From Brachybacterium huguangmaarense (GTDB lineage: Bacteria > Actinomycetota > Actinomycetes > Actinomycetales > Dermabacteraceae), in contig NZ_CP107020.1 of the NCBI RefSeq assembly GCF_025725725.1, positions 1,178,001 to 1,242,000 on the forward strand: DNA of 64,000 bases. The letters are read 5' to 3'. The notes beneath the pieces were generated by a model. That model worked only from the letters and a program-made list of their open reading frames with translations. It ran no database searches and was not told the DNA's origin. The position numbers were made by a program, and so were the translations under genes. How positions within the stretch are numbered: position 1 is the stretch's first letter; every line of letters begins with the position of its first letter. Shown in pieces: positions 1 through 64,000 of this stretch.

Positions 1-1
1 C

Positions 2-436
2 TACGTGTATCTGCTGCGCGGCGACGAGGTGCTGCTCCAGCGTCGCGCGGCCACCGGCTACATGGACGGCCACTGGGTCGCGGGCGCCGCGGGACACGTC
101 GAGCCGGGGGAGACCGCACGTGCCGCGGCCGTGCGCGAGACCGCCGAGGAGCTCGGCGTCCGGATCCGCCCGCAGGATCTCGAGCTGCTCACCGTCATGC
201 AGCGCACCGACGGGGCGGGCGAGCCGGTCGAGCAGCGGGTCGACTGGTTCTGGGCCGTGCGCCGCTGGGAGGGCGAGCCCCGCCTGTGCGAGCCGGCCAA
301 GGCCTCGGGCCTCGACTGGTTCGTGCGCGACACCCTGCCCGCGCCGATGCCCGCCTACGAGCGCCGCGTGGTGCGCGGCATCGACGAGGCCGGACTGCCC
401 GCCGCGACGAGCTTCGGCTTCGGCGCCGACGACTGA
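2..436 (+). CDS. NUDIX hydrolase, 5'-truncated by window edge
   Basis: NUDIX-fold pyrophosphohydrolase, which removes pyrophosphate from a nucleoside-diphosphate-linked substrate using Mg2+. The NUDIX box is complete: G at residue 30 counted from the first GTG (position 5), then E36, and RETAEELG as the metal-binding helix. The frame is open to the window edge (the codon before the GTG is TAC), and the first visible strand is already a core beta-strand (VYLLRGDEVLLQRR), so the true start lies upstream. The C-terminus looks complete. Substrate cannot be predicted. A methyltransferase gene follows after 43 bp on the same strand. Confidence 0.85.
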   Translation, partial: YVYLLRGDEVLLQRRAATGYMDGHWVAGAAGHVEPGETARAAAVRETAEELGVRIRPQDLELLTVMQRTDGAGEPVEQRVDWFWAVRRWEGEPRLCEPAKASGLDWFVRDTLPAPMPAYERRVVRGIDEAGLPAATSFGFGADD

Positions 437-479
437 CGGCCGGCACGGACGGCACCGCCGACTCTGGGAGACTGGGCCG

Positions 480-1217
480 ATGCGCTCCTTCGAAGAACTC
501 GTCGCCGAGGCCGTCTCCGCGGACGTCACGGGGTGGGACTTCTCCTACCTCGACGGACGTGCCACCGAGGAGCGGCCGCCCTGGCGCTACGTGCGTCTGC
601 TCGCCGAGCGTCTCGCCACGGTCGGCTCGGCCCTCGACCTCGACACCGGCGGGGGAGAGGTGCTCGACGAGTCGCCCGCCTTCCCGTCCCGCATGGTCGT
701 GACCGAGGCGTATGCGCCCAACGCCGCGCGGGCCCGCGCGCGGCTGGGCCCGCGCGGGGTCGAGGTCGTGGCCGGCACCGAGGACCTGCCCGACGCCTCC
801 TTCGACCTCGTCACCTCGCGCCATCCCGTCGACCCGGCCTGGGTCGAGATCCACCGCGTGCTGCGCCCCGGCGGCCGGTACCTGGGCCAGCACGTCGGCC
901 CCGCCTCGGCGTTCGAGCTGATCGAGCACTTCCTGGGCCCGCAGCCGGAGGCGCGCCGAGGCCGCGATCCGCGAGGCGAGGTCGCCGATGCCGAGGCCGC
1001 CGGGCTGACGGTCACGGACCTCCGCACGGCGCGGCTGCGGATGGAGTTTTTCGACGTGGGCGCCGTCGTCTGGATTCTGCGCGCGTGCGTGTGGTGGGTG
1101 CCGGACTTCTCGGTCGAACGGTACGAGCCCCAGCTGCGGTCGCTCGATGCCCGGATGCGTCGGGGCGAGCCCGTCGTGGCCCATTCGACCCGGCATCTGC
1201 TGCAGGCCCGACGGTAG
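480..1217 (+). CDS. SAM-dependent methyltransferase (class I)
   Basis: Predicted class I S-adenosylmethionine methyltransferase of 245 residues. Motif I is ALDLDTGGGE (residues 51-60), giving the SAM-binding glycine loop. It is followed by an acidic strand end (VVTEAYAPN) and a motif IV-like stretch, then the typical post-motif HRVLRPGGRYLGQHVG. The reading frame opens much further upstream, but that part overlaps the NUDIX gene in another frame. ATG at 480 is chosen because the protein then starts with the usual helix before motif I. A GAGACT box 6 nt upstream could give a leaderless transcript. The substrate is unknown; relatives are usually annotated only as methyltransferase-domain proteins. 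Confidence 0.85.
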   Translation: MRSFEELVAEAVSADVTGWDFSYLDGRATEERPPWRYVRLLAERLATVGSALDLDTGGGEVLDESPAFPSRMVVTEAYAPNAARARARLGPRGVEVVAGTEDLPDASFDLVTSRHPVDPAWVEIHRVLRPGGRYLGQHVGPASAFELIEHFLGPQPEARRGRDPRGEVADAEAAGLTVTDLRTARLRMEFFDVGAVVWILRACVWWVPDFSVERYEPQLRSLDARMRRGEPVVAHSTRHLLQARR

Positions 1218-1220
1218 CCT
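1215..1220 (+). promoter_or_regulatory. Leaderless -10 box TAGCCT
   Basis: TAGCCT with a 7-nt spacer to the ATG at 1228; no Shine-Dalgarno sequence between them. Confidence 0.55.
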
Positions 1221-1227
1221 CAGCCGC

Positions 1228-1764
1228 ATGCTGACCCTGCTCCTGTACTGCGTCCCCACGATCCTCTACGTCGTGTGGCGCACGCGGCAGGGCGACGACC
1301 GCCGGGAGGCGATCGCCGATGCCGGCGCGGTGCCGGGCACGGGGCGCGACTCCCTGTGGGGCCTCGCGCTGATCGTCCCGATCGCCCTCGTCGGCTGGGT
1401 CGCCGGGATGCTCCTTCCTGCCACGACGACGCGGGCCCCTCTCTCCGACATCCTCGCGCCGACCACGATCGCGCTCACGCTCGTCGGCGCCGCGGGCACC
1501 GAGATCCTGTTCCGGGGACTGCTCGGGGGCGTGCTCATGCGCCGGCTCGGCATGCTCCCCGGGAACACGGTGCAGGCGGCGATCTCGATGCTGCTCTCGC
1601 TCACCGTGCTCCTGACCGACGCGCGCCTGTGGCCGCTCGTGATCGCCGAGTTCGTCGTGGCATGGCTGCTCGGAGCCCTCCGGGCACGTCTCGGCACGTG
1701 CTTCCCCGGCATCCTCGCCGCGGGCCTCGGGCAGCTCGCCGCCGCCGCGCTGCTCGCGGGGTAG
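1228..1764 (+). CDS. CPBP-like intramembrane protein with degenerate active site
   Basis: Polytopic membrane protein of 178 residues with about six hydrophobic segments. The stretch TEILFRGLLGG (91-101) aligns with motif 1 of the CPBP/Abi intramembrane metalloprotease family, which is normally EE-x-x-x-R. The first glutamate is threonine here, and no histidine is seen in the later helices where motifs 2 and 3 should provide one. The fold assignment therefore rests on one motif plus hydrophobicity, and the protein is probably not an active protease. Start ATG 1228 sits 7 nt after a TAGCCT -10 box. The ISL3 element lies 91 bp downstream. Confidence 0.6.
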   Translation: MLTLLLYCVPTILYVVWRTRQGDDRREAIADAGAVPGTGRDSLWGLALIVPIALVGWVAGMLLPATTTRAPLSDILAPTTIALTLVGAAGTEILFRGLLGGVLMRRLGMLPGNTVQAAISMLLSLTVLLTDARLWPLVIAEFVVAWLLGALRARLGTCFPGILAAGLGQLAAAALLAG

Positions 1765-1847
1765 CAGTGTGTGAGGTAGACGGCTCTGACGGTCACGTGC
1801 ACGGTGTGTGTCAGGAAAGTCGGTTCCAGCGTGTCAAATACGGCGAT

Positions 1848-1855
1848 CTCAATGT
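1848..1855. repeat. Target-site duplication, left copy
   Basis: CTCAATGT immediately outside the left inverted repeat of the insertion sequence. It is identical to 3282-3289; 8 bp is the duplication length known for ISL3-family elements. Confidence 0.9.
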
Positions 1856-1879
1856 GGCTCTTCACGAACGAGGGTGTAG
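1856..1879 (+). repeat. IS left inverted repeat (24 bp)
   Basis: Begins GGCTCTTCACGAACG. It matches the reverse complement of 3258-3281 at 23 of 24 positions, the one mismatch being C versus T at the tenth base. Confidence 0.92.
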
Positions 1880-3169
1880 CGCGGGTCTGAACCCTCCGGC
1901 TTCGAGCAGCGACCGAGCGATGTAGTGGGTGAGGTTGCGGAAGCCGAGGGCGGAGCCGCGGAGGTGTTCGAGTCGCCCGTTGATGGCCTCGGTCGGGCCG
2001 TTGCTGGTGCCGGGGCGGTCGAAGAACGCGAGGATGTCGCCCGCCCGCTGCTTCATGGTCCGGCCGAGCTTGCGGACCTCGACGAGCGCCGCGGGAACGC
2101 CGCTGCTGATCGCAGCGATCACCTCCTGCATCATCGCCTTCGCTTTCTTCTTGTCGGGCTCCCGGTAGGCCGCGACGATGCGCTGGTAGATGCCCCAGGT
2201 CGCCTCGACCTCGACGTGCTCCTCGCTCGCGAACACTGCGTCCAGGCGTGCCCGCTGCCGGTCGGTGAGCAGGCTCGCCCCGGTGTGCAGGGTGCGGCGG
2301 GCTTTGTAGAGCGGCTCGCCCTTGAGCCCGCGGTGACCGGTGGTGTCTTGCTGGACCCGACGCCGGCAGACATCCAGCGCGTCGCCGGCGAGGCGGACCA
2401 CGTGGAACGGGTCCATGACGGGGACGGCGTCGGGGAGTTCCTCGGCGGCAGCGGTCTTGAACCCGGCGAAGCCGTCCATCGCGACCACCTCGATCCGCTT
2501 CGCCCAGTCCGCAGGGCGGGCGGCGAGCCACTGCTTGAACACCGCCTTGGAGCGGCCCTCGACCATGTCCAGCAGCCTCGCCGGCCCGGTCTTGTTCCTC
2601 GCGGGCGTGAGGTCGATGATCACGGTGACGTACTTGTCGCCCAGCCTCGTGTGTCGCCAGACGTGCTCGTCGACACCGATCGTGGTGACCCCGTCGAACC
2701 GGGCGGGGTCGTCGATCAGGCGCCGCTTGCCTTCCGCGAGGACGGCGGCGTTCGCGGCACTCCAGGACACCCCGAGACCTGCGGCGACGCGGGTGACGGT
2801 GAGGTGGTCGATGACGATGCCCCGCAGCGCCCACTCCAGGCCGCCGCGGGAGATCTTCGCACGCGGCGCCGCTGCCCGCGTCATGTCCTGCCGCCACGTG
2901 CGCCGGCAGTGTCCGCACCGGTACCGGCGCACCCGCACCAGCAGGGTCGTCGGCCGGTGCCCGAACGGCTCGTGCGCCAGTCGACGCGTGACCGTGTCCC
3001 GCGGCACGCCCTCGACACCGCACTTCCGACACCACGGGTCGTCCTCGACGACGCGGCATTCGATCGTGGCCCGATCCGGCTCGATCAGCTGGCCGACGGC
3101 GACGAGGCCGAGCTCGTCGAGGCGGCAGAACGTGGTCAGGTCAGGGGTCGCGAAAGTAGGGTGGAGCAC
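1862..3169 (-). CDS. ISL3-family transposase
   Basis: DDE transposase of 435 residues. An N-terminal zinc-ribbon is formed by WCRKC (C47, C50) and RCGHC (C85, C88), followed by a helix-turn-helix region (about 105-150). The catalytic triad is consistent with D167 in GVDEH, D232 in MDGF and E394 in GPTEAINGRLE, the last being the typical ISL3 C-terminal signature. Length and order match full-length ISL3 transposases, with no frameshift. It acts on the flanking 24-bp inverted repeats. The start is the ATG at 3169, giving the standard leader before the first cysteine pair. Another frame over the same DNA is open but lacks these motifs. Confidence 0.95.
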   Translation of the reverse strand: MLHPTFATPDLTTFCRLDELGLVAVGQLIEPDRATIECRVVEDDPWCRKCGVEGVPRDTVTRRLAHEPFGHRPTTLLVRVRRYRCGHCRRTWRQDMTRAAAPRAKISRGGLEWALRGIVIDHLTVTRVAAGLGVSWSAANAAVLAEGKRRLIDDPARFDGVTTIGVDEHVWRHTRLGDKYVTVIIDLTPARNKTGPARLLDMVEGRSKAVFKQWLAARPADWAKRIEVVAMDGFAGFKTAAAEELPDAVPVMDPFHVVRLAGDALDVCRRRVQQDTTGHRGLKGEPLYKARRTLHTGASLLTDRQRARLDAVFASEEHVEVEATWGIYQRIVAAYREPDKKKAKAMMQEVIAAISSGVPAALVEVRKLGRTMKQRAGDILAFFDRPGTSNGPTEAINGRLEHLRGSALGFRNLTHYIARSLLEAGGFRPALHPRS

Positions 3170-3257
3170 GTCGAGGTCTTTCGGGATGGCGAGCGTGAAG
3201 AACTTCCATCATCCGGGAGACCTCGACCCCTACCCGGCCACCGACGCGCTCAACCGA

Positions 3258-3281
3258 CTACACCCTCGTTCATGAAGAGCC
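3258..3281 (-). repeat. IS right inverted repeat (24 bp)
   Basis: Partner of 1856-1879 (23/24 identity) and the outer boundary of the element on the transposase 5' side. Confidence 0.92.
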
Positions 3282-3289
3282 CTCAATGT
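3282..3289. repeat. Target-site duplication, right copy
   Basis: Second copy of CTCAATGT, directly abutting the right inverted repeat. Confidence 0.9.
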
Positions 3290-3353
3290 GTCAAAAAGGT
3301 AGACTTCACACATAATCGGGTACCGGCCACGTGTCGTCGACACCGAGCTCGAC

Positions 3354-4574
3354 GTGCGCCTTGCCACGAGTGGGGCTGTGCTGATCGAGGGGCCGAAGGG
3401 GTGCGGGAAGACCGAGACGGCATTGCGGCGCGCACACAGCGTGGTGCGTTTTGATACCGATCCGGCCGCTCGCGCTCAGGTCGATCTCAACCCGGGCATC
3501 CTTTTCGAGGAGTCGGCTCCGGTCCTGTTCGATGAATGGCAGCGTGTCCCTGCGATCTGGGATCATGTCCGGCGGCACGTGGACGACATGCGCGGGCGCG
3601 GCTTGTGCATCCTGACCGGATCTGCAACCCCGACCGACGCTCGCGAACTGCACTCCGGTGCCGGACGGATCGGCACACTGCGGATGCGCCCGATGAGCCT
3701 GTTCGAGTCCGGTCACTCCACGGGGGAAGTCTCGCTCGCGGCGCTGATGCGTGGGGAAGACCAACGTGCCAGGCTCGCTCGGACCACGATCTCTCAGCTG
3801 ATGGAGCGGATCGTGATCGGCGGATGGCCGATGCTGCTGGAAGCGGACGAGGCGTTCGCCAGGCGCTGGCTCGCGGACTATCTCACGCAGATCGTGGAAG
3901 TCGACATCCCGAGCCTCGGCACCACCCGTCGAGCCCCGGACCGTCTGCGCCGGACCCTTGCAGCCCTCGGTCGCGGTGTCGGCCAGCCGGTCAAGCTCAC
4001 CGAGCTCGCCGCCGATATCGCAGGAGGCGATGACCAGAGACCGGCGAAGGAGACCGTCTCGGCGTATGTGGATGCGCTGCATCGGCTGAAGCTCACCGAG
4101 AACTCTCCGTCGTGGCGGCCCCACATGCGATCGCGCACCCGGCTTCGAGAAGCACCCGTGCGCTACTTCGTGGACCCGTCGCTCGGCACTGCTGCGCTCG
4201 GCGTCGGCGCACGAGACCTCCTCGCCGATCCGCAGGCTGCAGGCTTCCACTTCGAGGCTCTCGTGCTGCGCGACCTGCGCGTGTACGCGCAGTCGCTCGA
4301 CGGCACCATCTCCACCTGGCGGGAAGCTCACGGGCGCAAGGAGGTCGACGCGATCGTCGAGACGCCGAATGCCTGGGCCGCGTTCGAGGTCAAGCTCACC
4401 GGCGACCAACGGGTGATCGACGCCGCCGCCCAGGGGCTGCTGGACTTCGCATCCGAGATCGACACCAGCCGGCACGGCGATCCGGCTGCCCTCGTCGTCG
4501 TGACCGCGAGGGGCGGCGGCGGCAGACGTCCCGACGGCGTCCACGTCGTGCCGATCACCGCACTCGGACCATGA
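3354..4574 (+). CDS. AAA+ ATPase with DUF4143 domain; start codon uncertain
   Basis: P-loop ATPase of the AAA_14/DUF4143 family. Counting from the GTG at 3354, Walker A is GPKGCGKT (13-20) and Walker B is VLFDE (57-61), followed by a sensor-like LTGSAT. The C-terminal half carries the DUF4143 region with a PD-(D/E)XK-like pattern (EVDAIVE, then FEVKLT). The cellular role of this family is unknown. In-frame sequence continues upstream to a TAG at 3300 and encodes family-like IIGYRPRVVDTELD. The codon where a methionine would be expected is ATA (3312-3314), so either a non-standard start is used or the start has mutated. The IS sits 23 bp before this frame and has separated it from its original upstream DNA. 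Confidence 0.75.
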   Translation: MRLATSGAVLIEGPKGCGKTETALRRAHSVVRFDTDPAARAQVDLNPGILFEESAPVLFDEWQRVPAIWDHVRRHVDDMRGRGLCILTGSATPTDARELHSGAGRIGTLRMRPMSLFESGHSTGEVSLAALMRGEDQRARLARTTISQLMERIVIGGWPMLLEADEAFARRWLADYLTQIVEVDIPSLGTTRRAPDRLRRTLAALGRGVGQPVKLTELAADIAGGDDQRPAKETVSAYVDALHRLKLTENSPSWRPHMRSRTRLREAPVRYFVDPSLGTAALGVGARDLLADPQAAGFHFEALVLRDLRVYAQSLDGTISTWREAHGRKEVDAIVETPNAWAAFEVKLTGDQRVIDAAAQGLLDFASEIDTSRHGDPAALVVVTARGGGGRRPDGVHVVPITALGP

Positions 4575-4696
4575 CGACCCGGATGAACAGATCGCGGCAG
4601 GCCGAGAACCGCAGAGACGCACTGATCCAGGCTCACGTGCTCGTGCGCCCCTGCGGCGCGCTGCTCGCGCTCCGAGTCCGAGCCTCAGCCCGCTGA
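4571..4696 (+). CDS. Possible small ORF overlapping the ATPase stop
   Basis: A 41-codon frame whose ATG overlaps the ATPase stop as ATGA, the usual layout for translational coupling. The product is basic and arginine-rich (begins MTTRMNRSRQAENRR) and has no recognisable domain. Codon third positions are less biased than in neighbours. It could be a genuine small coupled protein, but it may equally be a chance frame. No function is proposed. Confidence 0.25.
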   Translation: MTTRMNRSRQAENRRDALIQAHVLVRPCGALLALRVRASAR

Positions 4697-4815
4697 GAGT
4701 CGTCGCTCCGCAGATCGCCGAGCCCCGTGAGACGGTTGCTGGCCGATGTGCCGCCGATTCCTAGCAGGCTCCGCGTGCGCCCGACGCCGGGCCGGCCGTC
4801 TGACAGGCTGGGGAC

Positions 4816-5976
4816 ATGACGACCGACCCCTCCGGCTCCGTGGCCGCGCGCCCGCGCGAGCCGGGCACCGTGCCTCCTGCGGACCCGAAGGCCTCGCGCG
4901 ACGAGAGCCTCGCGCTCATCCTGGCGGGCGTCACGATCGTGGTCGGCGCCGTCATCGGGCTGCTCGCCCTGCCCTCGACGCGTCCCCTGTTCGGCCGCGG
5001 CTCGATCGGCGAGGTGGCCGCCTACTCCGGCATGGGCAGCGCGGGCCTCGCCTTCGCCGCGACCATGGCGACCGTCACCCCGAGGCTGAACCCGTGGCTG
5101 CGACGGATGGGCTGGCCGCGTCGCCTGCTGAACCTGGTGGGCCTCTCCCTGCTGCACGCCGTCTTCGCGTTCCTCCTGGTCCTGGCGCTGTTCGCGGTGT
5201 TCGCCGACGCCTTCCGCGGCGTTGCCCTCGACCACTGGGCGGGGACCTTCTGGGTCGCGGCCTCGTGCGGGGTGGCGGCGTACATGAGCGCGGCGAGCGC
5301 GATGGCGCTGACCACCCAGTCCCTCTCCGTGCTGCTCGCCGCCTTCGTCCCCACGGGCGCGCTCGCGAGCGCCCTGAGCGCCTCCGACCCGCACTGGTGG
5401 CAGCACCACTTCTCCGCCCTGGGCGGCGTCCCCGACGACTCGGGCTTCACCTTCACGGTCACGCTCCTGCTCGCGGGGCTCGCGCTCGTGACCGTCGGCG
5501 ACTTCCTCGCCCACGACCTCGCGACCTGGGCCGACGCCGTGGGCGAGCCGCGCTGGAAGGTCACCTTCGTGCGCACCTCGCTCGGCATGGTCGGGGTGCT
5601 GCTGGCGGCCGTCGTGCTGATCCCCGTGACGACCGAGAAGGCCTGGCACGACGCCGCCGCCCAGTCCATCGTCGTCGTCTTCGCGGCCGCCCTCGTCGCC
5701 TTCCCCGTCCTGTTCGGCCGGCTGCCGGGAAGCTTCCGGGCCGTGACCGTCACCGTCGTCGCCCTGCTCGTGCTGTGCCTCGTCCTGTACAAGGGCGTGC
5801 GCTACCTCAACACGACGGCCTTCGAGATGGGCGCCGCGACCACCGTTCTGGTCTGGCTGCTGCTGTTCAGCCGCACCGTCTCGGCGGCCGTGCGGAGCCA
5901 GCCTCGACCGGCATGGCCGGCCGAGCCCGTCATGCGTCGTCGAGCACCCGCACATTCTCCCGGCGCCCGTGGGTGA
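4816..5976 (+). CDS. DUF998-like polytopic membrane protein
   Basis: Integral membrane protein of 386 residues with about eight hydrophobic helices after a polar 30-residue N-terminus. The extracytoplasmic-loop signature HWWQHHFSALGG is the kind seen in DUF998-type proteins, where WW..HFS-LG recurs; no catalytic role is established. The start ATG follows a CAGGCT box by 6 nt, a near-match to the leaderless promoters elsewhere here. The arginine-rich C-terminal tail overlaps the 3' end of the convergent gene by 47 bp. Confidence 0.75.
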   Translation: MTTDPSGSVAARPREPGTVPPADPKASRDESLALILAGVTIVVGAVIGLLALPSTRPLFGRGSIGEVAAYSGMGSAGLAFAATMATVTPRLNPWLRRMGWPRRLLNLVGLSLLHAVFAFLLVLALFAVFADAFRGVALDHWAGTFWVAASCGVAAYMSAASAMALTTQSLSVLLAAFVPTGALASALSASDPHWWQHHFSALGGVPDDSGFTFTVTLLLAGLALVTVGDFLAHDLATWADAVGEPRWKVTFVRTSLGMVGVLLAAVVLIPVTTEKAWHDAAAQSIVVVFAAALVAFPVLFGRLPGSFRAVTVTVVALLVLCLVLYKGVRYLNTTAFEMGAATTVLVWLLLFSRTVSAAVRSQPRPAWPAEPVMRRRAPAHSPGARG

Positions 5977-6970
5977 GGCGGCGCAGATCGGTCGAGGAGT
6001 CGAAGCTCGAGCCGAGCGCTCCGGCGATCACCCCCAGGGCTGCGCTCAGCCAGGCGATGTCCACGTAGTTGGTGAACTCCGCGCGGCGGCCCAGGATCGA
6101 TGACATGAAGTCGGGGTCGATCACCACGAGTCCGCCGAGGAGGATCAGCACGACGAGCGCGAGGTACAGCGCGAGCACGCACACGAGCATGGTGGCGACG
6201 GTCGAGAGGTTGTACAGGACCTCGACCGTCACCCGGCTCTCGTGGACGGGGCGGTCCCAGAGCCCGTTGCTGACGATCAACCATGCCGTCATGAGGCCGA
6301 TCGCGAGCAGGCCGATGAGTCCCAGTCGCACGGGCGTGAGCGCGGCCGACATCTGCCAGATCGAGTTGTAGAAGATGCCGAATGCCCCGGTCGCGGCGGC
6401 CGCGGCGAGGGCTCGCGACAGCCGCGGGATGGTGCGCCACGGCTCGTTGGTGACCACCATGCCGAGCACGGTGCGAAGGCCGCCGATCGCCCGCCCGGAG
6501 TGGAGGCGCAGGTTTCCCGTCCCTTCGTCCCGGCTCCAGCTGTTCCACCACTGGGCATGCAGATGCGCGGGCTTCGTGTCGAGCATCCGCAGCGCGCACG
6601 CGAGGAGGACCGTCTCGAGCCGGCGGCGACTGCGGATGATGCCCACGGTCGGCCAGGAGACCACCGCCACGGGCCGTTCGGCGAAGATCTCCGCGATGAT
6701 CGGCCAGTGATCATGGCGCGGCATCTCGGTCAGCAACAGCACCAGATCCGGATCGTCGGCCCCGTCCCGCATCTCGTCGATGGCTTCGAGCGCGAGCGCC
6801 TTGTCGGCCTGCAAGGGGATCAGGCGGGTGTCCACCGTCACCTCGCACGAACGACCGGTCTCCTCGCCGAGGCGGCGTGCCATGACCTCCCGGACGGACT
6901 CGGCTCGGCGCGTGGGGACGCCGGGATCGGCGATCACGAGCACGGTGAGGGCGGCGCGGTCTGCGAGCAC
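5930..6970 (-). CDS. Hypothetical membrane protein with soluble N-terminal domain
   Basis: Protein of 346 residues that I do not recognise. The first ~170 residues look soluble and alpha/beta (TVLVIADPG, LVLLLTEMP, VAVVSWPTVG), resembling a Rossmann-like or receiver-like core without a clear motif. This is followed by about five transmembrane helices (roughly 190-330) and a polar tail. The start GTG at 6970 is preferred because AAGGA lies 6 nt upstream. The more upstream in-frame GTG at 7006 overlaps the likely -10 box TACGGT (7006-7011) and would precede transcription start. It is convergent with the DUF998-like gene, 47 bp overlapping. Confidence 0.7.
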   Translation of the reverse strand: MLADRAALTVLVIADPGVPTRRAESVREVMARRLGEETGRSCEVTVDTRLIPLQADKALALEAIDEMRDGADDPDLVLLLTEMPRHDHWPIIAEIFAERPVAVVSWPTVGIIRSRRRLETVLLACALRMLDTKPAHLHAQWWNSWSRDEGTGNLRLHSGRAIGGLRTVLGMVVTNEPWRTIPRLSRALAAAAATGAFGIFYNSIWQMSAALTPVRLGLIGLLAIGLMTAWLIVSNGLWDRPVHESRVTVEVLYNLSTVATMLVCVLALYLALVVLILLGGLVVIDPDFMSSILGRRAEFTNYVDIAWLSAALGVIAGALGSSFDSSTDLRRLTHGRRENVRVLDDA

Positions 6971-7005
6971 GGGACTTCCTTCGGGCGGTGACGGGATGAG
7001 GACCA

Positions 7006-7011
7006 CCGTAG
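7006..7011 (-). promoter_or_regulatory. -10 box TACGGT for the 5930-6970 gene
   Basis: TACGGT on the minus strand gives a short leader containing the GAAGGA ribosome-binding site before the GTG at 6970. Confidence 0.45.
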
Positions 7012-7062
7012 GGTCAGGACTGGAGGACGGACTGACATCCCTGGTCGCGACGCTTACCGGAT

Positions 7063-7131
7063 GGTGGGTGGACCTACGAGATCGGCCCCGACGACGACCT
7101 GAGCTGGGACGGCGACCTGGTCAACGGATGA
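7063..7131 (+). pseudogene. Possible C-terminal coding remnant
   Basis: In this intergenic space one frame reads GWTYEIGPDDDLSWDGDL followed by VNG and a TGA at 7129. It has a protein-like acidic/aromatic composition and good codon bias but no start or upstream partner. It may be the tail of a decayed gene or a chance frame. Confidence 0.2.
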
Positions 7132-7166
7132 GGTCCCGCCGTGTGCCGCGCTCAGCCACGGCTTGC

Positions 7167-7172
7167 TAGATT
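7167..7172 (+). promoter_or_regulatory. Leaderless -10 box TAGATT
   Basis: TAGATT, 6-nt spacer, ATG at 7179. Confidence 0.55.
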
Positions 7173-7178
7173 CCGGAC

Positions 7179-7850
7179 ATGACCACGCCCGATGACCACT
7201 CCGCCTCCGCCTTCGACGACTTCGACCCCCAGTGGAGCGAGCAGAGCCGTGCCCGCTACCTCGCCGGGGTCGACGACCTCGTCGAGGAGCTGCGTCGGCA
7301 CGCGCGGCTGGTCGCGGGGCTCGACCAGGAGCACTTCCATCACGACCCCGACACCCGGCGCACCTTCCTGACCTCCCAGGACCTGCTCGACCGGGCGCTC
7401 GGCCGGGCCGCGGCCGCCGAGGCCGACTGGATCGGCACCACGTCGCTCCCGTTCGTCGAGCTCGACGCCGAGGAGGATCTCGACTCCCTCGACGAGCTCG
7501 ACGATCTCGAGGACGACCTCGAGGGCGCGGGCGAGATCGTGAGCCTCGTGGGCCGCTGGGACCTCGAGATCCTCGACGAGCAGGCGTTCCTCGAGGCCGG
7601 CCGCGCCGCCTACGCGCGGCTGCACTCCCTGGCGGATCCGTCGCTCGCCGAGGCCAACGTCACCGATCCGCTGCAGGCCGCGGCGGCCCTCCTGGAGTCC
7701 CCGGCCTTCCCCGAGCTCGAGGTCGACGGCGCCTCCGCGCCGCTCGGCGCCTTCTGGACCTACGTGCAGCACACCGAGCCGCTCTCCGAGGCCGACGGCC
7801 TCGGCCGCTCCGATCCCTTCGACATCGCCCGCGACGACGAGGAGGGGTGA
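7179..7850 (+). CDS. Acidic hypothetical protein
   Basis: Soluble protein of 223 residues that I do not recognise. It is strongly acidic, with an Asp/Glu/Leu cluster around residues 88-112 (DLDSLDELDDLEDD), and has no membrane segment, signal peptide or catalytic motif. Third-position GC bias is strong throughout, so it is a real gene. The start ATG follows a leaderless-type TAGATT box by 6 nt. It converges on the amidohydrolase gene, 45 bp away, and has no evident functional neighbour. Confidence 0.7.
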   Translation: MTTPDDHSASAFDDFDPQWSEQSRARYLAGVDDLVEELRRHARLVAGLDQEHFHHDPDTRRTFLTSQDLLDRALGRAAAAEADWIGTTSLPFVELDAEEDLDSLDELDDLEDDLEGAGEIVSLVGRWDLEILDEQAFLEAGRAAYARLHSLADPSLAEANVTDPLQAAAALLESPAFPELEVDGASAPLGAFWTYVQHTEPLSEADGLGRSDPFDIARDDEEG

Positions 7851-7895
7851 CGCCGGGCGCCGAACCCTGGAGCCGACCTCTGAGCCTCGATCCCG

Positions 7896-9386
7896 TCAGC
7901 GGGCGGCGGCGAGGCGCCCGGCGACGACGGTCGCGAGCGGTCGCACGGCCCGCAGCCGCGCGGCCGCCTCGCGTGCCGCGGACTCGACCATGAGGCCGTC
8001 GGCGCCCGTCGGGACGTCGCCGAAGGGGTCCTCCTCGAGCAGCACGACGTCGGCCGCGCCGCCGACCCGCAGCGCGTCCACGCCGTCGGTCGAGGCGGCG
8101 AGCGCCTCGCGCGGCTGCAGCTGCTGGGCGGGGAACCACGCCGGGCGCTCATCGGCGCTGCGATGCACCGCGGCCGCCATCGCGAGCCACGGGTCCACCG
8201 GCGCGACGGGCGCGTCGGAGCCGAGGACGAGCCGCACGTGCGCCGCGAGCAGGTCGCGGAAGCGATAGGCCTGGTGGGCCCACGGCCCCCACAGCTCGCT
8301 CGTCGCGTCGCGGTCGTCCAGCAGATGCGCGGGCTGCACGGAGGCGACGACGCCGAGCGCCCCGAGGCGCGCGACGTCCTCGTCGGTCAGCATCTGCGCG
8401 TGCTCGATGCGCCCCGTCGTGCCGGTCGCGGCGTACGCGTCGAGCACGATCCCCACGGCGGCGTCCCCGATCGCGTGCACGGCGGTCTCCAGACCCAGCG
8501 CCCGCCCGCGCCGCAGCAGCTCCGCGAGCGCTGCGGGCTCGACGCTCAGCACCCCGTGACCGCCGCCCGCGGGGGTGCCGTAGGCGTGACGGCACAGCGC
8601 GGAGCCCGAGCCGAGAGCCCCGTCGGCGATGACCTTGAGCGGGCCCATCTCGACGAGCCCGTCGGCGGAGAGCACGGTGCCCGAGGGGCCCGGCACGTCC
8701 CCGAGCCCCGAGGGGTAGGTCGCGGTCCGCACCCGCAGACGCGCCTCGCGGCGCGTCCACAGCCGCCAGTTCTCGGCCCACTCCATGTCGACGAGCCCGA
8801 CCACGCCGCGCGCGAGCGCATCGCGCTGCAGCATCCGCACCCCCGCCTCGAGGCCCGCGGCGACGCCCGGCAGGTCGTCGAGATGCGCGACGGCGTCGAA
8901 CCACTCGTCCTCGCCCACGATGCCGTCGCGCGGCGGCAGGCCGAGCCCCCGCAGCGCGGCGCTGCTCATCCAGGCGTGATGGGCGTCCCCGCCGATCAGG
9001 ACCACGGGGACCTCGCCCGCGACCGCGTCGAGGGCGGTCACGGTGGGCGCCGCGGCGAAGTCCACGAGGCGGTGGCCGAAGCCGACGAGGGCGCCCGCGC
9101 TCGCGGGGCGGTCGGCGAGGGCCTGGGACACGGCGAGCAGGAGGTCTCCCGCCCCGCGCGCGCCGGAGGTGTCAAGCCGCGAATAGCCCTGCGCGACCTG
9201 GCCGATGTGCACGTGCTGGTCCCACAGCCCGGGGATGGCGATCGCGCCGCCGGCCTCGTGGACCTCCTCGCCGGACAGGGCCGTCAGGCGAGGGCCGATC
9301 GCGGCGATGCGCCCCGCGGCCAGGCGCACGTCGACCGGGTCGGCGAGGGCGTCGGCCCGCCTCAGGCGCACATCGCGGAGGAGCAC
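7896..9386 (-). CDS. Amidohydrolase family protein (YtcJ-like)
   Basis: Metal-dependent hydrolase of the amidohydrolase-3 group, 496 residues. The N-terminal beta-sandwich leads into LWDQHVHIG with metal ligands H58 and H60. Later ligands are expected in AVHAIGD and IEHAQ, and the catalytic aspartate in VLGSDAPVAPVDPW. C-terminal residues return to the sandwich (DVVLLEEDPF), the usual end of this fold. Relatives act on N-acyl amides or formamides, so the substrate cannot be predicted. The start is GTG at 9386, placed 6 nt after a TACGCT box on the minus strand. The gene is divergent from the ABC/two-component operon. Confidence 0.88.
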   Translation of the reverse strand: MLLRDVRLRRADALADPVDVRLAAGRIAAIGPRLTALSGEEVHEAGGAIAIPGLWDQHVHIGQVAQGYSRLDTSGARGAGDLLLAVSQALADRPASAGALVGFGHRLVDFAAAPTVTALDAVAGEVPVVLIGGDAHHAWMSSAALRGLGLPPRDGIVGEDEWFDAVAHLDDLPGVAAGLEAGVRMLQRDALARGVVGLVDMEWAENWRLWTRREARLRVRTATYPSGLGDVPGPSGTVLSADGLVEMGPLKVIADGALGSGSALCRHAYGTPAGGGHGVLSVEPAALAELLRRGRALGLETAVHAIGDAAVGIVLDAYAATGTTGRIEHAQMLTDEDVARLGALGVVASVQPAHLLDDRDATSELWGPWAHQAYRFRDLLAAHVRLVLGSDAPVAPVDPWLAMAAAVHRSADERPAWFPAQQLQPREALAASTDGVDALRVGGAADVVLLEEDPFGDVPTGADGLMVESAAREAAARLRAVRPLATVVAGRLAAAR

Positions 9387-9392
9387 CCTGGA

Positions 9393-9398
9393 AGCGTA
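9393..9398 (-). promoter_or_regulatory. Leaderless -10 box TACGCT
   Basis: TACGCT on the minus strand, 6-nt spacer, GTG start of the amidohydrolase at 9386. Confidence 0.55.
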
Positions 9399-9413
9399 TC
9401 CGGGCCGCGGCCG

Positions 9414-9425
9414 TGACAGCTGTCA
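9414..9425. promoter_or_regulatory. 12-bp palindrome TGACAGCTGTCA, candidate operator
   Basis: Perfect palindrome between the divergent amidohydrolase and ABC operons, overlapping a second palindrome GTCATGAC (9423-9430). Its placement suits binding of the dimeric LuxR-type regulator encoded at 12711-13346. Confidence 0.4.
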
Positions 9426-9485
9426 TGACCGCGACGTGACGGCGTGCTCTGGGCGCGCCCGCGCGGCCGGCGGAGGGTTGATCCC

Positions 9486-10400
9486 ATGACCACGAACCCC
9501 GCTCCCGCGATCGAGCTCACCGGCCTCACCAAGCGCTACGCCGACGTGCGGGCGGTCGACGCCGTCGACCTCACCGTCCCGCGCGGACAGATGCTCGCCC
9601 TGCTCGGCCCCAACGGCGCCGGCAAGTCCACCACCACCGAGATGATCCTCGGCCTGACCACGCCCGATGCGGGCACGGTGCGGGTGTGCGGCACGACGCC
9701 CACCGACGCCGCGCAGCGCGGCCTGGTCGGGGCGATGCTCCAGAACGGCGCCCTGCTCGAGGAGACGCCCGTGCGCACGATGCTGGGCCTCGTCGCCGGC
9801 GTGTGCGCCCACCCCCTGCCGCTCGACGACGTGATCGAGCGGGCCGACATCTCCGCCCTCCTGCGCCGCAGCACCTCGAAGCTCTCCGGCGGCGAGGCCC
9901 AGCGCGTCCGCTTCGCGCTCGCCCTGCTGCCCGACCCCGACGTGATCCTGCTCGACGAGCCGACCGTCGCGATGGACGTCGAGACCCGCCGCCGCTTCTG
10001 GGAGCGCATGCGGCACGTCGCCGCCGACGGCCGCACGATCGTCTTCGCGACCCACTACCTCGAGGAGGCCGACCAGCAGGCCGGACGTGTCGTCGTCATG
10101 GACCGCGGCCGCATCGTCGCCGACGGCACCGGCAGCGACATCAAGTCCCGCATCGGCGGCCGCGCCATCACGCTCGCCGTCGCGAGCCCCGAGCGCGCCG
10201 ACGGACTCGCCGCGCTCGCGGGCGTCACCGCCGTCGACCTGCTCGAGGACGGACGGCTGCGTCTGGCGACCTCCGACTCCGACGCGACCCTGCGCGACCT
10301 GTTCGCCGCCGACGGGCCCGGCGCGACCGGGCTCGTCCACGACATCGGCGTCACCACGCCCACCCTCGAGGATGCGTTCCTCGAGCTCACCAGCCACTGA
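9486..10400 (+). CDS. ABC transporter ATP-binding protein
   Basis: ATPase subunit of an ABC-2-type exporter, 304 residues. Walker A is GPNGAGKST (41-49), the signature is LSGGEAQ (133-139) and Walker B is VILLDEP (153-159), followed by a histidine switch in FATHYLEEAD. The C-terminal ~90 residues form the accessory domain typical of DrrA/NatA-like subunits. The start ATG at 9486 has GGAGGG about 9 nt upstream, so this transcript is leadered. It is the first gene of a four-gene operon with permease, histidine kinase and response regulator, a layout used for efflux of membrane-active compounds or peptides. Confidence 0.93.
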   Translation: MTTNPAPAIELTGLTKRYADVRAVDAVDLTVPRGQMLALLGPNGAGKSTTTEMILGLTTPDAGTVRVCGTTPTDAAQRGLVGAMLQNGALLEETPVRTMLGLVAGVCAHPLPLDDVIERADISALLRRSTSKLSGGEAQRVRFALALLPDPDVILLDEPTVAMDVETRRRFWERMRHVAADGRTIVFATHYLEEADQQAGRVVVMDRGRIVADGTGSDIKSRIGGRAITLAVASPERADGLAALAGVTAVDLLEDGRLRLATSDSDATLRDLFAADGPGATGLVHDIGVTTPTLEDAFLELTSH

Positions 10401-10429
10401 CCACCCGACCCGTCCTCCGAGGAGCACCG

Positions 10430-11257
10430 ATGACCACCGCACCCGTCCCCACCGCCCGCGCCGCGACCCGGGGGCCCGCGCTCGCCGACCGCGGCACCCC
10501 CGCGAGCCAGGCGTCCCGCACCGTGCGCTTCGCGATCGCCTCCACCACGGTCACCCTGCGCAAGGGCATGTTCCTGTTCTTCACGGTCGCCCTGCCCGTG
10601 CTCATGTTCCTCATGTTCAACCAGATCTTCGGCAAGCAGATCGAGGGCGGCGAGACCGTGGGGACCTTCATCATGGTCCGCATGGCCGCCTACGGCGGGC
10701 TCGGCGCCGCCGTCAACGCGGGAGCCATCATCCAGCTCGAGCGTACGGGCGGCTGGCTGCGCCAGCTCATGGTCGCGGGCCTGACCCCGCGCAGCTTCGT
10801 CATCGGCAAGATGGTGGCGGCCATGGTCGTCGTGCTGCCCGCGCTGCTGGGGGTCTTCTGCGCGGGCCTGCTGTTCGCCGGCATCCACCTGAGCGCCGGG
10901 CAGATGGTGCGCTCGCTGCTGGCCCTGTGGATCGGCATGCTGCCGCTCGTGCTGCTGGGCCTCGTGGTCGGCCTCGCCCTGCGGCCGAGCGCCGTGGGCG
11001 CCGCGACCACGATCGGCATGATGCTGCTCGCGGTCGCGGGCGGCCTCTGGTTCCCCTACGAGATGTTCCCGAGCTGGCTGCAGACGATCTCGCGGTTCAC
11101 CCCGACCTATTGGCTCGGCGAGCTCGGGACCTGGGGCGTCGTCGGCGACGGCTTCCCCGTGCGCGGCGCGATCACCCTCGCGATCTGGACCCTCGTCCTC
11201 GCCGTCCTGGCCGCGCTGCTGCTGGGCCGGGCCGCCCGCTCGTCCTCGCGGCGCTGA
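10430..11257 (+). CDS. ABC-2 type transporter permease
   Basis: Membrane subunit paired with the ATPase just upstream, 275 residues with six hydrophobic helices. A long polar N-terminus precedes helix 1 (MFLFFTVALPVLMFLMFN). The coupling region and the late motif GGLWFPYEMFPSWLQ, where a helix pair precedes FTPTYW, are typical of ABC-2 permeases of the DrrB/NatB sort. GGAG lies 6 nt before the ATG. The gap to the ATPase gene is 29 bp. The substrate is unknown. Confidence 0.9.
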   Translation: MTTAPVPTARAATRGPALADRGTPASQASRTVRFAIASTTVTLRKGMFLFFTVALPVLMFLMFNQIFGKQIEGGETVGTFIMVRMAAYGGLGAAVNAGAIIQLERTGGWLRQLMVAGLTPRSFVIGKMVAAMVVVLPALLGVFCAGLLFAGIHLSAGQMVRSLLALWIGMLPLVLLGLVVGLALRPSAVGAATTIGMMLLAVAGGLWFPYEMFPSWLQTISRFTPTYWLGELGTWGVVGDGFPVRGAITLAIWTLVLAVLAALLLGRAARSSSRR

Positions 11258-11298
11258 CACCTCGGCACCGGACCGCGGACCCTGAGAGGATCGGACCC

Positions 11299-12714
11299 AT
11301 GAGCATGCGTCGTCGTCGTCGACCGGTCCCGGTGCCGCAGGACCCCGTCGACCGCTGCGACGAGCACTTCCCGCGCACCCCGCGCGGCCTGCATCGGGCG
11401 GCGGTCGCCTCGGGGGCGATGTGGTACACCGCTCCGTCGCTGCTGTTCATGCTGTTCGTCGTCATCCCGGCCTTCGACGAGCGCAGCCTGCTACGAGGCG
11501 CCGCGATCATCGTGCTCGCCCTCGCCTACAGCGTCCTGTTCCTCTACCTGCCCGGTATCAAGGCCTACGGCCGTCGCCTCGTCTACGCCTACGTCGCGCT
11601 GGGCTGGCTCGTGATCGGCCTGCTCGCGCTCGTCATCGGCTCGAACGTGCTCTACATGGTCATGTTCGTGCTGATCATGCATACGATCGCGCTGCCCTGG
11701 CACGTCGCCCGGGTGGTCGTGGGCCCGATCGCCCTCGTCACGTGCGTGCTCGCGGTGGTCCTCGACCAGCCCACCGCGATCATCCTCGCCGTGGTGGGGG
11801 TGATGATCGCCCTCGGCGTGGGGTACGGCATCCAGCAGGAGGTCCTCTCCGAGCGGCTCGCGCGGGCCGAGCAGCGCAACGCCGTGCTCGCCGTCGCCGC
11901 CGAGCGCGAGCGCATCGGCCGGGACCTGCACGACATCCTCGGGCACTCCCTGACCACGATCACCGTCTCCGCGCAGCTCGCGCGGCGTCTCGTCGACGCC
12001 GATCCCGAGGCGGCGCGGGCCCAGCTCGCCGAGATCGAGCGCATCTCCCGGCAGTCGCTCGCCGACGTGCGGGCGACCGCGAGCGGCATGCAGCAGGTGC
12101 GGGCCGCCACTGAGATCGCCTCGGCGCGCAGCGTGCTCGCGGCCGCCGGCATCGAGGCCGACACCCCCGCCTCGCTCCCGCCGCTGCCCGACGACCGCGC
12201 CGAGCTGCTGGGGTACGTGATCCGCGAGGGCGTGACCAACGTCGTGCGGCATTCCCGCGCCACGCGCTGCACCATCCGTCTCGACACGTGCTCCGCGAGC
12301 GTGGCCGACGACGGCGTGGGCATCCCCGCCGCGCGTCCCCGCACGGGGCTCGCGGGGCTCGAACGGCGGGTCGAGGACGCCGGGGGCAGGCTCACGGTCC
12401 GGTCCGCGGCGGGCGCCGGCACCCTGGTACGGGCCGAGCTCGACGCCGCGGACGGTGAGGCGGGGGCCGCGGGCGTGGAGGACGCGGGTGGTGCGGCGGG
12501 TGCGGGGGATTCGGGCAGTGGGGCGCACGCGGCGGACGCTGGCGGTGCCGAGATCGCGGGCCAGCCGGAGAACACGGTCGGCGCCGAGGGGGCGGGTGTG
12601 GCGGACCGCGGGGACGGCGCGTTGAGTGCTGGACGGCCGCCGAGCGTGCACGGCGCGACCGGCACGGAAAGTGCCATCGAGCACCGCGTCCAGGATGAAG
12701 GAGCACGACCATGA
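11299..12714 (+). CDS. NarL/DesK-type sensor histidine kinase with long C-terminal tail
   Basis: Membrane sensor kinase of 471 residues. Five to six transmembrane helices occupy about 45-175, with no large periplasmic domain, so the signal is probably sensed in the membrane. The HisKA_3 helix carries the phosphorylated H211 in GRDLHDILGHS, and the ATPase domain shows REGVTNVVRHS (N box) and ADDGVG (G1). After about residue 385 comes an unusual ~85-residue Ala/Gly/Asp-rich tail with no domain. It overlaps the response-regulator start by 4 bp (ATGA). It likely responds to the cargo of the ABC transporter upstream. Confidence 0.9.
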   Translation: MSMRRRRRPVPVPQDPVDRCDEHFPRTPRGLHRAAVASGAMWYTAPSLLFMLFVVIPAFDERSLLRGAAIIVLALAYSVLFLYLPGIKAYGRRLVYAYVALGWLVIGLLALVIGSNVLYMVMFVLIMHTIALPWHVARVVVGPIALVTCVLAVVLDQPTAIILAVVGVMIALGVGYGIQQEVLSERLARAEQRNAVLAVAAERERIGRDLHDILGHSLTTITVSAQLARRLVDADPEAARAQLAEIERISRQSLADVRATASGMQQVRAATEIASARSVLAAAGIEADTPASLPPLPDDRAELLGYVIREGVTNVVRHSRATRCTIRLDTCSASVADDGVGIPAARPRTGLAGLERRVEDAGGRLTVRSAAGAGTLVRAELDAADGEAGAAGVEDAGGAAGAGDSGSGAHAADAGGAEIAGQPENTVGAEGAGVADRGDGALSAGRPPSVHGATGTESAIEHRVQDEGARP

Positions 12715-13346
12715 GTCCCGTCCCGCCGATCCGGGTGGCCCTCGCCGACGACCAGGCGATCCTGCGCAGCGGGCTCGCCGCCCTGCTGCGCCTCGAGCGG
12801 GGTCTGGAGGTGGTGGGGGAGGCCGCGACGTGCGCGGACGCTCTCGCCATGGTCGAGCGCGAGCGGCCCGACGTGCTCCTGCTCGACGTGCAGATGCCGA
12901 GCGGCGGGGGCCCGGAGGCGCCGGCCGACGGCCTCGAGGTCGCCGAGCGCCTGCGTGGAGGCAGCACGCGCATCATCGTGCTCACGACGTTCGGACGCGC
13001 GGGCTACCTGCGCCGCACCCTCGAGACGGGCGCGAGCGGGTTCATGGTCAAGGACGCGCCCGTCGAGCAGCTCGTCGATGCGATCCGGCGCGTGCACCAG
13101 GGGCTGCGCGTGGTCGACCCGGAGCTGGCCGCGCAGTCGCTCGCGACCGGCCCCAACCCCCTCACGCCCAAGGAGTCCGAGGTCCTGCGCGCGGCCGCTC
13201 AGGGCGGCTCGACCGCACAGATCGCGGCCCGCGTGTTCCTGTCCGAGGGCACGGTGCGCAACCACATCTCGAACGCCATCGGCAAGCTCGGCGTCACCAA
13301 TCGCGCAGAGGCCGTGCGCGAGGCCACCGACAACGGATGGCTGTAG
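12711..13346 (+). CDS. NarL/DesR-type response regulator
   Basis: Two-domain response regulator of 211 residues. The receiver domain has the acidic pocket ADD (12-14), the phospho-acceptor D59 in LLLDVQMP and a lysine in MVKDAP. A short insert (SGGGPEAPADG) follows the acceptor strand. The C-terminal LuxR/GerE helix-turn-helix covers about 143-205 (LTPKESEVLRAAA onward). Partner of the kinase with which it overlaps by 4 bp; it probably controls this operon, possibly through the palindrome at 9414-9425. Confidence 0.93.
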   Translation: MSPVPPIRVALADDQAILRSGLAALLRLERGLEVVGEAATCADALAMVERERPDVLLLDVQMPSGGGPEAPADGLEVAERLRGGSTRIIVLTTFGRAGYLRRTLETGASGFMVKDAPVEQLVDAIRRVHQGLRVVDPELAAQSLATGPNPLTPKESEVLRAAAQGGSTAQIAARVFLSEGTVRNHISNAIGKLGVTNRAEAVREATDNGWL

Positions 13347-14121
13347 GCCGCCGAGTGCGGAGCGCGGCGCATGAGTCGTGCTGCACCCGGCGATGACGAC
13401 GTGCTGGTCCCTGCGGACGGCGATGGCGGTGAGCCGGGCCGTGCTGACGGTGCTGGTGACGGGCCGACCCGCGCGGATTGCGGCGGCTGCGAGGCGAGCC
13501 GTGCGGAGAGCGCTGGTGACAGGTCGGGCCTGCGCACGGAGCGGCTGGTGCCGGCGGGTTCGAACCGTGACACCGGTGTGACGTGGGGATCCCCGCGCAT
13601 GTGGAAAAGCATGCTCATCCCCGAGTTCTCGGTGGGCGAGTGTGGAAAAGTGCGCCTTTCGTCGGAATGCGCTCGACGGGTGTGGAGACAACATTTTGTC
13701 GAGACGGTCCCTTCTGCATGCTCGACGACCTGACCGGGCCAGATCCGGTTCTTCTGCGTGAAGCGTGCGAGAGGGTGACGCTGCTCGCCGCACGTGTGCA
13801 GGCGACCACCTCTCCATGGGCGGGAACGGCGGCATCGGGCCAGGCCATAGCATCATCGCACCTCCCGGCTGTCCGTGCCGACGACTCTGCGCGCGTCGGC
13901 GTCCCTGTCCATCCATGTCTGCACCGTAGCCGCTCTTCGCCGCGGCGGATCAGCAGTGTGGAAAAGCTTGTAACAATGCGGTGAACCCTCCACATGTTCG
14001 ACTTATGCACATTCTTATCTTTAGAGCTCAGGGGCTTCCTTGGTGGGGCGAGAGCAGATAGGATGGGCGAATCGGAAAAGCATTCACGTCTGTCGCTCTC
14101 TCCGCGGAAGGAGGGATTCTC
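13347..14121. other. 775-bp gene-poor region with TTTTCCACA repeats
   Basis: No convincing gene: open frames here have poor codon bias and no homology-like content. The first ~200 bp carry loosely repeated GGTGACGGG-like DNA; the last ~150 bp are markedly richer in A/T. The 9-mer TGTGGAAAA (reverse complement TTTTCCACA) occurs exactly three times, at 13600-13608, 13641-13649 and 13957-13965, matching the loose DnaA-box pattern TTWTNCACA. The A/T-rich end probably holds the promoter of the DUF222 gene. Confidence 0.5.
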
Positions 14122-15864
14122 ATGTCGACCATCGATCGGGGGACTGCGGGCCGCTCGAGGTCCGCCTCCGCCGCCCTGTCTTCCGCCGCGACCCCCACCT
14201 CTGCTTCCTCTTCTGCTGCTTCCACCTCTGCTTCCTCTTCTGCTGCTTCCACCTCTGCTTCCGTTTCTGCTGCCTCGTCTGCCGCAGCTTCCTCCTCTGC
14301 CACCTCCGCATCTGCCCGCCGCCCCCGTCGGCGCCGGAACATCCGTGCGCGGCGGTCGCTCACGCGGGAGTCCCTGCTCGACGCGGCCCGCGAGCGAGGA
14401 GAGCTCGCCGCCCCCTACCTCGCGACGGATCTCCAGCGGCTCTGGGACCTCGAGGCCTCTCGTTCCCGTGAGATGGCGGCGCGGTTCGCGGCGCTCGCCC
14501 CGGCATGGTGCGATCGTGAGGCCGACGGTGTGGACCCGGACGTGTGCGATGTGCTCGATGCCCAGATCGCGGCGGCGCTCCGCTGCCCGATCACGAGCGT
14601 GCACCACACGGTCAAGGAGGCCCACCGTGCGGTCGAGCTCCTCCCTGGCTGCTTCGCCCGGCTCGAGGCCGGTGACTTCCCGGCCGAGTGGTTCTCCCGA
14701 CTCCTCTGGCGCACGCGGGACCTGTCCGACCACCTGCTCGGTCTCGTCGACGAGACGATCTCCACCTGGGACCTCGGCATGCCTCCGGACCGTTTTCGCC
14801 GCGAGCTGGCCTATCTCCTGTGCTGGGTCCGGACCAGGGAACCGGAGGAGAGCCACGTGGCGCCGGAGGAGCGCCGCGGCGTCACGCTCGACCCCGTGGC
14901 GGACGATGGTGTGTCCCTGGTTCATGTCACCGGCCCCGTGCCCGAGGTGATGAGCTTCGCCAAGCGGCTGGACGCGACCGCTCGCGCGGTGCAGCAGGCC
15001 CAGCGCCACGCCCTCGCCAGCGGTGCGCCCGTTCCCGTGGACCCGCGGGGAGAGGTCTCCCGGTCGCAGACAGCGGCCACGCTCACCCGCATCCGGTACG
15101 ACCTGCTCATGTCCGCGTCGTTCGACACCGGCGGCACAGGTGTTCCCGCCGACCGCTTCCGGATCAACGTGACCGTCCCGTTCCTGACGCTCCAGGGCAG
15201 ATCGTCCGCCCCGGGCATGATCGACGGCGTCGTGCCGATCCCGGCCCAGCAGGCGCGTGTGATCGCCGGCGGGGAGAGCTTCTGGTACCGGGTGATGACC
15301 GACCCCACGAGCGGTCACTTCCTGCCGGCCCCCGCTGAGCGCTACACGCCGCCCGCCCCCATGCTCGAGCATCTGCGGCTGCAGCATCCGGCCTGCTCCC
15401 TGCCCGGCTGCGCGCGCATCGCCGCGTGGGGCGCGGAGTTCGACCACATCGAGGAGTACGACCACGAGCATCCCGAGCGCGGCGGCGCGACCGCGATCGA
15501 CAACCTGCACCCGCTGTGCTGGCAGCACCACCTGCTCAAGACCCTCGGGCTGCTCGACGTGGTGCGCGAATCCTCGGCGGGCGGGTCGCCCCATGCGAGC
15601 ACGTGGTGTCTCGACGACCGCGCGATCGTGCACGCCGAGGACGACCGGGACATGGCCACGCCGCACGTGGTCGCCGAGCTCGAGGAGGCATGGCGGGCCC
15701 ACGCACGGGTCAGAGGCCGAGGTTCCCCGCCGCAGGAGGCGGGCGGCCCTTCCAGACCCCGTGATCCCGACATCGGAGATGCGGGTGACTCCTCCGGTCC
15801 TCGCGGTCTTGGCCCCGCAGATGCCGACGACACCGATGGCAGCCTCGGGCCGCCGCCGTTCTAG
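14122..15864 (+). CDS. DUF222 / HNH endonuclease-motif protein (13E12-type)
   Basis: Protein of 580 residues of the actinobacterial DUF222-HNH (13E12 repeat) family, often present in several copies per genome and of unproven function. Residues 10-70 are a Ser/Ala/Thr low-complexity region made by a 27-bp tandem repeat. DUF222 spans about 85-380. The HNH nuclease motif lies at about 423-475, with CSLPGC, then EFDHIEEY and NLHPLCWQHH supplying the metal and catalytic residues. GAAGGAGGG precedes the ATG at 14122 by about 9 nt. The C-terminal ~60 residues are polar and disordered-looking. Confidence 0.9.
   Translation: MSTIDRGTAGRSRSASAALSSAATPTSASSSAASTSASSSAASTSASVSAASSAAASSSATSASARRPRRRRNIRARRSLTRESLLDAARERGELAAPYLATDLQRLWDLEASRSREMAARFAALAPAWCDREADGVDPDVCDVLDAQIAAALRCPITSVHHTVKEAHRAVELLPGCFARLEAGDFPAEWFSRLLWRTRDLSDHLLGLVDETISTWDLGMPPDRFRRELAYLLCWVRTREPEESHVAPEERRGVTLDPVADDGVSLVHVTGPVPEVMSFAKRLDATARAVQQAQRHALASGAPVPVDPRGEVSRSQTAATLTRIRYDLLMSASFDTGGTGVPADRFRINVTVPFLTLQGRSSAPGMIDGVVPIPAQQARVIAGGESFWYRVMTDPTSGHFLPAPAERYTPPAPMLEHLRLQHPACSLPGCARIAAWGAEFDHIEEYDHEHPERGGATAIDNLHPLCWQHHLLKTLGLLDVVRESSAGGSPHASTWCLDDRAIVHAEDDRDMATPHVVAELEEAWRAHARVRGRGSPPQEAGGPSRPRDPDIGDAGDSSGPRGLGPADADDTDGSLGPPPF
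14197..14277 (+). repeat. 27-bp tandem repeat, 3 copies, coding for Ser/Ala repeats
   Basis: Copies at 14197-14223, 14224-14250 (identical) and 14251-14277 (a few changes). Each encodes nine residues (TSASSSAAS), so copy-number change would keep the frame. Confidence 0.85.
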
Positions 15865-15927
15865 GCTCCACTCGGCCCCGCACGGCGTCTCTCCCTGCGG
15901 CCCCGCGCTGCACCTGCCCCGCGCCTG

Positions 15928-15969
15928 TATCTGCATCTACATCTGCGCCTGCACCTGCACCTGCACCTG
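15928..15969 (+). repeat. Hexamer microsatellite (CACCTG-like)
   Basis: Seven consecutive hexamers of the form NRYCTR; the last three are perfect CACCTG. Intergenic, between the DUF222 gene and the ABC exporter. Confidence 0.6.
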
Positions 15970-16079
15970 CAATGGCACCCACACCGTAGCCGCCCGCCCA
16001 CTGCGCGCCGTGCCCCTCCTCCGCCCATGCCCGGCGTGAATCCCCGGACATGCATGCGGGACGCGCACGCCCGGGCCCC

Positions 16080-16085
16080 TACGCT
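16080..16085 (+). promoter_or_regulatory. Leaderless -10 box TACGCT
   Basis: TACGCT, 6-nt spacer, GTG at 16092. Confidence 0.55.
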
Positions 16086-16091
16086 TGACCG

Positions 16092-17969
16092 GTGTCGTCC
16101 CTGCTCCACATCGTCCGCTTCACCCGTTCCCTGTCCCCGCTGTACGCCGCGATCATCATCTGCTCGGTCGTGACCTCGGCCGCCGGCCTCGCCGTCCCCT
16201 TCATCATCGGGCGCGCGACCGACGCCGTGACCGACGCCGTCAGCGGCCGCATCACGGTCGGCGCGGCCACCACCACCGTCGTCGTGCTCGCCGTCGCCCT
16301 GCTGGCCGCCGAGCTGGTCTCCACCGTCGTCTCGAACCTCGGCGGCCGCTACGGCGACATCATGGCCAACCGGATGCGCACCATCCTCTCGGTCCGCTAC
16401 TTCGAGAAGCTCCTGAACCTGCCGCAGCGCTGGTTCGACGTCGAGCTCACCGGCACGATCGTCTCGCGCCTGAACCGCTCGATCACCGAGGTCACCAACT
16501 TCGCCAAGACCTTCTCGAACTCGTTCGCGAGCATGCTCATCACGACCCTCGCGGTGCTCGTCATCTCCGCCTGGTACGCGTGGCCGCTCGCCGCGCTCCT
16601 GCTCGTCATCTTCCCGATCTACATCTGGCTGACCGCGCTCACCTCACGGAAGTGGCAGCGCCTCGAGGGCGAGAAGAACACCGAGGTCGACCTCGCCGGC
16701 GGTCGCTTCGCCGAGGTCATCGGCCAGATCCGCGTCGTCAAGTCCTTCGTCCGCGAACGCAGCGAGCTGGCCCAGTTCGCCCGCCGCTTCCGGGCCACCG
16801 ACGCCCTCACCGCCGAGCAGTCCACGCACTGGCACGTCATGGACATCCTGCGTCGCGGCGCCCTCAACCTGATCTTCTTCGGCATCTACCTGATCATCTT
16901 CATCCGCACCGTGCGCGGCGACTTCACGCTCGGCGACATGGTGCTGCTCATCCAGCTCATGTCGATGGCGCGCCAGCCCGTGCAGAACATGAGCTGGGTG
17001 ATCGACTCCGCCCAGCACGCGATCGCCGGCTCCCGCGACTACTTCCGCGTCATGGAGACCCCCGTCGACGCCCGCCGCACCGTCTCGGTCGACACCGCGA
17101 CCGGCGATGTGGTCGAGCGCGAGGCGGCGACCGGCGAGATCATCGACAACGACGTCCCCGCCGACGCCGATGCCGCCCGCCGCGCCCTCGACCCCGTCCC
17201 GGGCGCTCGCGCGATCGACTTCCGCGACGTCACCTTCGCCTACGAGAAGGGCGAGGACGTCCTGCACGGCATCTCCTTCGACGTCGCGCCCGGCGAGAAG
17301 GTCGCCTTCGTGGGCGAGTCCGGCGGTGGCAAGTCGACCATCGTGAACCTGCTGCTGGGCCTGTTCCCGACGGCGCAGGGCACCATCTCCGTGGCCGGCC
17401 ACGAGATCGCCGACCTCCCCCTCGAGCAGCTCCGCCGCTCGATCGGCGTGGTCTTCCAGGACGCCTCCCTGTTCTCCGGCACGATCGAGGAGAACATCGC
17501 GTACGGCCGCCCCGGCGCGACGCCCGAGCAGATCCGGGCCGCCGCCCGCCGGGCCAACGCGAGCACCTTCATCGAGCGCTTCCCGGCCGGCTACGGCACG
17601 ATCATCGGCGAGCGCGGCCTCCGGCTGTCCGGCGGGCAGCGCCAGCGCATCGCCGTGGCCCGCGCGATCCTCAAGGACGCCCCGATCCTCGTGCTCGACG
17701 AGGCCACGAGCGCCCTGGACACCAAGGCCGAGCGCAACGTGCAGGCCGGGCTCGACGAGCTCATGGCCGGCCGGACCTCGCTCATCATCGCCCACCGCCT
17801 GTCGACCATCGCGGGCGTGGACCGGATCGTCACGCTCGAGGACGGCCGCATCGACGAGATCGGCACTCCCGCCGAGCTCGCCGCCTCGGGCGGCATCTAC
17901 GCCCAGCTGCTCGCGCTGCAGGACTCCGGCTCGAAGAAGGCGCTCGCGAAGTTCGACATCACCGGCTGA
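16092..17969 (+). CDS. ABC exporter, fused permease and ATPase (MsbA/MdlB-like)
   Basis: Half-transporter of 625 residues. The six-helix ABC exporter domain occupies about 1-320, and an acidic linker of ~50 residues precedes the nucleotide-binding domain. Walker A is GESGGGKST (about 407-415), the signature is LRLSGGQRQR (about 509-518) and Walker B is ILVLDEATS (about 533-541), followed by the H-switch in IIAHRLST. It presumably works as a homodimer because no second half-gene is adjacent. The GTG start is used since TACGCT precedes it by 6 nt. Drug, lipid or peptide export are all possible. Confidence 0.92.
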   Translation: MSSLLHIVRFTRSLSPLYAAIIICSVVTSAAGLAVPFIIGRATDAVTDAVSGRITVGAATTTVVVLAVALLAAELVSTVVSNLGGRYGDIMANRMRTILSVRYFEKLLNLPQRWFDVELTGTIVSRLNRSITEVTNFAKTFSNSFASMLITTLAVLVISAWYAWPLAALLLVIFPIYIWLTALTSRKWQRLEGEKNTEVDLAGGRFAEVIGQIRVVKSFVRERSELAQFARRFRATDALTAEQSTHWHVMDILRRGALNLIFFGIYLIIFIRTVRGDFTLGDMVLLIQLMSMARQPVQNMSWVIDSAQHAIAGSRDYFRVMETPVDARRTVSVDTATGDVVEREAATGEIIDNDVPADADAARRALDPVPGARAIDFRDVTFAYEKGEDVLHGISFDVAPGEKVAFVGESGGGKSTIVNLLLGLFPTAQGTISVAGHEIADLPLEQLRRSIGVVFQDASLFSGTIEENIAYGRPGATPEQIRAAARRANASTFIERFPAGYGTIIGERGLRLSGGQRQRIAVARAILKDAPILVLDEATSALDTKAERNVQAGLDELMAGRTSLIIAHRLSTIAGVDRIVTLEDGRIDEIGTPAELAASGGIYAQLLALQDSGSKKALAKFDITG

Positions 17970-18009
17970 GCGTCTCGGCCCTCAGTCGTGAGGCGTCAGC
18001 CGCGATGCC

Positions 18010-18843
18010 TCAGCCGCGGTGCGTCAGGATCGAGGAGAAGTCGTCGTTCCCGCGGCCGGCCCCCTGCTCGGCCTCGAGGGAGCCGAGCGCCGCCCGCACC
18101 GCGGGCAGATCCTCTCCGGCCGTCGCGAGCATGAGACGGGCGTCCTTGGCGATCGCGTCGACCGTGAAGTCGCCGTCGGCGGTGTCCCGCTCGCCGCGCA
18201 CGAACGGCGCCTTCATGCCCGCGATGAACGCGAGCCCGGTCGAGCCGAGCATGTCGAGGGTCTCCGACGGCGCCACCCCGCACGCCTCGCCCAGGTCGAG
18301 CGCCTCGCGCAGACCCTGGGCGCTCACGGCGAGCGCGAGGTTCGCGAGCAGCTTGCCGGTCGCCGCCTTCGCGGCCGAGTCCACGCCGCGCAGGCGATCC
18401 GGGTCGGCCCACGGGGCCACGAGCTCGAGCACGCGGCGGCGGCGCTCCTCGTCGGGCGTGCCCACGTACACGCCGAGAGTCCCTGCCCGTGCCGGGCCGA
18501 GCGTCCCCACGACGGGCACGGCCACATAGGTGTCGACGGCGCGGGCGAACTCGTCGGCGTCGGCGGGGGAGACGGTCGTCGTGTCCACCCAGGTCACGCC
18601 CTCGGGGATCAGCTGCGGGGCGATCACGGTCTCACGGACCGCGTCGGGCCCGAACAGGCTCGTGACCACCACCTCCGCTCCCTCGACCGCCTCGCGGGCG
18701 GTCCCGGCGACCGCGGCCCCGGCCTCGTGCACGCGCGTGGTGCGCTCGCGAGTGCGGTTCCACGCCGTCACGTCGTGGTGCTCGATGAGGTGGAGCGCGA
18801 GCTCCGTGCCCATCCTGCCGGTGCCCAGGAATGCGATCTTCAT
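18010..18843 (-). CDS. NAD(P)-dependent dehydrogenase, 3-hydroxyisobutyrate dehydrogenase-like
   Basis: Beta-hydroxyacid dehydrogenase family protein of 277 residues. The Rossmann motif is GTGRMG (7-12) in MKIAFLGTGRMG, and the catalytic-region lysine sits within AAKAATGKLLANL, where GxxGxGxxxK is the family pattern. Two domains are present: NAD(P)-binding (1-160) and all-alpha substrate domain. The ATG at 18843 is preferred over the GTG three codons earlier because the Rossmann strand begins at once. Substrate unknown. It is divergent from the sulfurtransferase, 35 bp apart. Confidence 0.85.
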   Translation of the reverse strand: MKIAFLGTGRMGTELALHLIEHHDVTAWNRTRERTTRVHEAGAAVAGTAREAVEGAEVVVTSLFGPDAVRETVIAPQLIPEGVTWVDTTTVSPADADEFARAVDTYVAVPVVGTLGPARAGTLGVYVGTPDEERRRRVLELVAPWADPDRLRGVDSAAKAATGKLLANLALAVSAQGLREALDLGEACGVAPSETLDMLGSTGLAFIAGMKAPFVRGERDTADGDFTVDAIAKDARLMLATAGEDLPAVRAALGSLEAEQGAGRGNDDFSSILTHRG

Positions 18844-18865
18844 GCCGCCCACTCTGCCACCGACC

Positions 18866-18871
18866 TAGGGT
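18866..18871 (+). promoter_or_regulatory. Leaderless -10 box TAGGGT
   Basis: TAGGGT, 7-nt spacer, ATG at 18879. Confidence 0.6.
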
Positions 18872-18878
18872 GTGGGGC

Positions 18879-19715
18879 ATGGCCAGCATCGACCCCGTCA
18901 TCGAGACCGTGCCCGACGGCGCCCGCCTGATCGACATCCGCTGGGCCCTCGACGGCACCAAGGACAAGAGCACCTACCGCGCCGGGCACCTCCCCGGCGC
19001 GGTCTACGTCGACCTCGGCACCGAGCTCGCCGCCCCGGCGAGCCCCGACCGGGGGCGCCACCCGCTGCCCGACCCCGAGGACTTCGCCGCGGCGATGGCG
19101 CGCGCCGGCGTCTCGGACGACGCGACGGTCGTCGTCTACGACGACGCCGACGGCTCGCAGGCCTCGCGCCTGGTGTGGATGCTGCGGGCGGTCGGCGTCG
19201 AGGCGGCCGTGCTTGACGGCGGCCTCACGGCCTGGCGCGAGGGCGGCGGCGAGATCGCGACCGACGACGTCGTGCCCGAGCCGGGAGCCTTCACACCCCG
19301 CCCGTGGGGCGAGCACGTGATCGCGACGCCCGACGAGGCCGCGTCCGGGCGCTACACCGTGATCGACGCCCGCGCGCCCGAGCGCTACCGCGGCGAGACC
19401 GAGCCGATCGACCCGCGGGCCGGGCACATCCCGGGCGCCGTCAACGTGCCGTACGCGGGCAACGTCGACGACCAGGGGCGCTTCCTGGCTCCCGAGGCGC
19501 TGCGCGCCCGCTTCGCCGAGGCGGGCGCCGTCGCTCCCGACGCGGGCGAGACGGGGACCGGCCTGATCGTCTACTGCGGCTCGGGCGTCACCGCGACCCA
19601 CGACCTGCTCGCCCTCGAGCGGGCGGGGCTGCCCGGGGCGCGCCTGCTGCCCGGCTCGTGGTCCCAGTGGAGCAGCGACCCGGAGCGACCCGTCGCGACC
19701 GGCCCCACCCCCTGA
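18879..19715 (+). CDS. Thiosulfate/3-mercaptopyruvate sulfurtransferase (tandem rhodanese)
   Basis: Two-rhodanese-domain sulfurtransferase of 278 residues. It moves sulfane sulfur from thiosulfate or 3-mercaptopyruvate to an acceptor thiol through a cysteine persulfide. The C-terminal domain holds the active-site loop YCGSGVTA with C233. The N-terminal domain has YDDADGSQASR at the matching place and no cysteine, as is normal for this family. The CRAGH-like segments YRAGHLPGA and RAGHIPGAVNVPY mark both domains. The start is set by the TAGGGT box 7 nt upstream. Confidence 0.92.
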   Translation: MASIDPVIETVPDGARLIDIRWALDGTKDKSTYRAGHLPGAVYVDLGTELAAPASPDRGRHPLPDPEDFAAAMARAGVSDDATVVVYDDADGSQASRLVWMLRAVGVEAAVLDGGLTAWREGGGEIATDDVVPEPGAFTPRPWGEHVIATPDEAASGRYTVIDARAPERYRGETEPIDPRAGHIPGAVNVPYAGNVDDQGRFLAPEALRARFAEAGAVAPDAGETGTGLIVYCGSGVTATHDLLALERAGLPGARLLPGSWSQWSSDPERPVATGPTP

Positions 19716-19728
19716 GCCCGCGGCCGGC

Positions 19729-20295
19729 TCAGACCGACTCGGGATGGGACGGCGGCACATCACCCACCGTCCACGTGAGCTCACCCGTCTCGATGCGCTC
19801 GAGCAGGCGCGAGAGCCACATGAACTCGGCGACCATGAGCGAGCGCCGGTAGTCGGCCTGCATCCAGTACGCCTCGGACAGACCGCGCCGCGCCGAGGTG
19901 CGGATGCGGGTCGTGAGCTGCCCCGTCACGTCGTCGAGCGCGGCCAGGCGCCGCGTGAGCGCCTCGCGCGCCACCTCGACGGGCACGGCGTGCGCGGTCA
20001 GCAGGGCGAGGTCGAACTGCGGACGCACCGTCTCCATCGTCTCGAGCGACCGCTGCGTCCAGGCGACGAGCGCCTCGCGGCCCTTGGGCAGCAGCACGAG
20101 GGAGCCGTCGCGACGACCCGCGAGTGCGCCCTCCTCGAGAGCGGCGACGGCGGCCGCGACGGAGGTCTCGTCCCACGCGATGATCCGGTCGTGACGACGC
20201 GAGGCGAGGGCCTCGCGCAGCTCCTCGGGCGTGGCCGGGGCCTCGGCGAGCAGGGCCAGCAGGGCGATGCCCAGGGGATCCGGTTCGTGCGGCAT
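19729..20295 (-). CDS. PadR-like winged-helix transcriptional regulator
   Basis: Protein of 188 residues. The N-terminal 75 residues form a winged-helix pattern (LGIALLALLAEAPATPEEL onward, then a wing around GSLVLLPKGREAL), as in PadR-family regulators. The C-terminal ~110 residues are helical and charged, fitting the PadR C-terminal dimerisation helices. The N-terminal LALL...PxT/S.YEL signature is only partly kept, so family assignment is moderate. It is transcribed divergently from the hydroxyacid dehydrogenase with 30 bp between starts, so it may regulate that gene. TAGCGT lies 6 nt before its ATG. Confidence 0.65.
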   Translation of the reverse strand: MPHEPDPLGIALLALLAEAPATPEELREALASRRHDRIIAWDETSVAAAVAALEEGALAGRRDGSLVLLPKGREALVAWTQRSLETMETVRPQFDLALLTAHAVPVEVAREALTRRLAALDDVTGQLTTRIRTSARRGLSEAYWMQADYRRSLMVAEFMWLSRLLERIETGELTWTVGDVPPSHPESV

Positions 20296-20301
20296 GCGGC
20301 C

Positions 20302-20307
20302 ACGCTA
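20302..20307 (-). promoter_or_regulatory. Leaderless -10 box TAGCGT
   Basis: Minus strand, 6-nt spacer to the ATG at 20295. It lies 6 bp from the opposing -10 box at 20314-20319. Confidence 0.55.
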
Positions 20308-20313
20308 CCGGGC

Positions 20314-20319
20314 TAGCCT
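20314..20319 (+). promoter_or_regulatory. Leaderless -10 box TAGCCT
   Basis: TAGCCT, 6-nt spacer, ATG at 20326. Confidence 0.6.
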
Positions 20320-20325
20320 CGGTGC

Positions 20326-21261
20326 ATGAAGGTTCTGCTGCCCGACACCATCGAGCTGTCCCCCGTGCTGCCCGCGGGCTGGGAGAGCGCCGTCGTCGAC
20401 GCCCGGGCCGAGATCCCCGCCGAGCACCACGACGCCGACGCCCTCGTGGTCTGGGGCTCGTCGCGCCGCCATCTGGCCTCTGCCGCGCGCGACCTGCCCC
20501 GTCTGCGGCTCGTGCAGTCGCTCGCCGCCGGGGTCGAGGGCATCCTCGCCGCGGGCTTCGGCGACGAGGTCGTGATCGCGAGCGGCACCGGCCTGCACTC
20601 GCGCACCGTGAGCGAGCACGCGCTCGCCCTGATCCTCGCGCTCGTGCGGCGCCTGCCGGAGGCGCTCGCGGCGCAGGACGACCACGAGTGGTCGAGCGAG
20701 ATCGGCGGCATCCAGCCCCTGCACCCCGCGGGCAGGATCACGACGCTGCTCGACGCGAACGTGCTGATCTGGGGCTTCGGGGACATCGGGCAGACCCTCG
20801 CCCCGCTCCTGGCCTCGATGGGCGCGCACGTGCGCGGGGTCGCGCGCAGCGCCGGACGGCGCGCGGGCTTCGAGGTCGTCGAGGAGGACTCCGTGCGCGA
20901 CCTGCTCGGCGAGATCGACATCCTCGTCGACATCCTCCCTGCCAGCGAGGCGACGGCCGGGGTCATCGACGCCGACGTGCTCGCCGCGCTGCCCGACCAC
21001 GCCCTGGTCGTCAACGTCGGCCGCGGCACGACCGTCGACCAGGCGGCCCTGCGCGCCGCGCTCGCCGACGGGACGATCGCGGGCGCCGGGCTCGACGTCA
21101 CCGACCCGGAGCCCCTGCCGGCCGACGATCCTCTGTGGGACGCGCCGCACCTGCTGCTGACCCCGCACGGCGCCGGCGGGCGCCCCGTCGGGGCCGACGA
21201 GCGCATCGTGCACAACCTGCGCGCGCTCGGCGGGGACGGGGAGTTCGACCACCGCGTGTGA
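20326..21261 (+). CDS. D-isomer-specific 2-hydroxyacid dehydrogenase
   Basis: NAD(P)-dependent dehydrogenase of 311 residues that reduces 2-keto acids or oxidises D-2-hydroxy acids. The nucleotide-binding motif is WGFGDIGQ (about 147-154). The catalytic residues are arginine in VNVGRGTTVD, glutamate in DPEPLPADDPLW and histidine in LLTPHGAGG. The last is usually TPH.A/S, so the active site is complete. It is slightly shorter than phosphoglycerate dehydrogenase and has no ACT domain, resembling the glyoxylate/hydroxypyruvate reductase-like group. The start follows TAGCCT by 6 nt. Confidence 0.9.
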   Translation: MKVLLPDTIELSPVLPAGWESAVVDARAEIPAEHHDADALVVWGSSRRHLASAARDLPRLRLVQSLAAGVEGILAAGFGDEVVIASGTGLHSRTVSEHALALILALVRRLPEALAAQDDHEWSSEIGGIQPLHPAGRITTLLDANVLIWGFGDIGQTLAPLLASMGAHVRGVARSAGRRAGFEVVEEDSVRDLLGEIDILVDILPASEATAGVIDADVLAALPDHALVVNVGRGTTVDQAALRAALADGTIAGAGLDVTDPEPLPADDPLWDAPHLLLTPHGAGGRPVGADERIVHNLRALGGDGEFDHRV

Positions 21262-21339
21262 GCCGCCGGCCCGAGCCGACGCAGGGGCTCCTGAGCCGGC
21301 GCGGCCGAGCGAGGCTCTCAGCCCAGAGGGGCGATGCTC

Positions 21340-22005
21340 TCAGTCGTCGTCCTCGGGCACGAGCCCGAGCCGCACCGCTGCGACCGCGACGCCGGTGCGG
21401 GTGTCCGCGTCGAGGCGACGCATGAGCCGGTGCACGCGCGCCTTGACCGCGGACTCGCTCACGCCGAGCCGCTCGGCGATCTGCGCGTTGCTGAGCCCCC
21501 GGACGAGCAGCCGGAGCGCGGCGTGCTCGCGCGGGCTGAGCTTGGGCGCCGTCCTCGGCACCGCCGGCCGATCGGGGGTCGTCGCGGACATCGCGTCGAC
21601 GACGGCCGCACCCACCTCGGGGGAGAAGCTGAAGGTGCCGTCCATCGCGGCGTCGAGCGCGCGGAGGATCTCCTCCGGGCGTGCGTTCTTGCTGAGGTAG
21701 CCCACGGCTCCCGCCCGGAGCACCCCGGCGATCGTGGTGGGGCTGGTCAGGCTGCTCATGGCGACCACGACGGTCTCGGGGCGGGCGTCACGGATCGCGG
21801 CCGTCGCCTCGGCGCCGTCGCCCCGCGGGAGGCGTACGTCCATGAGCACGACGTCCGGCTCCAGCTCGGCCGCCGCGGCGATCGCCTCGGGCGCGTCCTC
21901 GGCCGTGCCCACGACGGTGTAGCGACCGGAGTCCTCGAGGATGCCGGAGACGTAGTAGCGGATGATGGGCTCGTCCTCGACGAGCAGCGTCCGGAAGGGC
22001 TCCAT
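21340..22005 (-). CDS. LuxR/NarL-family response regulator
   Basis: Response regulator of 221 residues. The receiver has VEDE (9-12), the acceptor D56 in LMDVRLPRGDG and the conserved lysine in YLSKNAR. The LuxR-type helix-turn-helix spans about 152-210 (LSPREHAALRLLV, then VSESAVKARVHRLMRRL). The frame is open upstream through the hairpin, but ATG 22005 is chosen because MEPFRTLLVEDEP starts at the receiver strand and AAAGG lies 10 nt before it. A minus-strand TATCCT box (22037-22042) could be its -10. It is divergent from the peptide/kinase unit and is the obvious phosphorylation partner of that kinase. Confidence 0.92.
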   Translation of the reverse strand: MEPFRTLLVEDEPIIRYYVSGILEDSGRYTVVGTAEDAPEAIAAAAELEPDVVLMDVRLPRGDGAEATAAIRDARPETVVVAMSSLTSPTTIAGVLRAGAVGYLSKNARPEEILRALDAAMDGTFSFSPEVGAAVVDAMSATTPDRPAVPRTAPKLSPREHAALRLLVRGLSNAQIAERLGVSESAVKARVHRLMRRLDADTRTGVAVAAVRLGLVPEDDD

Positions 22006-22038
22006 GAGTTCTGTGCCTTTGCGGTTCGGGGGCCTCAG

Positions 22039-22118
22039 GATAGTTGCGCCTGGGCCGTTCCGCCCCGACGCGCCGGATCGCCGCCCGGTGGGGGCGGAAC
22101 GGCCCAGGCGCAACTATC
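22039..22118. repeat. Perfect 28-bp inverted repeat (24-nt loop)
   Basis: Arms 22039-22066 and 22091-22118 are exactly complementary over 28 bp, with loop 22067-22090. Neither side has a T-run, so it is not a standard intrinsic terminator. It lies in the region upstream of both divergent signalling genes and overlaps the likely -10 of the response regulator. Confidence 0.9.
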
Positions 22119-22131
22119 GGCCACCTTCTGG

Positions 22132-22147
22132 CCGACCAACTGGTCGG
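22132..22147. promoter_or_regulatory. 16-bp palindrome CCGACCA-AC-TGGTCGG, candidate operator
   Basis: Seven-base arms CCGACCA and TGGTCGG around AC, about 75 bp upstream of the peptide-gene -10 box. Its position suits activation by the dimeric response regulator. Confidence 0.4.
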
Positions 22148-22219
22148 TGGGGGACGGCGAATACCTCACACAGGCGGTGAACCGGGGCCATCCGCTGCTT
22201 TCGGACACCTCGGCGGCGG

Positions 22220-22225
22220 GATAAT
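22220..22225 (+). promoter_or_regulatory. -10 box GATAAT for the peptide/kinase operon
   Basis: GATAAT is the best consensus -10 seen in the window, with transcription start expected near 22232. No good -35 at 16-18 bp upstream, as in activator-dependent promoters. Confidence 0.5.
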
Positions 22226-22285
22226 GACACCGATTCCGCGGGGAGCAGGGGAGCTCCTCCGCGATCGACGAAGAACGGAAGTCCC

Positions 22286-22465
22286 ATGGCGCACGTCATC
22301 ACGATGCTCACGCTGGTCGTCGCTCTCGCCGCGACGGCGGCGTCCCACGTCCCTGCCGCCGCCCTGATGTCCCAGGACTCCGTACGCCCGGTGATCGCCG
22401 CGACGGCCGATCCCACCGAAGGCCCCGGTGACACGTTCTGCAAGCTCTTCCCCTTCCTGTGCTGA
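22286..22465 (+). CDS. Small secreted peptide precursor, candidate pheromone (59 aa)
   Basis: A 59-codon gene with 53 of 59 codons ending in G or C, so it is coding rather than chance. GGAAG precedes the ATG by 4 nt. The product has a hydrophobic signal-like segment (about 4-28, VITMLTLVVALAATAAS), AxA-type cleavage options (AAA 24-26, ATA 39-41), a short acidic spacer and a C-terminus TFCKLFPFLC ending at the stop codon. C52 and C59 could close an eight-residue hydrophobic ring by a disulfide, or C52 a thiolactone. The next gene, a histidine kinase, begins inside its last codons (GTGCTGA overlap). I recognise no family. It is likely a secreted signal, or else a small bacteriocin or membrane peptide. 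No AgrB-like processing enzyme is nearby. Confidence 0.7.
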   Translation: MAHVITMLTLVVALAATAASHVPAAALMSQDSVRPVIAATADPTEGPGDTFCKLFPFLC

Positions 22466-23688
22466 CCGACGGCGATCCCGGCATGTCGACGTCCCAAGCC
22501 TCCGACTCGTCGCCGCGCCGCGGCGACAGCCGCCTGATCTCCCTCTTCGGGCGGTGGGGGCGCCTCCTGGTCGCCCTCGCCGCCGGGTGGGCGCTCCTGG
22601 GCGGCCTCGACGACGTCCGCCGGGTCTGGCTGTCCGATCGGCCGCTCGACCGTCAGGTCGCCGAGACGATCCTGAACCTCGCGTGGCCCGTCGCGCTGCT
22701 CGTCGCGCTGCGCTGGCCGTGGATCACGCTCGGCATCTACGCGGGCGCGATCGTGATCGGCGTCGAGGCGCACTACTACATCCCGGCGTTCCTCTGCGGG
22801 GTGATCGCCCTGGCGGCGAGCCTCCTGCGCGGTCGCCGGAGCCTGGTGATCGTCGCTCTCGGCGAGACGCTCGCCCTGCTCGTGTGCCTCGTGGTCTTCA
22901 CGGAGACCCCGTTCTCCTTCATCCTGTGGATGTACCTCCCCTTCTTCGCCGTGGTGGCGCTCGGCCTCTGGCTCATCGGCGCCCTCTACCGTCGCCACCA
23001 CGAGGCCGTGACGCACACCGAGCAGCTCGAGCGCGACGTCCGCGCGCTGCGGGCCCACGAGCGCCATCAGCTCGCCCGGGAGCTCCACGACGTCGTCTCC
23101 CGCGAGCTCGTCGCCGTGCAGCCCCACGCCCGGCTGCTGCGGGAGGCCGCGGACGGGGCCGAGCGCGAACGTCAGCTCTCGGCGATCCAGGAGGCGGCGC
23201 GGCGGGCCCAGGACGGCCTCGACAGCCTCGTGATCGTGCTCGAGTCCGAGGACGCGATCGCCCGCTCGGCGCTCACGAGCGCCACGGTCTCCGCGCACGA
23301 GTCGCTCGCGCGATGCGCCGAGCGGCTCGAGGGCCTCGGCCACCACGTGACGACGACCCTGACCACGCAGGTCCCGCCGCACCTCGCGGCGACGGTCGAC
23401 CGCATCCTCGGCGAGGCCACGGCCAACATCGTCGCCCACGGCGGGGGAGCGTCGGCGTGCACGTTCGTCGTGCGCCGTGAGGCCGACTCGCTGCTCATCG
23501 ACGTGACCAACGAGCTGACCGGCACCGGACCCACCCGCACCGCCTCGCTCGGCACCGGCACCGCAGGGCTCAGCGAGCGGGCGACGGCCCTCGGCGGGAG
23601 GCTCACGAGCCGGGCCGAGGGGAGCCTCTGGCGCCTGCACGCCGAGCTCCCGCTCCCGCCCGACGCGGAGGCGTCGGAGCAGGGCTGA
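22459..23688 (+). CDS. Membrane sensor histidine kinase (HisKA_3), coupled to the peptide gene
   Basis: Sensor kinase of 409 residues from GTG 22459, which overlaps the peptide stop by 7 bp; ATG 22483 is the alternative and keeps all domains. Five or six transmembrane helices lie at about 35-177 with only short loops, the arrangement of receptors that bind hydrophobic or peptide ligands in the membrane. H210 in ARELHDVVSRE is the phosphorylation site. The ATPase domain has EATANIVAHGG as N box, but at the G1 position reads DVTNELTGTG instead of DDGxG; the G2-like GTAGLSERATALGG is kept. Its partner regulator is the divergent gene at 21340-22005. Confidence 0.9.
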   Translation: MLTDGDPGMSTSQASDSSPRRGDSRLISLFGRWGRLLVALAAGWALLGGLDDVRRVWLSDRPLDRQVAETILNLAWPVALLVALRWPWITLGIYAGAIVIGVEAHYYIPAFLCGVIALAASLLRGRRSLVIVALGETLALLVCLVVFTETPFSFILWMYLPFFAVVALGLWLIGALYRRHHEAVTHTEQLERDVRALRAHERHQLARELHDVVSRELVAVQPHARLLREAADGAERERQLSAIQEAARRAQDGLDSLVIVLESEDAIARSALTSATVSAHESLARCAERLEGLGHHVTTTLTTQVPPHLAATVDRILGEATANIVAHGGGASACTFVVRREADSLLIDVTNELTGTGPTRTASLGTGTAGLSERATALGGRLTSRAEGSLWRLHAELPLPPDAEASEQG

Positions 23689-23870
23689 GGCCCTCCTGGG
23701 CGCGAGATCGATCACCGGGTGTGATCGGCGACACGGTATGATGCCGCGCGGGTGCCTTCGGCCGGGAATGCGCTCTGACCTGGGACAGCGCCCCGGCCAG
23801 CCGGCCTCTGGGACGCTCGGGAGCGCTGGTGGCCCGCGGGTGCGGATCTGCCTCGGACGAGACCGGTCGC

Positions 23871-23876
23871 TATGGT
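23871..23876 (+). promoter_or_regulatory. -10 box TATGGT for the BCCT gene
   Basis: TATGGT about 50 nt before the GTG at 23926. The leader carries AAAGGA 11 nt before the start. Confidence 0.4.
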
Positions 23877-23925
23877 CGTACCCGTTTGTCCCATCCCTGT
23901 CCCCCGAGAAAGGATCCCCGCCGTT

Positions 23926-25797
23926 GTGAGCAGCACAGACACCACCAAGGACCTCCTCGAGCAGCTCGATGCCTCGCACTCCGCTGCCGCCAAGGCCCAT
24001 CAGAGACGTCCCGGCCTCGACCGGATCGTCTTCTTCGTGGCCGCGGCCGTCGCGATCGCCTTCGTCGTCTGGGGCGTCGTGTCCCCGGCCGGCCTGGGCT
24101 CGGTCGCCGACTCCCTCCTGAACGGCACCATCACGAACTTCGGCTGGCTGTTCGTGGTCGCCGCGAGCGTCTTCACGATCTTCGTGATCGTCATCGCCTT
24201 CAGCCGCTTCGGCGGCATTCCCCTGGGCAAGGACGACGAGGCGCCGCAGTACAAGACGAGCTCGTGGATCGCGATGATGTTCGCGACCGGCATGGGCATC
24301 GGCCTCATCTTCTACGGTGTCGGCGAGCCCCTGTTCTTCTACATGGCCCCGCCGCCCAACTCGGTGGACCCCGAGTCCGCGCGCGCCGCGGCCGTCGCCA
24401 TGGGCCAGACCGCCTTCCACTGGACCCTCTACCCGTGGGCCATGTACGCGATCGTGGGCCTGGGCATCGCCTACGGCTCCTTCCGTCTGGGCCGCTCCCA
24501 GCTCTTCTCCGCCCTGTTCGCGGGCCTGTTCGGCGAGCGCGTCGTCTACGGCGTCGGCGGCAAGATCATCAACATCCTCGCGATCCTCGCGACGCTGTTC
24601 GGCTCCGCCTGCTCGCTGGGCCTCGGCGCCCTGCAGATCGGCGGCGGCATCCAGTCCGCCGGGATCATGGACGAGGTGGGCAGCCCCGTCCTCGTCATCA
24701 TCATCGCGGTCCTGACCGCGTGCTTCGTCGCCTCGGCCGTCTCGGGCATCGAGCGCGGCATCCAGTGGCTGTCGAACATCAACATGGTGCTCGCGGTCCT
24801 GCTGGCGGTCATCGTCTTCATCGGCGGACCGACCCTGTTCATCCTCAACATCATCCCGTCGACGATCGGCGAGTTCATCCGCGACCTCCCGCAGATGGCG
24901 TCCCGGACCGCCGCCAACGGCGACCAGTCGCTGTCCGACTGGCTGGGCACCTGGACGATCTTCTACTGGGCCTGGTGGGTCAGCTGGAGCCCCTTCGTGG
25001 GCCTGTTCATCGCGCGCATCTCGCGCGGGCGCACCATCCGCCAGTTCGTGACCGGCGTGCTGCTCGTGCCCTCGGCGATCTCGATCATCTGGTTCGCGAT
25101 CTTCGGCGGCGGCGCCATCGGCCTGCAGCAGCGGGCCGAGGCCGCGGGCGACAGCGCGAGGATGCTCGCCGACAAGGCCGACAGCATCGACTTCGACCTG
25201 ATCCTGTTCGACCTCCTGCGTGAGCTGCCGGTGCCCTCCTGGGTGCACCTCGTGCTCATGGTGCTCGCGGTCGTGCTCGTCGCGATCTTCTTCGTGACCG
25301 GTGCGGACTCCGCCTCGATCGTCATGGGCGGTCTGTCGGAGAACGGCGCCGAGGATCCCAAGAAGTTCCTCGTGATCTTCTGGGGCGTGGCCACGGGCGC
25401 GGTCGCGGCGGTGATGCTGCTCGCGGGCGGCAGCGACCCGAGCGAGGCGCTCAACGGGCTCAAGAACATCACGATCGTGTCGTCCCTGCCCTTCGTGATC
25501 GTGATGCTCCTGCTGTGCATCTCGCTGTGGAAGGACCTCTCGCGCGACCCGATGGTGCTGCAGAGCCGCCTGGCCCGGCACGTGCTCGTCGAGTCCGTCG
25601 CCGACGCCGTCGAGATCCACGACGGCGAGGTCTTCCGTCTCCACACCGAGACGGGCGAGACGCCCGTGCTCGAGGAGGTCGAGGTGGACGACGAGTCCCG
25701 TCTCCAGCCGGCGGGCGAGGGGCATCGCGCCACCCACCGTGCCGACGTCCCCACGGACGGCGCCGCGCCCGGCGCGGACGCCGACGAGAGCCGCTGA
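23926..25797 (+). CDS. BCCT-family betaine/carnitine/choline transporter
   Basis: Secondary transporter of 623 residues with 12 membrane helices, taking up compatible solutes such as glycine betaine or choline. Family signatures are MFATGMGIGLIFYGVGEPLF and WTIFYWAWWVSWSPFVG, the latter with the tryptophan-rich substrate box, plus FVTGADSASIVMG. The GMGIG glycine stretch in TM3 is typical of Na+-coupled members (BetP/OpuD-like). The start GTG 23926 is preferred over the upstream in-frame ATG at 23872, which lies next to the TATGGT -10 box. An acidic ~60-residue cytoplasmic tail could serve osmosensing. Confidence 0.93.
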   Translation: MSSTDTTKDLLEQLDASHSAAAKAHQRRPGLDRIVFFVAAAVAIAFVVWGVVSPAGLGSVADSLLNGTITNFGWLFVVAASVFTIFVIVIAFSRFGGIPLGKDDEAPQYKTSSWIAMMFATGMGIGLIFYGVGEPLFFYMAPPPNSVDPESARAAAVAMGQTAFHWTLYPWAMYAIVGLGIAYGSFRLGRSQLFSALFAGLFGERVVYGVGGKIINILAILATLFGSACSLGLGALQIGGGIQSAGIMDEVGSPVLVIIIAVLTACFVASAVSGIERGIQWLSNINMVLAVLLAVIVFIGGPTLFILNIIPSTIGEFIRDLPQMASRTAANGDQSLSDWLGTWTIFYWAWWVSWSPFVGLFIARISRGRTIRQFVTGVLLVPSAISIIWFAIFGGGAIGLQQRAEAAGDSARMLADKADSIDFDLILFDLLRELPVPSWVHLVLMVLAVVLVAIFFVTGADSASIVMGGLSENGAEDPKKFLVIFWGVATGAVAAVMLLAGGSDPSEALNGLKNITIVSSLPFVIVMLLLCISLWKDLSRDPMVLQSRLARHVLVESVADAVEIHDGEVFRLHTETGETPVLEEVEVDDESRLQPAGEGHRATHRADVPTDGAAPGADADESR

Positions 25798-25839
25798 CGC
25801 GACGATCCTCACGCCGCCCCACGGCGGCACCCGAGAACG

Positions 25840-25875
25840 CGACGGGCCCCCTCCCGACCGGGAGGGGGCCCGTCG
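25840..25875. terminator. Bidirectional hairpin terminator
   Basis: A 16-bp perfect GC-rich stem (25840-25855 with 25860-25875) and 4-nt loop, placed between the convergent BCCT and nucleosidase genes. There is no T-tract, as is common for actinobacterial terminators. Confidence 0.75.
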
Positions 25876-25900
25876 TCGTCGGCGGGACCGGGCGGCGGCG

Positions 25901-26611
25901 TCAGATCCGGGCGGCCAGGCGGGCGACCGCAGCGGCCGACGTCTCCGCCACGAGGTCGAGCTCGAGATGGAACTGCTGGCCGGCGGCGGGCCCGCACAGG
26001 TCCGAGATCGCCCGCAGCGCCACGAACGGGACGCCGAGCGCGGCGCACGCCTGGGCGATCGCGGTCGTCTCCATGTCCGCCGACAGGGCGCCGGGGAAGC
26101 GCTCGCGCATCGGATCGGCGAGCGGCGCGGTCACGAACGCGTCCCCCGAGAGCATGGGGCCCCGCCGCACGGCGCCGCCCTCGGCGCGCGCGGCGGCCTC
26201 GGCGGCGTCGGCGAGAACCGGGTCGGCCGCGAAGGACTCCGGCTGGCCGGGGACCTGCCCGGGCGCGTACCCGAAGGCGGTGGCGTCGGCGAGGAAGTAC
26301 CGGAACTCCTCGCCGACGACGAGCGTGCCCACCTCGATGTCGGCGGCGAGCCCGCCGGCCGAGCCCGCGCTGACCACGGCGCGCGGACGCTCGGCGAGCA
26401 CGGCCCAGGTCGCGGCCGCGCTCGCCGAGGCCACCCCGATCCCGCACGTCACGACCCGCACCGGGGTCTCGCCGAGGCGGCCGACGACGGCCGTCACAGG
26501 GCGCGAGGCGCCGGGGAAGGGGGAGGGGAGCGGACGGGCGTCGGCCAGACGCGCCTCGATCGGCGCGGCCTCCTCGCGCATCGCGGCGAGGATCAGGAGA
26601 TCAGCGGGCAT
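25901..26611 (-). CDS. mtnN: 5'-methylthioadenosine/S-adenosylhomocysteine nucleosidase
   Basis: MTA/SAH nucleosidase of 236 residues, hydrolysing the N-glycosidic bond of methylthioadenosine and S-adenosylhomocysteine for methionine salvage. Catalytic glutamate lies in AAMREEAAP (E13/E14), the ribose-binding Met-Glu pair in ADMETTA and the catalytic aspartate in RAISDL, all in family order. The glycine-rich SAGSAGGLA is present. The start ATG follows TACCCT on the minus strand by 7 nt. A strong hairpin terminator lies at its 3' end. Confidence 0.92.
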   Translation of the reverse strand: MPADLLILAAMREEAAPIEARLADARPLPSPFPGASRPVTAVVGRLGETPVRVVTCGIGVASASAAATWAVLAERPRAVVSAGSAGGLAADIEVGTLVVGEEFRYFLADATAFGYAPGQVPGQPESFAADPVLADAAEAAARAEGGAVRRGPMLSGDAFVTAPLADPMRERFPGALSADMETTAIAQACAALGVPFVALRAISDLCGPAAGQQFHLELDLVAETSAAAVARLAARI

Positions 26612-26618
26612 GCGCCCC

Positions 26619-26624
26619 AGGGTA
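26619..26624 (-). promoter_or_regulatory. Leaderless -10 box TACCCT
   Basis: Minus strand, 7-nt spacer to the mtnN ATG at 26611. Confidence 0.55.
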
Positions 26625-26709
26625 TCGGCGCACCCAGCCGGGCCCAGGGAGGACGGACCCGCCCGCGCTAGGCTGGAACGCGACCGCCGGCGACACGACA
26701 GGAGCAGCC

Positions 26710-27597
26710 ATGGGCACGATCCGCGACGCGGTGACCGTGGGGGCGCGCGCGGTGTACCGCGCGCCGGTGCCCCCGTCGATCTACACCCACGCCCTGCGCC
26801 AGGCGCGGCGCGCGACGCCGCCCGGTGCGGTCCTCAAACGGCACGCCGTGGACCTCGAGATGATCGACCGGACCCGCTGCGTGTGGCTCGACCGCCACCG
26901 CGCCGAGCAGGGCGTGATCGTGCACCTGCACGGCGGCGCCTACGTGTCGGGCCCCTTCGCCGGCGACTGGGAGTGGCTGTCGGCGCAGGTCGACGCCGCG
27001 GGCTGCGCGGGCCTCATGATCGACTACCGCTTCGCGCCCGACCACACCCACCCCGTCGCGCTCGACGACACCGAGGCGGTCCTGCGCGCGCTCGCGGACG
27101 ACGGCCCGCTCGCGGCGCACCCGTGGGCCCTCGCCGGCCAGAACGCCGGAGGAGGCCTCGCCCTCACGGTCGCGCGGCGCTTCCAGCCGGCCCCCGCCGT
27201 GGTGCTCGCGATGGCGCCCTGGCTCGACCTCGGCCTCGAGAACACGATGATCACCGAGGCCGACCAGCACGACCCCGTGCACGAGCGCCGCATGCTGCAG
27301 GCCGCGGCGCGCAGCTACGCGGGCCGCACGCCGCTGGACGACCCCGACCTCTCGCCCATCGACGCCGACCTCTCGACGCTCCCGCCGCTGCACCTGTCCG
27401 TCGGCACCCGGGACATCTTCGTGACCGATGCGCGCATCGCGCGCGTCCAGCTCGAGGAGCTCGGCGTCGAGGTCCGCTACCGCGAGATCAACGGGCGTCT
27501 GGGGACCCTCGTGCGGCTGCGCCGCGGCGAGGACGTCAGCCGGCTCCTGCACGAGCAGGCGGCGATGATCGCGGAGGCGTTCAGCTCTCGACGATGA
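26710..27597 (+). CDS. HSL-type alpha/beta hydrolase homologue lacking the catalytic serine
   Basis: Alpha/beta-hydrolase of the hormone-sensitive-lipase type, 295 residues. The oxyanion-hole motif HGGAYVSG (74-81) and DYRFAPDHTHPVAL are intact. The nucleophile elbow, normally G-D-S-A-G-G, reads GQNAGGG with N145 replacing the serine. The acid candidate D235 (GTRD) is kept, but no histidine appears near residues 260-270 (INGRLGTLVRL). Two of three triad residues are therefore missing and normal esterase activity is unlikely. A TAGGCT -10 box (26669-26674) and AGGAG 6 nt before the ATG give a leadered transcript. Confidence 0.85.
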   Translation: MGTIRDAVTVGARAVYRAPVPPSIYTHALRQARRATPPGAVLKRHAVDLEMIDRTRCVWLDRHRAEQGVIVHLHGGAYVSGPFAGDWEWLSAQVDAAGCAGLMIDYRFAPDHTHPVALDDTEAVLRALADDGPLAAHPWALAGQNAGGGLALTVARRFQPAPAVVLAMAPWLDLGLENTMITEADQHDPVHERRMLQAAARSYAGRTPLDDPDLSPIDADLSTLPPLHLSVGTRDIFVTDARIARVQLEELGVEVRYREINGRLGTLVRLRRGEDVSRLLHEQAAMIAEAFSSRR

Positions 27598-28291
27598 CGA
27601 GGGTCGCGCCGCCCAGGTCGCTGCCCGCCCGGGCGGGCGCGGGCACCAGGCGCAGGATCCCCAGCACGAGGCACGCGTGCCCCGCGAAGTAGCAGAGCAT
27701 CACCCAGAACTCGGCGTGGGGCACCCACGCGCCCGGCAGGAACCACGTCATGCCCAGCACGGAGCTCGAGGCGAGCAGGAGCGTGCCGCCCACCCATGTC
27801 AGGGAGTTCACGCCCGCCGCGAGGAACGACATGGCCGTCAGCGCGACCGCGTACAGCAGCACGACCGGCATGAGGGATCCCGCGTTGTCCGCGCACGCCA
27901 CGAACAGGGCGATGACGACGCCCGCATAGGGCACCGCGAGCAGGATGCGCAGGCTGTCGCGCGAGCGCGCCCAGACGGGGGCGAGCGCGACGGCGTAGGC
28001 GATCATGGTCAGCATGAACAGGCTCGCCGTGGCCAGGCGCCCCTCGATCGGGAGCAGCGGCGGCACGGTGTCGGTGAGCCAGGCGATGGCCAGCCCGATC
28101 CCGGTGAGCACGAACGTCGGCGTCCACCCGCGCACGCTCGCGACGAAGGCGGTCAGCAGGCTCGTCGCGGCGAGGGGCTGGGCGATCGCCGCGACCATGT
28201 GCTGGTCCGTGAACAGGCCCACCAGGTTGAGCACGGCGAAGGTCGCGAACGCGGCCCACGCCGCGCGCCTGACCTGTCCCCGCGCGCCCAT
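27581..28291 (-). CDS. YhhN-family-like membrane protein
   Basis: Polytopic membrane protein of 236 residues with about eight short helices, resembling the YhhN/TMEM86 family, some of which are lysoplasmalogenases. The C-terminal pattern GTLLLASSSVLGM with a following HAEFWVMLCYFAGHACLV matches the family's last two helices, though the usual Ser-Asp before the helix is Ser-Ser. The family's first aspartate may be the one in WLTDTVPP. It overlaps the convergent hydrolase gene by 17 bp. TAGCCT lies 6 nt before its ATG. Confidence 0.65.
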   Translation of the reverse strand: MGARGQVRRAAWAAFATFAVLNLVGLFTDQHMVAAIAQPLAATSLLTAFVASVRGWTPTFVLTGIGLAIAWLTDTVPPLLPIEGRLATASLFMLTMIAYAVALAPVWARSRDSLRILLAVPYAGVVIALFVACADNAGSLMPVVLLYAVALTAMSFLAAGVNSLTWVGGTLLLASSSVLGMTWFLPGAWVPHAEFWVMLCYFAGHACLVLGILRLVPAPARAGSDLGGATLVIVES

Positions 28292-28297
28292 GGGGCA

Positions 28298-28303
28298 AGG
28301 CTA
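28298..28303 (-). promoter_or_regulatory. Leaderless -10 box TAGCCT
   Basis: Minus strand, 6-nt spacer to the ATG at 28291. Confidence 0.55.
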
Positions 28304-28407
28304 CGATCAGCCCCCGACACCCGGACAGGGCCGGACGGCCCGCGCGAGGGCACGGTTCGGTCACGATCCTGACCGGCCGGTCACTTGAGGCCGTCGGCCC
28401 CGGACGA

Positions 28408-30141
28408 TCACATCTGCTGGGGTGCCTCCACGCCCAGCAGCGCGAGGCCCTGCACGAGCACCGCCCGGGTGAGCGCGGCGAGCGCGAGCCGGCCGGCGCG
28501 CACGTCCTCGTCGGCCTCCTTGAGGATCGGGCACGCCTCGTAGAAGCCCGTGAACGCCTGCGCCGTCGCGAACAGGTACGCGGCCAGACGATGCGGCTCG
28601 AGGGTCTCGCCGACCAGGGCCACGGTGGGCCCGAACTCGAGGAGCTGCAGGGCCAGCGCCCGCTCGGCGGGGTCCACCACGCGCGGCGCGGCGACCGCCT
28701 CGACGCCCTGCTCGGCGGCGCGCCGCTCGATCGAGCGGATCCGGGCGACCGCGTACTGCAGGTACGGCGCCGTGTTGCCCGTGAGCGCGAGCATCCGGTC
28801 GAGGTCGAAGACGTAGTCGCTGTCGTGGGCCGTCGAGAGATCCGCGTACTTGACCGAGCCGATGCCGATCATGCGGGCGATCTCGGCCCGCTCGTCCTCG
28901 GGAAGGTCCGCCCGCAGGGAGTCGATCACCTGCCGGGCCTGGGCGACGGCCTCCTCGAGCAGAGCCATCAGGCGCAGCGAGGAGCCCGAGCGGGTGCGCA
29001 GGATCTTGCCGTCCTCGCCCAGCACGGAGCCGATCTTGACGTGCACCGCGTCGACGTCCTCGGGCAGCCAGCCCGCCTCGCGGGCGGCGCTGAAGACCAT
29101 CTGGAAGTGCAGCTCCTGGCTCGTGCCGACGACGTAGGCGATGCGGTCCGCGCCCAGGTCGCCCACCCGGTGGCGGATCGCCGCGAGGTCGGTCGTCGCG
29201 TAGCCGTAGCCGCCGTCGGACTTGCGGATGATGAGCGGAAGCGGCTGCTCGTCGCGGCCCGTGAAGCCGGCGGGGAACACGCACAGGGCGCCGTCGGACA
29301 GCCGCGCCTGCCCGGTCGCCTCGAGCTCGGCGCACACGCCCGCGAGCGCGTCGTTGTAGGTCGACTCCCCGGCGAGGTCGTCGTCGGTGAGGGTCACGCC
29401 GAGCATGTCGTAGATCCGGTGGAAGTACGTCGTGGACATCGCCACGAGGCGCCGCCAGATCGCGAGGGTCTGCTCGTCGCCCCCCTGGAGGGTCGCGACG
29501 CGGCGCCGGGCGCGGGCCGCGAAGGCGGGGTCCTCGTCGAACGCGAGCCGCGCCGCCTGGTAGAACGCGTTGGGGTCGGTCGCGAGCAGCTGGGCCTCCG
29601 GCGACGTCTCGCCGACGTCGAGCAGGTGCTCGATGAGCATCCCGAAGGGGGTGCCCCAGTCGCCGATGTGGTTCTGGCGGATGACGGTGTGGCCCAGATG
29701 CTCGAGGGTGCGGGCCAGGGCGTCGCCGACCACGGTCGTGCGCAGGTGGCCGACGTGCATCTCCTTGGCGACGTTCGGCGCCGAGTAGTCGATGACGACG
29801 CGCTGCGGGGCGACCGCGGGCAGCGCGAGGTCCTCGGCCGCGGCCATCTGCGCGGTCTGCGCCGCGACCCACTCGGTCCGCAGGCGGATGTTGAGGAAGC
29901 CGGGCCCCGCCACCTCGAGCGGCTCGGCCACGTCGTCGAGCGCGACGTGCGCGACGATGTCGGCGGCGATCTCGCGCGGCGGGCGCCCCAGTCGCTTCGC
30001 GAGCCCCATCGCGGCGTTGCACTGGAAGTCCGCGAACTGCGAGGGGCGGATGATCGGATCCGCGTCGGCGAACTCGGGCCCGAAGGCGGCGGCGAAGGCG
30101 GACTGGAAGCGCTCGGTCAGCGCGAGCTCGGGGGCGGTCAT
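28408..30141 (-). CDS. argS: Arginine--tRNA ligase
   Basis: Class I arginyl-tRNA synthetase of 577 residues. The N-terminal Add1 domain (about 1-110, tRNA D-loop recognition) is followed by APNVAKEMHVGHLR with the HIGH-type motif HVGH (129-132). The Rossmann domain continues with IGDWGTPFG, and the insertion region has GYGYATTDLAAIRHR. The ArgRS-specific C-terminal helical domain begins with YLQYAVARIRSI. Length is normal and no break is seen. The frame stays open far upstream but ATG 30141 gives the standard N-terminus and follows TACCCT by 7 nt. Essential gene. Confidence 0.97.
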   Translation of the reverse strand: MTAPELALTERFQSAFAAAFGPEFADADPIIRPSQFADFQCNAAMGLAKRLGRPPREIAADIVAHVALDDVAEPLEVAGPGFLNIRLRTEWVAAQTAQMAAAEDLALPAVAPQRVVIDYSAPNVAKEMHVGHLRTTVVGDALARTLEHLGHTVIRQNHIGDWGTPFGMLIEHLLDVGETSPEAQLLATDPNAFYQAARLAFDEDPAFAARARRRVATLQGGDEQTLAIWRRLVAMSTTYFHRIYDMLGVTLTDDDLAGESTYNDALAGVCAELEATGQARLSDGALCVFPAGFTGRDEQPLPLIIRKSDGGYGYATTDLAAIRHRVGDLGADRIAYVVGTSQELHFQMVFSAAREAGWLPEDVDAVHVKIGSVLGEDGKILRTRSGSSLRLMALLEEAVAQARQVIDSLRADLPEDERAEIARMIGIGSVKYADLSTAHDSDYVFDLDRMLALTGNTAPYLQYAVARIRSIERRAAEQGVEAVAAPRVVDPAERALALQLLEFGPTVALVGETLEPHRLAAYLFATAQAFTGFYEACPILKEADEDVRAGRLALAALTRAVLVQGLALLGVEAPQQM

Positions 30142-30148
30142 GGGCTCC

Positions 30149-30154
30149 AGGGTA
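30149..30154 (-). promoter_or_regulatory. Leaderless -10 box TACCCT for argS
   Basis: Minus strand, 7-nt spacer to the ATG at 30141. Confidence 0.55.
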
Positions 30155-30288
30155 GTGGCGGGGCAGGTCGGGACGGCGCCGCGAGAGGCGGATGTGCTCA
30201 GCATCGCGCGCGCGTGCGGCGCGCCCCCGCGATGCGCCCCGCCTCGCGCTCCTAGGATCGAGGGGGACCGACAGCGGGGAGCACAGGA

Positions 30289-31959
30289 GTGGGCAACGGC
30301 ATGGCCGAGCGCGACGGACGACGTGACGACAGCGACTGGATCTTCGCCGGCGCCGATCCCGGGACCCTGCCCACCGAGCAGCTGCCGGGACGCGCCGAGT
30401 TCGAGAAGTACTCCTCGCCGCTCATCCCGACCGGGCAGATCCCCGTGGTCCCCGAGCCCGAGCCGGCGCGCGAGGCGAGCACGGCCGATCGCGACACCGA
30501 CACCGACGCGATCGAGGAGGTCGCCGACGCGGACGAGAGCGCGCCGCTCGCCTCCACTTACGCCCGCTCGGGCACGACCCCCAACGCCGAGGACGCGCCG
30601 CAGCCCGCCGCCCTCGCGCTGCCCTCGCGCTTCGCCGCCCTCTCGTGGTGGGACGCGGTGCGCGACATCGTCGCGCTGCTGACCCTGTGCTCGGCCTACA
30701 CCGTCCCCTTCACCCCGGGCGACATCGGCGGCTGGATCCTCGCCCCCCGCATCGCGATCGGGATCGCCGTCGCGACCCTCCTCGCGGTGCACCTGCTGCG
30801 CTGGATCCCGGCGCATCCCCACCTCGGCGCCCTCCAGCGGATCCGGCCGCTCGGCATGGCCCCGGCCGTGCTCGTGGCGGTCGGCACCATCGTCGTCGAC
30901 GCCGTCACCTCGCTGCCCGTGCTGCTCGCCCCGCTGCCCGACGGACCGCCCGTGGGGGTCGGCGTCGGGGTGGCCCTGCTGCTGGTCGGCGGCATGCTCG
31001 GCGCCGAGCCGCGCGGCCACGAGGGCTTCGTGCCCGGCGAGTCCGCGCGCGCCCTCACCCGGCGCCTGCTGCTCGGCATCGCCGTGGCCGCCACCGTGTT
31101 CGCGGCGATCGCGCTCGTCATGATCATCGGGCGCGCGCTGACCACCGGCTGGGCCGGCTCCGCGCTCGTGCTCGGCGACACCGTCGTCGCGGTGCTCCTG
31201 CTCGGCCTCGTGATCGCCTCCGGGCTGCGCCGCGAGCGCTCCCGCTACGTGTTCTCGGTGGCCGCGGTCGCGGCCCTCGTGCTCGGCGCCATGGCCGACA
31301 ACACGCTGCGCCTGCAGTACGCCCTGCCGCGCTCGATGGCCACGGGCTACGTGTACCTCCCCCTGCTGTTCGCGGCCTTCGCCGTCATGCTCTCGCGCTC
31401 GTTCGTGCGCTCGATGCCGCTGTCGTTCCGCCGCGCGGACTGGCTCGCCTGCGCGGTGCGCGCCCTCGAGTTCAGCGTGCTCATGCACGCGGGCGCCGTC
31501 GTGTGGAGCCTGCTGGCCGCGCTCGCCGCGACCGGCGGCGCGGGCCGCGGCGGCCCCGTGCTGCACCTCGTCGACGCGGTGCTCGCGGCGCTGTTCGCCC
31601 TCATGAGCTCGTTCGGGCGTCACGCCCTGCTCGAGCGCTCGCCCGACAGCGCCCGCTCCACCGCGGTCGTCGCCGCCGTGGTGATGGTCGTCGTCGGGTT
31701 CCTCGACGTGATCGTGAACTCGCTGGCCACGGGCGCCGGTGCAGGGCTCGTGACGGGCGGCGTCGCGCTCGTCATCGGCATCGCCGTGGCGCTCATGCTC
31801 ACGGTGCCCGCCCCCGTGCGCGACGAGCACGGGGCGCCCGACCTCGCGCGCATGTTCGAGGACTTCCGCCATCGCGACGAGGCGGCGCCCTCGCTGCTCG
31901 CAGGCATGCCCGATCTCTCCGCCGACCGCGCCGCCAAGAAGTCCTTCCCCCGCCGCTGA
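30289..31959 (+). CDS. Large hypothetical membrane protein with acidic N-terminus
   Basis: Protein of 556 residues, not assigned to a family. The first ~120 residues are acidic and disordered-looking (repeated Asp/Glu/Thr), followed by about ten hydrophobic helices (about 125-510) with short loops, and a charged C-terminus. No transport or enzyme motif is visible. A TAGGAT -10 box is at 30253-30258. GTG at 30289 follows a GGAG; the ATG four codons later is also possible. It lies between argS (divergent) and the uracil permease (40 bp downstream, same strand). Strong codon bias supports it as real. Confidence 0.75.
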   Translation: MGNGMAERDGRRDDSDWIFAGADPGTLPTEQLPGRAEFEKYSSPLIPTGQIPVVPEPEPAREASTADRDTDTDAIEEVADADESAPLASTYARSGTTPNAEDAPQPAALALPSRFAALSWWDAVRDIVALLTLCSAYTVPFTPGDIGGWILAPRIAIGIAVATLLAVHLLRWIPAHPHLGALQRIRPLGMAPAVLVAVGTIVVDAVTSLPVLLAPLPDGPPVGVGVGVALLLVGGMLGAEPRGHEGFVPGESARALTRRLLLGIAVAATVFAAIALVMIIGRALTTGWAGSALVLGDTVVAVLLLGLVIASGLRRERSRYVFSVAAVAALVLGAMADNTLRLQYALPRSMATGYVYLPLLFAAFAVMLSRSFVRSMPLSFRRADWLACAVRALEFSVLMHAGAVVWSLLAALAATGGAGRGGPVLHLVDAVLAALFALMSSFGRHALLERSPDSARSTAVVAAVVMVVVGFLDVIVNSLATGAGAGLVTGGVALVIGIAVALMLTVPAPVRDEHGAPDLARMFEDFRHRDEAAPSLLAGMPDLSADRAAKKSFPRR

Positions 31960-31998
31960 GCGCGGCCCCCTCCGCCTCCTTCGAACGACAGGATCCCC

Positions 31999-33321
31999 AT
32001 GTCCCTGCTCCCCTGGACCCTGCACGGAAACGGTCGCACCGTCGAGCCCGGTGCGATCGTGCGCCCCGAGGAGCGCCTGGCCTGGCCGCTCACCATCGGC
32101 ATCGGCGCCCAGCACGTCGTGGCCATGTTCGGCGCGACCTTCCTGGTGCCGCTGCTGACCGGCTTCCCGCCGTCGACGACGCTCCTGTTCTCGGGCATCG
32201 GCACGATGCTGTTCCTGCTCATCACGCGCAACCGGGTGCCGAGCTACCTGGGCTCGTCCTTCGCGTTCATCGCGCCCATCACGGCCGCGACCGCCGCCGA
32301 CTCCCCGCAGGCGGCCCTCGGCGGGGTGCTCGTGATCGGCGTGCTGATGGCACTGCTCGGACTGCTCGTCCAGGCCGTCGGCACGCGCTGGATCGGCCTG
32401 CTGATGCCGCCCGTGGTGATGGGCTCGATCGTCGCGCTGATCGGCTTCAACCTCGCCCCGACCGCGTACGGCAACTTCCAGAAGTCACCGGTCACGGCGG
32501 TCGTCACGCTTGCCGCGGTGGTCCTGTGCACGGCCCTGTTCAAGGGCATCCTGGGCCGCGTGTCCGTGCTGCTGGGCGTCGTGGTGGGCTACGTCGTCGC
32601 GGTCGCCCGGGGCGAGGTGGACTTCACCGAGTTCCACCACGCGCCGCTGTTCGGCCTGCCCGAGTTCACCCACCCGACCTTCGACCTGACGCTGCTGCCG
32701 ATGTTCCTGCCCGTCATCGTCGTGCTGCTCGCCGAGAACGTCGGGCACGTGACGAGCGTGGGCCTGATGACGGGGCGCAACCTCGACCACATGGTGGGGC
32801 GCACCCTGTTCTCCGACGGGCTGGCGACCTCCGTCTCCGCGATCTTCGGCGGCTCGCCCACGACCACGTACGGCGAGAACATCGGGGTCATGAGCGCGAC
32901 CCGCGTCTACTCGACCGCCGCCTACTGGGTCGCGGGCATCGTCGCGGTGCTGCTGTCGCTCTCGCCCAAGGTCGGCGCGCTCATCAACACCATCCCGCCG
33001 GGCGTGCTCGGCGGCGTCACCTTCGTGCTCTACGGGCTCATCGGGATCGTCGGCGTGCGCATGTGGGTCGACGGGCGCGTGGACTTCTCCCGCCCCAAGA
33101 ACCAGATCACGGCGGGCGTGGCGCTCGTGGTCGGCATCGCCAACGTGACCTGGGTGTTCGACGGCATCACGCTGACCGGCATCGCGCTGGGCACGCTCGC
33201 GGCCCTCGCCGTCTACCACGTGATGGCGGGGCTCGGGCGGCTGACCGGCACCGACGAGCCGCAGCCGGCCCCCGAGGCGACGGCCCCCCGCGACGGCGCC
33301 ACGGCCCGCGACGGTGTGTGA
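31999..33321 (+). CDS. Uracil/xanthine permease (NCS2, UraA-like)
   Basis: Nucleobase:cation symporter-2 protein of 440 residues with 14 predicted membrane segments. Family marks are GAQHVVAMFGATFLVP in TM1, SYLGSSFAFIAPI in TM3, ENVGHVTSVGLMTGRNLD (TM8 glutamate that binds the base) and GGSPTTTYGENIGVMSATRV in TM10. These residues favour uracil over purine specificity. AGGAT lies 6 nt before the ATG. No pyrimidine-biosynthesis genes or obvious regulatory stem are nearby. The next gene starts 6 bp after its stop. Confidence 0.93.
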   Translation: MSLLPWTLHGNGRTVEPGAIVRPEERLAWPLTIGIGAQHVVAMFGATFLVPLLTGFPPSTTLLFSGIGTMLFLLITRNRVPSYLGSSFAFIAPITAATAADSPQAALGGVLVIGVLMALLGLLVQAVGTRWIGLLMPPVVMGSIVALIGFNLAPTAYGNFQKSPVTAVVTLAAVVLCTALFKGILGRVSVLLGVVVGYVVAVARGEVDFTEFHHAPLFGLPEFTHPTFDLTLLPMFLPVIVVLLAENVGHVTSVGLMTGRNLDHMVGRTLFSDGLATSVSAIFGGSPTTTYGENIGVMSATRVYSTAAYWVAGIVAVLLSLSPKVGALINTIPPGVLGGVTFVLYGLIGIVGVRMWVDGRVDFSRPKNQITAGVALVVGIANVTWVFDGITLTGIALGTLAALAVYHVMAGLGRLTGTDEPQPAPEATAPRDGATARDGV

Positions 33322-33327
33322 GGCGTC

Positions 33328-34188
33328 ATGAGCAGGGACGGGGACGGGATCCTGGTCGCCGTCGCCGGTCCGGAGGACCGCGAGGCGTGGCGAGGCCTGC
33401 GCCTGCGCTCGCTGCGGGAGGACCCCCAGGCCTTCGCCACGACGTACGCCAAGGCGCTCGCGCGGGACAGCGACGAGCACTGGGCGCGCGCGATCGCCGC
33501 ACCCGGGGCCTGCATCCTCGCGACCCCTGCGGGAGCGGACGCCCCGCTCGGCATGGCGCGCATCGTGCCGGGGGAGGCACCCGGCGCCCCGGCGTCGATC
33601 TTCTCGGTGTGGGTCGCGCCCGAGGCGCGCGGCACGGGGCTCGGCCGGGCCCTCGTCGAGCAGTGCATCGGCTGGGCGGAGGACCACCTGCCCGAGGCGC
33701 GGCTGCGCCTGGTCGTCGTCGAGACCGGCACGGCGGCGCGCCGGCTCTACGCACGCTGCGGGTTCGGGGTCGTGGGAGGGGCCGCCGGCCCGGACGAGAT
33801 TGTCATGGAGCGCCGTACGGGCCGGGAGACGCCGGCGGTGCACCTGCCCACCGCCCTCGTGGCGCGCTACCGCGCCGTCGACCGCGAGCACGTCGGCTCC
33901 GCGCACCTCGACACCGCGGCCCACCTCGACGAGATCGAGGCCGACGCCCGCGTGCACGGCATCCGCACCCCGCTCGACCTCGCCGCCAACGAGGAGTTCG
34001 CGACCCTCGACGGCAACCACCGGATCGCCGTCGCCCAGCGGCTGGGCCTGCCCGAGGTCCCCGTGCACCTGACCCGGTGGCCGCGCACGCCGCGCCCGGC
34101 GCACGCGCGGCCCATGCACGAGGAGGACCTCGCGGTGCTCGAGGGGGCGCTGCGCGACGTCAGGAGTCGGCCTCCGACAGGTACGTGA
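33328..34188 (+). CDS. GNAT acetyltransferase fused to a ParB-like nuclease-fold domain
   Basis: Single uninterrupted frame of 286 residues with two parts. Residues 8-160 are a GNAT acetyltransferase with the acetyl-CoA loop RGTGLGRALV (101-110) and the late strand YARCGFGVVG. After a ~15-residue linker, residues 170-250 carry LDGNHRIAVAQRLGLPEVPV (227-246), the core box of ParB/sulfiredoxin-fold domains (G-x-HR...A...G...V-P-V). This domain can be a nuclease or an NTP-dependent switch; function here is unknown. It is probably co-transcribed with the permease (6-bp gap), and its 3' end overlaps the pullulanase gene by 29 bp. Confidence 0.8.
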   Translation: MSRDGDGILVAVAGPEDREAWRGLRLRSLREDPQAFATTYAKALARDSDEHWARAIAAPGACILATPAGADAPLGMARIVPGEAPGAPASIFSVWVAPEARGTGLGRALVEQCIGWAEDHLPEARLRLVVVETGTAARRLYARCGFGVVGGAAGPDEIVMERRTGRETPAVHLPTALVARYRAVDREHVGSAHLDTAAHLDEIEADARVHGIRTPLDLAANEEFATLDGNHRIAVAQRLGLPEVPVHLTRWPRTPRPAHARPMHEEDLAVLEGALRDVRSRPPTGT

Positions 34189-37100
34189 TCTGCTGCTCGT
34201 TGACGAGACGGTAGAGGAACGCGGCCATGGCGTCGCGGTTCATGGGCGTGCCGGGCCGGTAGGTGCCGTCGGGCCACCCGGTCGAGATGCCCTCGGACTT
34301 GAGCCACGCGATCTCGCGCGCGAACTGGCTGCCGGCGGGCACGTCGCGGAACGGCGCCGTCGTGGGCTGCGGGACCTCGGGCTCCCCGGCGTAGCGGTAG
34401 ATGAACGCGGCCATGGCGTCACGGTCGATCGCCTGGGTGGGCCGGAAGGTGCCGTCCGACCAGCCGCGGGCGATGCCCTGCTGGTAGGCCCAGATGATCG
34501 CGTCGTAGTGCTCCATGCCCGGCTTCACGTCGCGGAACGGCTGGGTGCGCGGCGGCGTCACGGCAGGCGACCCGGCCAGGCGGTACAGGTACTCGGCCAT
34601 CGCGTCGCGGCCCACCGGCGAGAGCGGGCGGAAGGTGCCGTCGGGGTAGCCCGTGCTGATGCCCTCGGCGCCCATCCACTCGATCTCGTCGAAGTACATC
34701 GTGCCGGGCGGCACGTCGGTGAAGCGCTGGGTCGGCTCGGCGCCCTGGGCCTTGACGAACACCGCGACGGTGCGGGCGGGCACGTGCGCCGTGCCCGTGG
34801 CCGCGTCCCACGACGCCGACTTCACGACCGCGTCCGACCCGTCCGCCTGAACGGGTGAGAGCACGTAGCCCTCGCCCGCCATGTCGTCGATCGCCTCGTC
34901 GATCGCCTCGTCGGAGACGTTGAAGACCGTGACGATGCCGTCCAGCTCGGGATCGGCGTCCTCGCCCACGGTGTCGTCGATCCGCATCACGAGCAGGCCG
35001 GGCGTCGCCTCGGGGCCCGCGTTGGGGAAGGTCACCTTCTGCTCGATGAGCGAGGCGTCGCCGAGCGTGAACAGGTTGGAGGACGAGCGCAGGCGCAGCA
35101 GGTCGAGCGTCTGGTCCGCCGAGGCGCCGATCGCCTCGGACCCCGGATGCAGCGCCTCGTCCTCGAGCATGGGACGCATGAGCGGCCACGCCTCCCCGTT
35201 CTTGCCCTCGGGCGGCAGACCGCGCCCGAAGCCGTTGTCGCTGCCCGTCCAGTCGATCGCGTTGACATGGTCGCCGGAGTCGTAGGAGTCGCGGTCGAGC
35301 GACTTCGAGCGCAGCAGATCGGTCCCGCCCGCCCAGAACGACGGGGACTGGCCCAGCGCCGTGGTCGCGAGCGAGAGGGTGTTCATGCGGACGCGGTCGT
35401 CCATGGACGTGTCCTGCGGCAGCTTCCACACGTTCATGTCGTAGAGCGTCTCGTTGTCGTGCGCGTCGACGTAGTTGACGGACTCCTCGGGGCGGCTCGC
35501 GTACCCGGCGGGCGCCCCGTTGTAGTCGACCTCGGCGCCCGTGACGACGGCCCCGGAGGCGTCGGTGAAGCGATAGTCCTTGAGGTTGCCTGCGAGCCCG
35601 AGGCGCACGAGGTCCGTGCGATGGCGCAGATCCGCGAGCTGGGTGTCGGCAGAGCCCTCGGCGTTGTCGTTGGGATCCGTGGAGAGCCCGTTGCCGAAGC
35701 CCTGATGGGTGCGCTTGTCGACGTCGAAGGGGCTGCCGCCGTGGACGCCGTCGCGCAGCCGGTCGTTGAACGCCCCGATCGAGGTGTCGTCGAGCTGGCC
35801 CTGCGTGGCCTGCGTGAAGCGTGCGTTGTCGGCGACCTCGCCGAAGTTCCAGCCCTCCCCGTACAGGTAGATCGACGAGCCGTCCACCCCGTCCTCGTCG
35901 AGCGTGAGGTCGTCGAGCGCCGAGCGGATCGCGAGCATGTTCTCGCGCGAGGAGTGGCCCATGAGGTCGAAGCGGAAGCCGTCGACGTGGTAGTCCTTGG
36001 CCCACATCACGGTCGAGTCGACCATGAGCTGCTCGGCCATCGCGTGCTCCGTCGCGATGTTCTGGCAGCAGGTCGAGGTCTCGACGGAGCCGGTCAGGCT
36101 GAGGCGCTGGTAGTAGCCGGGCACCACCTGGTCGAGCACCGAGGTCTTCTCCTGGCCCGAGGCGGCGGTGTGGTTGTAGACCTGGTCGAGCACGACCTGC
36201 AGGCCCATGTCGTGCAGGTCGCCGACCATGGAGCGGAACTCGGTCGTGCGCGGTCCGCCGGACTGGTGACCGGTGGTCGCGTAGCTTCCCTCGGGCGTCA
36301 TGTAGTGGAAGGGGTCGTAGCCCCAGTTGTAGGCGTCCTGCGAGGCCACGGCAACGACGGCGGCCTGCTGCGCGGTCGAGGAGGGTCCTGCGTCGGCCGG
36401 GATCTGCGGGGTCTTCTGGAGGTCGCGGTCCTCCTCGATCGAGGCGATGTCGAAGGTCGGCAGCAGGTGCACGGTGGTCATGCCCGCCTCGGCGAGCTCC
36501 CGCAGCCGCGTGGTGCCGTCGGAGCCGGCCTCCCCGAACGCGGCGTAGGTGCCGCGCTCCGCGGCGGGGACCGTGGTGTCGCCCACCGAGAAGTCCCGGA
36601 CGTGCATCTCGTAGATCGTCTGGTCGGCGAACTGCGCGACGGTCGGCGCGGACGTGTCCGTCCAGACGTCCGGCGCCCAGCGCGGGTCGTCGAGGTCGAG
36701 GAGCACGGAGCGCTCCGAGTCGAGCGTGAGCCCCACCGAGTACGGATCCGTCACGAGGTTGTGGTGCAGCGCGTCGAGGGAGGGGACGTACACCTCGACG
36801 TCGTAGAGGTACGAGCGGTCCTCCCAGGAGGCGTCGCCGGTCACGGTCCAGGTGCCGTCGTCCTGGCGCGTCATGGGCACGGACTCGGGGTTCGCGCCGT
36901 CGGCGTCGAACAGCTGCAGGGACACCGAGACGGCGGTCGGCGCCCACAGCGTGAGCGTCGGCACCCCGTCGGCGAAGCGGAGCCCGAGGTCGCCGCCCCG
37001 GCGTGCCGCATCGGCGTAGAGGTCGTCGAGCACCCCGGGGATCTGGAGCCCCGTGAACACCTGCACGGCGCCGTCGGCGTCGCGCTGGACGACGGCCAGC

Positions 37101-38110
37101 TGTCCCGTGAGGGCCTCGCCGAGCGTCTCGCGGTCGACCCCGCTCAAGGTGAGGGCGGTGAAGCCCGTCAGATGCCCCCGGTTCTCGAGCTGCTCGGCCG
37201 TCAGCCCCGCCGCGTCGCGCGCGAGCTCGCCCAGCCGGGCCCCGCCCGTGACCGTCCCGTCGGCCACCGTGAGGCCGCCGGTCGGGGAGGACCACAGCTC
37301 CCAGCTCGCCCCGGCGGTCACCCGATCGGTCGGCCACGCGATCGTGGTCGCGTCGAGGAGGTGCCCGAGCTGCTGGCCGGTCCCGTCCACGGGCGGGTCG
37401 GCGACGACGATCTCGAGCACGTGGGTGGACAGCGTGTAGCGGAAGGTGACGTCCTTGCCGGCCTGCGTCGCGAACGTGTAGTTCGCGCCGCCGACCTCGC
37501 CGTTCATGCCGTAGTTCTCGTCCCACGAGCGACCGTGCGCGACCTTGACCTCGTGGCTCCCCGCCGGGATCGCGGTCGTGGAGAAGGTGAACACGCCGTC
37601 GCCGTCGAGGTCCTGCATCCACGTGCTCATGCAGTCGGGCGCCCAGTCGGACGGGCAGCCGAGCTCCTGGTCGAAGGAGCCGGGCAGCGTGATCACGGGG
37701 GCGGTCGCGGTGTCGGTCAGGTAGTGCGTCGCGGGGTCGTACCAGAAGGTGATCGGACCGTCGGCGTGCGTGGTCGTGAGGTTCTCCCCGCCGGGGACCC
37801 CGCCCTGGCCGTAGCTCTCGTCCCACGAGCCGCCGACCGCGAGCTTGTACTGGTACTCGCCCGCCGGCAGGTCGTAGGTCGCGGAGTACAGGCCGGAGGC
37901 GTCGTCGAGGCTCAGCGCCGTGTCGGCGCAGTCCGGCTGCCAGTCGCCCGGGCATCCCAGCGCCGACTGCAGGTCGCCCGCGACGACGACCTCGGCGGGG
38001 TCCTCGGCGAGAGCGGCCGGGGCGGCGCCGAGCTGCCCGGCGAGGACCACGGCGAGGCTGCCGCCGATCGCGGCGGCACGGCGGGCGAGGGGGAGCAGCG
38101 GGGAGGGCAT
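34160..38110 (-). CDS. pulA: Secreted pullulanase (GH13) with C-terminal SLH repeats
   Basis: Type I pullulanase of 1316 residues cutting alpha-1,6 bonds of pullulan and branched starch outside the cell. A signal peptide (1-36, ending APAALA) is followed by two X25-type starch-binding modules (about 40-130 and 135-220, each with LGCPxDWxPDC). The pullulanase-specific domain leads to a GH13 barrel with YNWGYDPFHYM (about 592), the nucleophile aspartate in GFRFDLMGH (about 714) and acid/base glutamate in YLYGEGWNFG. The end carries three S-layer-homology repeats (about 1135-1310, each with ISTGYPDGTFRP or similar), anchoring it at the cell surface. AGGAG lies 7 nt before the ATG. A longer upstream frame is a shadow. 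Confidence 0.93.
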   Translation of the reverse strand: MPSPLLPLARRAAAIGGSLAVVLAGQLGAAPAALAEDPAEVVVAGDLQSALGCPGDWQPDCADTALSLDDASGLYSATYDLPAGEYQYKLAVGGSWDESYGQGGVPGGENLTTTHADGPITFWYDPATHYLTDTATAPVITLPGSFDQELGCPSDWAPDCMSTWMQDLDGDGVFTFSTTAIPAGSHEVKVAHGRSWDENYGMNGEVGGANYTFATQAGKDVTFRYTLSTHVLEIVVADPPVDGTGQQLGHLLDATTIAWPTDRVTAGASWELWSSPTGGLTVADGTVTGGARLGELARDAAGLTAEQLENRGHLTGFTALTLSGVDRETLGEALTGQLAVVQRDADGAVQVFTGLQIPGVLDDLYADAARRGGDLGLRFADGVPTLTLWAPTAVSVSLQLFDADGANPESVPMTRQDDGTWTVTGDASWEDRSYLYDVEVYVPSLDALHHNLVTDPYSVGLTLDSERSVLLDLDDPRWAPDVWTDTSAPTVAQFADQTIYEMHVRDFSVGDTTVPAAERGTYAAFGEAGSDGTTRLRELAEAGMTTVHLLPTFDIASIEEDRDLQKTPQIPADAGPSSTAQQAAVVAVASQDAYNWGYDPFHYMTPEGSYATTGHQSGGPRTTEFRSMVGDLHDMGLQVVLDQVYNHTAASGQEKTSVLDQVVPGYYQRLSLTGSVETSTCCQNIATEHAMAEQLMVDSTVMWAKDYHVDGFRFDLMGHSSRENMLAIRSALDDLTLDEDGVDGSSIYLYGEGWNFGEVADNARFTQATQGQLDDTSIGAFNDRLRDGVHGGSPFDVDKRTHQGFGNGLSTDPNDNAEGSADTQLADLRHRTDLVRLGLAGNLKDYRFTDASGAVVTGAEVDYNGAPAGYASRPEESVNYVDAHDNETLYDMNVWKLPQDTSMDDRVRMNTLSLATTALGQSPSFWAGGTDLLRSKSLDRDSYDSGDHVNAIDWTGSDNGFGRGLPPEGKNGEAWPLMRPMLEDEALHPGSEAIGASADQTLDLLRLRSSSNLFTLGDASLIEQKVTFPNAGPEATPGLLVMRIDDTVGEDADPELDGIVTVFNVSDEAIDEAIDDMAGEGYVLSPVQADGSDAVVKSASWDAATGTAHVPARTVAVFVKAQGAEPTQRFTDVPPGTMYFDEIEWMGAEGISTGYPDGTFRPLSPVGRDAMAEYLYRLAGSPAVTPPRTQPFRDVKPGMEHYDAIIWAYQQGIARGWSDGTFRPTQAIDRDAMAAFIYRYAGEPEVPQPTTAPFRDVPAGSQFAREIAWLKSEGISTGWPDGTYRPGTPMNRDAMAAFLYRLVNEQQITYLSEADS

Positions 38111-38222
38111 GCGGGACTCCTGTGTCCGGGCGGGGCGCGCTCGCCGGTCGCACGGCGACACGGCGGGGCGGGGAGGGTGAGGCGGGGGGAGGGCGGGACG
38201 GGCGGCGATGCCCGGTCCGTCG

Positions 38223-38280
38223 AGAGTACGTGCGGCCCGGACTGTCTGCAAGAGAACTGAAAGGACTGCAAGAACTTGCG
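38223..38280 (-). promoter_or_regulatory. pulA promoter and CTTGCAG operator repeats
   Basis: On the minus strand the -35 TTGCAG (38251-38246), 17-bp spacer and -10 TACTCT (38228-38223) form a promoter. The heptamer CTTGCAG occurs at 38252-38246 and 38272-38266 (20 bp apart), and an inverted GCAAG half lies just beyond (38279-38275). CTTGCAG repeats are known in actinobacterial amylase/maltose promoters controlled by MalR-type LacI regulators; one copy covers the -35 box, which fits repression. Confidence 0.65.
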
Positions 38281-38295
38281 GCGGGCACCCGTCTC

Positions 38296-41097
38296 TCAGC
38301 CGGTGGTCGCGGCCAGCAGCTCGAGCACGTGGCGGTACGGGCGTCCGGTCGCGGCGGCCATGCCCAGCTCGCACGTCCGGTTGGCGCTCACGTACCACGC
38401 CGTGGCCCGCGCGCCGACCTCGGTGGCCTCGAGCCGCGTGGCGGCGGCCGTCAGCTCGGGATGCAGCATCCCGCGGTCGCCCGCATAGCCGCAGCAGCCC
38501 CAGTCGGTCGGCACGACGACCTCGTGCGCGCAGGCGGCGGCCACGGCGACGAGATCGTCCGTCGTGCCCAGATGGGTCGTCGAGCACGTCGGGTGCACGG
38601 TCACCGCGGACACGGGGGAGGTCACGGCCAGGCGGGGCAGGAGCACTCGACGCGCGAAGGTGACGGCGTCGATCACCTCGACGTCCGCGCCGGCCATCGC
38701 ATGCCGCACGCCCTCGGTGCACGATGCGGCGTCGACGACCACGGGGACTCCGCCGTGGCGCGCGCTCGCCGCGCCGAGGACCGTCCGCACACGGCGGTGC
38801 ATGTCCTCCTTGGCCGACGTCATCCCCTTGGACGAGAACGGCGTCGCGCAGCACAGCGTGCACGCCTCGTCGGGCACGACGAGCCGCACGCCCGCCCGCT
38901 GGGCGAGCACCGTGAGCGCCTCCCCGACGCTCTCGGCCCCCTCCGGCGCGCCGTCGGGACCGAACATCGTGTGCATGCACGAGGGCAGGTGGACTGCGAC
39001 GGTCGGGGCGCCCGTCAGTCCGCGGCCCCCGCCCTGGCGACGCCGCCCTCCGTGGCGCGGCAGCTCGGGACGGTAGGAGGGCACCCGGTCGGTGCCGGCC
39101 ACGGCGCGGGCCGCGGCCGTCGCCGCGCGGGGAAGCGCGGAGGGCAGCGCCCCCGCGACGGTGAGGGCCGCCGAGGCGCCCCGCGTCGCCACGTCCCAGT
39201 GCGCGGCCGCGGCGCCCCAGGCGGCGCCCTCGACCGGGCCCGCCTCCTCGGCGCGCAGACGCCGCACGAGGTCGCCCGTGTTGATGCCGACCGGGCACGT
39301 GGTCACGCACATGCCGTCGACGGCGCACGTGGCCAGCCCCTCGTAGTCGTACGCCGCGGTGATCGCGGCGGCCGTCTCCCGATCGCCCCGCGCACGGGCG
39401 AGCGCGAGGTCCCGGCGCAGCACGATCCGCTGGCGCGGGGTGAGGGTCAGGTCGCGGCTGGGGCACACGGGCTCGCAGTAGCCGCACTCGACGCAGCGGT
39501 CGGCCTCCTCCTCGATCGGCACGACGGGCTTGAGGTCGCGGGTGTGGGCGGAGGCGTCGTCGGTGAGCAGGACCCCGGGGTTGAGGATCCCGGCGGGGTC
39601 CACCAGGCGCTTGATCTCGCGCATCACCGCGTACAGCTCAGGCCCGTACTGCCGCTCGACGAACGGCGCCATGACGCGGCCGGTGCCGTGCTCGGCCTTG
39701 AGGTTGCCGCCCTGGCCCAGCACGAGGTCGACCATGTCGTGCGTGAACGCCTCGTAGCGGTCCTGTCCCTCGCCCAGCTTCTCGTTGAGCAGGAAGTGGA
39801 TGTTGCCGTCCTTGGCGTGCCCGAACACGACGGGGTCCTCGTAGCCGTGGCGCGCGAAGAGCCCCTGCAGCCCCGTGCAGGTCGCATCGAGCGCGCCGAC
39901 GGGCACCACGACGTCCTCGAGCAGCGCGATCGCGCCCGCCGGCCGTGCTCCCGCGACGGCGGCGTACAGCCCGTTGCGCGTGGTCCACAGCGCCGCGCGA
40001 CGCTCGGCGTCCTCGGTCATCGCGAGCGGCGCCGCGAGGTCGAGGGCGCGGGCGAGGCGGTCGGCGCGGTCGACGGCCTCCACGAGCGCCTCGTCGGTGT
40101 CGGCGCGCTGCTCGACCAGGAGCGCCGCGTGGTCCTGGACGTCCAGGCCGGCGATCTCCCGCGGGACCCGCGCGAGGCGCTGGGCCACGCGCAGGGAGCG
40201 CGCGTCCATCAGCTCGACAGTCGCGAAGCCCGCCTCGACGACGCCGGGCAGGGCGCTCGTGGCGGCGTGGAGCGAGTCGAAGGCGAGCAGGCCGGTCGCC
40301 ATGCGACGGGGGATCGGCACCGTGCGGAAGACCGCCGCGGCGACGAAGGCGAGCGTGCCCTCGGACCCGACCACGAGATGGGCGAGCACGTCGGCGACGT
40401 CCTCGAAGTCGAGCAGCGCGTTGACGCCGTAGCCCATCGTGTTCTTGAGCGCGAAGCGCTCCCGGATCACGCGGGTCGCCTCGGCGTCCGCGCGCACGCG
40501 CGCCATCAGCCGGGCCAGGCCCGCGTGCAGGGCGGGCTCGTCGTGGCGCAGGCGGGCGTCCGCGTCGGGGAGGGCGGTGTCCACGACCGTGCCGGAGGGC
40601 AGCACGAAGCGCAGCGACTCGAGGGTGCGGTAGGAGTTCTCGGTGGTGCCCGCCGCCATGCCCGAGGAGTTGTTCGCGATCACCCCGCCGATCGTGCACG
40701 CCGTCGCCGAGGCGGGGTCCGGGCCGAGCCGGCGCCCGTGGCAGAGCAGGTGGGCGTTGACCCGGCCGAGCGTCGCGCCGGGACCCACCCGGACGCGCCG
40801 GCCGTCATCGAGCACCTCGATCCCGGCGAAGTGGCGCCGCACGTCGGCGAGCACCGAGTCCGACTGCGCCTGCCCGGACAGGCTCGAGCCGCCCGAGCGG
40901 AACGTGAGCGCGCGCCGCGAGGAGGCGGCCTCGCGCAGCAGGGCCACGACCTCGGTCTCCGAGGCGGGGGTCGTGACGGCCTCGGGGATCAGCAGGTAGT
41001 GGGAGGCGTCGTGCGCGAGCGCGTGGCGCCGCGCGAGCGAGGTGTCGAGCAGGGGGCGGTGGGGCGCCGTCGGCGATGACGGCAGGGGGCGAGCCAT
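38296..41097 (-). CDS. FAD-linked oxidoreductase with Fe-S clusters (D-lactate dehydrogenase-like)
   Basis: Fused flavin/iron-sulfur protein of 933 residues. An FAD_binding_4 domain (about 35-260, with RSGGSSLSGQAQ and NNSSGMAAGT) and FAD-oxidase C-terminal domain (to about 500) are joined to two 4Fe-4S motifs, CVECGYCEPVCPS (about 531-543) and CAVDGMCVTTCPVG (about 589-602). A GlpC/CCG-type domain follows with CCATPF and CCGYAGD. This is the architecture of quinone-linked D-lactate (or 2-hydroxyglutarate/glycolate) dehydrogenases. TAGCGT precedes the ATG by 6 nt. It could feed electrons from fermentation products of starch into respiration. Confidence 0.9.
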   Translation of the reverse strand: MARPLPSSPTAPHRPLLDTSLARRHALAHDASHYLLIPEAVTTPASETEVVALLREAASSRRALTFRSGGSSLSGQAQSDSVLADVRRHFAGIEVLDDGRRVRVGPGATLGRVNAHLLCHGRRLGPDPASATACTIGGVIANNSSGMAAGTTENSYRTLESLRFVLPSGTVVDTALPDADARLRHDEPALHAGLARLMARVRADAEATRVIRERFALKNTMGYGVNALLDFEDVADVLAHLVVGSEGTLAFVAAAVFRTVPIPRRMATGLLAFDSLHAATSALPGVVEAGFATVELMDARSLRVAQRLARVPREIAGLDVQDHAALLVEQRADTDEALVEAVDRADRLARALDLAAPLAMTEDAERRAALWTTRNGLYAAVAGARPAGAIALLEDVVVPVGALDATCTGLQGLFARHGYEDPVVFGHAKDGNIHFLLNEKLGEGQDRYEAFTHDMVDLVLGQGGNLKAEHGTGRVMAPFVERQYGPELYAVMREIKRLVDPAGILNPGVLLTDDASAHTRDLKPVVPIEEEADRCVECGYCEPVCPSRDLTLTPRQRIVLRRDLALARARGDRETAAAITAAYDYEGLATCAVDGMCVTTCPVGINTGDLVRRLRAEEAGPVEGAAWGAAAAHWDVATRGASAALTVAGALPSALPRAATAAARAVAGTDRVPSYRPELPRHGGRRRQGGGRGLTGAPTVAVHLPSCMHTMFGPDGAPEGAESVGEALTVLAQRAGVRLVVPDEACTLCCATPFSSKGMTSAKEDMHRRVRTVLGAASARHGGVPVVVDAASCTEGVRHAMAGADVEVIDAVTFARRVLLPRLAVTSPVSAVTVHPTCSTTHLGTTDDLVAVAAACAHEVVVPTDWGCCGYAGDRGMLHPELTAAATRLEATEVGARATAWYVSANRTCELGMAAATGRPYRHVLELLAATTG

Positions 41098-41103
41098 GGA
41101 CCC

Positions 41104-41109
41104 ACGCTA
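41104..41109 (-). promoter_or_regulatory. Leaderless -10 box TAGCGT
   Basis: Minus strand, 6-nt spacer to the ATG at 41097. It lies inside the short gap after the 41120-41836 gene. Confidence 0.55.
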
Positions 41110-41119
41110 GACCTCGGCC

Positions 41120-41836
41120 TCAGCCCTCGCTCGACTCCCGCAGCATCAGGAGCGACTCGAGCCACGGGTGATGGGCCGAAGCGAGGGCGTAGGCGCCGTC
41201 GGCGATCACGGCGAGGCCCGCCACGGCCAGGATCGCCGCGAACACGAGCAGCAGCCCGCGGCGACGGGGGCCGAAGAACGCGCCGAGCCGGGCCAGGACC
41301 CGTTCGTGGGCGCCGAACAGGGAGGCGACGGTGACCGTCGCGAGCGGGAGCTGGTAGATGACGTTCCACGCCACCAGCAGCACGATCTCCTCGAGCACGC
41401 TCGGCACCTGCATCGCCATGCCGACGGCGACCGTGAAGGTCGGGTCCGCGAACGTCGTGAGGCTCAGCAGCAGCCCGCCCGTCGCGAGCGAGCCCACCTG
41501 GTCGCGCAGGTTGCGCTGGCGCGGCTGCGGGACGCGCTCGGCGTTGCGGCGCTGGAACACGGCGAAGCCGATCAGGGCGGTGCCGACGACGAGCTGGATC
41601 ACGGCCAGCCAGGTCTCCGAGCCCAGCACGGGGGCCAGCCAGCCGCCGACGATGCGCAGCAGCGGCTTGAGCAGGAGCGTCACGACGATCACCGAGACGG
41701 CGTAGGCGCCCACGAAGGCGAGCAGGTGCAGGGGGCGCATGCCCCGGGCGAGGAAGGTCGCGGCGATGACACCGCCGAGGATGTCCATCGTCACCACGGC
41801 CATGCCGAAGAAGGCCAGCAGGCCGAGGGCGGTCAT
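41120..41836 (-). CDS. Polytopic membrane protein (LysE/GAP-like?)
   Basis: Integral membrane protein of 238 residues with six helices. The N-terminal pair (ALGLLAFFGMAVVTMDILGG, then PLHLLAFVGAYAVSVIVVTL) and a charged central loop (about 110-125, rich in Arg/Gln/Asn) before three more helices resemble small exporters of the LysE or GAP type, but no diagnostic motif is present. TAGGGT lies 7 nt before the ATG at 41836. The -10 box of the downstream dehydrogenase falls just after its stop, so the two are separately promoted. Confidence 0.65.
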   Translation of the reverse strand: MTALGLLAFFGMAVVTMDILGGVIAATFLARGMRPLHLLAFVGAYAVSVIVVTLLLKPLLRIVGGWLAPVLGSETWLAVIQLVVGTALIGFAVFQRRNAERVPQPRQRNLRDQVGSLATGGLLLSLTTFADPTFTVAVGMAMQVPSVLEEIVLLVAWNVIYQLPLATVTVASLFGAHERVLARLGAFFGPRRRGLLLVFAAILAVAGLAVIADGAYALASAHHPWLESLLMLRESSEG

Positions 41837-41843
41837 GGCGCCG

Positions 41844-41849
41844 ACCCTA
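41844..41849 (-). promoter_or_regulatory. Leaderless -10 box TAGGGT
   Basis: Minus strand, 7-nt spacer to the ATG at 41836. Confidence 0.55.
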
Positions 41850-41919
41850 CCGGCCGCCCTCCGGACCGCCCCAGGGGGATGTCCCCCCACTGATCCCGGG
41901 GGGCGGCGCCACCGCTGGC

Positions 41920-41925
41920 TAGACT
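41920..41925 (+). promoter_or_regulatory. Leaderless -10 box TAGACT
   Basis: TAGACT, 6-nt spacer, ATG at 41932. Confidence 0.6.
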
Positions 41926-41931
41926 GCCGCC

Positions 41932-42762
41932 ATGCCCTCGACGACGCACGACGCACTGGTCCGCCGCCCGTTCGAGGGGATCGCCGCCGAGCGCGACCTC
42001 GTCGCGATGCGCCAGCTGATCCCCGCCGCGACCATGGCCGCCTCCACGACCGCCGAGCACGGCTCGGTGCCCGTCACGATCGCGACGGTGCTGCCGATGG
42101 CGTGGCCCGCGGTGCGCCGCAGCGACGGCGGCATCGTCCTCGGGCTGCAGGCCTCGGTGCCCGGCGGCGACCTCTCGCGCGCCTTCGGGCAGGCCGTCGC
42201 CCAGGCGCTCGCCGCCGCCCCCGGCACCCCGATCGCCCAGCTCGACCTCACCGCGGACTCCCCGCGCCTCCAGGACCTGCTCGACCTGGACGGCGACTTC
42301 CCGCTCACCGTGCACGACACCTTCGACTTCTGGATCGATCCCGGGGCCGAGCGCACCGCCGAGGTGACGCAGGCGCTGCAGACGGCCAACGAGTCGATCA
42401 TGCCGACCGTCGCGATCGAGGCCCTCCCGCACGCCTTCTGGGTCGACGCGGGCGCCAAGGAGCACGTGCGCTGGGTGCTCGACGCCGACGAGGACGCCGT
42501 GATCGACGCGGTCTCCCGTCTCCACGCGCGGCGCGCGTCGGGTCTCGGCGACGGCACCCGCTACGTCGGCTCGTTCCGCGCCGAGGGCATGACGGTGCCG
42601 GTCTGGGACCTGCCCCACGGCTTCGGCGCCGAGGGCGTCGAGCGCGAGGCGCCCGCCCTGCGCGAGCGGTTCGAGGCCGCTCTCGCCGAGACCGCGCCGC
42701 TCACCGCTCTCGAGCGCCGCGCGCGCGGCGGCATCGTCGCCCGCCAGGTGACCCTGCGATGA
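41932..42762 (+). CDS. DUF5926 family protein
   Basis: Soluble protein of 276 residues resembling DUF5926, an actinobacteria-restricted family of unknown function. The opening RPFEGIAAERDLVAMRQLIP followed by AATM is the family signature. The body is acidic alpha/beta with no membrane segment or catalytic motif. It overlaps the following glycosyltransferase by 4 bp (ATGA), so the two are translationally coupled, a pairing that suggests a shared cell-envelope role. TAGACT 6 nt upstream fixes the start. Confidence 0.75.
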   Translation: MPSTTHDALVRRPFEGIAAERDLVAMRQLIPAATMAASTTAEHGSVPVTIATVLPMAWPAVRRSDGGIVLGLQASVPGGDLSRAFGQAVAQALAAAPGTPIAQLDLTADSPRLQDLLDLDGDFPLTVHDTFDFWIDPGAERTAEVTQALQTANESIMPTVAIEALPHAFWVDAGAKEHVRWVLDADEDAVIDAVSRLHARRASGLGDGTRYVGSFRAEGMTVPVWDLPHGFGAEGVEREAPALRERFEAALAETAPLTALERRARGGIVARQVTLR

Positions 42763-43625
42763 CGACCGCGGCGGGGCGCGTCCAGGACCTGACGGATCGG
42801 TCCCGGCCCACGCACGTCGCCGTCGTGATCCCCGCCAAGGACGAGGCCGCACGGATCGAGGCGACCGTGCGCGCCGTGCGCGCGATCCCGCTCGTCGACC
42901 TCGTGGTGGTCGTCGACGACGGCTCGAGCGACGCGACCGCCGCGATCGCCAAGGGCGCGGGCGCCGCCGTCGTGCGCCACCGCAGCAACCGCGGCAAGGC
43001 CGCCGCGATGGTCACGGGCGCCCAGGTGGTCGCGATGCGCGAGGACACCGAGCGCGCCGACGGCGGCGAGGCCTTCGTCGAGGAGCTGCACGCCGAGCCG
43101 CGCGTCGAGGGGCACACCGGCCCCCTGCCCGTGATCGGGGCGGCCGAGGCGCCGCCGCGCGCCCTGCTGTTCCTCGACGGCGACATGGAGGACTCCGCGG
43201 TCGAGGCCGCGCCCCTCGTCGACGCGGTCCTGGCCGACGGCGTCGACATGGCCATCGCCCTGCTGCCCGCCCAGGCCGGCGCGGCGGGCCTGGGCACCGT
43301 CGTGCGCACGGCCCGGCGCGGCATCGAGCGGGCGACCGGCTGGTCCCCGCGCCAGCCGCTGTCCGGCACGCGCTGCGTGACGCGCGAGCTGTGGGAGGCG
43401 TGCCAGCCGCTCGCCCCCGGCTGGGGCGTCGAGACGTCGCTCACGATCGACGCGCTGACCGGCGGGTTCTGGGTCAAGGAGATCCCGTGCGAGCTCCACC
43501 ATCGTGCGACCGGCAGGGACGTGCGCAGCCAGCTGCACCGGGCCGCCCAGCTGCGTGACGTGCTGCGGGCCCTCGCGCGACGCCGGCACGTGCGCCCGCC
43601 GCACGTGCCCGACGACGAGGCCTGA
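42759..43625 (+). CDS. Family 2 glycosyltransferase
   Basis: GT-A fold glycosyltransferase of 288 residues. The donor-binding start is VAVVIPAKDEAARI (about 19-32), then VVVDDGSSDAT and HRSNRGKAAAM, as in GT2 enzymes of the glucosyl-3-phosphoglycerate or dolichol-phosphate-sugar type. The metal-binding DxD-like motif is FLDGDMED. A charged insert (about 85-125) separates the halves. It lacks membrane helices, so it acts at the cytoplasmic face. The start overlaps the DUF5926 stop by 4 bp. Confidence 0.85.
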   Translation: MTTAAGRVQDLTDRSRPTHVAVVIPAKDEAARIEATVRAVRAIPLVDLVVVVDDGSSDATAAIAKGAGAAVVRHRSNRGKAAAMVTGAQVVAMREDTERADGGEAFVEELHAEPRVEGHTGPLPVIGAAEAPPRALLFLDGDMEDSAVEAAPLVDAVLADGVDMAIALLPAQAGAAGLGTVVRTARRGIERATGWSPRQPLSGTRCVTRELWEACQPLAPGWGVETSLTIDALTGGFWVKEIPCELHHRATGRDVRSQLHRAAQLRDVLRALARRRHVRPPHVPDDEA

Positions 43626-43628
43626 GCC

Positions 43629-45626
43629 TCAGCGGGCCTCGACGGCGCGCGGGTCCGGCCACATGGGGATCAGCAGCGCGAGGGTCACGCCGAGCACGGC
43701 CGCCACGAGCACGGGGCCGGTGTCGTTGACGGCGTCGCCCAGCCAGGCGCCGATCGCGAGCGCGATCCGCACGGCATAGGCCTCCGGATGCGCCGCGTCG
43801 AACGCGGCGAGGCGCCCCAGGCGTGCGCGTCGCGGCATGAGCATCGCGACCGTGAGCACGAGCGCGATCACCATGAGCACGGCGAGCGGCCAGATCCCGA
43901 GCACCATGTCGATGTTCTGGGCGAGCTTGCGGACCACCACCGAGACCAGCTCGCCCGACAGCAGGTCGTCGATGAAACGGCCCAGGTGGGTGCGCTGCTC
44001 CGGCGGGCGCAGCCAGTCCAGGAACGACACCGCCATGACCGCGGCCACGCCGCCGACCCCGAGCACGAGCACGTGCCACACGCGCACCCGGATCCCCGAG
44101 ACGGCCAGGGCGAGGATGCCGAAGGTCGGCACCGTGACCAGCATCGAGCCGAAGTCGGCGCCCATCGACGGGGCGACGCACACGCCCGCGACCGCGAGGC
44201 CCACGAGCACCGCGGCGAGCACCCGCGCCCGTCGCGAGGACAGCCGCGAGAACAGCGCCAGCAGCGCGAGCAGCGCCCCCGCGAGGACCATGCCGAACAG
44301 ATGGTTGGACAGGCCGTAGTAGCGGCCGCCCGAGATCGCCTGCGCGCCGAGCGGGGAGCCGAGCTGCAGGCGCGAGCCCGTCGCGGACTCGAGCAGGATG
44401 ATGCCCGCGACGAGGGCGCCGGCCACCCCGGGCGGCCCCAGGCGCGTGCGGCGCCACGGCCCCGCGAGCACGATCACGGCCAGCAGGATCGAGCCGGCCC
44501 AGACCACGCCGGTCAGCGCGAGCACGGGATGCGAGGTCCGCCACCACGGCACGAGCGCCGCGCACAGCCCGGCGGGCAGGCACAGCGGCGCGATCGTGAG
44601 GGCCGCGCGGGCCACGGCGGCCAGGCGGCGGCGCCGCGCGAGCGGCGGCACGAGCAGCACGACGAGCCCCGCGACACCGGGCAGCACCCAGGTGCCGAGC
44701 GCCGGCACCGTCGCACGGTCCACGAGCCCCGCGGCCTGCGTGCGGTCGAGGGCGAGAAGCTGGGGGTGCTCGACCTCCTGGCCCTGCAGCGGCTGGCCCG
44801 GCAGGGTCGCGGGCACCGGCACGTCGTGGCCGGCCAGGACGGTCGGCAGCAGGTCGGTGAGCACGACGACGCCGCTCTGGTGGGTGGCTCCGCTCGTGAG
44901 GGCGGTGCCCGGCAGGCCGGAGTCCATGACCACCTGCAGCTGGGCGCTCCCGGGCGGTGCGGAGGCGATCGCGGACGTCGCCGGCACGTCGACCGCTCCG
45001 ACCGAGGCGAGCAGGGTGCGGGGGAGGGAGGCGGCGTCGCAGCCGCCCTCGGCCTCGAGCACCCGGCCGACCTCGGCGTCGAGCTCGGCGAGCCCGGCCG
45101 CACGGTCGGCCGCGTCGCCGCGCGGCACCGAGGGCAGCTCGACGACGAGCAGTCCGGCGTCCGCAGGAGCTCCGGCGAGCCCGGCGGCGCCGTCGACCGT
45201 CACCGCGCCCCCCGGGACGCGGGACAGGAGGTCGACGGGCGGGTCGGGGATGCCGGCCGAGCGCTTGGCCTCGGCGGCGAGCCCGCGATAGCCGGTGTGC
45301 AGGCTCTCGAAGCCCTGGGCGCGCGTGGACAGCGGTGTCGTCGAGCTCGTGTTCATGGCGGCCACGCCCGAGCGGTCCGCGAGGCACTGGAGGTGCGGCG
45401 TGGCCGAGGCGTCCACGTCCTCCCAGGTGAGGCCCGACGTGACGAGCACGAGGCGCACGGGGCCGGGCGGCGTGTCCTCGGCGTGCGCCGCCCCGGCCGG
45501 CAGCAGCACGGCCGCGGCGGTCAGCAGGGCGAGCAGGGCGGCGCGGAGCATCCGGAGCGGCGCGGGGGCGGTGGGCGCGATGTGCGGACGACCCGGGCGA
45601 CGGAGGGGGGCGGGGGCGGCAGGCAC
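43629..45626 (-). CDS. Large membrane protein with extracytoplasmic domain
   Basis: Protein of 665 residues from GTG 45626. A signal sequence (MLRAALLALLTAAAVLLPAG, ending AHA) leads into an extracytoplasmic alpha/beta domain of ~260 residues (VRLVLVTSGLTWEDVDASAT; a later DLLPTVL), reminiscent of the alkaline-phosphatase superfamily but without a clear metal site. About ten transmembrane helices follow. GTG 45626 is chosen because TACGAT precedes it by 7 nt; ATG 45554 at the signal peptide is the alternative. Similar actinobacterial proteins are only annotated as hypothetical. It is convergent with the glycosyltransferase, 3 bp apart. Confidence 0.75.
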   Translation of the reverse strand: MPAAPAPLRRPGRPHIAPTAPAPLRMLRAALLALLTAAAVLLPAGAAHAEDTPPGPVRLVLVTSGLTWEDVDASATPHLQCLADRSGVAAMNTSSTTPLSTRAQGFESLHTGYRGLAAEAKRSAGIPDPPVDLLSRVPGGAVTVDGAAGLAGAPADAGLLVVELPSVPRGDAADRAAGLAELDAEVGRVLEAEGGCDAASLPRTLLASVGAVDVPATSAIASAPPGSAQLQVVMDSGLPGTALTSGATHQSGVVVLTDLLPTVLAGHDVPVPATLPGQPLQGQEVEHPQLLALDRTQAAGLVDRATVPALGTWVLPGVAGLVVLLVPPLARRRRLAAVARAALTIAPLCLPAGLCAALVPWWRTSHPVLALTGVVWAGSILLAVIVLAGPWRRTRLGPPGVAGALVAGIILLESATGSRLQLGSPLGAQAISGGRYYGLSNHLFGMVLAGALLALLALFSRLSSRRARVLAAVLVGLAVAGVCVAPSMGADFGSMLVTVPTFGILALAVSGIRVRVWHVLVLGVGGVAAVMAVSFLDWLRPPEQRTHLGRFIDDLLSGELVSVVVRKLAQNIDMVLGIWPLAVLMVIALVLTVAMLMPRRARLGRLAAFDAAHPEAYAVRIALAIGAWLGDAVNDTGPVLVAAVLGVTLALLIPMWPDPRAVEAR

Positions 45627-45633
45627 GCCCCCG

Positions 45634-45639
45634 ATCGTA
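45634..45639 (-). promoter_or_regulatory. Leaderless -10 box TACGAT
   Basis: Minus strand, 7-nt spacer to the GTG at 45626. Confidence 0.5.
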
Positions 45640-45752
45640 CGAGGTGCGGTCGGAGAGCTCCCACCGCGCACGGGATCTCCACGAGGCGCCCTCACGGCCG
45701 CTCCTGCGTGACCTGCGGCCCGTCCTCCGGGGGACAGACTTGAACCAATACC

Positions 45753-45804
45753 TTGACACAAGGGCGCGTCACCGCCACTCTTGTGTCATCGAGGCGACAC
45801 AAAG
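45753..45804 (+). promoter_or_regulatory. Promoter with GACACAAG inverted repeat (GntR operator candidate)
   Basis: The -35 TTGACA (45753-45758) and -10-like CACTCT (45776-45781) are 17 bp apart. GACACAAG (45755-45762) and its complement CTTGTGTC (45780-45787) overlap both boxes. A third half-site GACACAAAG lies at 45796-45804. It is placed to let the GntR regulator of this operon repress its own transcription. Confidence 0.6.
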
Positions 45805-45834
45805 AGGTCGCGTCATGACGACGGGAGAGCGGCC

Positions 45835-46782
45835 ATGAGCGGCATCTTTGCCATCGGGGCGATGGTGGTGGGCGTGCTGATCCCGGTCGGGGTCGTGGTC
45901 ATGCTCGGCTACGCCTCCCTGCGCGGCGGTGAGACGACGGGCCTGCACCGCGGGGCGCTCCTGGCGCGCTGGGGAGGGTTCCTGCTCGCCGCGGGTGTGC
46001 TCGTGCTCGGCCTCGTGCTCGCGCAGAGCCCCTTCCTGCTCATCGAACGGCTGCGTCTCGGGGCGCTCGCCGGCGCGGTCCCGCTGCTCGCGGCCGTCGT
46101 CCTGGTCATCGCGATCGCGTGCGGCGAGCTCACCCTGCCCGCCGTGCGCGGGACGCGGCGGGTGGGGCTGCTGACGCCGCGCGGCGTGCGCACGACCCTG
46201 CCCCGCGTGCCGCTCGTGTGCGCGATCGCCGGTGTCGTGCTGCTCGTCGGTCTCACGGTCCTGACCGCCGCCGTCGCCTCCCCCGACGAGCAGGGACATG
46301 CCGGGCGACGGCTGTCGTCGCTCATGGCCGGCGGCGACGCCTCGACGGGGGCCTTCCCCGGCCAGTGGTACACCGTCCCGATGTGGGCGGCCCTCGGCCT
46401 CCTGCTGCTGTGCGCGGCCGTGGCGGTGGCCACGGTCGTGCTCCGCCGTCCGAGCGACGACCCGCAGGACCTGCTGCTGCGGCGCCGCTCCGCGGTCTCC
46501 CTGCTGGGGGCGGTGTGCGCGGGCGCGGGCGCCACCGCCGTGCCCGTCGCGCTGCTCGCCTTGCGCGGCTTCTCGCTGTTCTGGGGCACGGACTTCGCCT
46601 CATGGCGCCTCGCCCGCTGGGGCACCGGCCTCTCGGCCGGGGCGGCCCTCCTCGAGACCGTGCTGCTCGTCGCCGGGCTCGCGATGGTGTGCCTGCCCGG
46701 GCTGTTCGCCCGGGGCACGGCGCGCCCGGCCGTCCGGCGCCCCGCGACGAGGCTGGCCGCGGCCCCGGGGGTCGCGCGATGA
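45835..46782 (+). CDS. Hypothetical membrane protein of a GntR operon
   Basis: Membrane protein of 315 residues with seven or so helices (first FAIGAMVVGVLIPVGVVVML) and no recognised domain. The ATG at 45835 has GGAGAG 7 nt upstream. An in-frame ATG at 45781 lies on the -10 box and is unlikely. It is the first gene of a tightly overlapping set with the GntR regulator and a GNAT enzyme. In YtrA-type operons the partner membrane protein is the regulated product. Confidence 0.7.
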   Translation: MSGIFAIGAMVVGVLIPVGVVVMLGYASLRGGETTGLHRGALLARWGGFLLAAGVLVLGLVLAQSPFLLIERLRLGALAGAVPLLAAVVLVIAIACGELTLPAVRGTRRVGLLTPRGVRTTLPRVPLVCAIAGVVLLVGLTVLTAAVASPDEQGHAGRRLSSLMAGGDASTGAFPGQWYTVPMWAALGLLLLCAAVAVATVVLRRPSDDPQDLLLRRRSAVSLLGAVCAGAGATAVPVALLALRGFSLFWGTDFASWRLARWGTGLSAGAALLETVLLVAGLAMVCLPGLFARGTARPAVRRPATRLAAAPGVAR

Positions 46783-47273
46783 GCCAGGTGATCGTCGATC
46801 TCGCGGATCCGACGCCGCCGTACGAGCAGATCCGGCGGGCCGTGCTCGACCAGGTGCGCGCGGGCCGCCTCCGTCCCGGCGACCGCCTCCCCACGATCCG
46901 CTCCCTCGCCCGTGACCTGGGCCTGGCCCCGGGCACGGTGGGGCGCGCGTACAAGGAGCTCGAGGAGGCCGACGTGCTCGTGACGGGGCGCGGTGCCGGG
47001 ACCAGGATCGCCGACCCCGTGCCCGCGGCCGTGCTCGCGGCCACGGCCGCGGACCCGGCCGGGAGCGCCCGGGTCGCCCCGCTCGCGCACCCGTCCGCCG
47101 GACCCGCCGGCGCCGGCGTTCGTCCGGACGAGGCGGCGATCCCCGTCGCGCCCGAGCTGCACGGGCTCATGACCGACGCGGTCGACGCGGCGCGCAGCGA
47201 CGGGTACGGCGACCCCGAGATCCTCGAGGCGGTGCGCCAGGTGCTCGCCGGGTCCCGGGCCCGCCTCGCATGA
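46779..47273 (+). CDS. GntR-family regulator, YtrA subfamily
   Basis: Transcriptional regulator of 164 residues. The winged helix occupies about 5-75 with the canonical start PPYEQIRRAVLDQVRAGRL, then DRLPTIRSLARDLG and PGTVGRAYKELEEADVLV as recognition region. The short C-terminal part without a ligand domain is typical of the YtrA subfamily, which usually autoregulates its own operon with membrane-protein partners. It overlaps both neighbours by 4 bp (ATGA). The inverted repeat at 45755-45787 is its likely operator. Confidence 0.9.
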   Translation: MSQVIVDLADPTPPYEQIRRAVLDQVRAGRLRPGDRLPTIRSLARDLGLAPGTVGRAYKELEEADVLVTGRGAGTRIADPVPAAVLAATAADPAGSARVAPLAHPSAGPAGAGVRPDEAAIPVAPELHGLMTDAVDAARSDGYGDPEILEAVRQVLAGSRARLA

Positions 47274-47797
47274 CGGGCGCCGCCGCGGCGGACGGGAGCG
47301 GGGCGATCCGGCTCGTGCCGCTCGGTCGCGCCCATGTGCCGGCCGTGCTCGCCGGGCAGGACGAGGCGCTCGTCCGCGAGGTGTTCGGCCGCCGCTGGGA
47401 CGAGGCGTCGCTCGAGGCGTTCTGCGCCCGCGCGGCACGCTGGCGCCCGGACGGCCCGATCCGGGAGCTCGTGGCCCTGGACCCTCGCGGCGTCGTGGTC
47501 GGCGGAGGGGGCGTGCACCTGCTGGGGGCGGGGCTCGAGCGGGGCCAGGCCGACCTCACGTACTGGGTGCTCGCCCCGCACCGCGGGCACGGCCTCGGGC
47601 AGGCGATCGCCGCCCAGCTCCTCGCGCTCGTGCGGAGCGAGGCCCGCGTGACGGAGGTCGTCGTGCGCATCGATCCCGCCAACCCCGCCTCGGCGGCGGT
47701 CGCGCGCCGTCTCGGCGCCGTGCCCACCGGACGCCTCGAGCGCCACCCCGCCGACGCCGACCGCCGGGTCGAGCGCTGGAGCCTCGCGCTGGGCTGA
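47270..47797 (+). CDS. GNAT family N-acetyltransferase
   Basis: Acetyl-CoA-dependent acetyltransferase of 175 residues in the RimJ/RimL-like group. The acetyl-CoA loop is HRGHGLGQAIAAQ (about 103-115), preceded by the strand ADLTYWVLAP. The tail VRIDPANPASAAVARRLGAV is the usual post-loop helix. It starts inside the GntR stop (ATGA), as the third gene of the operon. Substrate unknown; the link with a GntR/membrane pair gives no clear hint. Confidence 0.85.
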   Translation: MTGAAAADGSGAIRLVPLGRAHVPAVLAGQDEALVREVFGRRWDEASLEAFCARAARWRPDGPIRELVALDPRGVVVGGGGVHLLGAGLERGQADLTYWVLAPHRGHGLGQAIAAQLLALVRSEARVTEVVVRIDPANPASAAVARRLGAVPTGRLERHPADADRRVERWSLALG

Positions 47798-47840
47798 GGC
47801 CAGGGACGGGGCCGGGGCTGGGGCGTGCGATGCTGGGCCG

Positions 47841-48380
47841 ATGCTCCGCCTCCTCACCCCCGATCCCGCCCGTCACGACGACTGGGCCGCCCTGGTCACC
47901 GCCTTCGACGGCGGCGCCATGGACGGCTCCGGCTACGTCGAGGGCGAGCGGCCCGACACGTCCGCGGACGCCTTCGCCGCCCATCTCGACCACCGTCTCG
48001 GCGAGGAGGACCCCGACCGGGAGCCGGCGCCCGGCCGTGTGCACGGCTCCTACCGCTGGATCGAGGAGGACGGGCGCCTCGTCGGCTTCATCGCCCTGCG
48101 CCACGCCCTCAACCGCTTCCTCTTCGACCAGGGCGGCCACATCGGCTACTCCGTCGCCCCCGCGGCTCGACGGCGCGGCGTCGCGACCGGGGCGCTGCGC
48201 CTCATGGTGGACGAGGCCCGCGCGCGCGGCCTCGACCCGGTGCTCGTCACGTGCGTCGAGGACAACGTCGGCTCGCGCCGGACCATCGAGCGCTGCGGCG
48301 GCGCCTACGACGGCTCCGTCGCCGGCATGCGGCGCTACTGGATCGGCACAGGGGAGCGCCCCGTGCGCCCCGCCGTCTGA
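47841..48380 (+). CDS. GNAT family N-acetyltransferase
   Basis: Acetyltransferase of 179 residues unrelated in sequence to its upstream neighbour apart from the fold. The central strand GGHIGYSVAPAARRRGVATG (about 95-114) gives the acetyl-CoA pyrophosphate loop. EDNVGSRRTIERCGG follows, a pattern seen in RimI-like enzymes acting on small molecules. The start ATG has no ribosome-binding site; GATGCT lies 6 nt upstream, so it may be leaderless. It stands alone, 80 bp before pheA. Confidence 0.8.
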   Translation: MLRLLTPDPARHDDWAALVTAFDGGAMDGSGYVEGERPDTSADAFAAHLDHRLGEEDPDREPAPGRVHGSYRWIEEDGRLVGFIALRHALNRFLFDQGGHIGYSVAPAARRRGVATGALRLMVDEARARGLDPVLVTCVEDNVGSRRTIERCGGAYDGSVAGMRRYWIGTGERPVRPAV

Positions 48381-48446
48381 GGACCGCGCCGCGCCGCCCA
48401 CCCCGGGCCCGGCTGAACGCCCCCGCCCCCACGGCGCCGCCCCCGA

Positions 48447-48452
48447 TACGCT
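48447..48452 (+). promoter_or_regulatory. Leaderless -10 box TACGCT for pheA
   Basis: TACGCT, 7-nt spacer, ATG at 48460. Confidence 0.6.
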
Positions 48453-48459
48453 GACGGCC

Positions 48460-49440
48460 ATGCAGTACGGATTCCTCGGTCCCGAGACCACGTTCACCCA
48501 CCAGGCCCTCCTGCAGGCTCTCGCCGCGATGCCGGAGGATGCCGCGGACGACGCCCCCGTGCTGCAGCCCTTCAGCTCCGTCGCGACGGCCACGACCTCC
48601 CTCGTCGAGGGCGAGATCGACGCGCTCATGGCGCCCATCGAGAACTCCGTCGAGGGCGGGGTCTCGGGCACCCTCGACATCCTCGCCGCGACCAAGCGCA
48701 TCACGATCGTCGCCGAGCAGGTGGTCCCCGTGACCTTCGTGCTCGCCGCGCGTCCCGGCACGAGCCTCGCGGACGTACGTGCGGTCGCCTCCCACACCCA
48801 CGCCCAGGCACAGGTGCAGGGATGGATCCGCGCGCACCTTCCCGACGCCGCCGTCGAGCCCGCTTCCTCGACGGCCGCCGCCGCGCGGGAGCTCGCGCTC
48901 GCCGACGTCGAGGACGCGACCGCCGCCTCGCGCGCCGCGATCTGCTCGCCGCTCGCCGCCGAGCACTACGGGCTCGAGGTGCTCGCCGAGGGGATCGAGG
49001 ACAACCGGGGCGCGCAGACCCGCTTCGTGCTCATTACGCGCAACCACCGCATCCCGCCGCGCACGGGCGCCGACAAGACGACGCTCGTGGTCCATCTCGC
49101 CCACAACCGCGCGGGCGCCCTGCTCGAGGCGCTCGAGCTGTTCAACGCCAACGGCGTGAACCTCTCGCGCATCGAGTCCCGGCCCATCGGGGACGCCCTG
49201 GGCCGGTACTCCTTCTCGATCGACGTCGAGGGACACCTCGAGGACCGGCGCGTCGCCAACGCGCTGCGCGCCCTGCACCGGGTGTGCCCCGTGATCCTGT
49301 TCCTGGGCTCCTACCCGCGCGCCGACGGCATCCGCCCCGACGTCTCGTCGGTCACCGCCGACACGGCCTACGACGAGGCCCACGCCTGGGTCGACGCGCT
49401 GAGCGAGATGCTCACCCCGGGCGACGACCCGCAGATCTGA
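48460..49440 (+). CDS. pheA: Prephenate dehydratase
   Basis: Monofunctional prephenate dehydratase of 326 residues, converting prephenate to phenylpyruvate in phenylalanine biosynthesis. The catalytic domain begins GFLGPETTFTHQA and has PIENSVEGGV and the key TRF motif (T187-R-F) in QTRFVLI. The ACT domain (about 205-285) has GALLEALELFNANGVNLSRI and ESRPIG, the phenylalanine-binding ESRP signature, so feedback inhibition is expected. The frame is open upstream but ATG 48460 gives the family N-terminus and follows TACGCT by 7 nt. The pheA-DGK-serS order is typical of actinobacteria. Confidence 0.96.
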   Translation: MQYGFLGPETTFTHQALLQALAAMPEDAADDAPVLQPFSSVATATTSLVEGEIDALMAPIENSVEGGVSGTLDILAATKRITIVAEQVVPVTFVLAARPGTSLADVRAVASHTHAQAQVQGWIRAHLPDAAVEPASSTAAAARELALADVEDATAASRAAICSPLAAEHYGLEVLAEGIEDNRGAQTRFVLITRNHRIPPRTGADKTTLVVHLAHNRAGALLEALELFNANGVNLSRIESRPIGDALGRYSFSIDVEGHLEDRRVANALRALHRVCPVILFLGSYPRADGIRPDVSSVTADTAYDEAHAWVDALSEMLTPGDDPQI

Positions 49441-49443
49441 GCC

Positions 49444-50571
49444 TCAGACGCCCGCGGGCACCCGCATCCGCAGGGCCCCCGGATCGACCTCGGCGTGCAT
49501 CCGGGTGGCCTCGTCCTCGACGTCGCCGTCGAGCTGGACGGGCTGGGGCCGGGAGGCGACGAGCTCGACCCCGGAGACCAGGTAGCGCTGCATCGACGAG
49601 AGCTTGGGCCGGGCGGGCCGCATGCGCGGCGCGACCAGCTGGGTGAGGATCTGGCTCAGCCCGGCCGCGGAGCGCCAGCTCATCGCGAGCACCTCGAGGT
49701 GCCCGTTGTCGATCGTCGCGTCGGGCATGAGCACGATGCCGGCGGGCAGCTTGCCGACGTTGCCGATCAGCACCGTGCGCGCCTGGACGGTGCGATGCAC
49801 GCCGCCGGGCAGCGTGATCTCGACGTTGTGCGAGCGCCCGATGATCTTGCTCGCTCCCGCGAGCACGTACGCGATCCAGCCGATGCGCCGCTTCATGGTG
49901 GGACTGGTCGCGCCGATCACCTCGGCGTCGGCGCCGAAGCCGGCCATCACCAGGAAGATCTGGCGTGAGGCGACCTCGATGTCCTGGGGCGTCGAGCCGA
50001 CGCGCAGCCAGCCCACGTCGATCCGCTTGTCGCGCCCGAGCACCGCCACCTTGAGCGCCCCCTCGACGTCGTCGAGCGGGATCTCGAGGTTGCGGGCCAG
50101 CAGGTTGCCCGTGCCCACCGGCAGGATCGCCATCCGGGTCGGGGAGTCGGCGAGGGCCGCGGCGACCATGCGCACGGTCCCGTCGCCGCCCGCCGCGATC
50201 ACCAGGTCGGCGCCGTCGGCCACGGCCTGCGTGGCCTGCCCGTAGCCGGGGTCCTCCCGCGTGGTCTCGTAGAACCGGGCCTGCGTGCCCTCGTACCGCT
50301 CGATCACGGAGTGCACGTAGCGGCGGAAGCCCTCCGGGTCGGCGTGCTTGGACGGGTTCATGACCACGGCGATGTGGGGGATCACGCCCACGGCGCCGTC
50401 GGCCTGCTCGTCCTCCGCGAGCTCGCGCCGGGGGAGGTGGTCCAGGCGGTGCCCGAGGTCCGCGACCGCCCGGCGCTCCGCCGCCCGCCCCCGCAGCGCC
50501 ACGACGCCCAGGACGAACGCGACGACGGCGATCACGAGGGCGCACAGGGCGAGCACGAGCGCGATGTCCAT
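49444..50571 (-). CDS. Diacylglycerol/lipid kinase family protein
   Basis: DAGK-catalytic-domain protein of 375 residues, phosphorylating a lipid such as diacylglycerol. One N-terminal transmembrane helix (3-26) precedes the kinase domain with [11 protein letters not shown] (GGDGT at 128-132) and [12 protein letters not shown], both nucleotide-binding hallmarks. The C-terminal beta-sandwich contains VQLDGD, as in DgkB/YegS relatives. It converges on pheA with 3 bp between stops and diverges from serS. TACGAT lies 6 nt before its ATG. Confidence 0.9.
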
Positions 50572-50577
50572 GCGGCG

Positions 50578-50583
50578 ATCGTA
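50578..50583 (-). promoter_or_regulatory. Leaderless -10 box TACGAT
   Basis: Minus strand, 6-nt spacer to the ATG at 50571. Confidence 0.55.
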
Positions 50584-50626
50584 CCGAGTGCCCGCGGGCC
50601 GGATTCGCAGGCGAACGGTTGGTCGG

Positions 50627-50632
50627 TACCCT
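50627..50632 (+). promoter_or_regulatory. Leaderless -10 box TACCCT for serS
   Basis: TACCCT, 6-nt spacer (GGGGGG), ATG at 50639. Confidence 0.6.
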
Positions 50633-50638
50633 GGGGGG

Positions 50639-51904
50639 ATGATCGATCTGCGGCTCCTGCGCGAGAACCCCGACGTCGTCCGTGACGCCCAGAGAGCGCG
50701 CCGGCGCGACCCCGCCACCGTCGACGCGGTGCTCGAGGCCGATGCGCGCTGGCGCGAATCCACGGCGGCCTTCGAGTCCGCGCGCGCCGAGCAGAAGGCG
50801 CAGGGCAAGAAGGTCGCGCGCGCCACGGGCGAGGAGAAGCAGGAGCTGCTCTCCCAGGTCAAGCAGCTCGCGCTCGACGTCAAGCGGCTCGAGTCCGAGG
50901 CCGCGACCGACGCCGCCACCCGGGACGCGGCGCTGCGCGCGATCCCCAACCTTGCCGAGGGCGCCCCGGAGGGCCTCGAGGAGGACTTCGAGGTCCGGGA
51001 GATCGTCGGCGACGTGCCCTCGTTCGACTTCGAGGTCAAGGACCACCTCGAGCTCGCCGAGGGCCTGCGCGCGATCGACATGGCGCGCGGGGCCAAGGTC
51101 TCCGGCGCCCGCTTCTACTTCCTCACGGGCGTCGGCGCCCAGCTCGAGCTCGCGATCCTCAACGCCGCGATCGACCAGGCCACGCAGGCGGGCTTCACCC
51201 CCATGATCACGCCGACCCTCGTGCTGCCCGAGTCGATGGACGGCACCGGATACCTGGGCGAGCATGCCGACGAGGTCTACCACCTCGACAAGGGCGACGA
51301 CCTCTACCTCGTGGGCACGAGCGAGGTGGCCCTCGCGAGCTACCACCGCGACGAGATCCTCGACCTGTCCGACGGCCCCCTGCGGTACGCGGGCTGGTCG
51401 GCGTGCTACCGCCGCGAGGCCGGCAGCTACGGCAAGGACACGCGCGGCATCATCCGCGTCCACCAGTTCCACAAGGTCGAGATGTTCTCGTTCTGCCGCG
51501 TCGAGGACTCCTACGCCGAGCATGAGCGGCTGCTCGACTTCGAGCGCCAGATGATGGCGCGCATCGACGTCCCCTACCGGATCATCGACACCGCGGCGGG
51601 CGACCTCGGCACGAGCGCCGCCCGCAAGTTCGACTGCGAGGCGTGGCTGCCCAGCCAGGGCACGTACCGCGAGCTCACGTCCACCTCGAACACGACGCAG
51701 TTCCAGGCGCGCCGCCTGAACATCCGCGAGCGGGTCGACGGCGCCCTGCGCCCCGTCGCGACCCTCAACGGCACGCTCGGCACGACGCGCTTCATCGTCG
51801 CGATCCTCGAGAACCATCAGCTCCCCGACGGCTCGGTCGTCGTGCCCGAGGGCCTGCGCCCGTACCTCGGCGGCCGCGAGGTCTTCGAGCCCGTCGCCCG
51901 ATGA
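50639..51904 (+). CDS. serS: Serine--tRNA ligase
   Basis: Class II seryl-tRNA synthetase of 421 residues. The N-terminal coiled-coil tRNA arm (about 30-100) binds the long variable arm of tRNA-Ser. The catalytic core contains the serine-binding [10 protein letters not shown], motif 2 ([20 protein letters not shown]) and motif 3 ([18 protein letters not shown]). Length is normal. The upstream in-frame extension is not coding because it runs antisense to the lipid kinase gene. A matching tRNA-Ser lies 5.4 kb downstream. It overlaps the HAD gene by 4 bp. Confidence 0.97.
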
Positions 51905-52935
51905 CGGCCCGCGAGGAGGACGCGACCGGGACCGAGGCTCCGCCGGACGGCGCGACGCCGACGGCCGGGCGGGGCGGGCGCGGCGCCGGACGGGTGCGCT
52001 CCGCGCTCTCACGTCTGAGCAAGCTCCCGTTCAGGTCCGTGTCACGTCGAGCAGGCACCGTGGACCCCATGAGCACCGCCACCACCACGACCGACGACCC
52101 CGAGGTCCTCGAGGCGATCGCCGAGCGCATCGCACCCCTGGCCGACCGCGAGCTGCTGATCGGCCTCGACGTCGACGGCACCCTCGTCGACCACCACGGC
52201 ATGATGTCCCCGCGCATCTACGAGGCCCTGCGCCGGGCCGCCGAGCGCCACCACGTGGTCATCGCGACCGGCCGCTCGATCGGCGCGACGCTGCCCATCG
52301 TGCGCGCCGCGGGCGTGCGCCATGGCTACGCCGTGTGCTCCAACGGCGGGGTCACGCTGCGCATCGACCCGGACGCCCCCGACGGCTTCCGCGTGGACCA
52401 GGTGCGCTCCTTCACGCCCGGCAACGCCCTCGCAGCGCTCCGTCGCGCGGCGCCGGGCGCGGGCTTCGCGGTCGAGTCGCCGAGCGGCGCCTTCTACTCG
52501 ACGGGCCAGTTCCAGGACAGCAGCTTCGGCGTGCGCGCGATCCCGACCGCCTTCGAGGACCTCATCGAGCTCGACGCCGTGCGCGTGGTGGTCCACGATC
52601 CGGACCTGACCGCCGCCGAGTTCGGCGAGATCGTGCGCAGCGCCGGCGTGCACGGCGTCGAGTACGCGATCGGCACCACCGCCTGGCTCGACATGGCGGC
52701 CCCCGGCGTCTCGAAGGCGACCGGCCTCGAGGCGATCCGCGAGCGCCTGGGGCTGCCCGAGGGGGACTCGGTGGCCATGGGCGACGGCTTCAACGACACC
52801 GAGATGCTGCGTTGGGCCGGCGTCGGCGTGGCGATGGGGCAGGCGCTCGACGGCGTGATCGACGCCGCGGACCTGCGCACCTCCACGATCTGGGACGACG
52901 GCTCCGCGCTGGTGCTCGAGGCGCTGACGGCCTGA
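51901..52935 (+). CDS. HAD-superfamily Cof-type phosphatase
   Basis: HAD hydrolase of 344 residues. The nucleophile motif is [10 protein letters not shown] (D90, D92); the conserved Ser/Thr motif IATGRS and the C-terminal [11 protein letters not shown] complete the Cof/YbjI-like active site with a C2 cap. It dephosphorylates small phosphorylated metabolites; the exact substrate is unknown. ATG 51901 overlaps the serS stop (ATGA) but adds a 56-residue basic, disordered leader. ATG 52069 (MSTATTTT) would give the usual family length, so the start is uncertain. serS-HAD pairing is common in actinobacteria. Confidence 0.88.
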
Positions 52936-52966
52936 GCACGCCCCGCGGGAGGCCGCGGCCTGCGCG

Positions 52967-52972
52967 TACGGT
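52967..52972 (+). promoter_or_regulatory. Leaderless -10 box TACGGT
   Basis: TACGGT, 6-nt spacer, ATG at 52979. Confidence 0.6.
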
Positions 52973-52978
52973 GTGCCC

Positions 52979-53671
52979 ATGCCCGCCGACGCCGCCCGCA
53001 CCCGCCCGACCTGCCGCCCCGCCGCGGCGATGAGCTGGGAGGACGTCGTCGACCGCGCCCGCGCGCTCGCCGCGACGGGTCGCGCCGTGCTCGGGATCGC
53101 CGGGCCGCCCGGCGCGGGCAAGACGACGCTCGCCTCCGCCCTCGTCGCGGCCCTCGACCGGGCCGCCCCCGGCTCGGCCGCCCACGTGCCGATGGACGGG
53201 TTCCACCTCGCCGACGTCGAGCTGACCCGGCTGGGCCGGCTCGACCGCAAGGGCGCCCCGGACACCTTCGACGCCGACGGCTACCGCGCCCTGCTCGCCC
53301 GGCTGGTCGCGCCGCGCGCCGGCGAGATCGTCTACGCGCCCGCCTTCGACCGCGAGCTCGAGCAGCCCGTCGCGGGCTCGATCCCCGTGGGCGGGGCCGT
53401 GGACCTGGTCGTGAGCGAGGGCAACTACCTGCTGCTGCCCGGGCCGGGCTGGCGGGCGGCACGGGAGCTGTGCGCCGAGGTGTGGTGGGTCGACGCGGGC
53501 CCCGACGAGCGGACCCGGCGTCTCGTGGCACGTCACGAGCGGTTCGGCAAGTCGGCCGCGGCGGCCGAGGTGTGGGTGCGCGACGTCGACGGGGCGAATG
53601 CGCGACTCATCGAGACCACGCGTGACGAGGCCGATCTGATCGTGCCGGGCGACCTCGAGCTGCCGGGCTGA
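52979..53671 (+). CDS. P-loop nucleoside/sugar kinase (uridine kinase/PanK fold)
   Basis: P-loop kinase of 230 residues in the uridine kinase/phosphoribulokinase/pantothenate kinase group. Walker A is GPPGAGKTT (42-50) and the substrate-side motif is VPMDGFHLAD, where DGFH is shared by fructose and nucleoside kinases of this group. VVSEGNYLLL supplies the Walker B-like strand, and the lid contains RRLVARHERFGKS. Relatives include YfdG/FrcK-like proteins of unsettled substrate. The start follows TACGGT by 6 nt. Confidence 0.85.
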   Translation: MPADAARTRPTCRPAAAMSWEDVVDRARALAATGRAVLGIAGPPGAGKTTLASALVAALDRAAPGSAAHVPMDGFHLADVELTRLGRLDRKGAPDTFDADGYRALLARLVAPRAGEIVYAPAFDRELEQPVAGSIPVGGAVDLVVSEGNYLLLPGPGWRAARELCAEVWWVDAGPDERTRRLVARHERFGKSAAAAEVWVRDVDGANARLIETTRDEADLIVPGDLELPG

Positions 53672-53714
53672 CGTGGGCGGTGGCGCCGAGGACGTGCCCC
53701 GCCGATACCGTCGC

Positions 53715-53818
53715 CGGTGTCGCGGTGTCCCGGTGTCCCGGTGTCCCGGTGTCCCGGTGTCCCGGTGTCCCGGTGTCCCGGTGTCCCGGTGTCCCTGTGT
53801 CCCGGTGTCCCGGTGTCC
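53715..53818 (+). repeat. Octamer tandem array (CGGTGTCC), 13 copies
   Basis: Eleven perfect CGGTGTCC units plus a first copy ending in G and one CTGTGTCC variant at 53795-53802. The unit length is not a multiple of three, so any copy-number change shifts frames that cross it. Perfect identity over 9 adjacent units suggests recent slippage. Confidence 0.95.
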
Positions 53819-53834
53819 CCGGGCCCATGGTCGC

Positions 53835-53896
53835 GGAAGGGACCCTGGTGATGTGCACTGGCAATATCGCCAGTGCACATCACCAGCGTCCCTTCC
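53835..53896. repeat. Long inverted repeat, 28-bp arms, 6-nt loop
   Basis: Inner arms 53845-53862 and 53869-53886 are perfectly complementary (18 bp). After one mismatch (53844/53887) nine more pairs follow, out to 53835 and 53896. The loop is AATATC. No T-run follows. It may terminate transcription from both convergent genes or be a mobile repeat. Confidence 0.9.
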
Positions 53897-54086
53897 AGGA
53901 CGTGAGGCCCGCCTGCACCCGGGTCGGACTCGGCGACACCCGGTACGGGAGCGCCCCTCCTAGCGGGAGCCTCGCATGAGGACCTGATCGCCGCCCCCTA
54001 CGAGGAGCAGCCCCCTCCCATCGGAGGCCTCTCGTCTCGACGTATGCGACCTGGGAGGCCTCCGGGCCTGCGGCACGCGGTACGCC

Positions 54087-55022
54087 TCAGCACCCGATGT
54101 CGAGCACGACCTTGCCGAGGTGTCCGCCCTGGCGCAGGATCTCGTGGGCCTCGGCGGCGCGCTCGATGGGGACGTGCGCCTGGACGGGCACGCGGATCGT
54201 GCCGTCGGCGATCCACGGCCAGACGAGCTCGCGGGTGAGCGCGAGGATGCGCTGCTTGTCCGCGGGAGCTCGGGAGCGCAGGGTGGTGCCGATCACGCGG
54301 GCGCGCCGCGCCATGAGCGCGGAGACGTCGAGCTCACCGGTCACCCCGCCGAGAGTGCCGATGATGACGAGCCGGCCGTTCTCGCGCAGCATCGCGACGT
54401 TGTCGTTCAGCGCCGGGCCACCCACGACATCGAGAATCACGTCGACGCCGCCCGCCTCGGCGACAGCGGCCGGCACATCAGCGGTGTGCCGGTTCAGGGC
54501 CAGGTCGGCGCCCAGGTCACGCGCCGTGGCCGTGGCCTGATCGGAGCCGACCGTCGTGAGCACGCGGGCACCGAGCGCGTGCGCGAGCTGGATCGCGACG
54601 GTCCCGATGCCACCCGTGCCGCCGATCACGAGCACGGTCTCCCCGCGGGCGAGCTGGGCCTCGACCACGAGGTTCGAGACCACGGTCGCCGCGACCTCGA
54701 TGATCGCGGCGGCGTCGGCCAGCGAGACCCCCTCGGGGGCGGGCAGCACCTGGCCCTCGGGGACGGCCACCACCTCGGCGTAGCCGCCGCCCGCGAGGAG
54801 CGCCACGACCTCCTCGCCCGTGTCCCGGCGGCGCCCCGAGACCTCCAGGCCGGGCAGCTCGGAGGCGCCGGGCGGCGGCGGGTAGTGCCCGGCGACCTGG
54901 GAGAGGTCGGCGCGATTGACACCCGCCGCGACGACGTCCACGAGGATCTCCCCGGGCGTCGGGGTCGGCTCCGGGAGGTCGGTGAGGGTGAGGCGGCGAT
55001 CGGTGATGGCAAGAGCACGCAT
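54087..55022 (-). CDS. Zinc-independent quinone oxidoreductase (MDR family)
   Basis: NADPH:quinone oxidoreductase-like medium-chain reductase of 311 residues. The GroES-like N-terminal domain includes VVAAGVNRADLSQVAGHYPP, the signature of the zinc-free QOR group. The Rossmann domain has VLVIGGTGGIGTVAIQLAH (about 132-150) and VDVILDVVGG. No catalytic or structural zinc cysteines are present. ATG 55022 is used rather than the GTG three codons before because TACCGT lies 7 nt upstream. It is likely involved in one-electron-free quinone or enone reduction. Confidence 0.9.
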   Translation of the reverse strand: MRALAITDRRLTLTDLPEPTPTPGEILVDVVAAGVNRADLSQVAGHYPPPPGASELPGLEVSGRRRDTGEEVVALLAGGGYAEVVAVPEGQVLPAPEGVSLADAAAIIEVAATVVSNLVVEAQLARGETVLVIGGTGGIGTVAIQLAHALGARVLTTVGSDQATATARDLGADLALNRHTADVPAAVAEAGGVDVILDVVGGPALNDNVAMLRENGRLVIIGTLGGVTGELDVSALMARRARVIGTTLRSRAPADKQRILALTRELVWPWIADGTIRVPVQAHVPIERAAEAHEILRQGGHLGKVVLDIGC

Positions 55023-55029
55023 GGATCTC

Positions 55030-55035
55030 ACGGTA
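55030..55035 (-). promoter_or_regulatory. Leaderless -10 box TACCGT
   Basis: Minus strand, 7-nt spacer to the ATG at 55022. Confidence 0.5.
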
Positions 55036-55085
55036 CGCGGCGGTGCTGGGCATCGGCCTGGGCGGGCACCGCTGCGGCCGTCGGG

Positions 55086-56387
55086 TCAGGCGTGCGTGCC
55101 GGGCAGGTGCGCACGCCAGGCGCAGAGCACCTCGATGAGCGTGCCGAGAGCGATCACCGCACCAGCGGTGAACAGGAGCGGATAGCTCACCCAGCTCGAG
55201 AGGGCCGCGAGCACGATCGGGACGAAGAAGCCGAGATACGCGATCGAATAGAACACGGCGGTCAGGCCGGCGAGATCCTCGGCCCCGGCGATGCGCTGCA
55301 CCTCCGACAGGCCCGCGACGAGCGCCAGGCCGTAGCCGCAGCCGAGCACGGCGGCCGCGGCGATGCCGAGCGCGAGACTCAGGACGGCGGCAGCGAGGGC
55401 GGCCATCACCACGCCGACGGCGATGATCGCCATCGCGATCACCGAGGCGCGGGCGCTGCGGTGGGTGTCGATGCGGCGCCCGAGAGCTTGGATGCCCACT
55501 CCGCACCCGAGGGTCACGACCGTCATCAGGCCTGCGAAGGCGATGGGATACCGGCCCGCGTGCGTGGACAGCAGCGAAGGGAGGATCGCGTACGCGGTCC
55601 CCGCGGCCCCGAAGACCCACGGTGCGACCGGGAGGACCACCCGCAGGAAGCGCCGGTGGGCGGCGGAGGGGACCCGCAGCCGGGAGAGGAGGTCGCGGGC
55701 CGAGAGGCGTTCGTGCACCGACGCGGGCCTGGTCTCGGGCACCTGGATCAGCCAGACGCCGGTGATCACCGTGATCGCCATGTGCAGGAGGTAGGCGGTG
55801 TGCGCCGGCCACGGCGCCCACTGGGCGAGCACGGCCGCCGCTCCGGCCCCGAGCAGGAAGCCGGCGGTGAGCGACAACGCGGCCCGGCGGGCTCCCGCGG
55901 CGGGCGGGGCCCCGGCGCCGTCGGACAGCTCCTTGACCCAGGCGCTGCCGATCGCCATCACGAGGCCGAGGGCGATGCCGCACAGCACCCGTCCGATCCC
56001 GATGGCGAGCGCGGACTCGCTGCCCACGGCCAGCAGCAGGGAGCCGGCGAAGGAGATGGGGGCCGCCGGCAGGAGCAGGCGGCGTCGTCCGAGCACGTCC
56101 GACAGGGGGCCGCCGATCAGGAGGGCGGGGACGATGCCGAGCACGTAGGCCGCCAGCAGCCCGTCGACGACCACGGGGGAGAAGCCCGCGAGGGAGCGGT
56201 AGAGCACCAGCAGGGGCGTGAACTCGTTGCCGCCCCAGGCGATCGCCATGACCGAGGCGGCCACGGGCCACCAGGCGCGCGGGTCGAACCGGGCAGGCCC
56301 CGGAGCGCCCGTCGTCAGGGCGCCGCTCACCGGGGCGCCGGCGGCGGGGGAGGAGATCGTGGCAGGGGACTCGATGCCGACGCTCAC
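55086..56387 (-). CDS. MFS transporter
   Basis: Major facilitator superfamily protein of 433 residues with 12 helices. The conserved loop between helices 2 and 3 is GGPLSDVLGRRRLLL, the standard MFS motif A. A charged central loop (about 215-235) divides the two six-helix halves. Substrate unknown. The start is GTG 56387, overlapping the stop of the upstream GntR regulator as GTGA, so the two form a translationally coupled pair in which the regulator probably controls export or import of its own ligand. Confidence 0.9.
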   Translation of the reverse strand: MSVGIESPATISSPAAGAPVSGALTTGAPGPARFDPRAWWPVAASVMAIAWGGNEFTPLLVLYRSLAGFSPVVVDGLLAAYVLGIVPALLIGGPLSDVLGRRRLLLPAAPISFAGSLLLAVGSESALAIGIGRVLCGIALGLVMAIGSAWVKELSDGAGAPPAAGARRAALSLTAGFLLGAGAAAVLAQWAPWPAHTAYLLHMAITVITGVWLIQVPETRPASVHERLSARDLLSRLRVPSAAHRRFLRVVLPVAPWVFGAAGTAYAILPSLLSTHAGRYPIAFAGLMTVVTLGCGVGIQALGRRIDTHRSARASVIAMAIIAVGVVMAALAAAVLSLALGIAAAAVLGCGYGLALVAGLSEVQRIAGAEDLAGLTAVFYSIAYLGFFVPIVLAALSSWVSYPLLFTAGAVIALGTLIEVLCAWRAHLPGTHA

Positions 56388-57034
56388 GCGAGGACCTCCC
56401 GCGCCATCTCGAGATGGGCTTCGAGGAGGTCGACGTAGCCGTCGGCATCGCCGGCCTCGAGCTGGGCGAGCAGCTCGCGATGCCCGATCGCGAAGCGTGC
56501 CGCGTGTGCGGTGTCCCTGGCGAGACCGCCCGCCACGAGACGCTGCTGACGCTCGCGGAGGCTGTGGGCGAAGCCGGCGAGCAACTGGTTCCCGCCGGCA
56601 GAGATGACGGTCAGGTGGAAGTCCGCATCACGTCGCGCGTACACCTCCAGATCGCCGTCCGCGATGGCGGATTCCTGGGCGTCCAGCAGGTCGCGCAGCC
56701 GCCCGAGCGTGACGTCCCGGCGTCCCGACGGCAGCGCCGCGACGTGGCGGGCGGCATGGGCCTCCACCAGCATCCGGGCGTCGAAGACGTCATCGGCCTC
56801 GCCCGGGGCGATGGGAGCGATGAGGACGCCGCGCTTGGGGTGGATCCGCACCAGGGACTCCGCCTGCAGGCGCATGAGCGCCTCGCGGACCGGAGTGCGG
56901 CTGACGCCGAGGGCGGCGGCGATCTCGCTCTCGGAGGTCATCTCCCCGCCGGGGAGGGCTCCGGTGAGGATCCGGTTCTTCAGATGCTGATAGACGCGGT
57001 CGGGAGCCGACACGGTCGCAGATGTGGACGACAT
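56384..57034 (-). CDS. GntR-family regulator with FCD ligand domain
   Basis: FadR-subfamily regulator of 216 residues. The winged helix (about 10-75) has the typical RVYQHLKNRILTGALPGG and SRTPVREALMRLQAESLVRI. The all-helical FCD domain (about 85-215) carries metal/ligand histidines in RRDADFHLTVIS and GHRELL, as in members that bind small carboxylates. The frame is open far upstream, but the ATG at 57034 gives the family start and sits inside the palindrome CATGTATACATG. It is co-transcribed with the MFS gene. Confidence 0.92.
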   Translation of the reverse strand: MSSTSATVSAPDRVYQHLKNRILTGALPGGEMTSESEIAAALGVSRTPVREALMRLQAESLVRIHPKRGVLIAPIAPGEADDVFDARMLVEAHAARHVAALPSGRRDVTLGRLRDLLDAQESAIADGDLEVYARRDADFHLTVISAGGNQLLAGFAHSLRERQQRLVAGGLARDTAHAARFAIGHRELLAQLEAGDADGYVDLLEAHLEMAREVLA

Positions 57035-57043
57035 GTATACATG
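57032..57043. promoter_or_regulatory. 12-bp palindrome CATGTATACATG at the GntR start codon
   Basis: A perfect palindrome with a TGTATACA core, the kind bound by FCD-type GntR proteins. It covers the start codon of the regulator gene, so binding would block its own expression and that of the MFS gene. Confidence 0.6.
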
Positions 57044-57336
57044 GTGCACCCGCCAGGATGCGCAGGAGGACCTCCCGGCTGCGAGATGTGCCACGTGGCC
57101 CCGGGAGGCGCGTGGCACGGAGGGTGGTCCCGCTCGCACCGCGAGGGCGCCGCGTGCCGAGTGTCGTGTGGCGGCACCTGTCGGGACGGACAGGTCTCGT
57201 GGGGTGACTCTCGGTTGCTGCTGCTGCTCGGGACGGAGCGCCGGGTCCGGTCGGATACGCTCTGTGCGACGTGCCCGGGAGGGACGACGTGCGCGGGTCG
57301 CTCCTGCGCATGGCCGCACCCCCGCGGGAGCGTCGA

Positions 57337-57424
57337 GGAGGGATGACAGAGCGGCCGAATGTGGTGGTCTTGAAAACCACTGTGCAGTGATCCTGTACCG
57401 CGGGTTCGAATCCCGCTCCCTCCG
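57337..57424 (+). tRNA. tRNA-Ser (anticodon UGA)
   Basis: 88-nt serine tRNA. The acceptor stem GGAGGGA (57337-57343) pairs with TCCCTCC (57417-57423), with discriminator G57424. The anticodon loop CTTGAAA (57369-57375) has anticodon TGA at 57371-57373 on a GTGGT/ACCAC stem. A long variable arm marks a type II tRNA, and the T-arm is CGGGTTCGAATCCCG. The CCA end is not fully encoded. A TACGCT box upstream (near 57255) may be its -10. Confidence 0.97.
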
Positions 57425-57539
57425 CTCCGACCGGCCCGACCGGCCCGACCGGCTGGCCGGTTCTCAGGCTCTCCGGTCATCATGGGCGCGAGCCGGGTCG
57501 AGCGTCCCCGGTCGTGGCCGCCGCAGGAGGGGAGGACGC

Positions 57540-58724
57540 ATGACCCTCGTCGTCGACATCGTGATCGTGCTCATCCTCGCCGGTGCGCTGAGCGCGGGCA
57601 TCCGCTCGGGCCTCTTCGCGACGCTCGGCACCCTGGTCGGCCTCGCCGCGGGCGCGCTCGCCGCACCGTGGGTGCTCCCCCTCGTGGCCTCCGCCATCAC
57701 CGACGAACGACTCCGCGGCGTCGCCGTGCTCGGCACCCTCGCCGGGCTCCTGCTGATCGGCGCGATGATCGGCTCGGGCCTCGGCTCGCTGATCCGCCGC
57801 GGCGCCGACCGGCTGCGCCTGCGCATCCTCGAACGCGTCCTGGGCGGCGCGCTCGGTCTCGTCGTCGGGCTCGTGGTCGTGTCCCTCGCGGGATCCGGCC
57901 TCTCCGCTGCGAGCATCCCGCAGGTCTCCGCCGCGGTCGCCTCCTCGCAGGTGCTGCGGGTCGTCGACGAGGCGACCCCCGTCCCGGTCGACGAGGCCCT
58001 CGCCCGGCTGCGCGCGACGCTCGCCGGCGGTATCGCCATGCCCACCATCGACGGCTCGGTCCCGCAGACCGCGCCGAGCGGCGCGCCCGCCCTCGACACC
58101 GTCGACCTCGACGACCCCGCCCTCGCCCGCGCGGCGCGCTCGGTCGCGCGGGTATCGGGTGCGGCGACCGGCTGCGGGACCATCTCGAGCGGCTCGGGCT
58201 TCGTGGTCGCCGAGGACCGGGTGGTCACCAACGCGCACGTCGTCGCCGGGGTCGAGAACCCGCTCGTGGAGCTGCCCGGCGAGGACGCGCGCGACGGCAC
58301 GGTCGTCTACTTCGACCCGGTCGACGACCTGGCCGTGATCGCCGTCGACGTGGACGCGGCACCGCTGCCGCTCGACGACTCCCTCGCACCGGGCGACGGC
58401 GCCGTGGTGCAGGGCTATCCGTACGGCGGGCCGTTCAGCTCTGCGAGCGCCGTCGTCACCGGCAGCGGGACCACCCTGGTCGACGACATCTACGGGGGTG
58501 CGGGAGCCGAGCGCTCCGTGTACTCCCTGCGTGCCCAGATCGTGCCCGGCAACTCCGGCGGCCCGCTCCTCACCTCCGACGGCGGCGTGGCCGGCGTCGT
58601 CTTCGCCCGCAGCGAGTCGGACGCGGGCATCGGGTACGCGATGACGACCGCTGAGCTGCTGCCCGTCATCGCCCAGCTCGACCAGGACACCGCCCCGGTC
58701 TCCACGGGGGCGTGCGAGGGCTGA
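57540..58724 (+). CDS. marP: MarP-like membrane serine protease (CvpA-trypsin fusion)
   Basis: Membrane-anchored periplasmic serine protease of 394 residues. A CvpA-type domain of four helices (about 1-130) tethers a chymotrypsin-like domain (about 185-390). The triad is H233 in VVTNAHVVAG, an aspartate in FDPVDDLAVI (about 262-263) and S339 in VPGNSGGPLLT. C-GTISSGSGF and a late cysteine may form the known disulfide. In mycobacteria MarP protects against acid and oxidative stress by processing the peptidoglycan hydrolase RipA. GGAGG precedes the ATG by about 6 nt. The gene starts 115 bp after the tRNA. Confidence 0.92.
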   Translation: MTLVVDIVIVLILAGALSAGIRSGLFATLGTLVGLAAGALAAPWVLPLVASAITDERLRGVAVLGTLAGLLLIGAMIGSGLGSLIRRGADRLRLRILERVLGGALGLVVGLVVVSLAGSGLSAASIPQVSAAVASSQVLRVVDEATPVPVDEALARLRATLAGGIAMPTIDGSVPQTAPSGAPALDTVDLDDPALARAARSVARVSGAATGCGTISSGSGFVVAEDRVVTNAHVVAGVENPLVELPGEDARDGTVVYFDPVDDLAVIAVDVDAAPLPLDDSLAPGDGAVVQGYPYGGPFSSASAVVTGSGTTLVDDIYGGAGAERSVYSLRAQIVPGNSGGPLLTSDGGVAGVVFARSESDAGIGYAMTTAELLPVIAQLDQDTAPVSTGACEG

Positions 58725-58757
58725 GGCCCCCGGCGGCAGGGCTCGTCGGGCCGATGC

Positions 58758-58763
58758 TACGTT
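58758..58763 (+). promoter_or_regulatory. Leaderless -10 box TACGTT
   Basis: TACGTT, 6-nt spacer, ATG at 58770. Confidence 0.6.
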
Positions 58764-58769
58764 GCAGCC

Positions 58770-59090
58770 ATGCCTGACGACCGCGTGCTCTCCGCCCTCC
58801 GCGACCTCGTGCGCGAGCGCGACTGGGCGCAGTTCCACTCCCCGGCGAACCTGGCGAAGTCCGTGGTGATCGAGGCCGGCGAGCTGCTCGAGCACTTCCA
58901 GTGGGACGACGACGCCGACCGCGGTGAGGTCGCGGACGAGCTCGCGGACGTCCTGACGTACTGCTACCTGCTGGCCGACGCCCTCGACCTCGACCGCGAC
59001 GGGATCGTCCTCGACAAGCTCGAACGGACGAAGTCCAAGTACCCCGCCGACAAGGCCCGAGGGGTGAGCACCAAGTATGACCGCCTTTGA
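58770..59090 (+). CDS. MazG-like nucleotide pyrophosphohydrolase
   Basis: All-alpha NTP pyrophosphatase of 106 residues, close to the RS21-C6/dCTPase group of the MazG superfamily, which converts (d)NTPs to NMPs plus pyrophosphate. The metal-binding helices contain EAGELLEHFQW and DELADVLTYCYLLAD, giving the E-xx-E...E-xx-D pattern. The C-terminus KYPADKARG is also typical. It overlaps the GIY-YIG/helicase gene by 14 bp, so the two proteins are translationally linked and probably work together. The start follows TACGTT by 6 nt. Confidence 0.9.
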   Translation: MPDDRVLSALRDLVRERDWAQFHSPANLAKSVVIEAGELLEHFQWDDDADRGEVADELADVLTYCYLLADALDLDRDGIVLDKLERTKSKYPADKARGVSTKYDRL

Positions 59091-60798
59091 GATCGAGGAG
59101 CTGTCGTTCACCGCCCGGTCCGTGAGCGATGCCGACGCCAGGCTGCCGCGTTTCTCCAACTGGCCCGTCGTGTACCTCCTCGAGGACGGCCACGACATCT
59201 ACGTCGGCGAGACCGGCAATGCCACCAACCGGATGCGCCAGCACCTCAAGTCCCCCGCCAAGGAGCATCTGCGCGAGGTGCGCGTGGTCTTCGACGACCG
59301 TTTCAACGGCTCCGCCTGCCTCGACCTCGAGTCGTTCCTCATCCGCCTGTTCGGGGGCGACGGGCGTTTCGACGTGCTCAACCGCAACGACGGCATCACC
59401 AACCGGGACTACTACCAGCGTGAGGAGTACCTGGAGACCTTCCGGGAGGTGTTCGAGGAGCTGCGGGCGCGCGGCTACTTCGAGCGCTCGATCCCGCAGA
59501 TCGAGAACACGGACCTCTTCAAGCTCTCGCCCTACAAGGCGCTCAACACCGAGCAGGGCATCGCGGTCCTCGACATCATGGAAGGCCTCGTCGACGACCT
59601 GCGGACCCCGGCGCGCACCACCGCCGTGATCCAGGGCGACCCGGGGACGGGCAAGACCATCGTCGGCATCTACCTCATGAAGCTCCTGCGGGACCTCGCC
59701 CAGTTCGACCCCACCGACGAGATCGACGGCGACTCGATGTTCTCGGATCTCTTTCTCGAGGGGAGCCGGGAGCTCTTCGAAGGGCTCCGTATCGGCCTCG
59801 TCGTGCCGCAGAAGTCGCTCCGGCAGTCCATCGAGGGCGTGTTCCGGCGGGTCCCGGCGCTGCGCGGGACGCCGGTCCTGACGCCCTACGAGGTCGCCGA
59901 CGCCGAGGAGGACTTCGACATCCTCGTCGTCGACGAGGCCCACCGCCTCACCCAGCGTGCGGCGCAGGCCCACGGCACCCTGACCAAGCGGTACGGCGAG
60001 ATCACCCGGCGTCTCTTCGGCGAGGACGACTACACGATCAATCAGCTGGACTGGATCCATGCCCGCTCCCGGCACACCGTCCTGCTGCTCGACACCGCGC
60101 AGAGCGTCCGCCCGGCCGACATCGAGCCGGCGGTCTTCGATCGTGTGATCGCCCAGGCACGCGACGAGCACCGCCTCTACCCGCTCGATACGCAGATGCG
60201 CGTCCGCGGGGGCAGCGCCTATCTGGAGTTCGCCCGGACGCTGCTCTCCGACGAGCCGCCCGAGCACGCTCCCGACCTCGAGGACTACGAGGTGGAGCTG
60301 TTCGATGACCTCGGCGCGATGCACGACCGCATCCGAGAGCGCGACGCGGAGACGGGGCTGTCGCGCCTCGTCGCGGGCTATGCGTGGAAGTGGAAGAGCA
60401 AGAAGAAGGGCTCGACCGAGGTCGACATCGAGATCGACGGATGCCGTCTGAGGTGGAATGTCTCCGAGGTCGACTGGATCGCGTCGCGCACCGCTCTCGA
60501 GGAGGTCGGCTCGATCCACACGGTCCAGGGCTACGACCTGAACTACGCCGGGGTCATCATCGGGCCCGACCTGCGGATCGCCCCGGCGACGGGGAAGCTG
60601 GCGGCCGATCGCAAGCACTACTTCGACAGCCGCGGGAAGGCGAACAACAGGATGCGCGGCCAGGTGACGACGGACGAGGACCTGCTGCGCTACATCACCA
60701 ACGTCTACCGCGTGCTGATGTCCCGGGGCATGCGCGGCACGTACCTGTACGTCGTCGACCCGCTGCTCCGAGAGCGGCTGCGGCGCGTGCTCGGCTGA
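59077..60798 (+). CDS. GIY-YIG nuclease fused to DUF2075 helicase-like ATPase
   Basis: Two-part protein of 573 residues. Residues 28-100 are a GIY-YIG nuclease domain with VVYLLEDGHDIYVGETG (31-47), the following arginine-rich helix and the catalytic glutamate E85 in CLDLESFLIRLF. Residues 150-573 are a DUF2075 P-loop ATPase: Walker A GDPGTGKT (187-194), DEAH box ILVVDEAHR (282-290) and superfamily-I-like motifs later (QMRVRGG, SIHTVQGYDLNYAG). The arrangement indicates a DNA-unwinding or translocating nuclease. It overlaps the MazG-like gene by 14 bp and ends in a hairpin. Function unproven; phage defence is a reasonable guess. Confidence 0.88.
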   Translation: MTAFEIEELSFTARSVSDADARLPRFSNWPVVYLLEDGHDIYVGETGNATNRMRQHLKSPAKEHLREVRVVFDDRFNGSACLDLESFLIRLFGGDGRFDVLNRNDGITNRDYYQREEYLETFREVFEELRARGYFERSIPQIENTDLFKLSPYKALNTEQGIAVLDIMEGLVDDLRTPARTTAVIQGDPGTGKTIVGIYLMKLLRDLAQFDPTDEIDGDSMFSDLFLEGSRELFEGLRIGLVVPQKSLRQSIEGVFRRVPALRGTPVLTPYEVADAEEDFDILVVDEAHRLTQRAAQAHGTLTKRYGEITRRLFGEDDYTINQLDWIHARSRHTVLLLDTAQSVRPADIEPAVFDRVIAQARDEHRLYPLDTQMRVRGGSAYLEFARTLLSDEPPEHAPDLEDYEVELFDDLGAMHDRIRERDAETGLSRLVAGYAWKWKSKKKGSTEVDIEIDGCRLRWNVSEVDWIASRTALEEVGSIHTVQGYDLNYAGVIIGPDLRIAPATGKLAADRKHYFDSRGKANNRMRGQVTTDEDLLRYITNVYRVLMSRGMRGTYLYVVDPLLRERLRRVLG

Positions 60799-60833
60799 GG
60801 GGCGCCCCCCCGGGCAGGGCTCGCCGCGCCGAG

Positions 60834-60881
60834 CGCCGCCTGACGGCACATATCGGGTGAGATAGGTGCCGTCAGACGGCG
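60834..60881. terminator. Hairpin between convergent genes
   Basis: Arms 60834-60854 and 60861-60881 pair over 21 positions with two mismatches (60839/60876 and 60850/60865) around the loop GGGTGA. It lies between the helicase and alpha-glucosidase stops and likely terminates both. Confidence 0.6.
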
Positions 60882-60930
60882 TTCGGCCGGCCGCACCGGT
60901 TCGGGCGAGGCGGCGGGCGTGCGGCCGCCC

Positions 60931-63366
60931 CTACTCGGCGGCGACGAGCTCCTGGATCGCGTCGACGAGCTCCCGGGAGGCCGCGTCGTAGCCGTGCACG
61001 ACCGGGGCATGGCCTGCCGGTGCCGAGCCGACGGCGGCCCAGGACGCGCCGCCCTGGGCCCCGAAGCCGGTCACGGAGGCCAGCAGCCGCTCCTTGAGCT
61101 GGTAGCCCACCTGCGCGGTGCGGAGCAGCTCGGTGACCCGGCCCTCGACGTCGCCCGTGCTCTGTGTGGTCATTCCCGCCGAGGACAGGACCAGGCGCGG
61201 GACGTCCTCGGGCAGGTCGAGCCGCACGAGCACGGCATCGTCCTCCGCCTCCGCGTGGCAGCTGCCGTGGGACGAGGTCAGGTCGGCGAACGCGCCGACG
61301 TCGAAGCCGAGCAGGCGCACCGTGAGCCCGCGCTCTGGCCCGAACGGCCGCTCGGGCGCCTCGACGGTGAGCGTGCCCGCCGCGACGTCGAGCGCGAACT
61401 CGGTGCGGACCCAGACGTCGTCCTCCGGCTCCTCCCACAGGGAGAAGGCGTTGTCGGCGCCCGCGGCCACGAGCACCTCGAGGTCGGGAAGGCGCGAGTC
61501 GGCCCACGGGTCGTCGCCGCGGGCCGCGAGCGGGAGGAAGCCGCCGGCCTTGAGCAGCACGGGGATGCTCGCGAGATCGCGGTGCATGCGGACGGTGCGT
61601 CCGCCCCGGTACGGCTGGTGGGTGAAGACGTCGATCCAGCGCCCCTCGGGCAGGTAGACGTCCGTCGAGGCCCGGCGCGTGTCGCGCGCCGCGGGCCGCA
61701 CGATCGGCGCGACGAGCAGCTGGGAGCCGAACGAGTACTGGTCCTGGTGCTCGTAGGCCTCGTCCACGGGGGCGACGAAGTACGTGGGCTCGACGAGCGG
61801 ACGCCCCTCGTGGTGCGCGCGATGGTTCATCGCGTGCAGATAGGGGAGCATCCGGTGGCGCAGACGCAGGTGCTCGGACATGGTCGCCTCGGCGGCCGTG
61901 TCGAAGTTCCACGGCTCCTTGCCGCTGAACGGCGAGTTGCCCGAGTGCAGGCGCATGATCGGCGAGAACACCCCGAACTGCACCCAGCGGGCGGCGAGCT
62001 CGTCGTCGCGCACACCCTCCATGTGGCCGCCGATGTCGTGGCTCCACCAGCCGTAGCCGATGTTCGCCCCGGCCGCCGTGAAGCGCGGCTGGAAGGCGAG
62101 GGAGTCCCAGCTGATGATCGAGTCTCCCGAGAAGCCCACCGGGTAGCGGTGGCTGCCCGGCCCGGCGTAGCGCGAGAACGTCAGCGGCCGCCGACCCCCG
62201 CGCGCGCTGTCCTCGAAGTGCCCGTGGTTGAGCACCCACAGGGGGTCCAGTCCGTCGCGCCGCGAGTACGGCCCGCTCTGCCAGTCGACCCACCAGAAGT
62301 CGGTGCCCAGCTCCTCGAGCCCGCGATGCAGGACCTCGAAGTAGGCGTCCATGAACCGCGGATCCGCGGCGTCGAACTCGATCGGCTCCCCGTCGGCCGG
62401 ACGGCCCAGCGCCCGGCACATGGCCTCGTAGGAGTCCTCGAAGGCACGCACCCCGTCGGCCGGATGCACGTTGAGGGTCACCGCCATCCCGCGCTCGTGC
62501 AGCTCGCACTGGAAGCGCGCGGGGTCCGCGAACAGCTCGCGGTTCCACGTGTAGCCCGTCCAGCCCGAGCCGTGCACGGGGTCGATGTCGGTCAGATGCC
62601 AGTCCATGTCGACCACGGCCACGGAGAAGGGGATCCGGTGGGACCGGAAGCGGTCCATGAGCTCGAGGTAGGAGGCCTCGGAGTAGCGGTGGAAGCGGGA
62701 CCACCAGTTGCCGAGCGCGAACCGCGGCAGCAGCGGCTGGGGCCCGCTGATCTCGTAGAGGTCCGCGAGCCCGGCGACATGGTCGCGCCCCTGGGCGAAG
62801 ACGTAGAGATCCCTCGCGCCCTCGGGCGCCTCGCGGGGCCCGAGGCGGCCGCCGTCGAACACCATCGAGCCGGAGTCGTCGATCACCGCGTAGCCGACCG
62901 TCGAGCTGATGCCGGGCTCGAGCGGGATCGCGCCGTCCGCCTCGTCGAGGGTACGGGCGGCCCCGCCGAGGTTGCCGTCGAGAGCACGCACCGGAGCGCC
63001 CCGGCGTCTGCCCTCGCGGTGCGCCGGGAGCGAGAGGTCCTGCCTGTAGCGCCACACCGAGTGGTACGCCGAGACGCCACCGCCCACCTGCAGCTGGAGC
63101 CCGTTGGTGCTGAAGGGCCCCTCGTCGTACTCGAGCCGGTAGGCGTCGGTGACGACGTGGAGGCGGCCATGGGCGCGGTGGACCCGCACGCCCTCGCGCT
63201 GGACGGGGCGCTGCGTCGCGAACACCGAGGGGCGGTCCTCGAAGCGGCCCGTGGTGGACCACTCGAGGCGCACCACGCGGGGGGTCAGCGGCGTGATCCG
63301 GTAGTTCTCGCCCTGGACGGAGCCGTCCGCGGCGCGGGCCACGGCGGCGGCAGCTGTCTCGGTCAC
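60931..63366 (-). CDS. Alpha-glucosidase / alpha-xylosidase family (GH31)
   Basis: Glycoside hydrolase family 31 enzyme of 811 residues releasing terminal alpha-linked glucose (or xylose). The N-terminal beta-sandwich leads to the barrel with VVDMDWH, the catalytic nucleophile aspartate in FWWVDWQSG (about 358), and the acid/base aspartate in GFSGDSIISWDSLAFQ, with WWSHDIGGHM further on. There is no signal peptide, so it is cytoplasmic and probably hydrolyses imported oligosaccharides. The start is GTG 63366, 5 bp after the stop of the sugar permease gene, making it the distal gene of a sugar-ABC operon that begins outside the window. Confidence 0.92.
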   Translation of the reverse strand: MTETAAAAVARAADGSVQGENYRITPLTPRVVRLEWSTTGRFEDRPSVFATQRPVQREGVRVHRAHGRLHVVTDAYRLEYDEGPFSTNGLQLQVGGGVSAYHSVWRYRQDLSLPAHREGRRRGAPVRALDGNLGGAARTLDEADGAIPLEPGISSTVGYAVIDDSGSMVFDGGRLGPREAPEGARDLYVFAQGRDHVAGLADLYEISGPQPLLPRFALGNWWSRFHRYSEASYLELMDRFRSHRIPFSVAVVDMDWHLTDIDPVHGSGWTGYTWNRELFADPARFQCELHERGMAVTLNVHPADGVRAFEDSYEAMCRALGRPADGEPIEFDAADPRFMDAYFEVLHRGLEELGTDFWWVDWQSGPYSRRDGLDPLWVLNHGHFEDSARGGRRPLTFSRYAGPGSHRYPVGFSGDSIISWDSLAFQPRFTAAGANIGYGWWSHDIGGHMEGVRDDELAARWVQFGVFSPIMRLHSGNSPFSGKEPWNFDTAAEATMSEHLRLRHRMLPYLHAMNHRAHHEGRPLVEPTYFVAPVDEAYEHQDQYSFGSQLLVAPIVRPAARDTRRASTDVYLPEGRWIDVFTHQPYRGGRTVRMHRDLASIPVLLKAGGFLPLAARGDDPWADSRLPDLEVLVAAGADNAFSLWEEPEDDVWVRTEFALDVAAGTLTVEAPERPFGPERGLTVRLLGFDVGAFADLTSSHGSCHAEAEDDAVLVRLDLPEDVPRLVLSSAGMTTQSTGDVEGRVTELLRTAQVGYQLKERLLASVTGFGAQGGASWAAVGSAPAGHAPVVHGYDAASRELVDAIQELVAAE

Positions 63367-63371
63367 GGCCC

Positions 63372-64000
63372 TCACCCCTTGACCGCGGCGCTCGCCGCAC
63401 CGGCGATGAAGCGCCGCTGGAAGACGAGATAGACGACGAGGACCGGCAGGATCGACAGGGTGGTGGCCGCGAACAGCCCTCCGAAGTCCGTCGAGTAGCG
63501 GCCGCTGAAGGTGGTCAGGCCGACCGCGAGCACCTGCTTGGAGTCGTCCTCGATCATGAGGTACGGCCACAGGTAGTCCTCCCAGACCCACAGGAACTGG
63601 AAGATCGCGAGCGCGCTGATCGAGTTCGTGCTCATCGGCAGCACGATCCGATGGAAGATGTAGAGCTCCGAGGCGCCGTCCATGCGGGCGGCCTCGAGGA
63701 TCTCGTCGGGGATGCCGTCCATCGACTGCTTCATCATGAAGATGCCGAATCCCGAGAAGATCACCGGGATGATGATCGACAGCCACGAGCCCTTGAGGCC
63801 CACCTCGGAGAACATCGTGTAGCGCGGGATGATCGTGACCGCCCACGGGATCATCATGGTGGCGAGGATGAACCCGAACAGGGCACCCCGGCCGCGGAAG
63901 ACGTACTTGCCCAGCACGAAGCCCGCGAGCACGCTCGTGTAGATCGAGATCGCCGTGATCGTGACGGACAGGAACACCGAGTTCCCGAAGAGCCGGATGA
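63372..64000 (-). CDS. Carbohydrate ABC transporter permease (MalG-like), 5'-truncated
   Basis: Inner-membrane permease of a CUT1-type sugar importer; about 210 residues are visible and the frame runs off the window end, so the N-terminus is missing. The coupling EAA motif EAARMDGASELYIFHRIVLP is intact. The helices GRGALFGFILATMMIP and LSIIIPVIFSGFG and the family ending RRFIAGAASAAVKG are typical of MalG/LacG subunits. The downstream alpha-glucosidase suggests an alpha-glucoside or maltodextrin substrate. The remaining transporter genes must lie beyond position 64000. Confidence 0.9.
   Translation of the reverse strand, partial: IRLFGNSVFLSVTITAISIYTSVLAGFVLGKYVFRGRGALFGFILATMMIPWAVTIIPRYTMFSEVGLKGSWLSIIIPVIFSGFGIFMMKQSMDGIPDEILEAARMDGASELYIFHRIVLPMSTNSISALAIFQFLWVWEDYLWPYLMIEDDSKQVLAVGLTTFSGRYSTDFGGLFAATTLSILPVLVVYLVFQRRFIAGAASAAVKG

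Follow-up and report, generated by a model that had tools for sequence, protein, structure and literature searches.

In the ComQXPA system of Bacillus, a ComX precursor of ~50–70 residues carries its active part at the C-terminus, including a tryptophan for prenylation, and a polytopic HisKA_3-type kinase is paired with a LuxR/NarL-type regulator; the gene for the ComQ prenyltransferase adjoins that of the precursor. Agr systems employ the membrane peptidase AgrB, an AgrC-type kinase and a LytTR-type regulator. The Com/Blp pheromones are made with double-glycine leaders and go with an ABC peptidase, and peptide, kinase and regulator are encoded together.

The locus described here lies in a 64,000-nucleotide stretch of Brachybacterium huguangmaarense DNA (the window) and consists of a 59-codon peptide gene, P0001, a histidine kinase gene, P0002, and a divergently oriented response regulator gene. 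It resembles ComX-ComP-ComA in the length of the precursor, in the C-terminal position proposed for the active part, and in the combination of a HisKA_3 kinase with a LuxR/NarL regulator. It differs in that the window peptide contains a cysteine pair, has no tryptophan and matches no Pfam or NCBIfam family, in the divergent orientation of the regulator, and in that no ComQ-like gene was seen to recur in 16 incompletely annotated neighbourhoods. The short precursor, the polytopic kinase and a C-terminal part that would form a hydrophobic ring are features shared with Agr. In contrast to Agr, however, the kinase and regulator are of the HisKA_3 and GerE types, the precursor has a signal-like start, and the ring would more likely be a disulfide. 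AgrB, which a first-pass annotation of the window had found missing nearby, was also not found in the genome as a whole with PF04647 (no match at E ≤ 1), a search that put 0 of 14 control genomes over the cut-off and so has no positive control. As in Com/Blp systems, the genes for peptide, kinase and regulator are together, but P0001 has no double-glycine leader, the regulator is LuxR-type, and no dedicated transporter was seen to recur in the 16 neighbourhoods. These comparisons suggest that the locus is best read as a peptide-pheromone two-component system, most like ComX-ComP-ComA, with no maturation gene seen nearby.

A literature search, mainly of freely accessible papers, found no description of such a peptide-kinase-regulator family. 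Quorum sensing had been reported in 25 of 342 actinobacterial genera according to a 2016 review, which, in the passage concerned, treats quorum sensing in Microbacterium as lacking evidence, bioinformatic evidence included (PMC4748050). The occurrence of the same three-gene layout in dozens of related bacteria suggests an undescribed mode of cell-cell signalling. What would be new is a concrete candidate ligand-receptor family, with dozens of natural pairs open to synthesis and testing, many of whose ligands are probably short enough to slip below the usual gene-length cut-offs. If the reading is correct, it would provide a peptide sensor with no need for a maturation gene and a test case for the joint diversification of kinases and their ligands.

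The peptide gene and its neighbours

P0001 extends on the forward strand from an ATG at 22286 to a TGA ending at 22465, and 53 of its 59 codons end in G or C. A GGAAG ribosome-binding site is located at 22277–22281, 4 bases upstream of the ATG. The first-pass annotation had described the gene in these terms, and each element was recovered. Its proposed GATAAT promoter stands in part: the hexamer is present at 22220–22225 on the forward strand and may be a −10 element, but it has no −35 partner, and a sigma-70 consensus scan returned no promoter-like pair of hexamers. When the window intergenic region was dinucleotide-shuffled 300 times, no shuffle produced an ORF combining a C-x5/6-C tail with a Shine-Dalgarno-like site.

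The predicted precursor has a hydrophobic signal-like start, a linker, and a C-terminal cysteine-pair tail. It ends in TFCKLFPFLC, with cysteines at residues 52 and 59; the codons for CKLFPFLC, the proposed ring, occupy 22439–22462. The n-region, MAHVITM, contains neither lysine nor arginine, which makes P0001 less convincing as a signal peptide than most of the related sequences. In the first comparison, with seven signal-like relatives, six have lysine or arginine in the start; the seventh, L101, resembles P0001 in having neither. Of the signal-like start and cysteine tail described earlier, the tail is confirmed and the start is a weak Sec signal in the window copy.

The kinase gene P0002 (22459–23688, forward strand, 409 codons) encodes a polytopic sensor kinase, as judged by hydropathy, in which HisKA_3 is the only domain recognised (Pfam, E = 8.2e-08). 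Three segments exceed the hydropathy cut-off, as against four to six membrane segments in the kinases of relatives. Its GTG at 22459 overlaps the last cysteine codon and the stop of P0001 in a different frame (GTGCTGA). No clear ribosome-binding site precedes this GTG, and a downstream ATG at 22483 is a possible alternative start. The LuxR/NarL-type response regulator is encoded on the reverse strand at 21340–22005 (Pfam Response_reg, E = 9e-24; GerE, E = 1e-12) and points away from the genes for peptide and kinase. Both the overlap and the divergent regulator are as the annotation had them.

Between the divergent genes lies a perfect inverted repeat whose 28-base arms enclose a loop of 24 bases (22039–22118). 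A 26-base exact pattern from its arm has a single site in this genome and none in the 37 other genomes of the genus. A dyad, CCGACCAACTGGTCGG, at 22132–22147 may be a site for the regulator. A common operator was sought across loci and rejected: only separate dyads were found, none of them in L089 or L187, and no motif was common to all loci. Rfam gave no match within 21000–24200.

Recurrence of the layout and of the peptide tail

Among kinase loci of the genus, one (L019, in G026) has the divergent layout with a 29-residue ORF, MNELVLALHEILPQGPLLDEICRLLKICK, directly upstream of the kinase. When 2077 short ORFs from the window and the first loci retrieved were screened with tail patterns, only this ORF and P0001 (as four overlapping copies) fitted; the screen is a lead and not a test, because the patterns were derived from these same two peptides. 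A regulator profile built from the window and L019 (A1) yielded 30 loci in 396 genomes of the order. The kinase is divergent in 15 of these, 14 of which, the window included, carry a short peptide ORF upstream of the kinase. L096 is divergent and falls within the kinase group, yet has no peptide ORF. With a refined regulator profile (A3), 30 loci were obtained from 149 genomes belonging to genus g33, and each has a 13–20-codon ORF in this position (identified by script in 29 and by eye in L132).

Kinase profiles led to further examples. Profile A4, searched against the 396 genomes of the order, returned 17 loci, nine known and eight new; the new loci with a divergent regulator (L179, L181, L183, L187 and L188) all encode a peptide with a cysteine-pair tail, those of L183 and L187 having been read by eye. 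With profile A5, 136 of 345 genomes of family f6 matched at E ≤ 1e-60. Among the best 30 loci, which were read, all 30 have a cysteine-pair tail and, by a simple rule, a lysine- or arginine-containing start, a run of hydrophobic residues and an AxA-like site; a divergent regulator was found in the flank in 29, the exception being L213.

After removal of repeats, the divergent regulator/short peptide/kinase layout is present at 76 loci, all drawn from top-ranked search matches: the window, L019, 13 loci from A1, 29 from A3, five from A4 and 27 from A5 (L213, with no regulator found, is counted). Excluded were L096 (the same locus as L165 and L182), divergent with no peptide; L010 and L035, divergent with 39 bases between the genes and outside the group; four tandem pairs, L073, L082, L084 and L087, that lie within or close to the group and at which no peptide was found; L180, L189 and L191, whose regulator is not divergent, L189 having one weak minus-strand match besides; and L092 and L097, in whose flanks no kinase was found. 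Small ORFs beside homologous kinases, expected from the first-pass annotation, are thus present, many of them combining a signal-like start with a cysteine pair at the C-terminus. The precursor-kinase-regulator linkage that the annotation had compared with Agr and Com systems is likewise borne out at the 76 loci, but the order is not that of a classical Agr/Com operon, since the regulator is divergent. In a class-wide regulator search of 394 genomes, no regulator outside the order exceeded 263 bits; among the loci kept, the kinase was in tandem where the profile found one, and at most loci none was found.

A strict rule, requiring a Shine-Dalgarno-like site and an ORF with a C-x5/6-C tail, was applied to 20 homologous loci in each of which a peptide had already been seen. 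Eleven of the 20 passed, as compared with 0.16 expected from shuffles. The misses comprised five peptides with one or no cysteine and four rejected ribosome sites (L083, L101, L183 and L187, where the tail is present). None of 30 control kinases from tandem pairs passed. The window kinase and regulator belong to the same domain families as ordinary NarL-family pairs (UhpB, LiaS and MadS models), but differ from these in scoring far below the model cut-offs, and the tandem control pairs lack such a peptide under the strict rule.

In the regulator tree, which was thinned by leaving out 11 g33 loci, the window falls on a very long branch within a set of 38 rows that contains 34 of 36 divergent rows plus four tandem ones (support 95). 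In the kinase tree, thinned by 22 g33 and 18 f6 loci and with L183/L200 entered twice, the window groups with L089, from another genus of the same family, and L179, from another family (support 90). This trio lies outside a 39-row group of peptide-associated kinases (support 97), and the peptide-kinase family may therefore have more than one origin. Among the genes annotated in the 16 neighbourhoods, regulator and kinase are the only ones to recur broadly; no maturation, immunity or export gene does. ABC ATPase genes are present in six of the 16 regions and other gene families in at most two. Neighbouring genes were considered as maturase or target and set aside, no family recurring broadly among these neighbourhoods.

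Of the 76 peptides, 44 end in a C-x5/6-C tail, three contain one cysteine and 29 contain none; with starts as chosen, the cysteine-less peptides are 13–15 residues long. Six residues separate the cysteines in 32 of 43 tallied tails and five in 11, the 44th tail (L118) having been left out as a repeat of the L074 peptide. A script recount of the 30 tails from the best A5 loci gave 27 and three, respectively. The last cysteine is followed by 0–5 residues, none in 13 of the 43 tails and some in 30, for which a thiolactone to the C-terminus is a poor fit. The spacing of five or six residues and the residues beyond the second cysteine suggest that a disulfide fits better than a thiolactone. The annotation had proposed a cysteine-ring pheromone; the cysteine-pair tail does recur, but a ring fails as a general requirement given the 29 cysteine-less peptides, and the kinase class needs no ring, because these members sit in the same group.

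The tails encoded beside the two kinases nearest to P0002, CDLIPELC (L089) and CQLYPQLC (L179), share the pattern C-x-L-[FIY]-P-x-L-C with the window tail, CKLFPFLC. The occurrence of a CxxxxxxC tail next to homologous kinases, foreseen in the annotation, extends to an octapeptide pattern. At L217, in family f6, CTVFPFMC follows a clear signal peptide, and the broader pattern C-x-[LV]-[FIY]-P-x-[LM]-C covers all four loci. Recurrence at L089, L179 and L217 is the best evidence for the window tail as a functional unit, which it suggests. By sequence, tails vary little within a genus, as in g81, and change from genus to genus; an exception is g107, which carries both CERWGLFC and CTVFPFMC. Divergence between genera is as expected for signals diversifying with their receptors.

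The 17 precursors from genus g81 start like MKALKMLAVAALVLAPLTAVAAPASA, continue through a variable linker and end in a tail like VATPAGWGTDFSKWFCKNYGVACP. Cys60, Cys67, Trp58 and Tyr63 are invariant in all 17, the tryptophan preceding the cysteine pair and the tyrosine lying between. Single-base codon differences among these precursors are synonymous in 2812 of 3449 cases (82%; 26% expected). Among 21 g33 peptides of 15 codons (MTFWQQVGKFFGLVR and similar), 418 of 836 are synonymous, as against 21% expected. The counts were made pairwise between related sequences; the excess points strongly to amino-acid-level selection on the homologous peptides of these two other genera but does not amount to a formal test. 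Peptides of relatives also gave weak matches to ACC_epsilon (0.031), PsbW (0.073), lactococcin 972 (0.06) and a protease-inhibitor model (0.0013), all below the cut-off; these were set aside as resemblance between signal peptides.

Proposed signalling and its alternatives

We consider it probable, on balance, that the locus is a self-contained peptide-signalling cassette in which the tail of an exported precursor is sensed by the adjacent kinase and the regulator autoinduces. The 59-residue precursor would be transcribed and made just ahead of its kinase, from overlapping genes, and probably exported via Sec by means of its hydrophobic start. Trimming would leave the C-terminal region around CKLFPFLC as the signal; a conserved C-terminus behind a variable linker and a signal-like start suggests release of the tail as the ligand. 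A Cys52–Cys59 disulfide would most likely form after export. The membrane domain of the HisKA_3 kinase would read the peptide, and the kinase would then phosphorylate the divergent LuxR-type regulator, which may act on the shared intergenic region, giving autoinduction and possibly a quorum-sensing function, and on further targets. Whether the locus represents a widespread, undescribed signalling class of the order, with three genes, no maturation enzyme of its own, a 7–8-residue cysteine-closed ring at the end of a secreted precursor, direct reading of this ring by a polytopic HisKA_3 kinase and a leaderless 13–20-residue form in one genus, is a proposal on which we judge the chances to be evenly balanced.

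The g33 mini-peptides are leaderless, hydrophobic and 13–20 residues long. They have no signal peptide to account for export, which counts against the best explanation.

MgrB-like peptides are small membrane tuners of their own kinase, and the window peptide could similarly be a membrane-associated accessory subunit acting on its kinase in the same cell, with no intercellular signal. The adjoining, overlapping genes, the leaderless g33 peptides and the absence of lysine and arginine from the P0001 start would all suit such a role. We nevertheless regard it as unlikely, because a signal-like start, an AxA-like site and a linker precede the tail at all 30 of the best f6 loci, and the kept start and tail with a variable linker in g81 fit secretion and trimming better. 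A secreted bacteriocin-like or membrane-active peptide, whose production or response the kinase and regulator would control, is rather improbable: the tails are hydrophobic, cysteine-paired or amphipathic-looking, and one relative comes near the lactococcin 972 model while staying below its cut-off, but the 16 neighbourhoods show no recurrent immunity or export gene, tails in the loci compared are constant at many positions within a genus, and the peptide lies beside the kinase wherever found.

The invariance of the cysteine pair in g81 and its presence in over half of the 76 peptides would also accord with a switch, in which a secreted peptide reports redox, metal or envelope state and the kinase senses whether it is oxidised or reduced. 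Cysteine-less peptides within the same kinase group, together with variation between genera in the residues between the cysteines, make this reading very improbable. Less credible still is a short ORF that serves kinase expression only, by translational coupling or attenuation, with a product that has no role; the overlap of the peptide stop with the kinase GTG and the lack of a clear ribosome-binding site for that GTG would be explained, but amino-acid-level selection in g81 and g33 and a tail pattern common to different families argue against it. The preferred reading remains a secreted peptide signal sensed by the adjacent kinase.

The unit as a cassette

The best-scoring match to P0002 within the genus is only 32% identical. 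An orthologue search with P0001 in the 37 other genomes of the genus gave a best E of 0.0356, which is not convincing. In the 46 other genomes of the family the same search produced two matches at E ≤ 0.05, both within the genus and both judged by frame length not to be peptide genes of this kind. A scan of the genome contigs for kinases detected four distant kinases and nothing else. Among the matches listed, an empty site was found in G012, G011, G005 and G017, and again in the first three on a second look: the genes that flank the window unit are 170–330 bases apart in these four genomes, as compared with about 2.7 kb in the window. The window unit thus behaves as a cassette of ~2.4 kb, with no close orthologue found in the genus and empty sites in at least four relatives. 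The empty sites correspond to gain in the window genome, or loss in the relatives, of the regulator, peptide and kinase genes only.

Regulator-kinase pairs at which no peptide was found, and the short peptides of genus g33

Four loci in relatives (L073, L084, L082 and L087) carry the regulator and kinase genes in tandem, and no short precursor ORF was detected at them. Their regulators are placed among the peptide-associated regulators; it is possible that the peptide has been lost from these tandem pairs. At L096, a divergent pair in the relative genome G113, the intergenic space contains no short ORF, and the kinase is a member of the same group as those of the peptide loci. Leaderless peptides of 13-20 residues (for example MTFWQQVGKFFGLVR and MWYWLGQLIGIFK) precede the divergent kinases at all 30 top-ranked loci of g33, a genus of the same order (L117-L146), and synonymous differences are in excess among them.

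An inverted repeat between the divergent genes

The intergenic segment between the regulator and peptide genes contains a perfect inverted repeat with 28-base arms (22039-22118), which, read outward, presents an identical sequence to each of the two genes. The arm pattern was found at no second site in its own genome, and a search of 37 relatives in the genus gave no copy.

Other features of the window

Reading by eye located a second LuxR-type response regulator (12711-13346), which overlaps the final part of a kinase-like frame and has an ABC-2-like membrane protein frame upstream. A tandem array of a 27-base unit (14195-14300, 96% matches) encodes a Ser/Ala-rich stretch close to the start of a long ORF. 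The hexamer CTGCAC is tandemly repeated in approximately 11 copies (15908-15971), shortly before an ABC-transporter-like ORF that begins at 16092.
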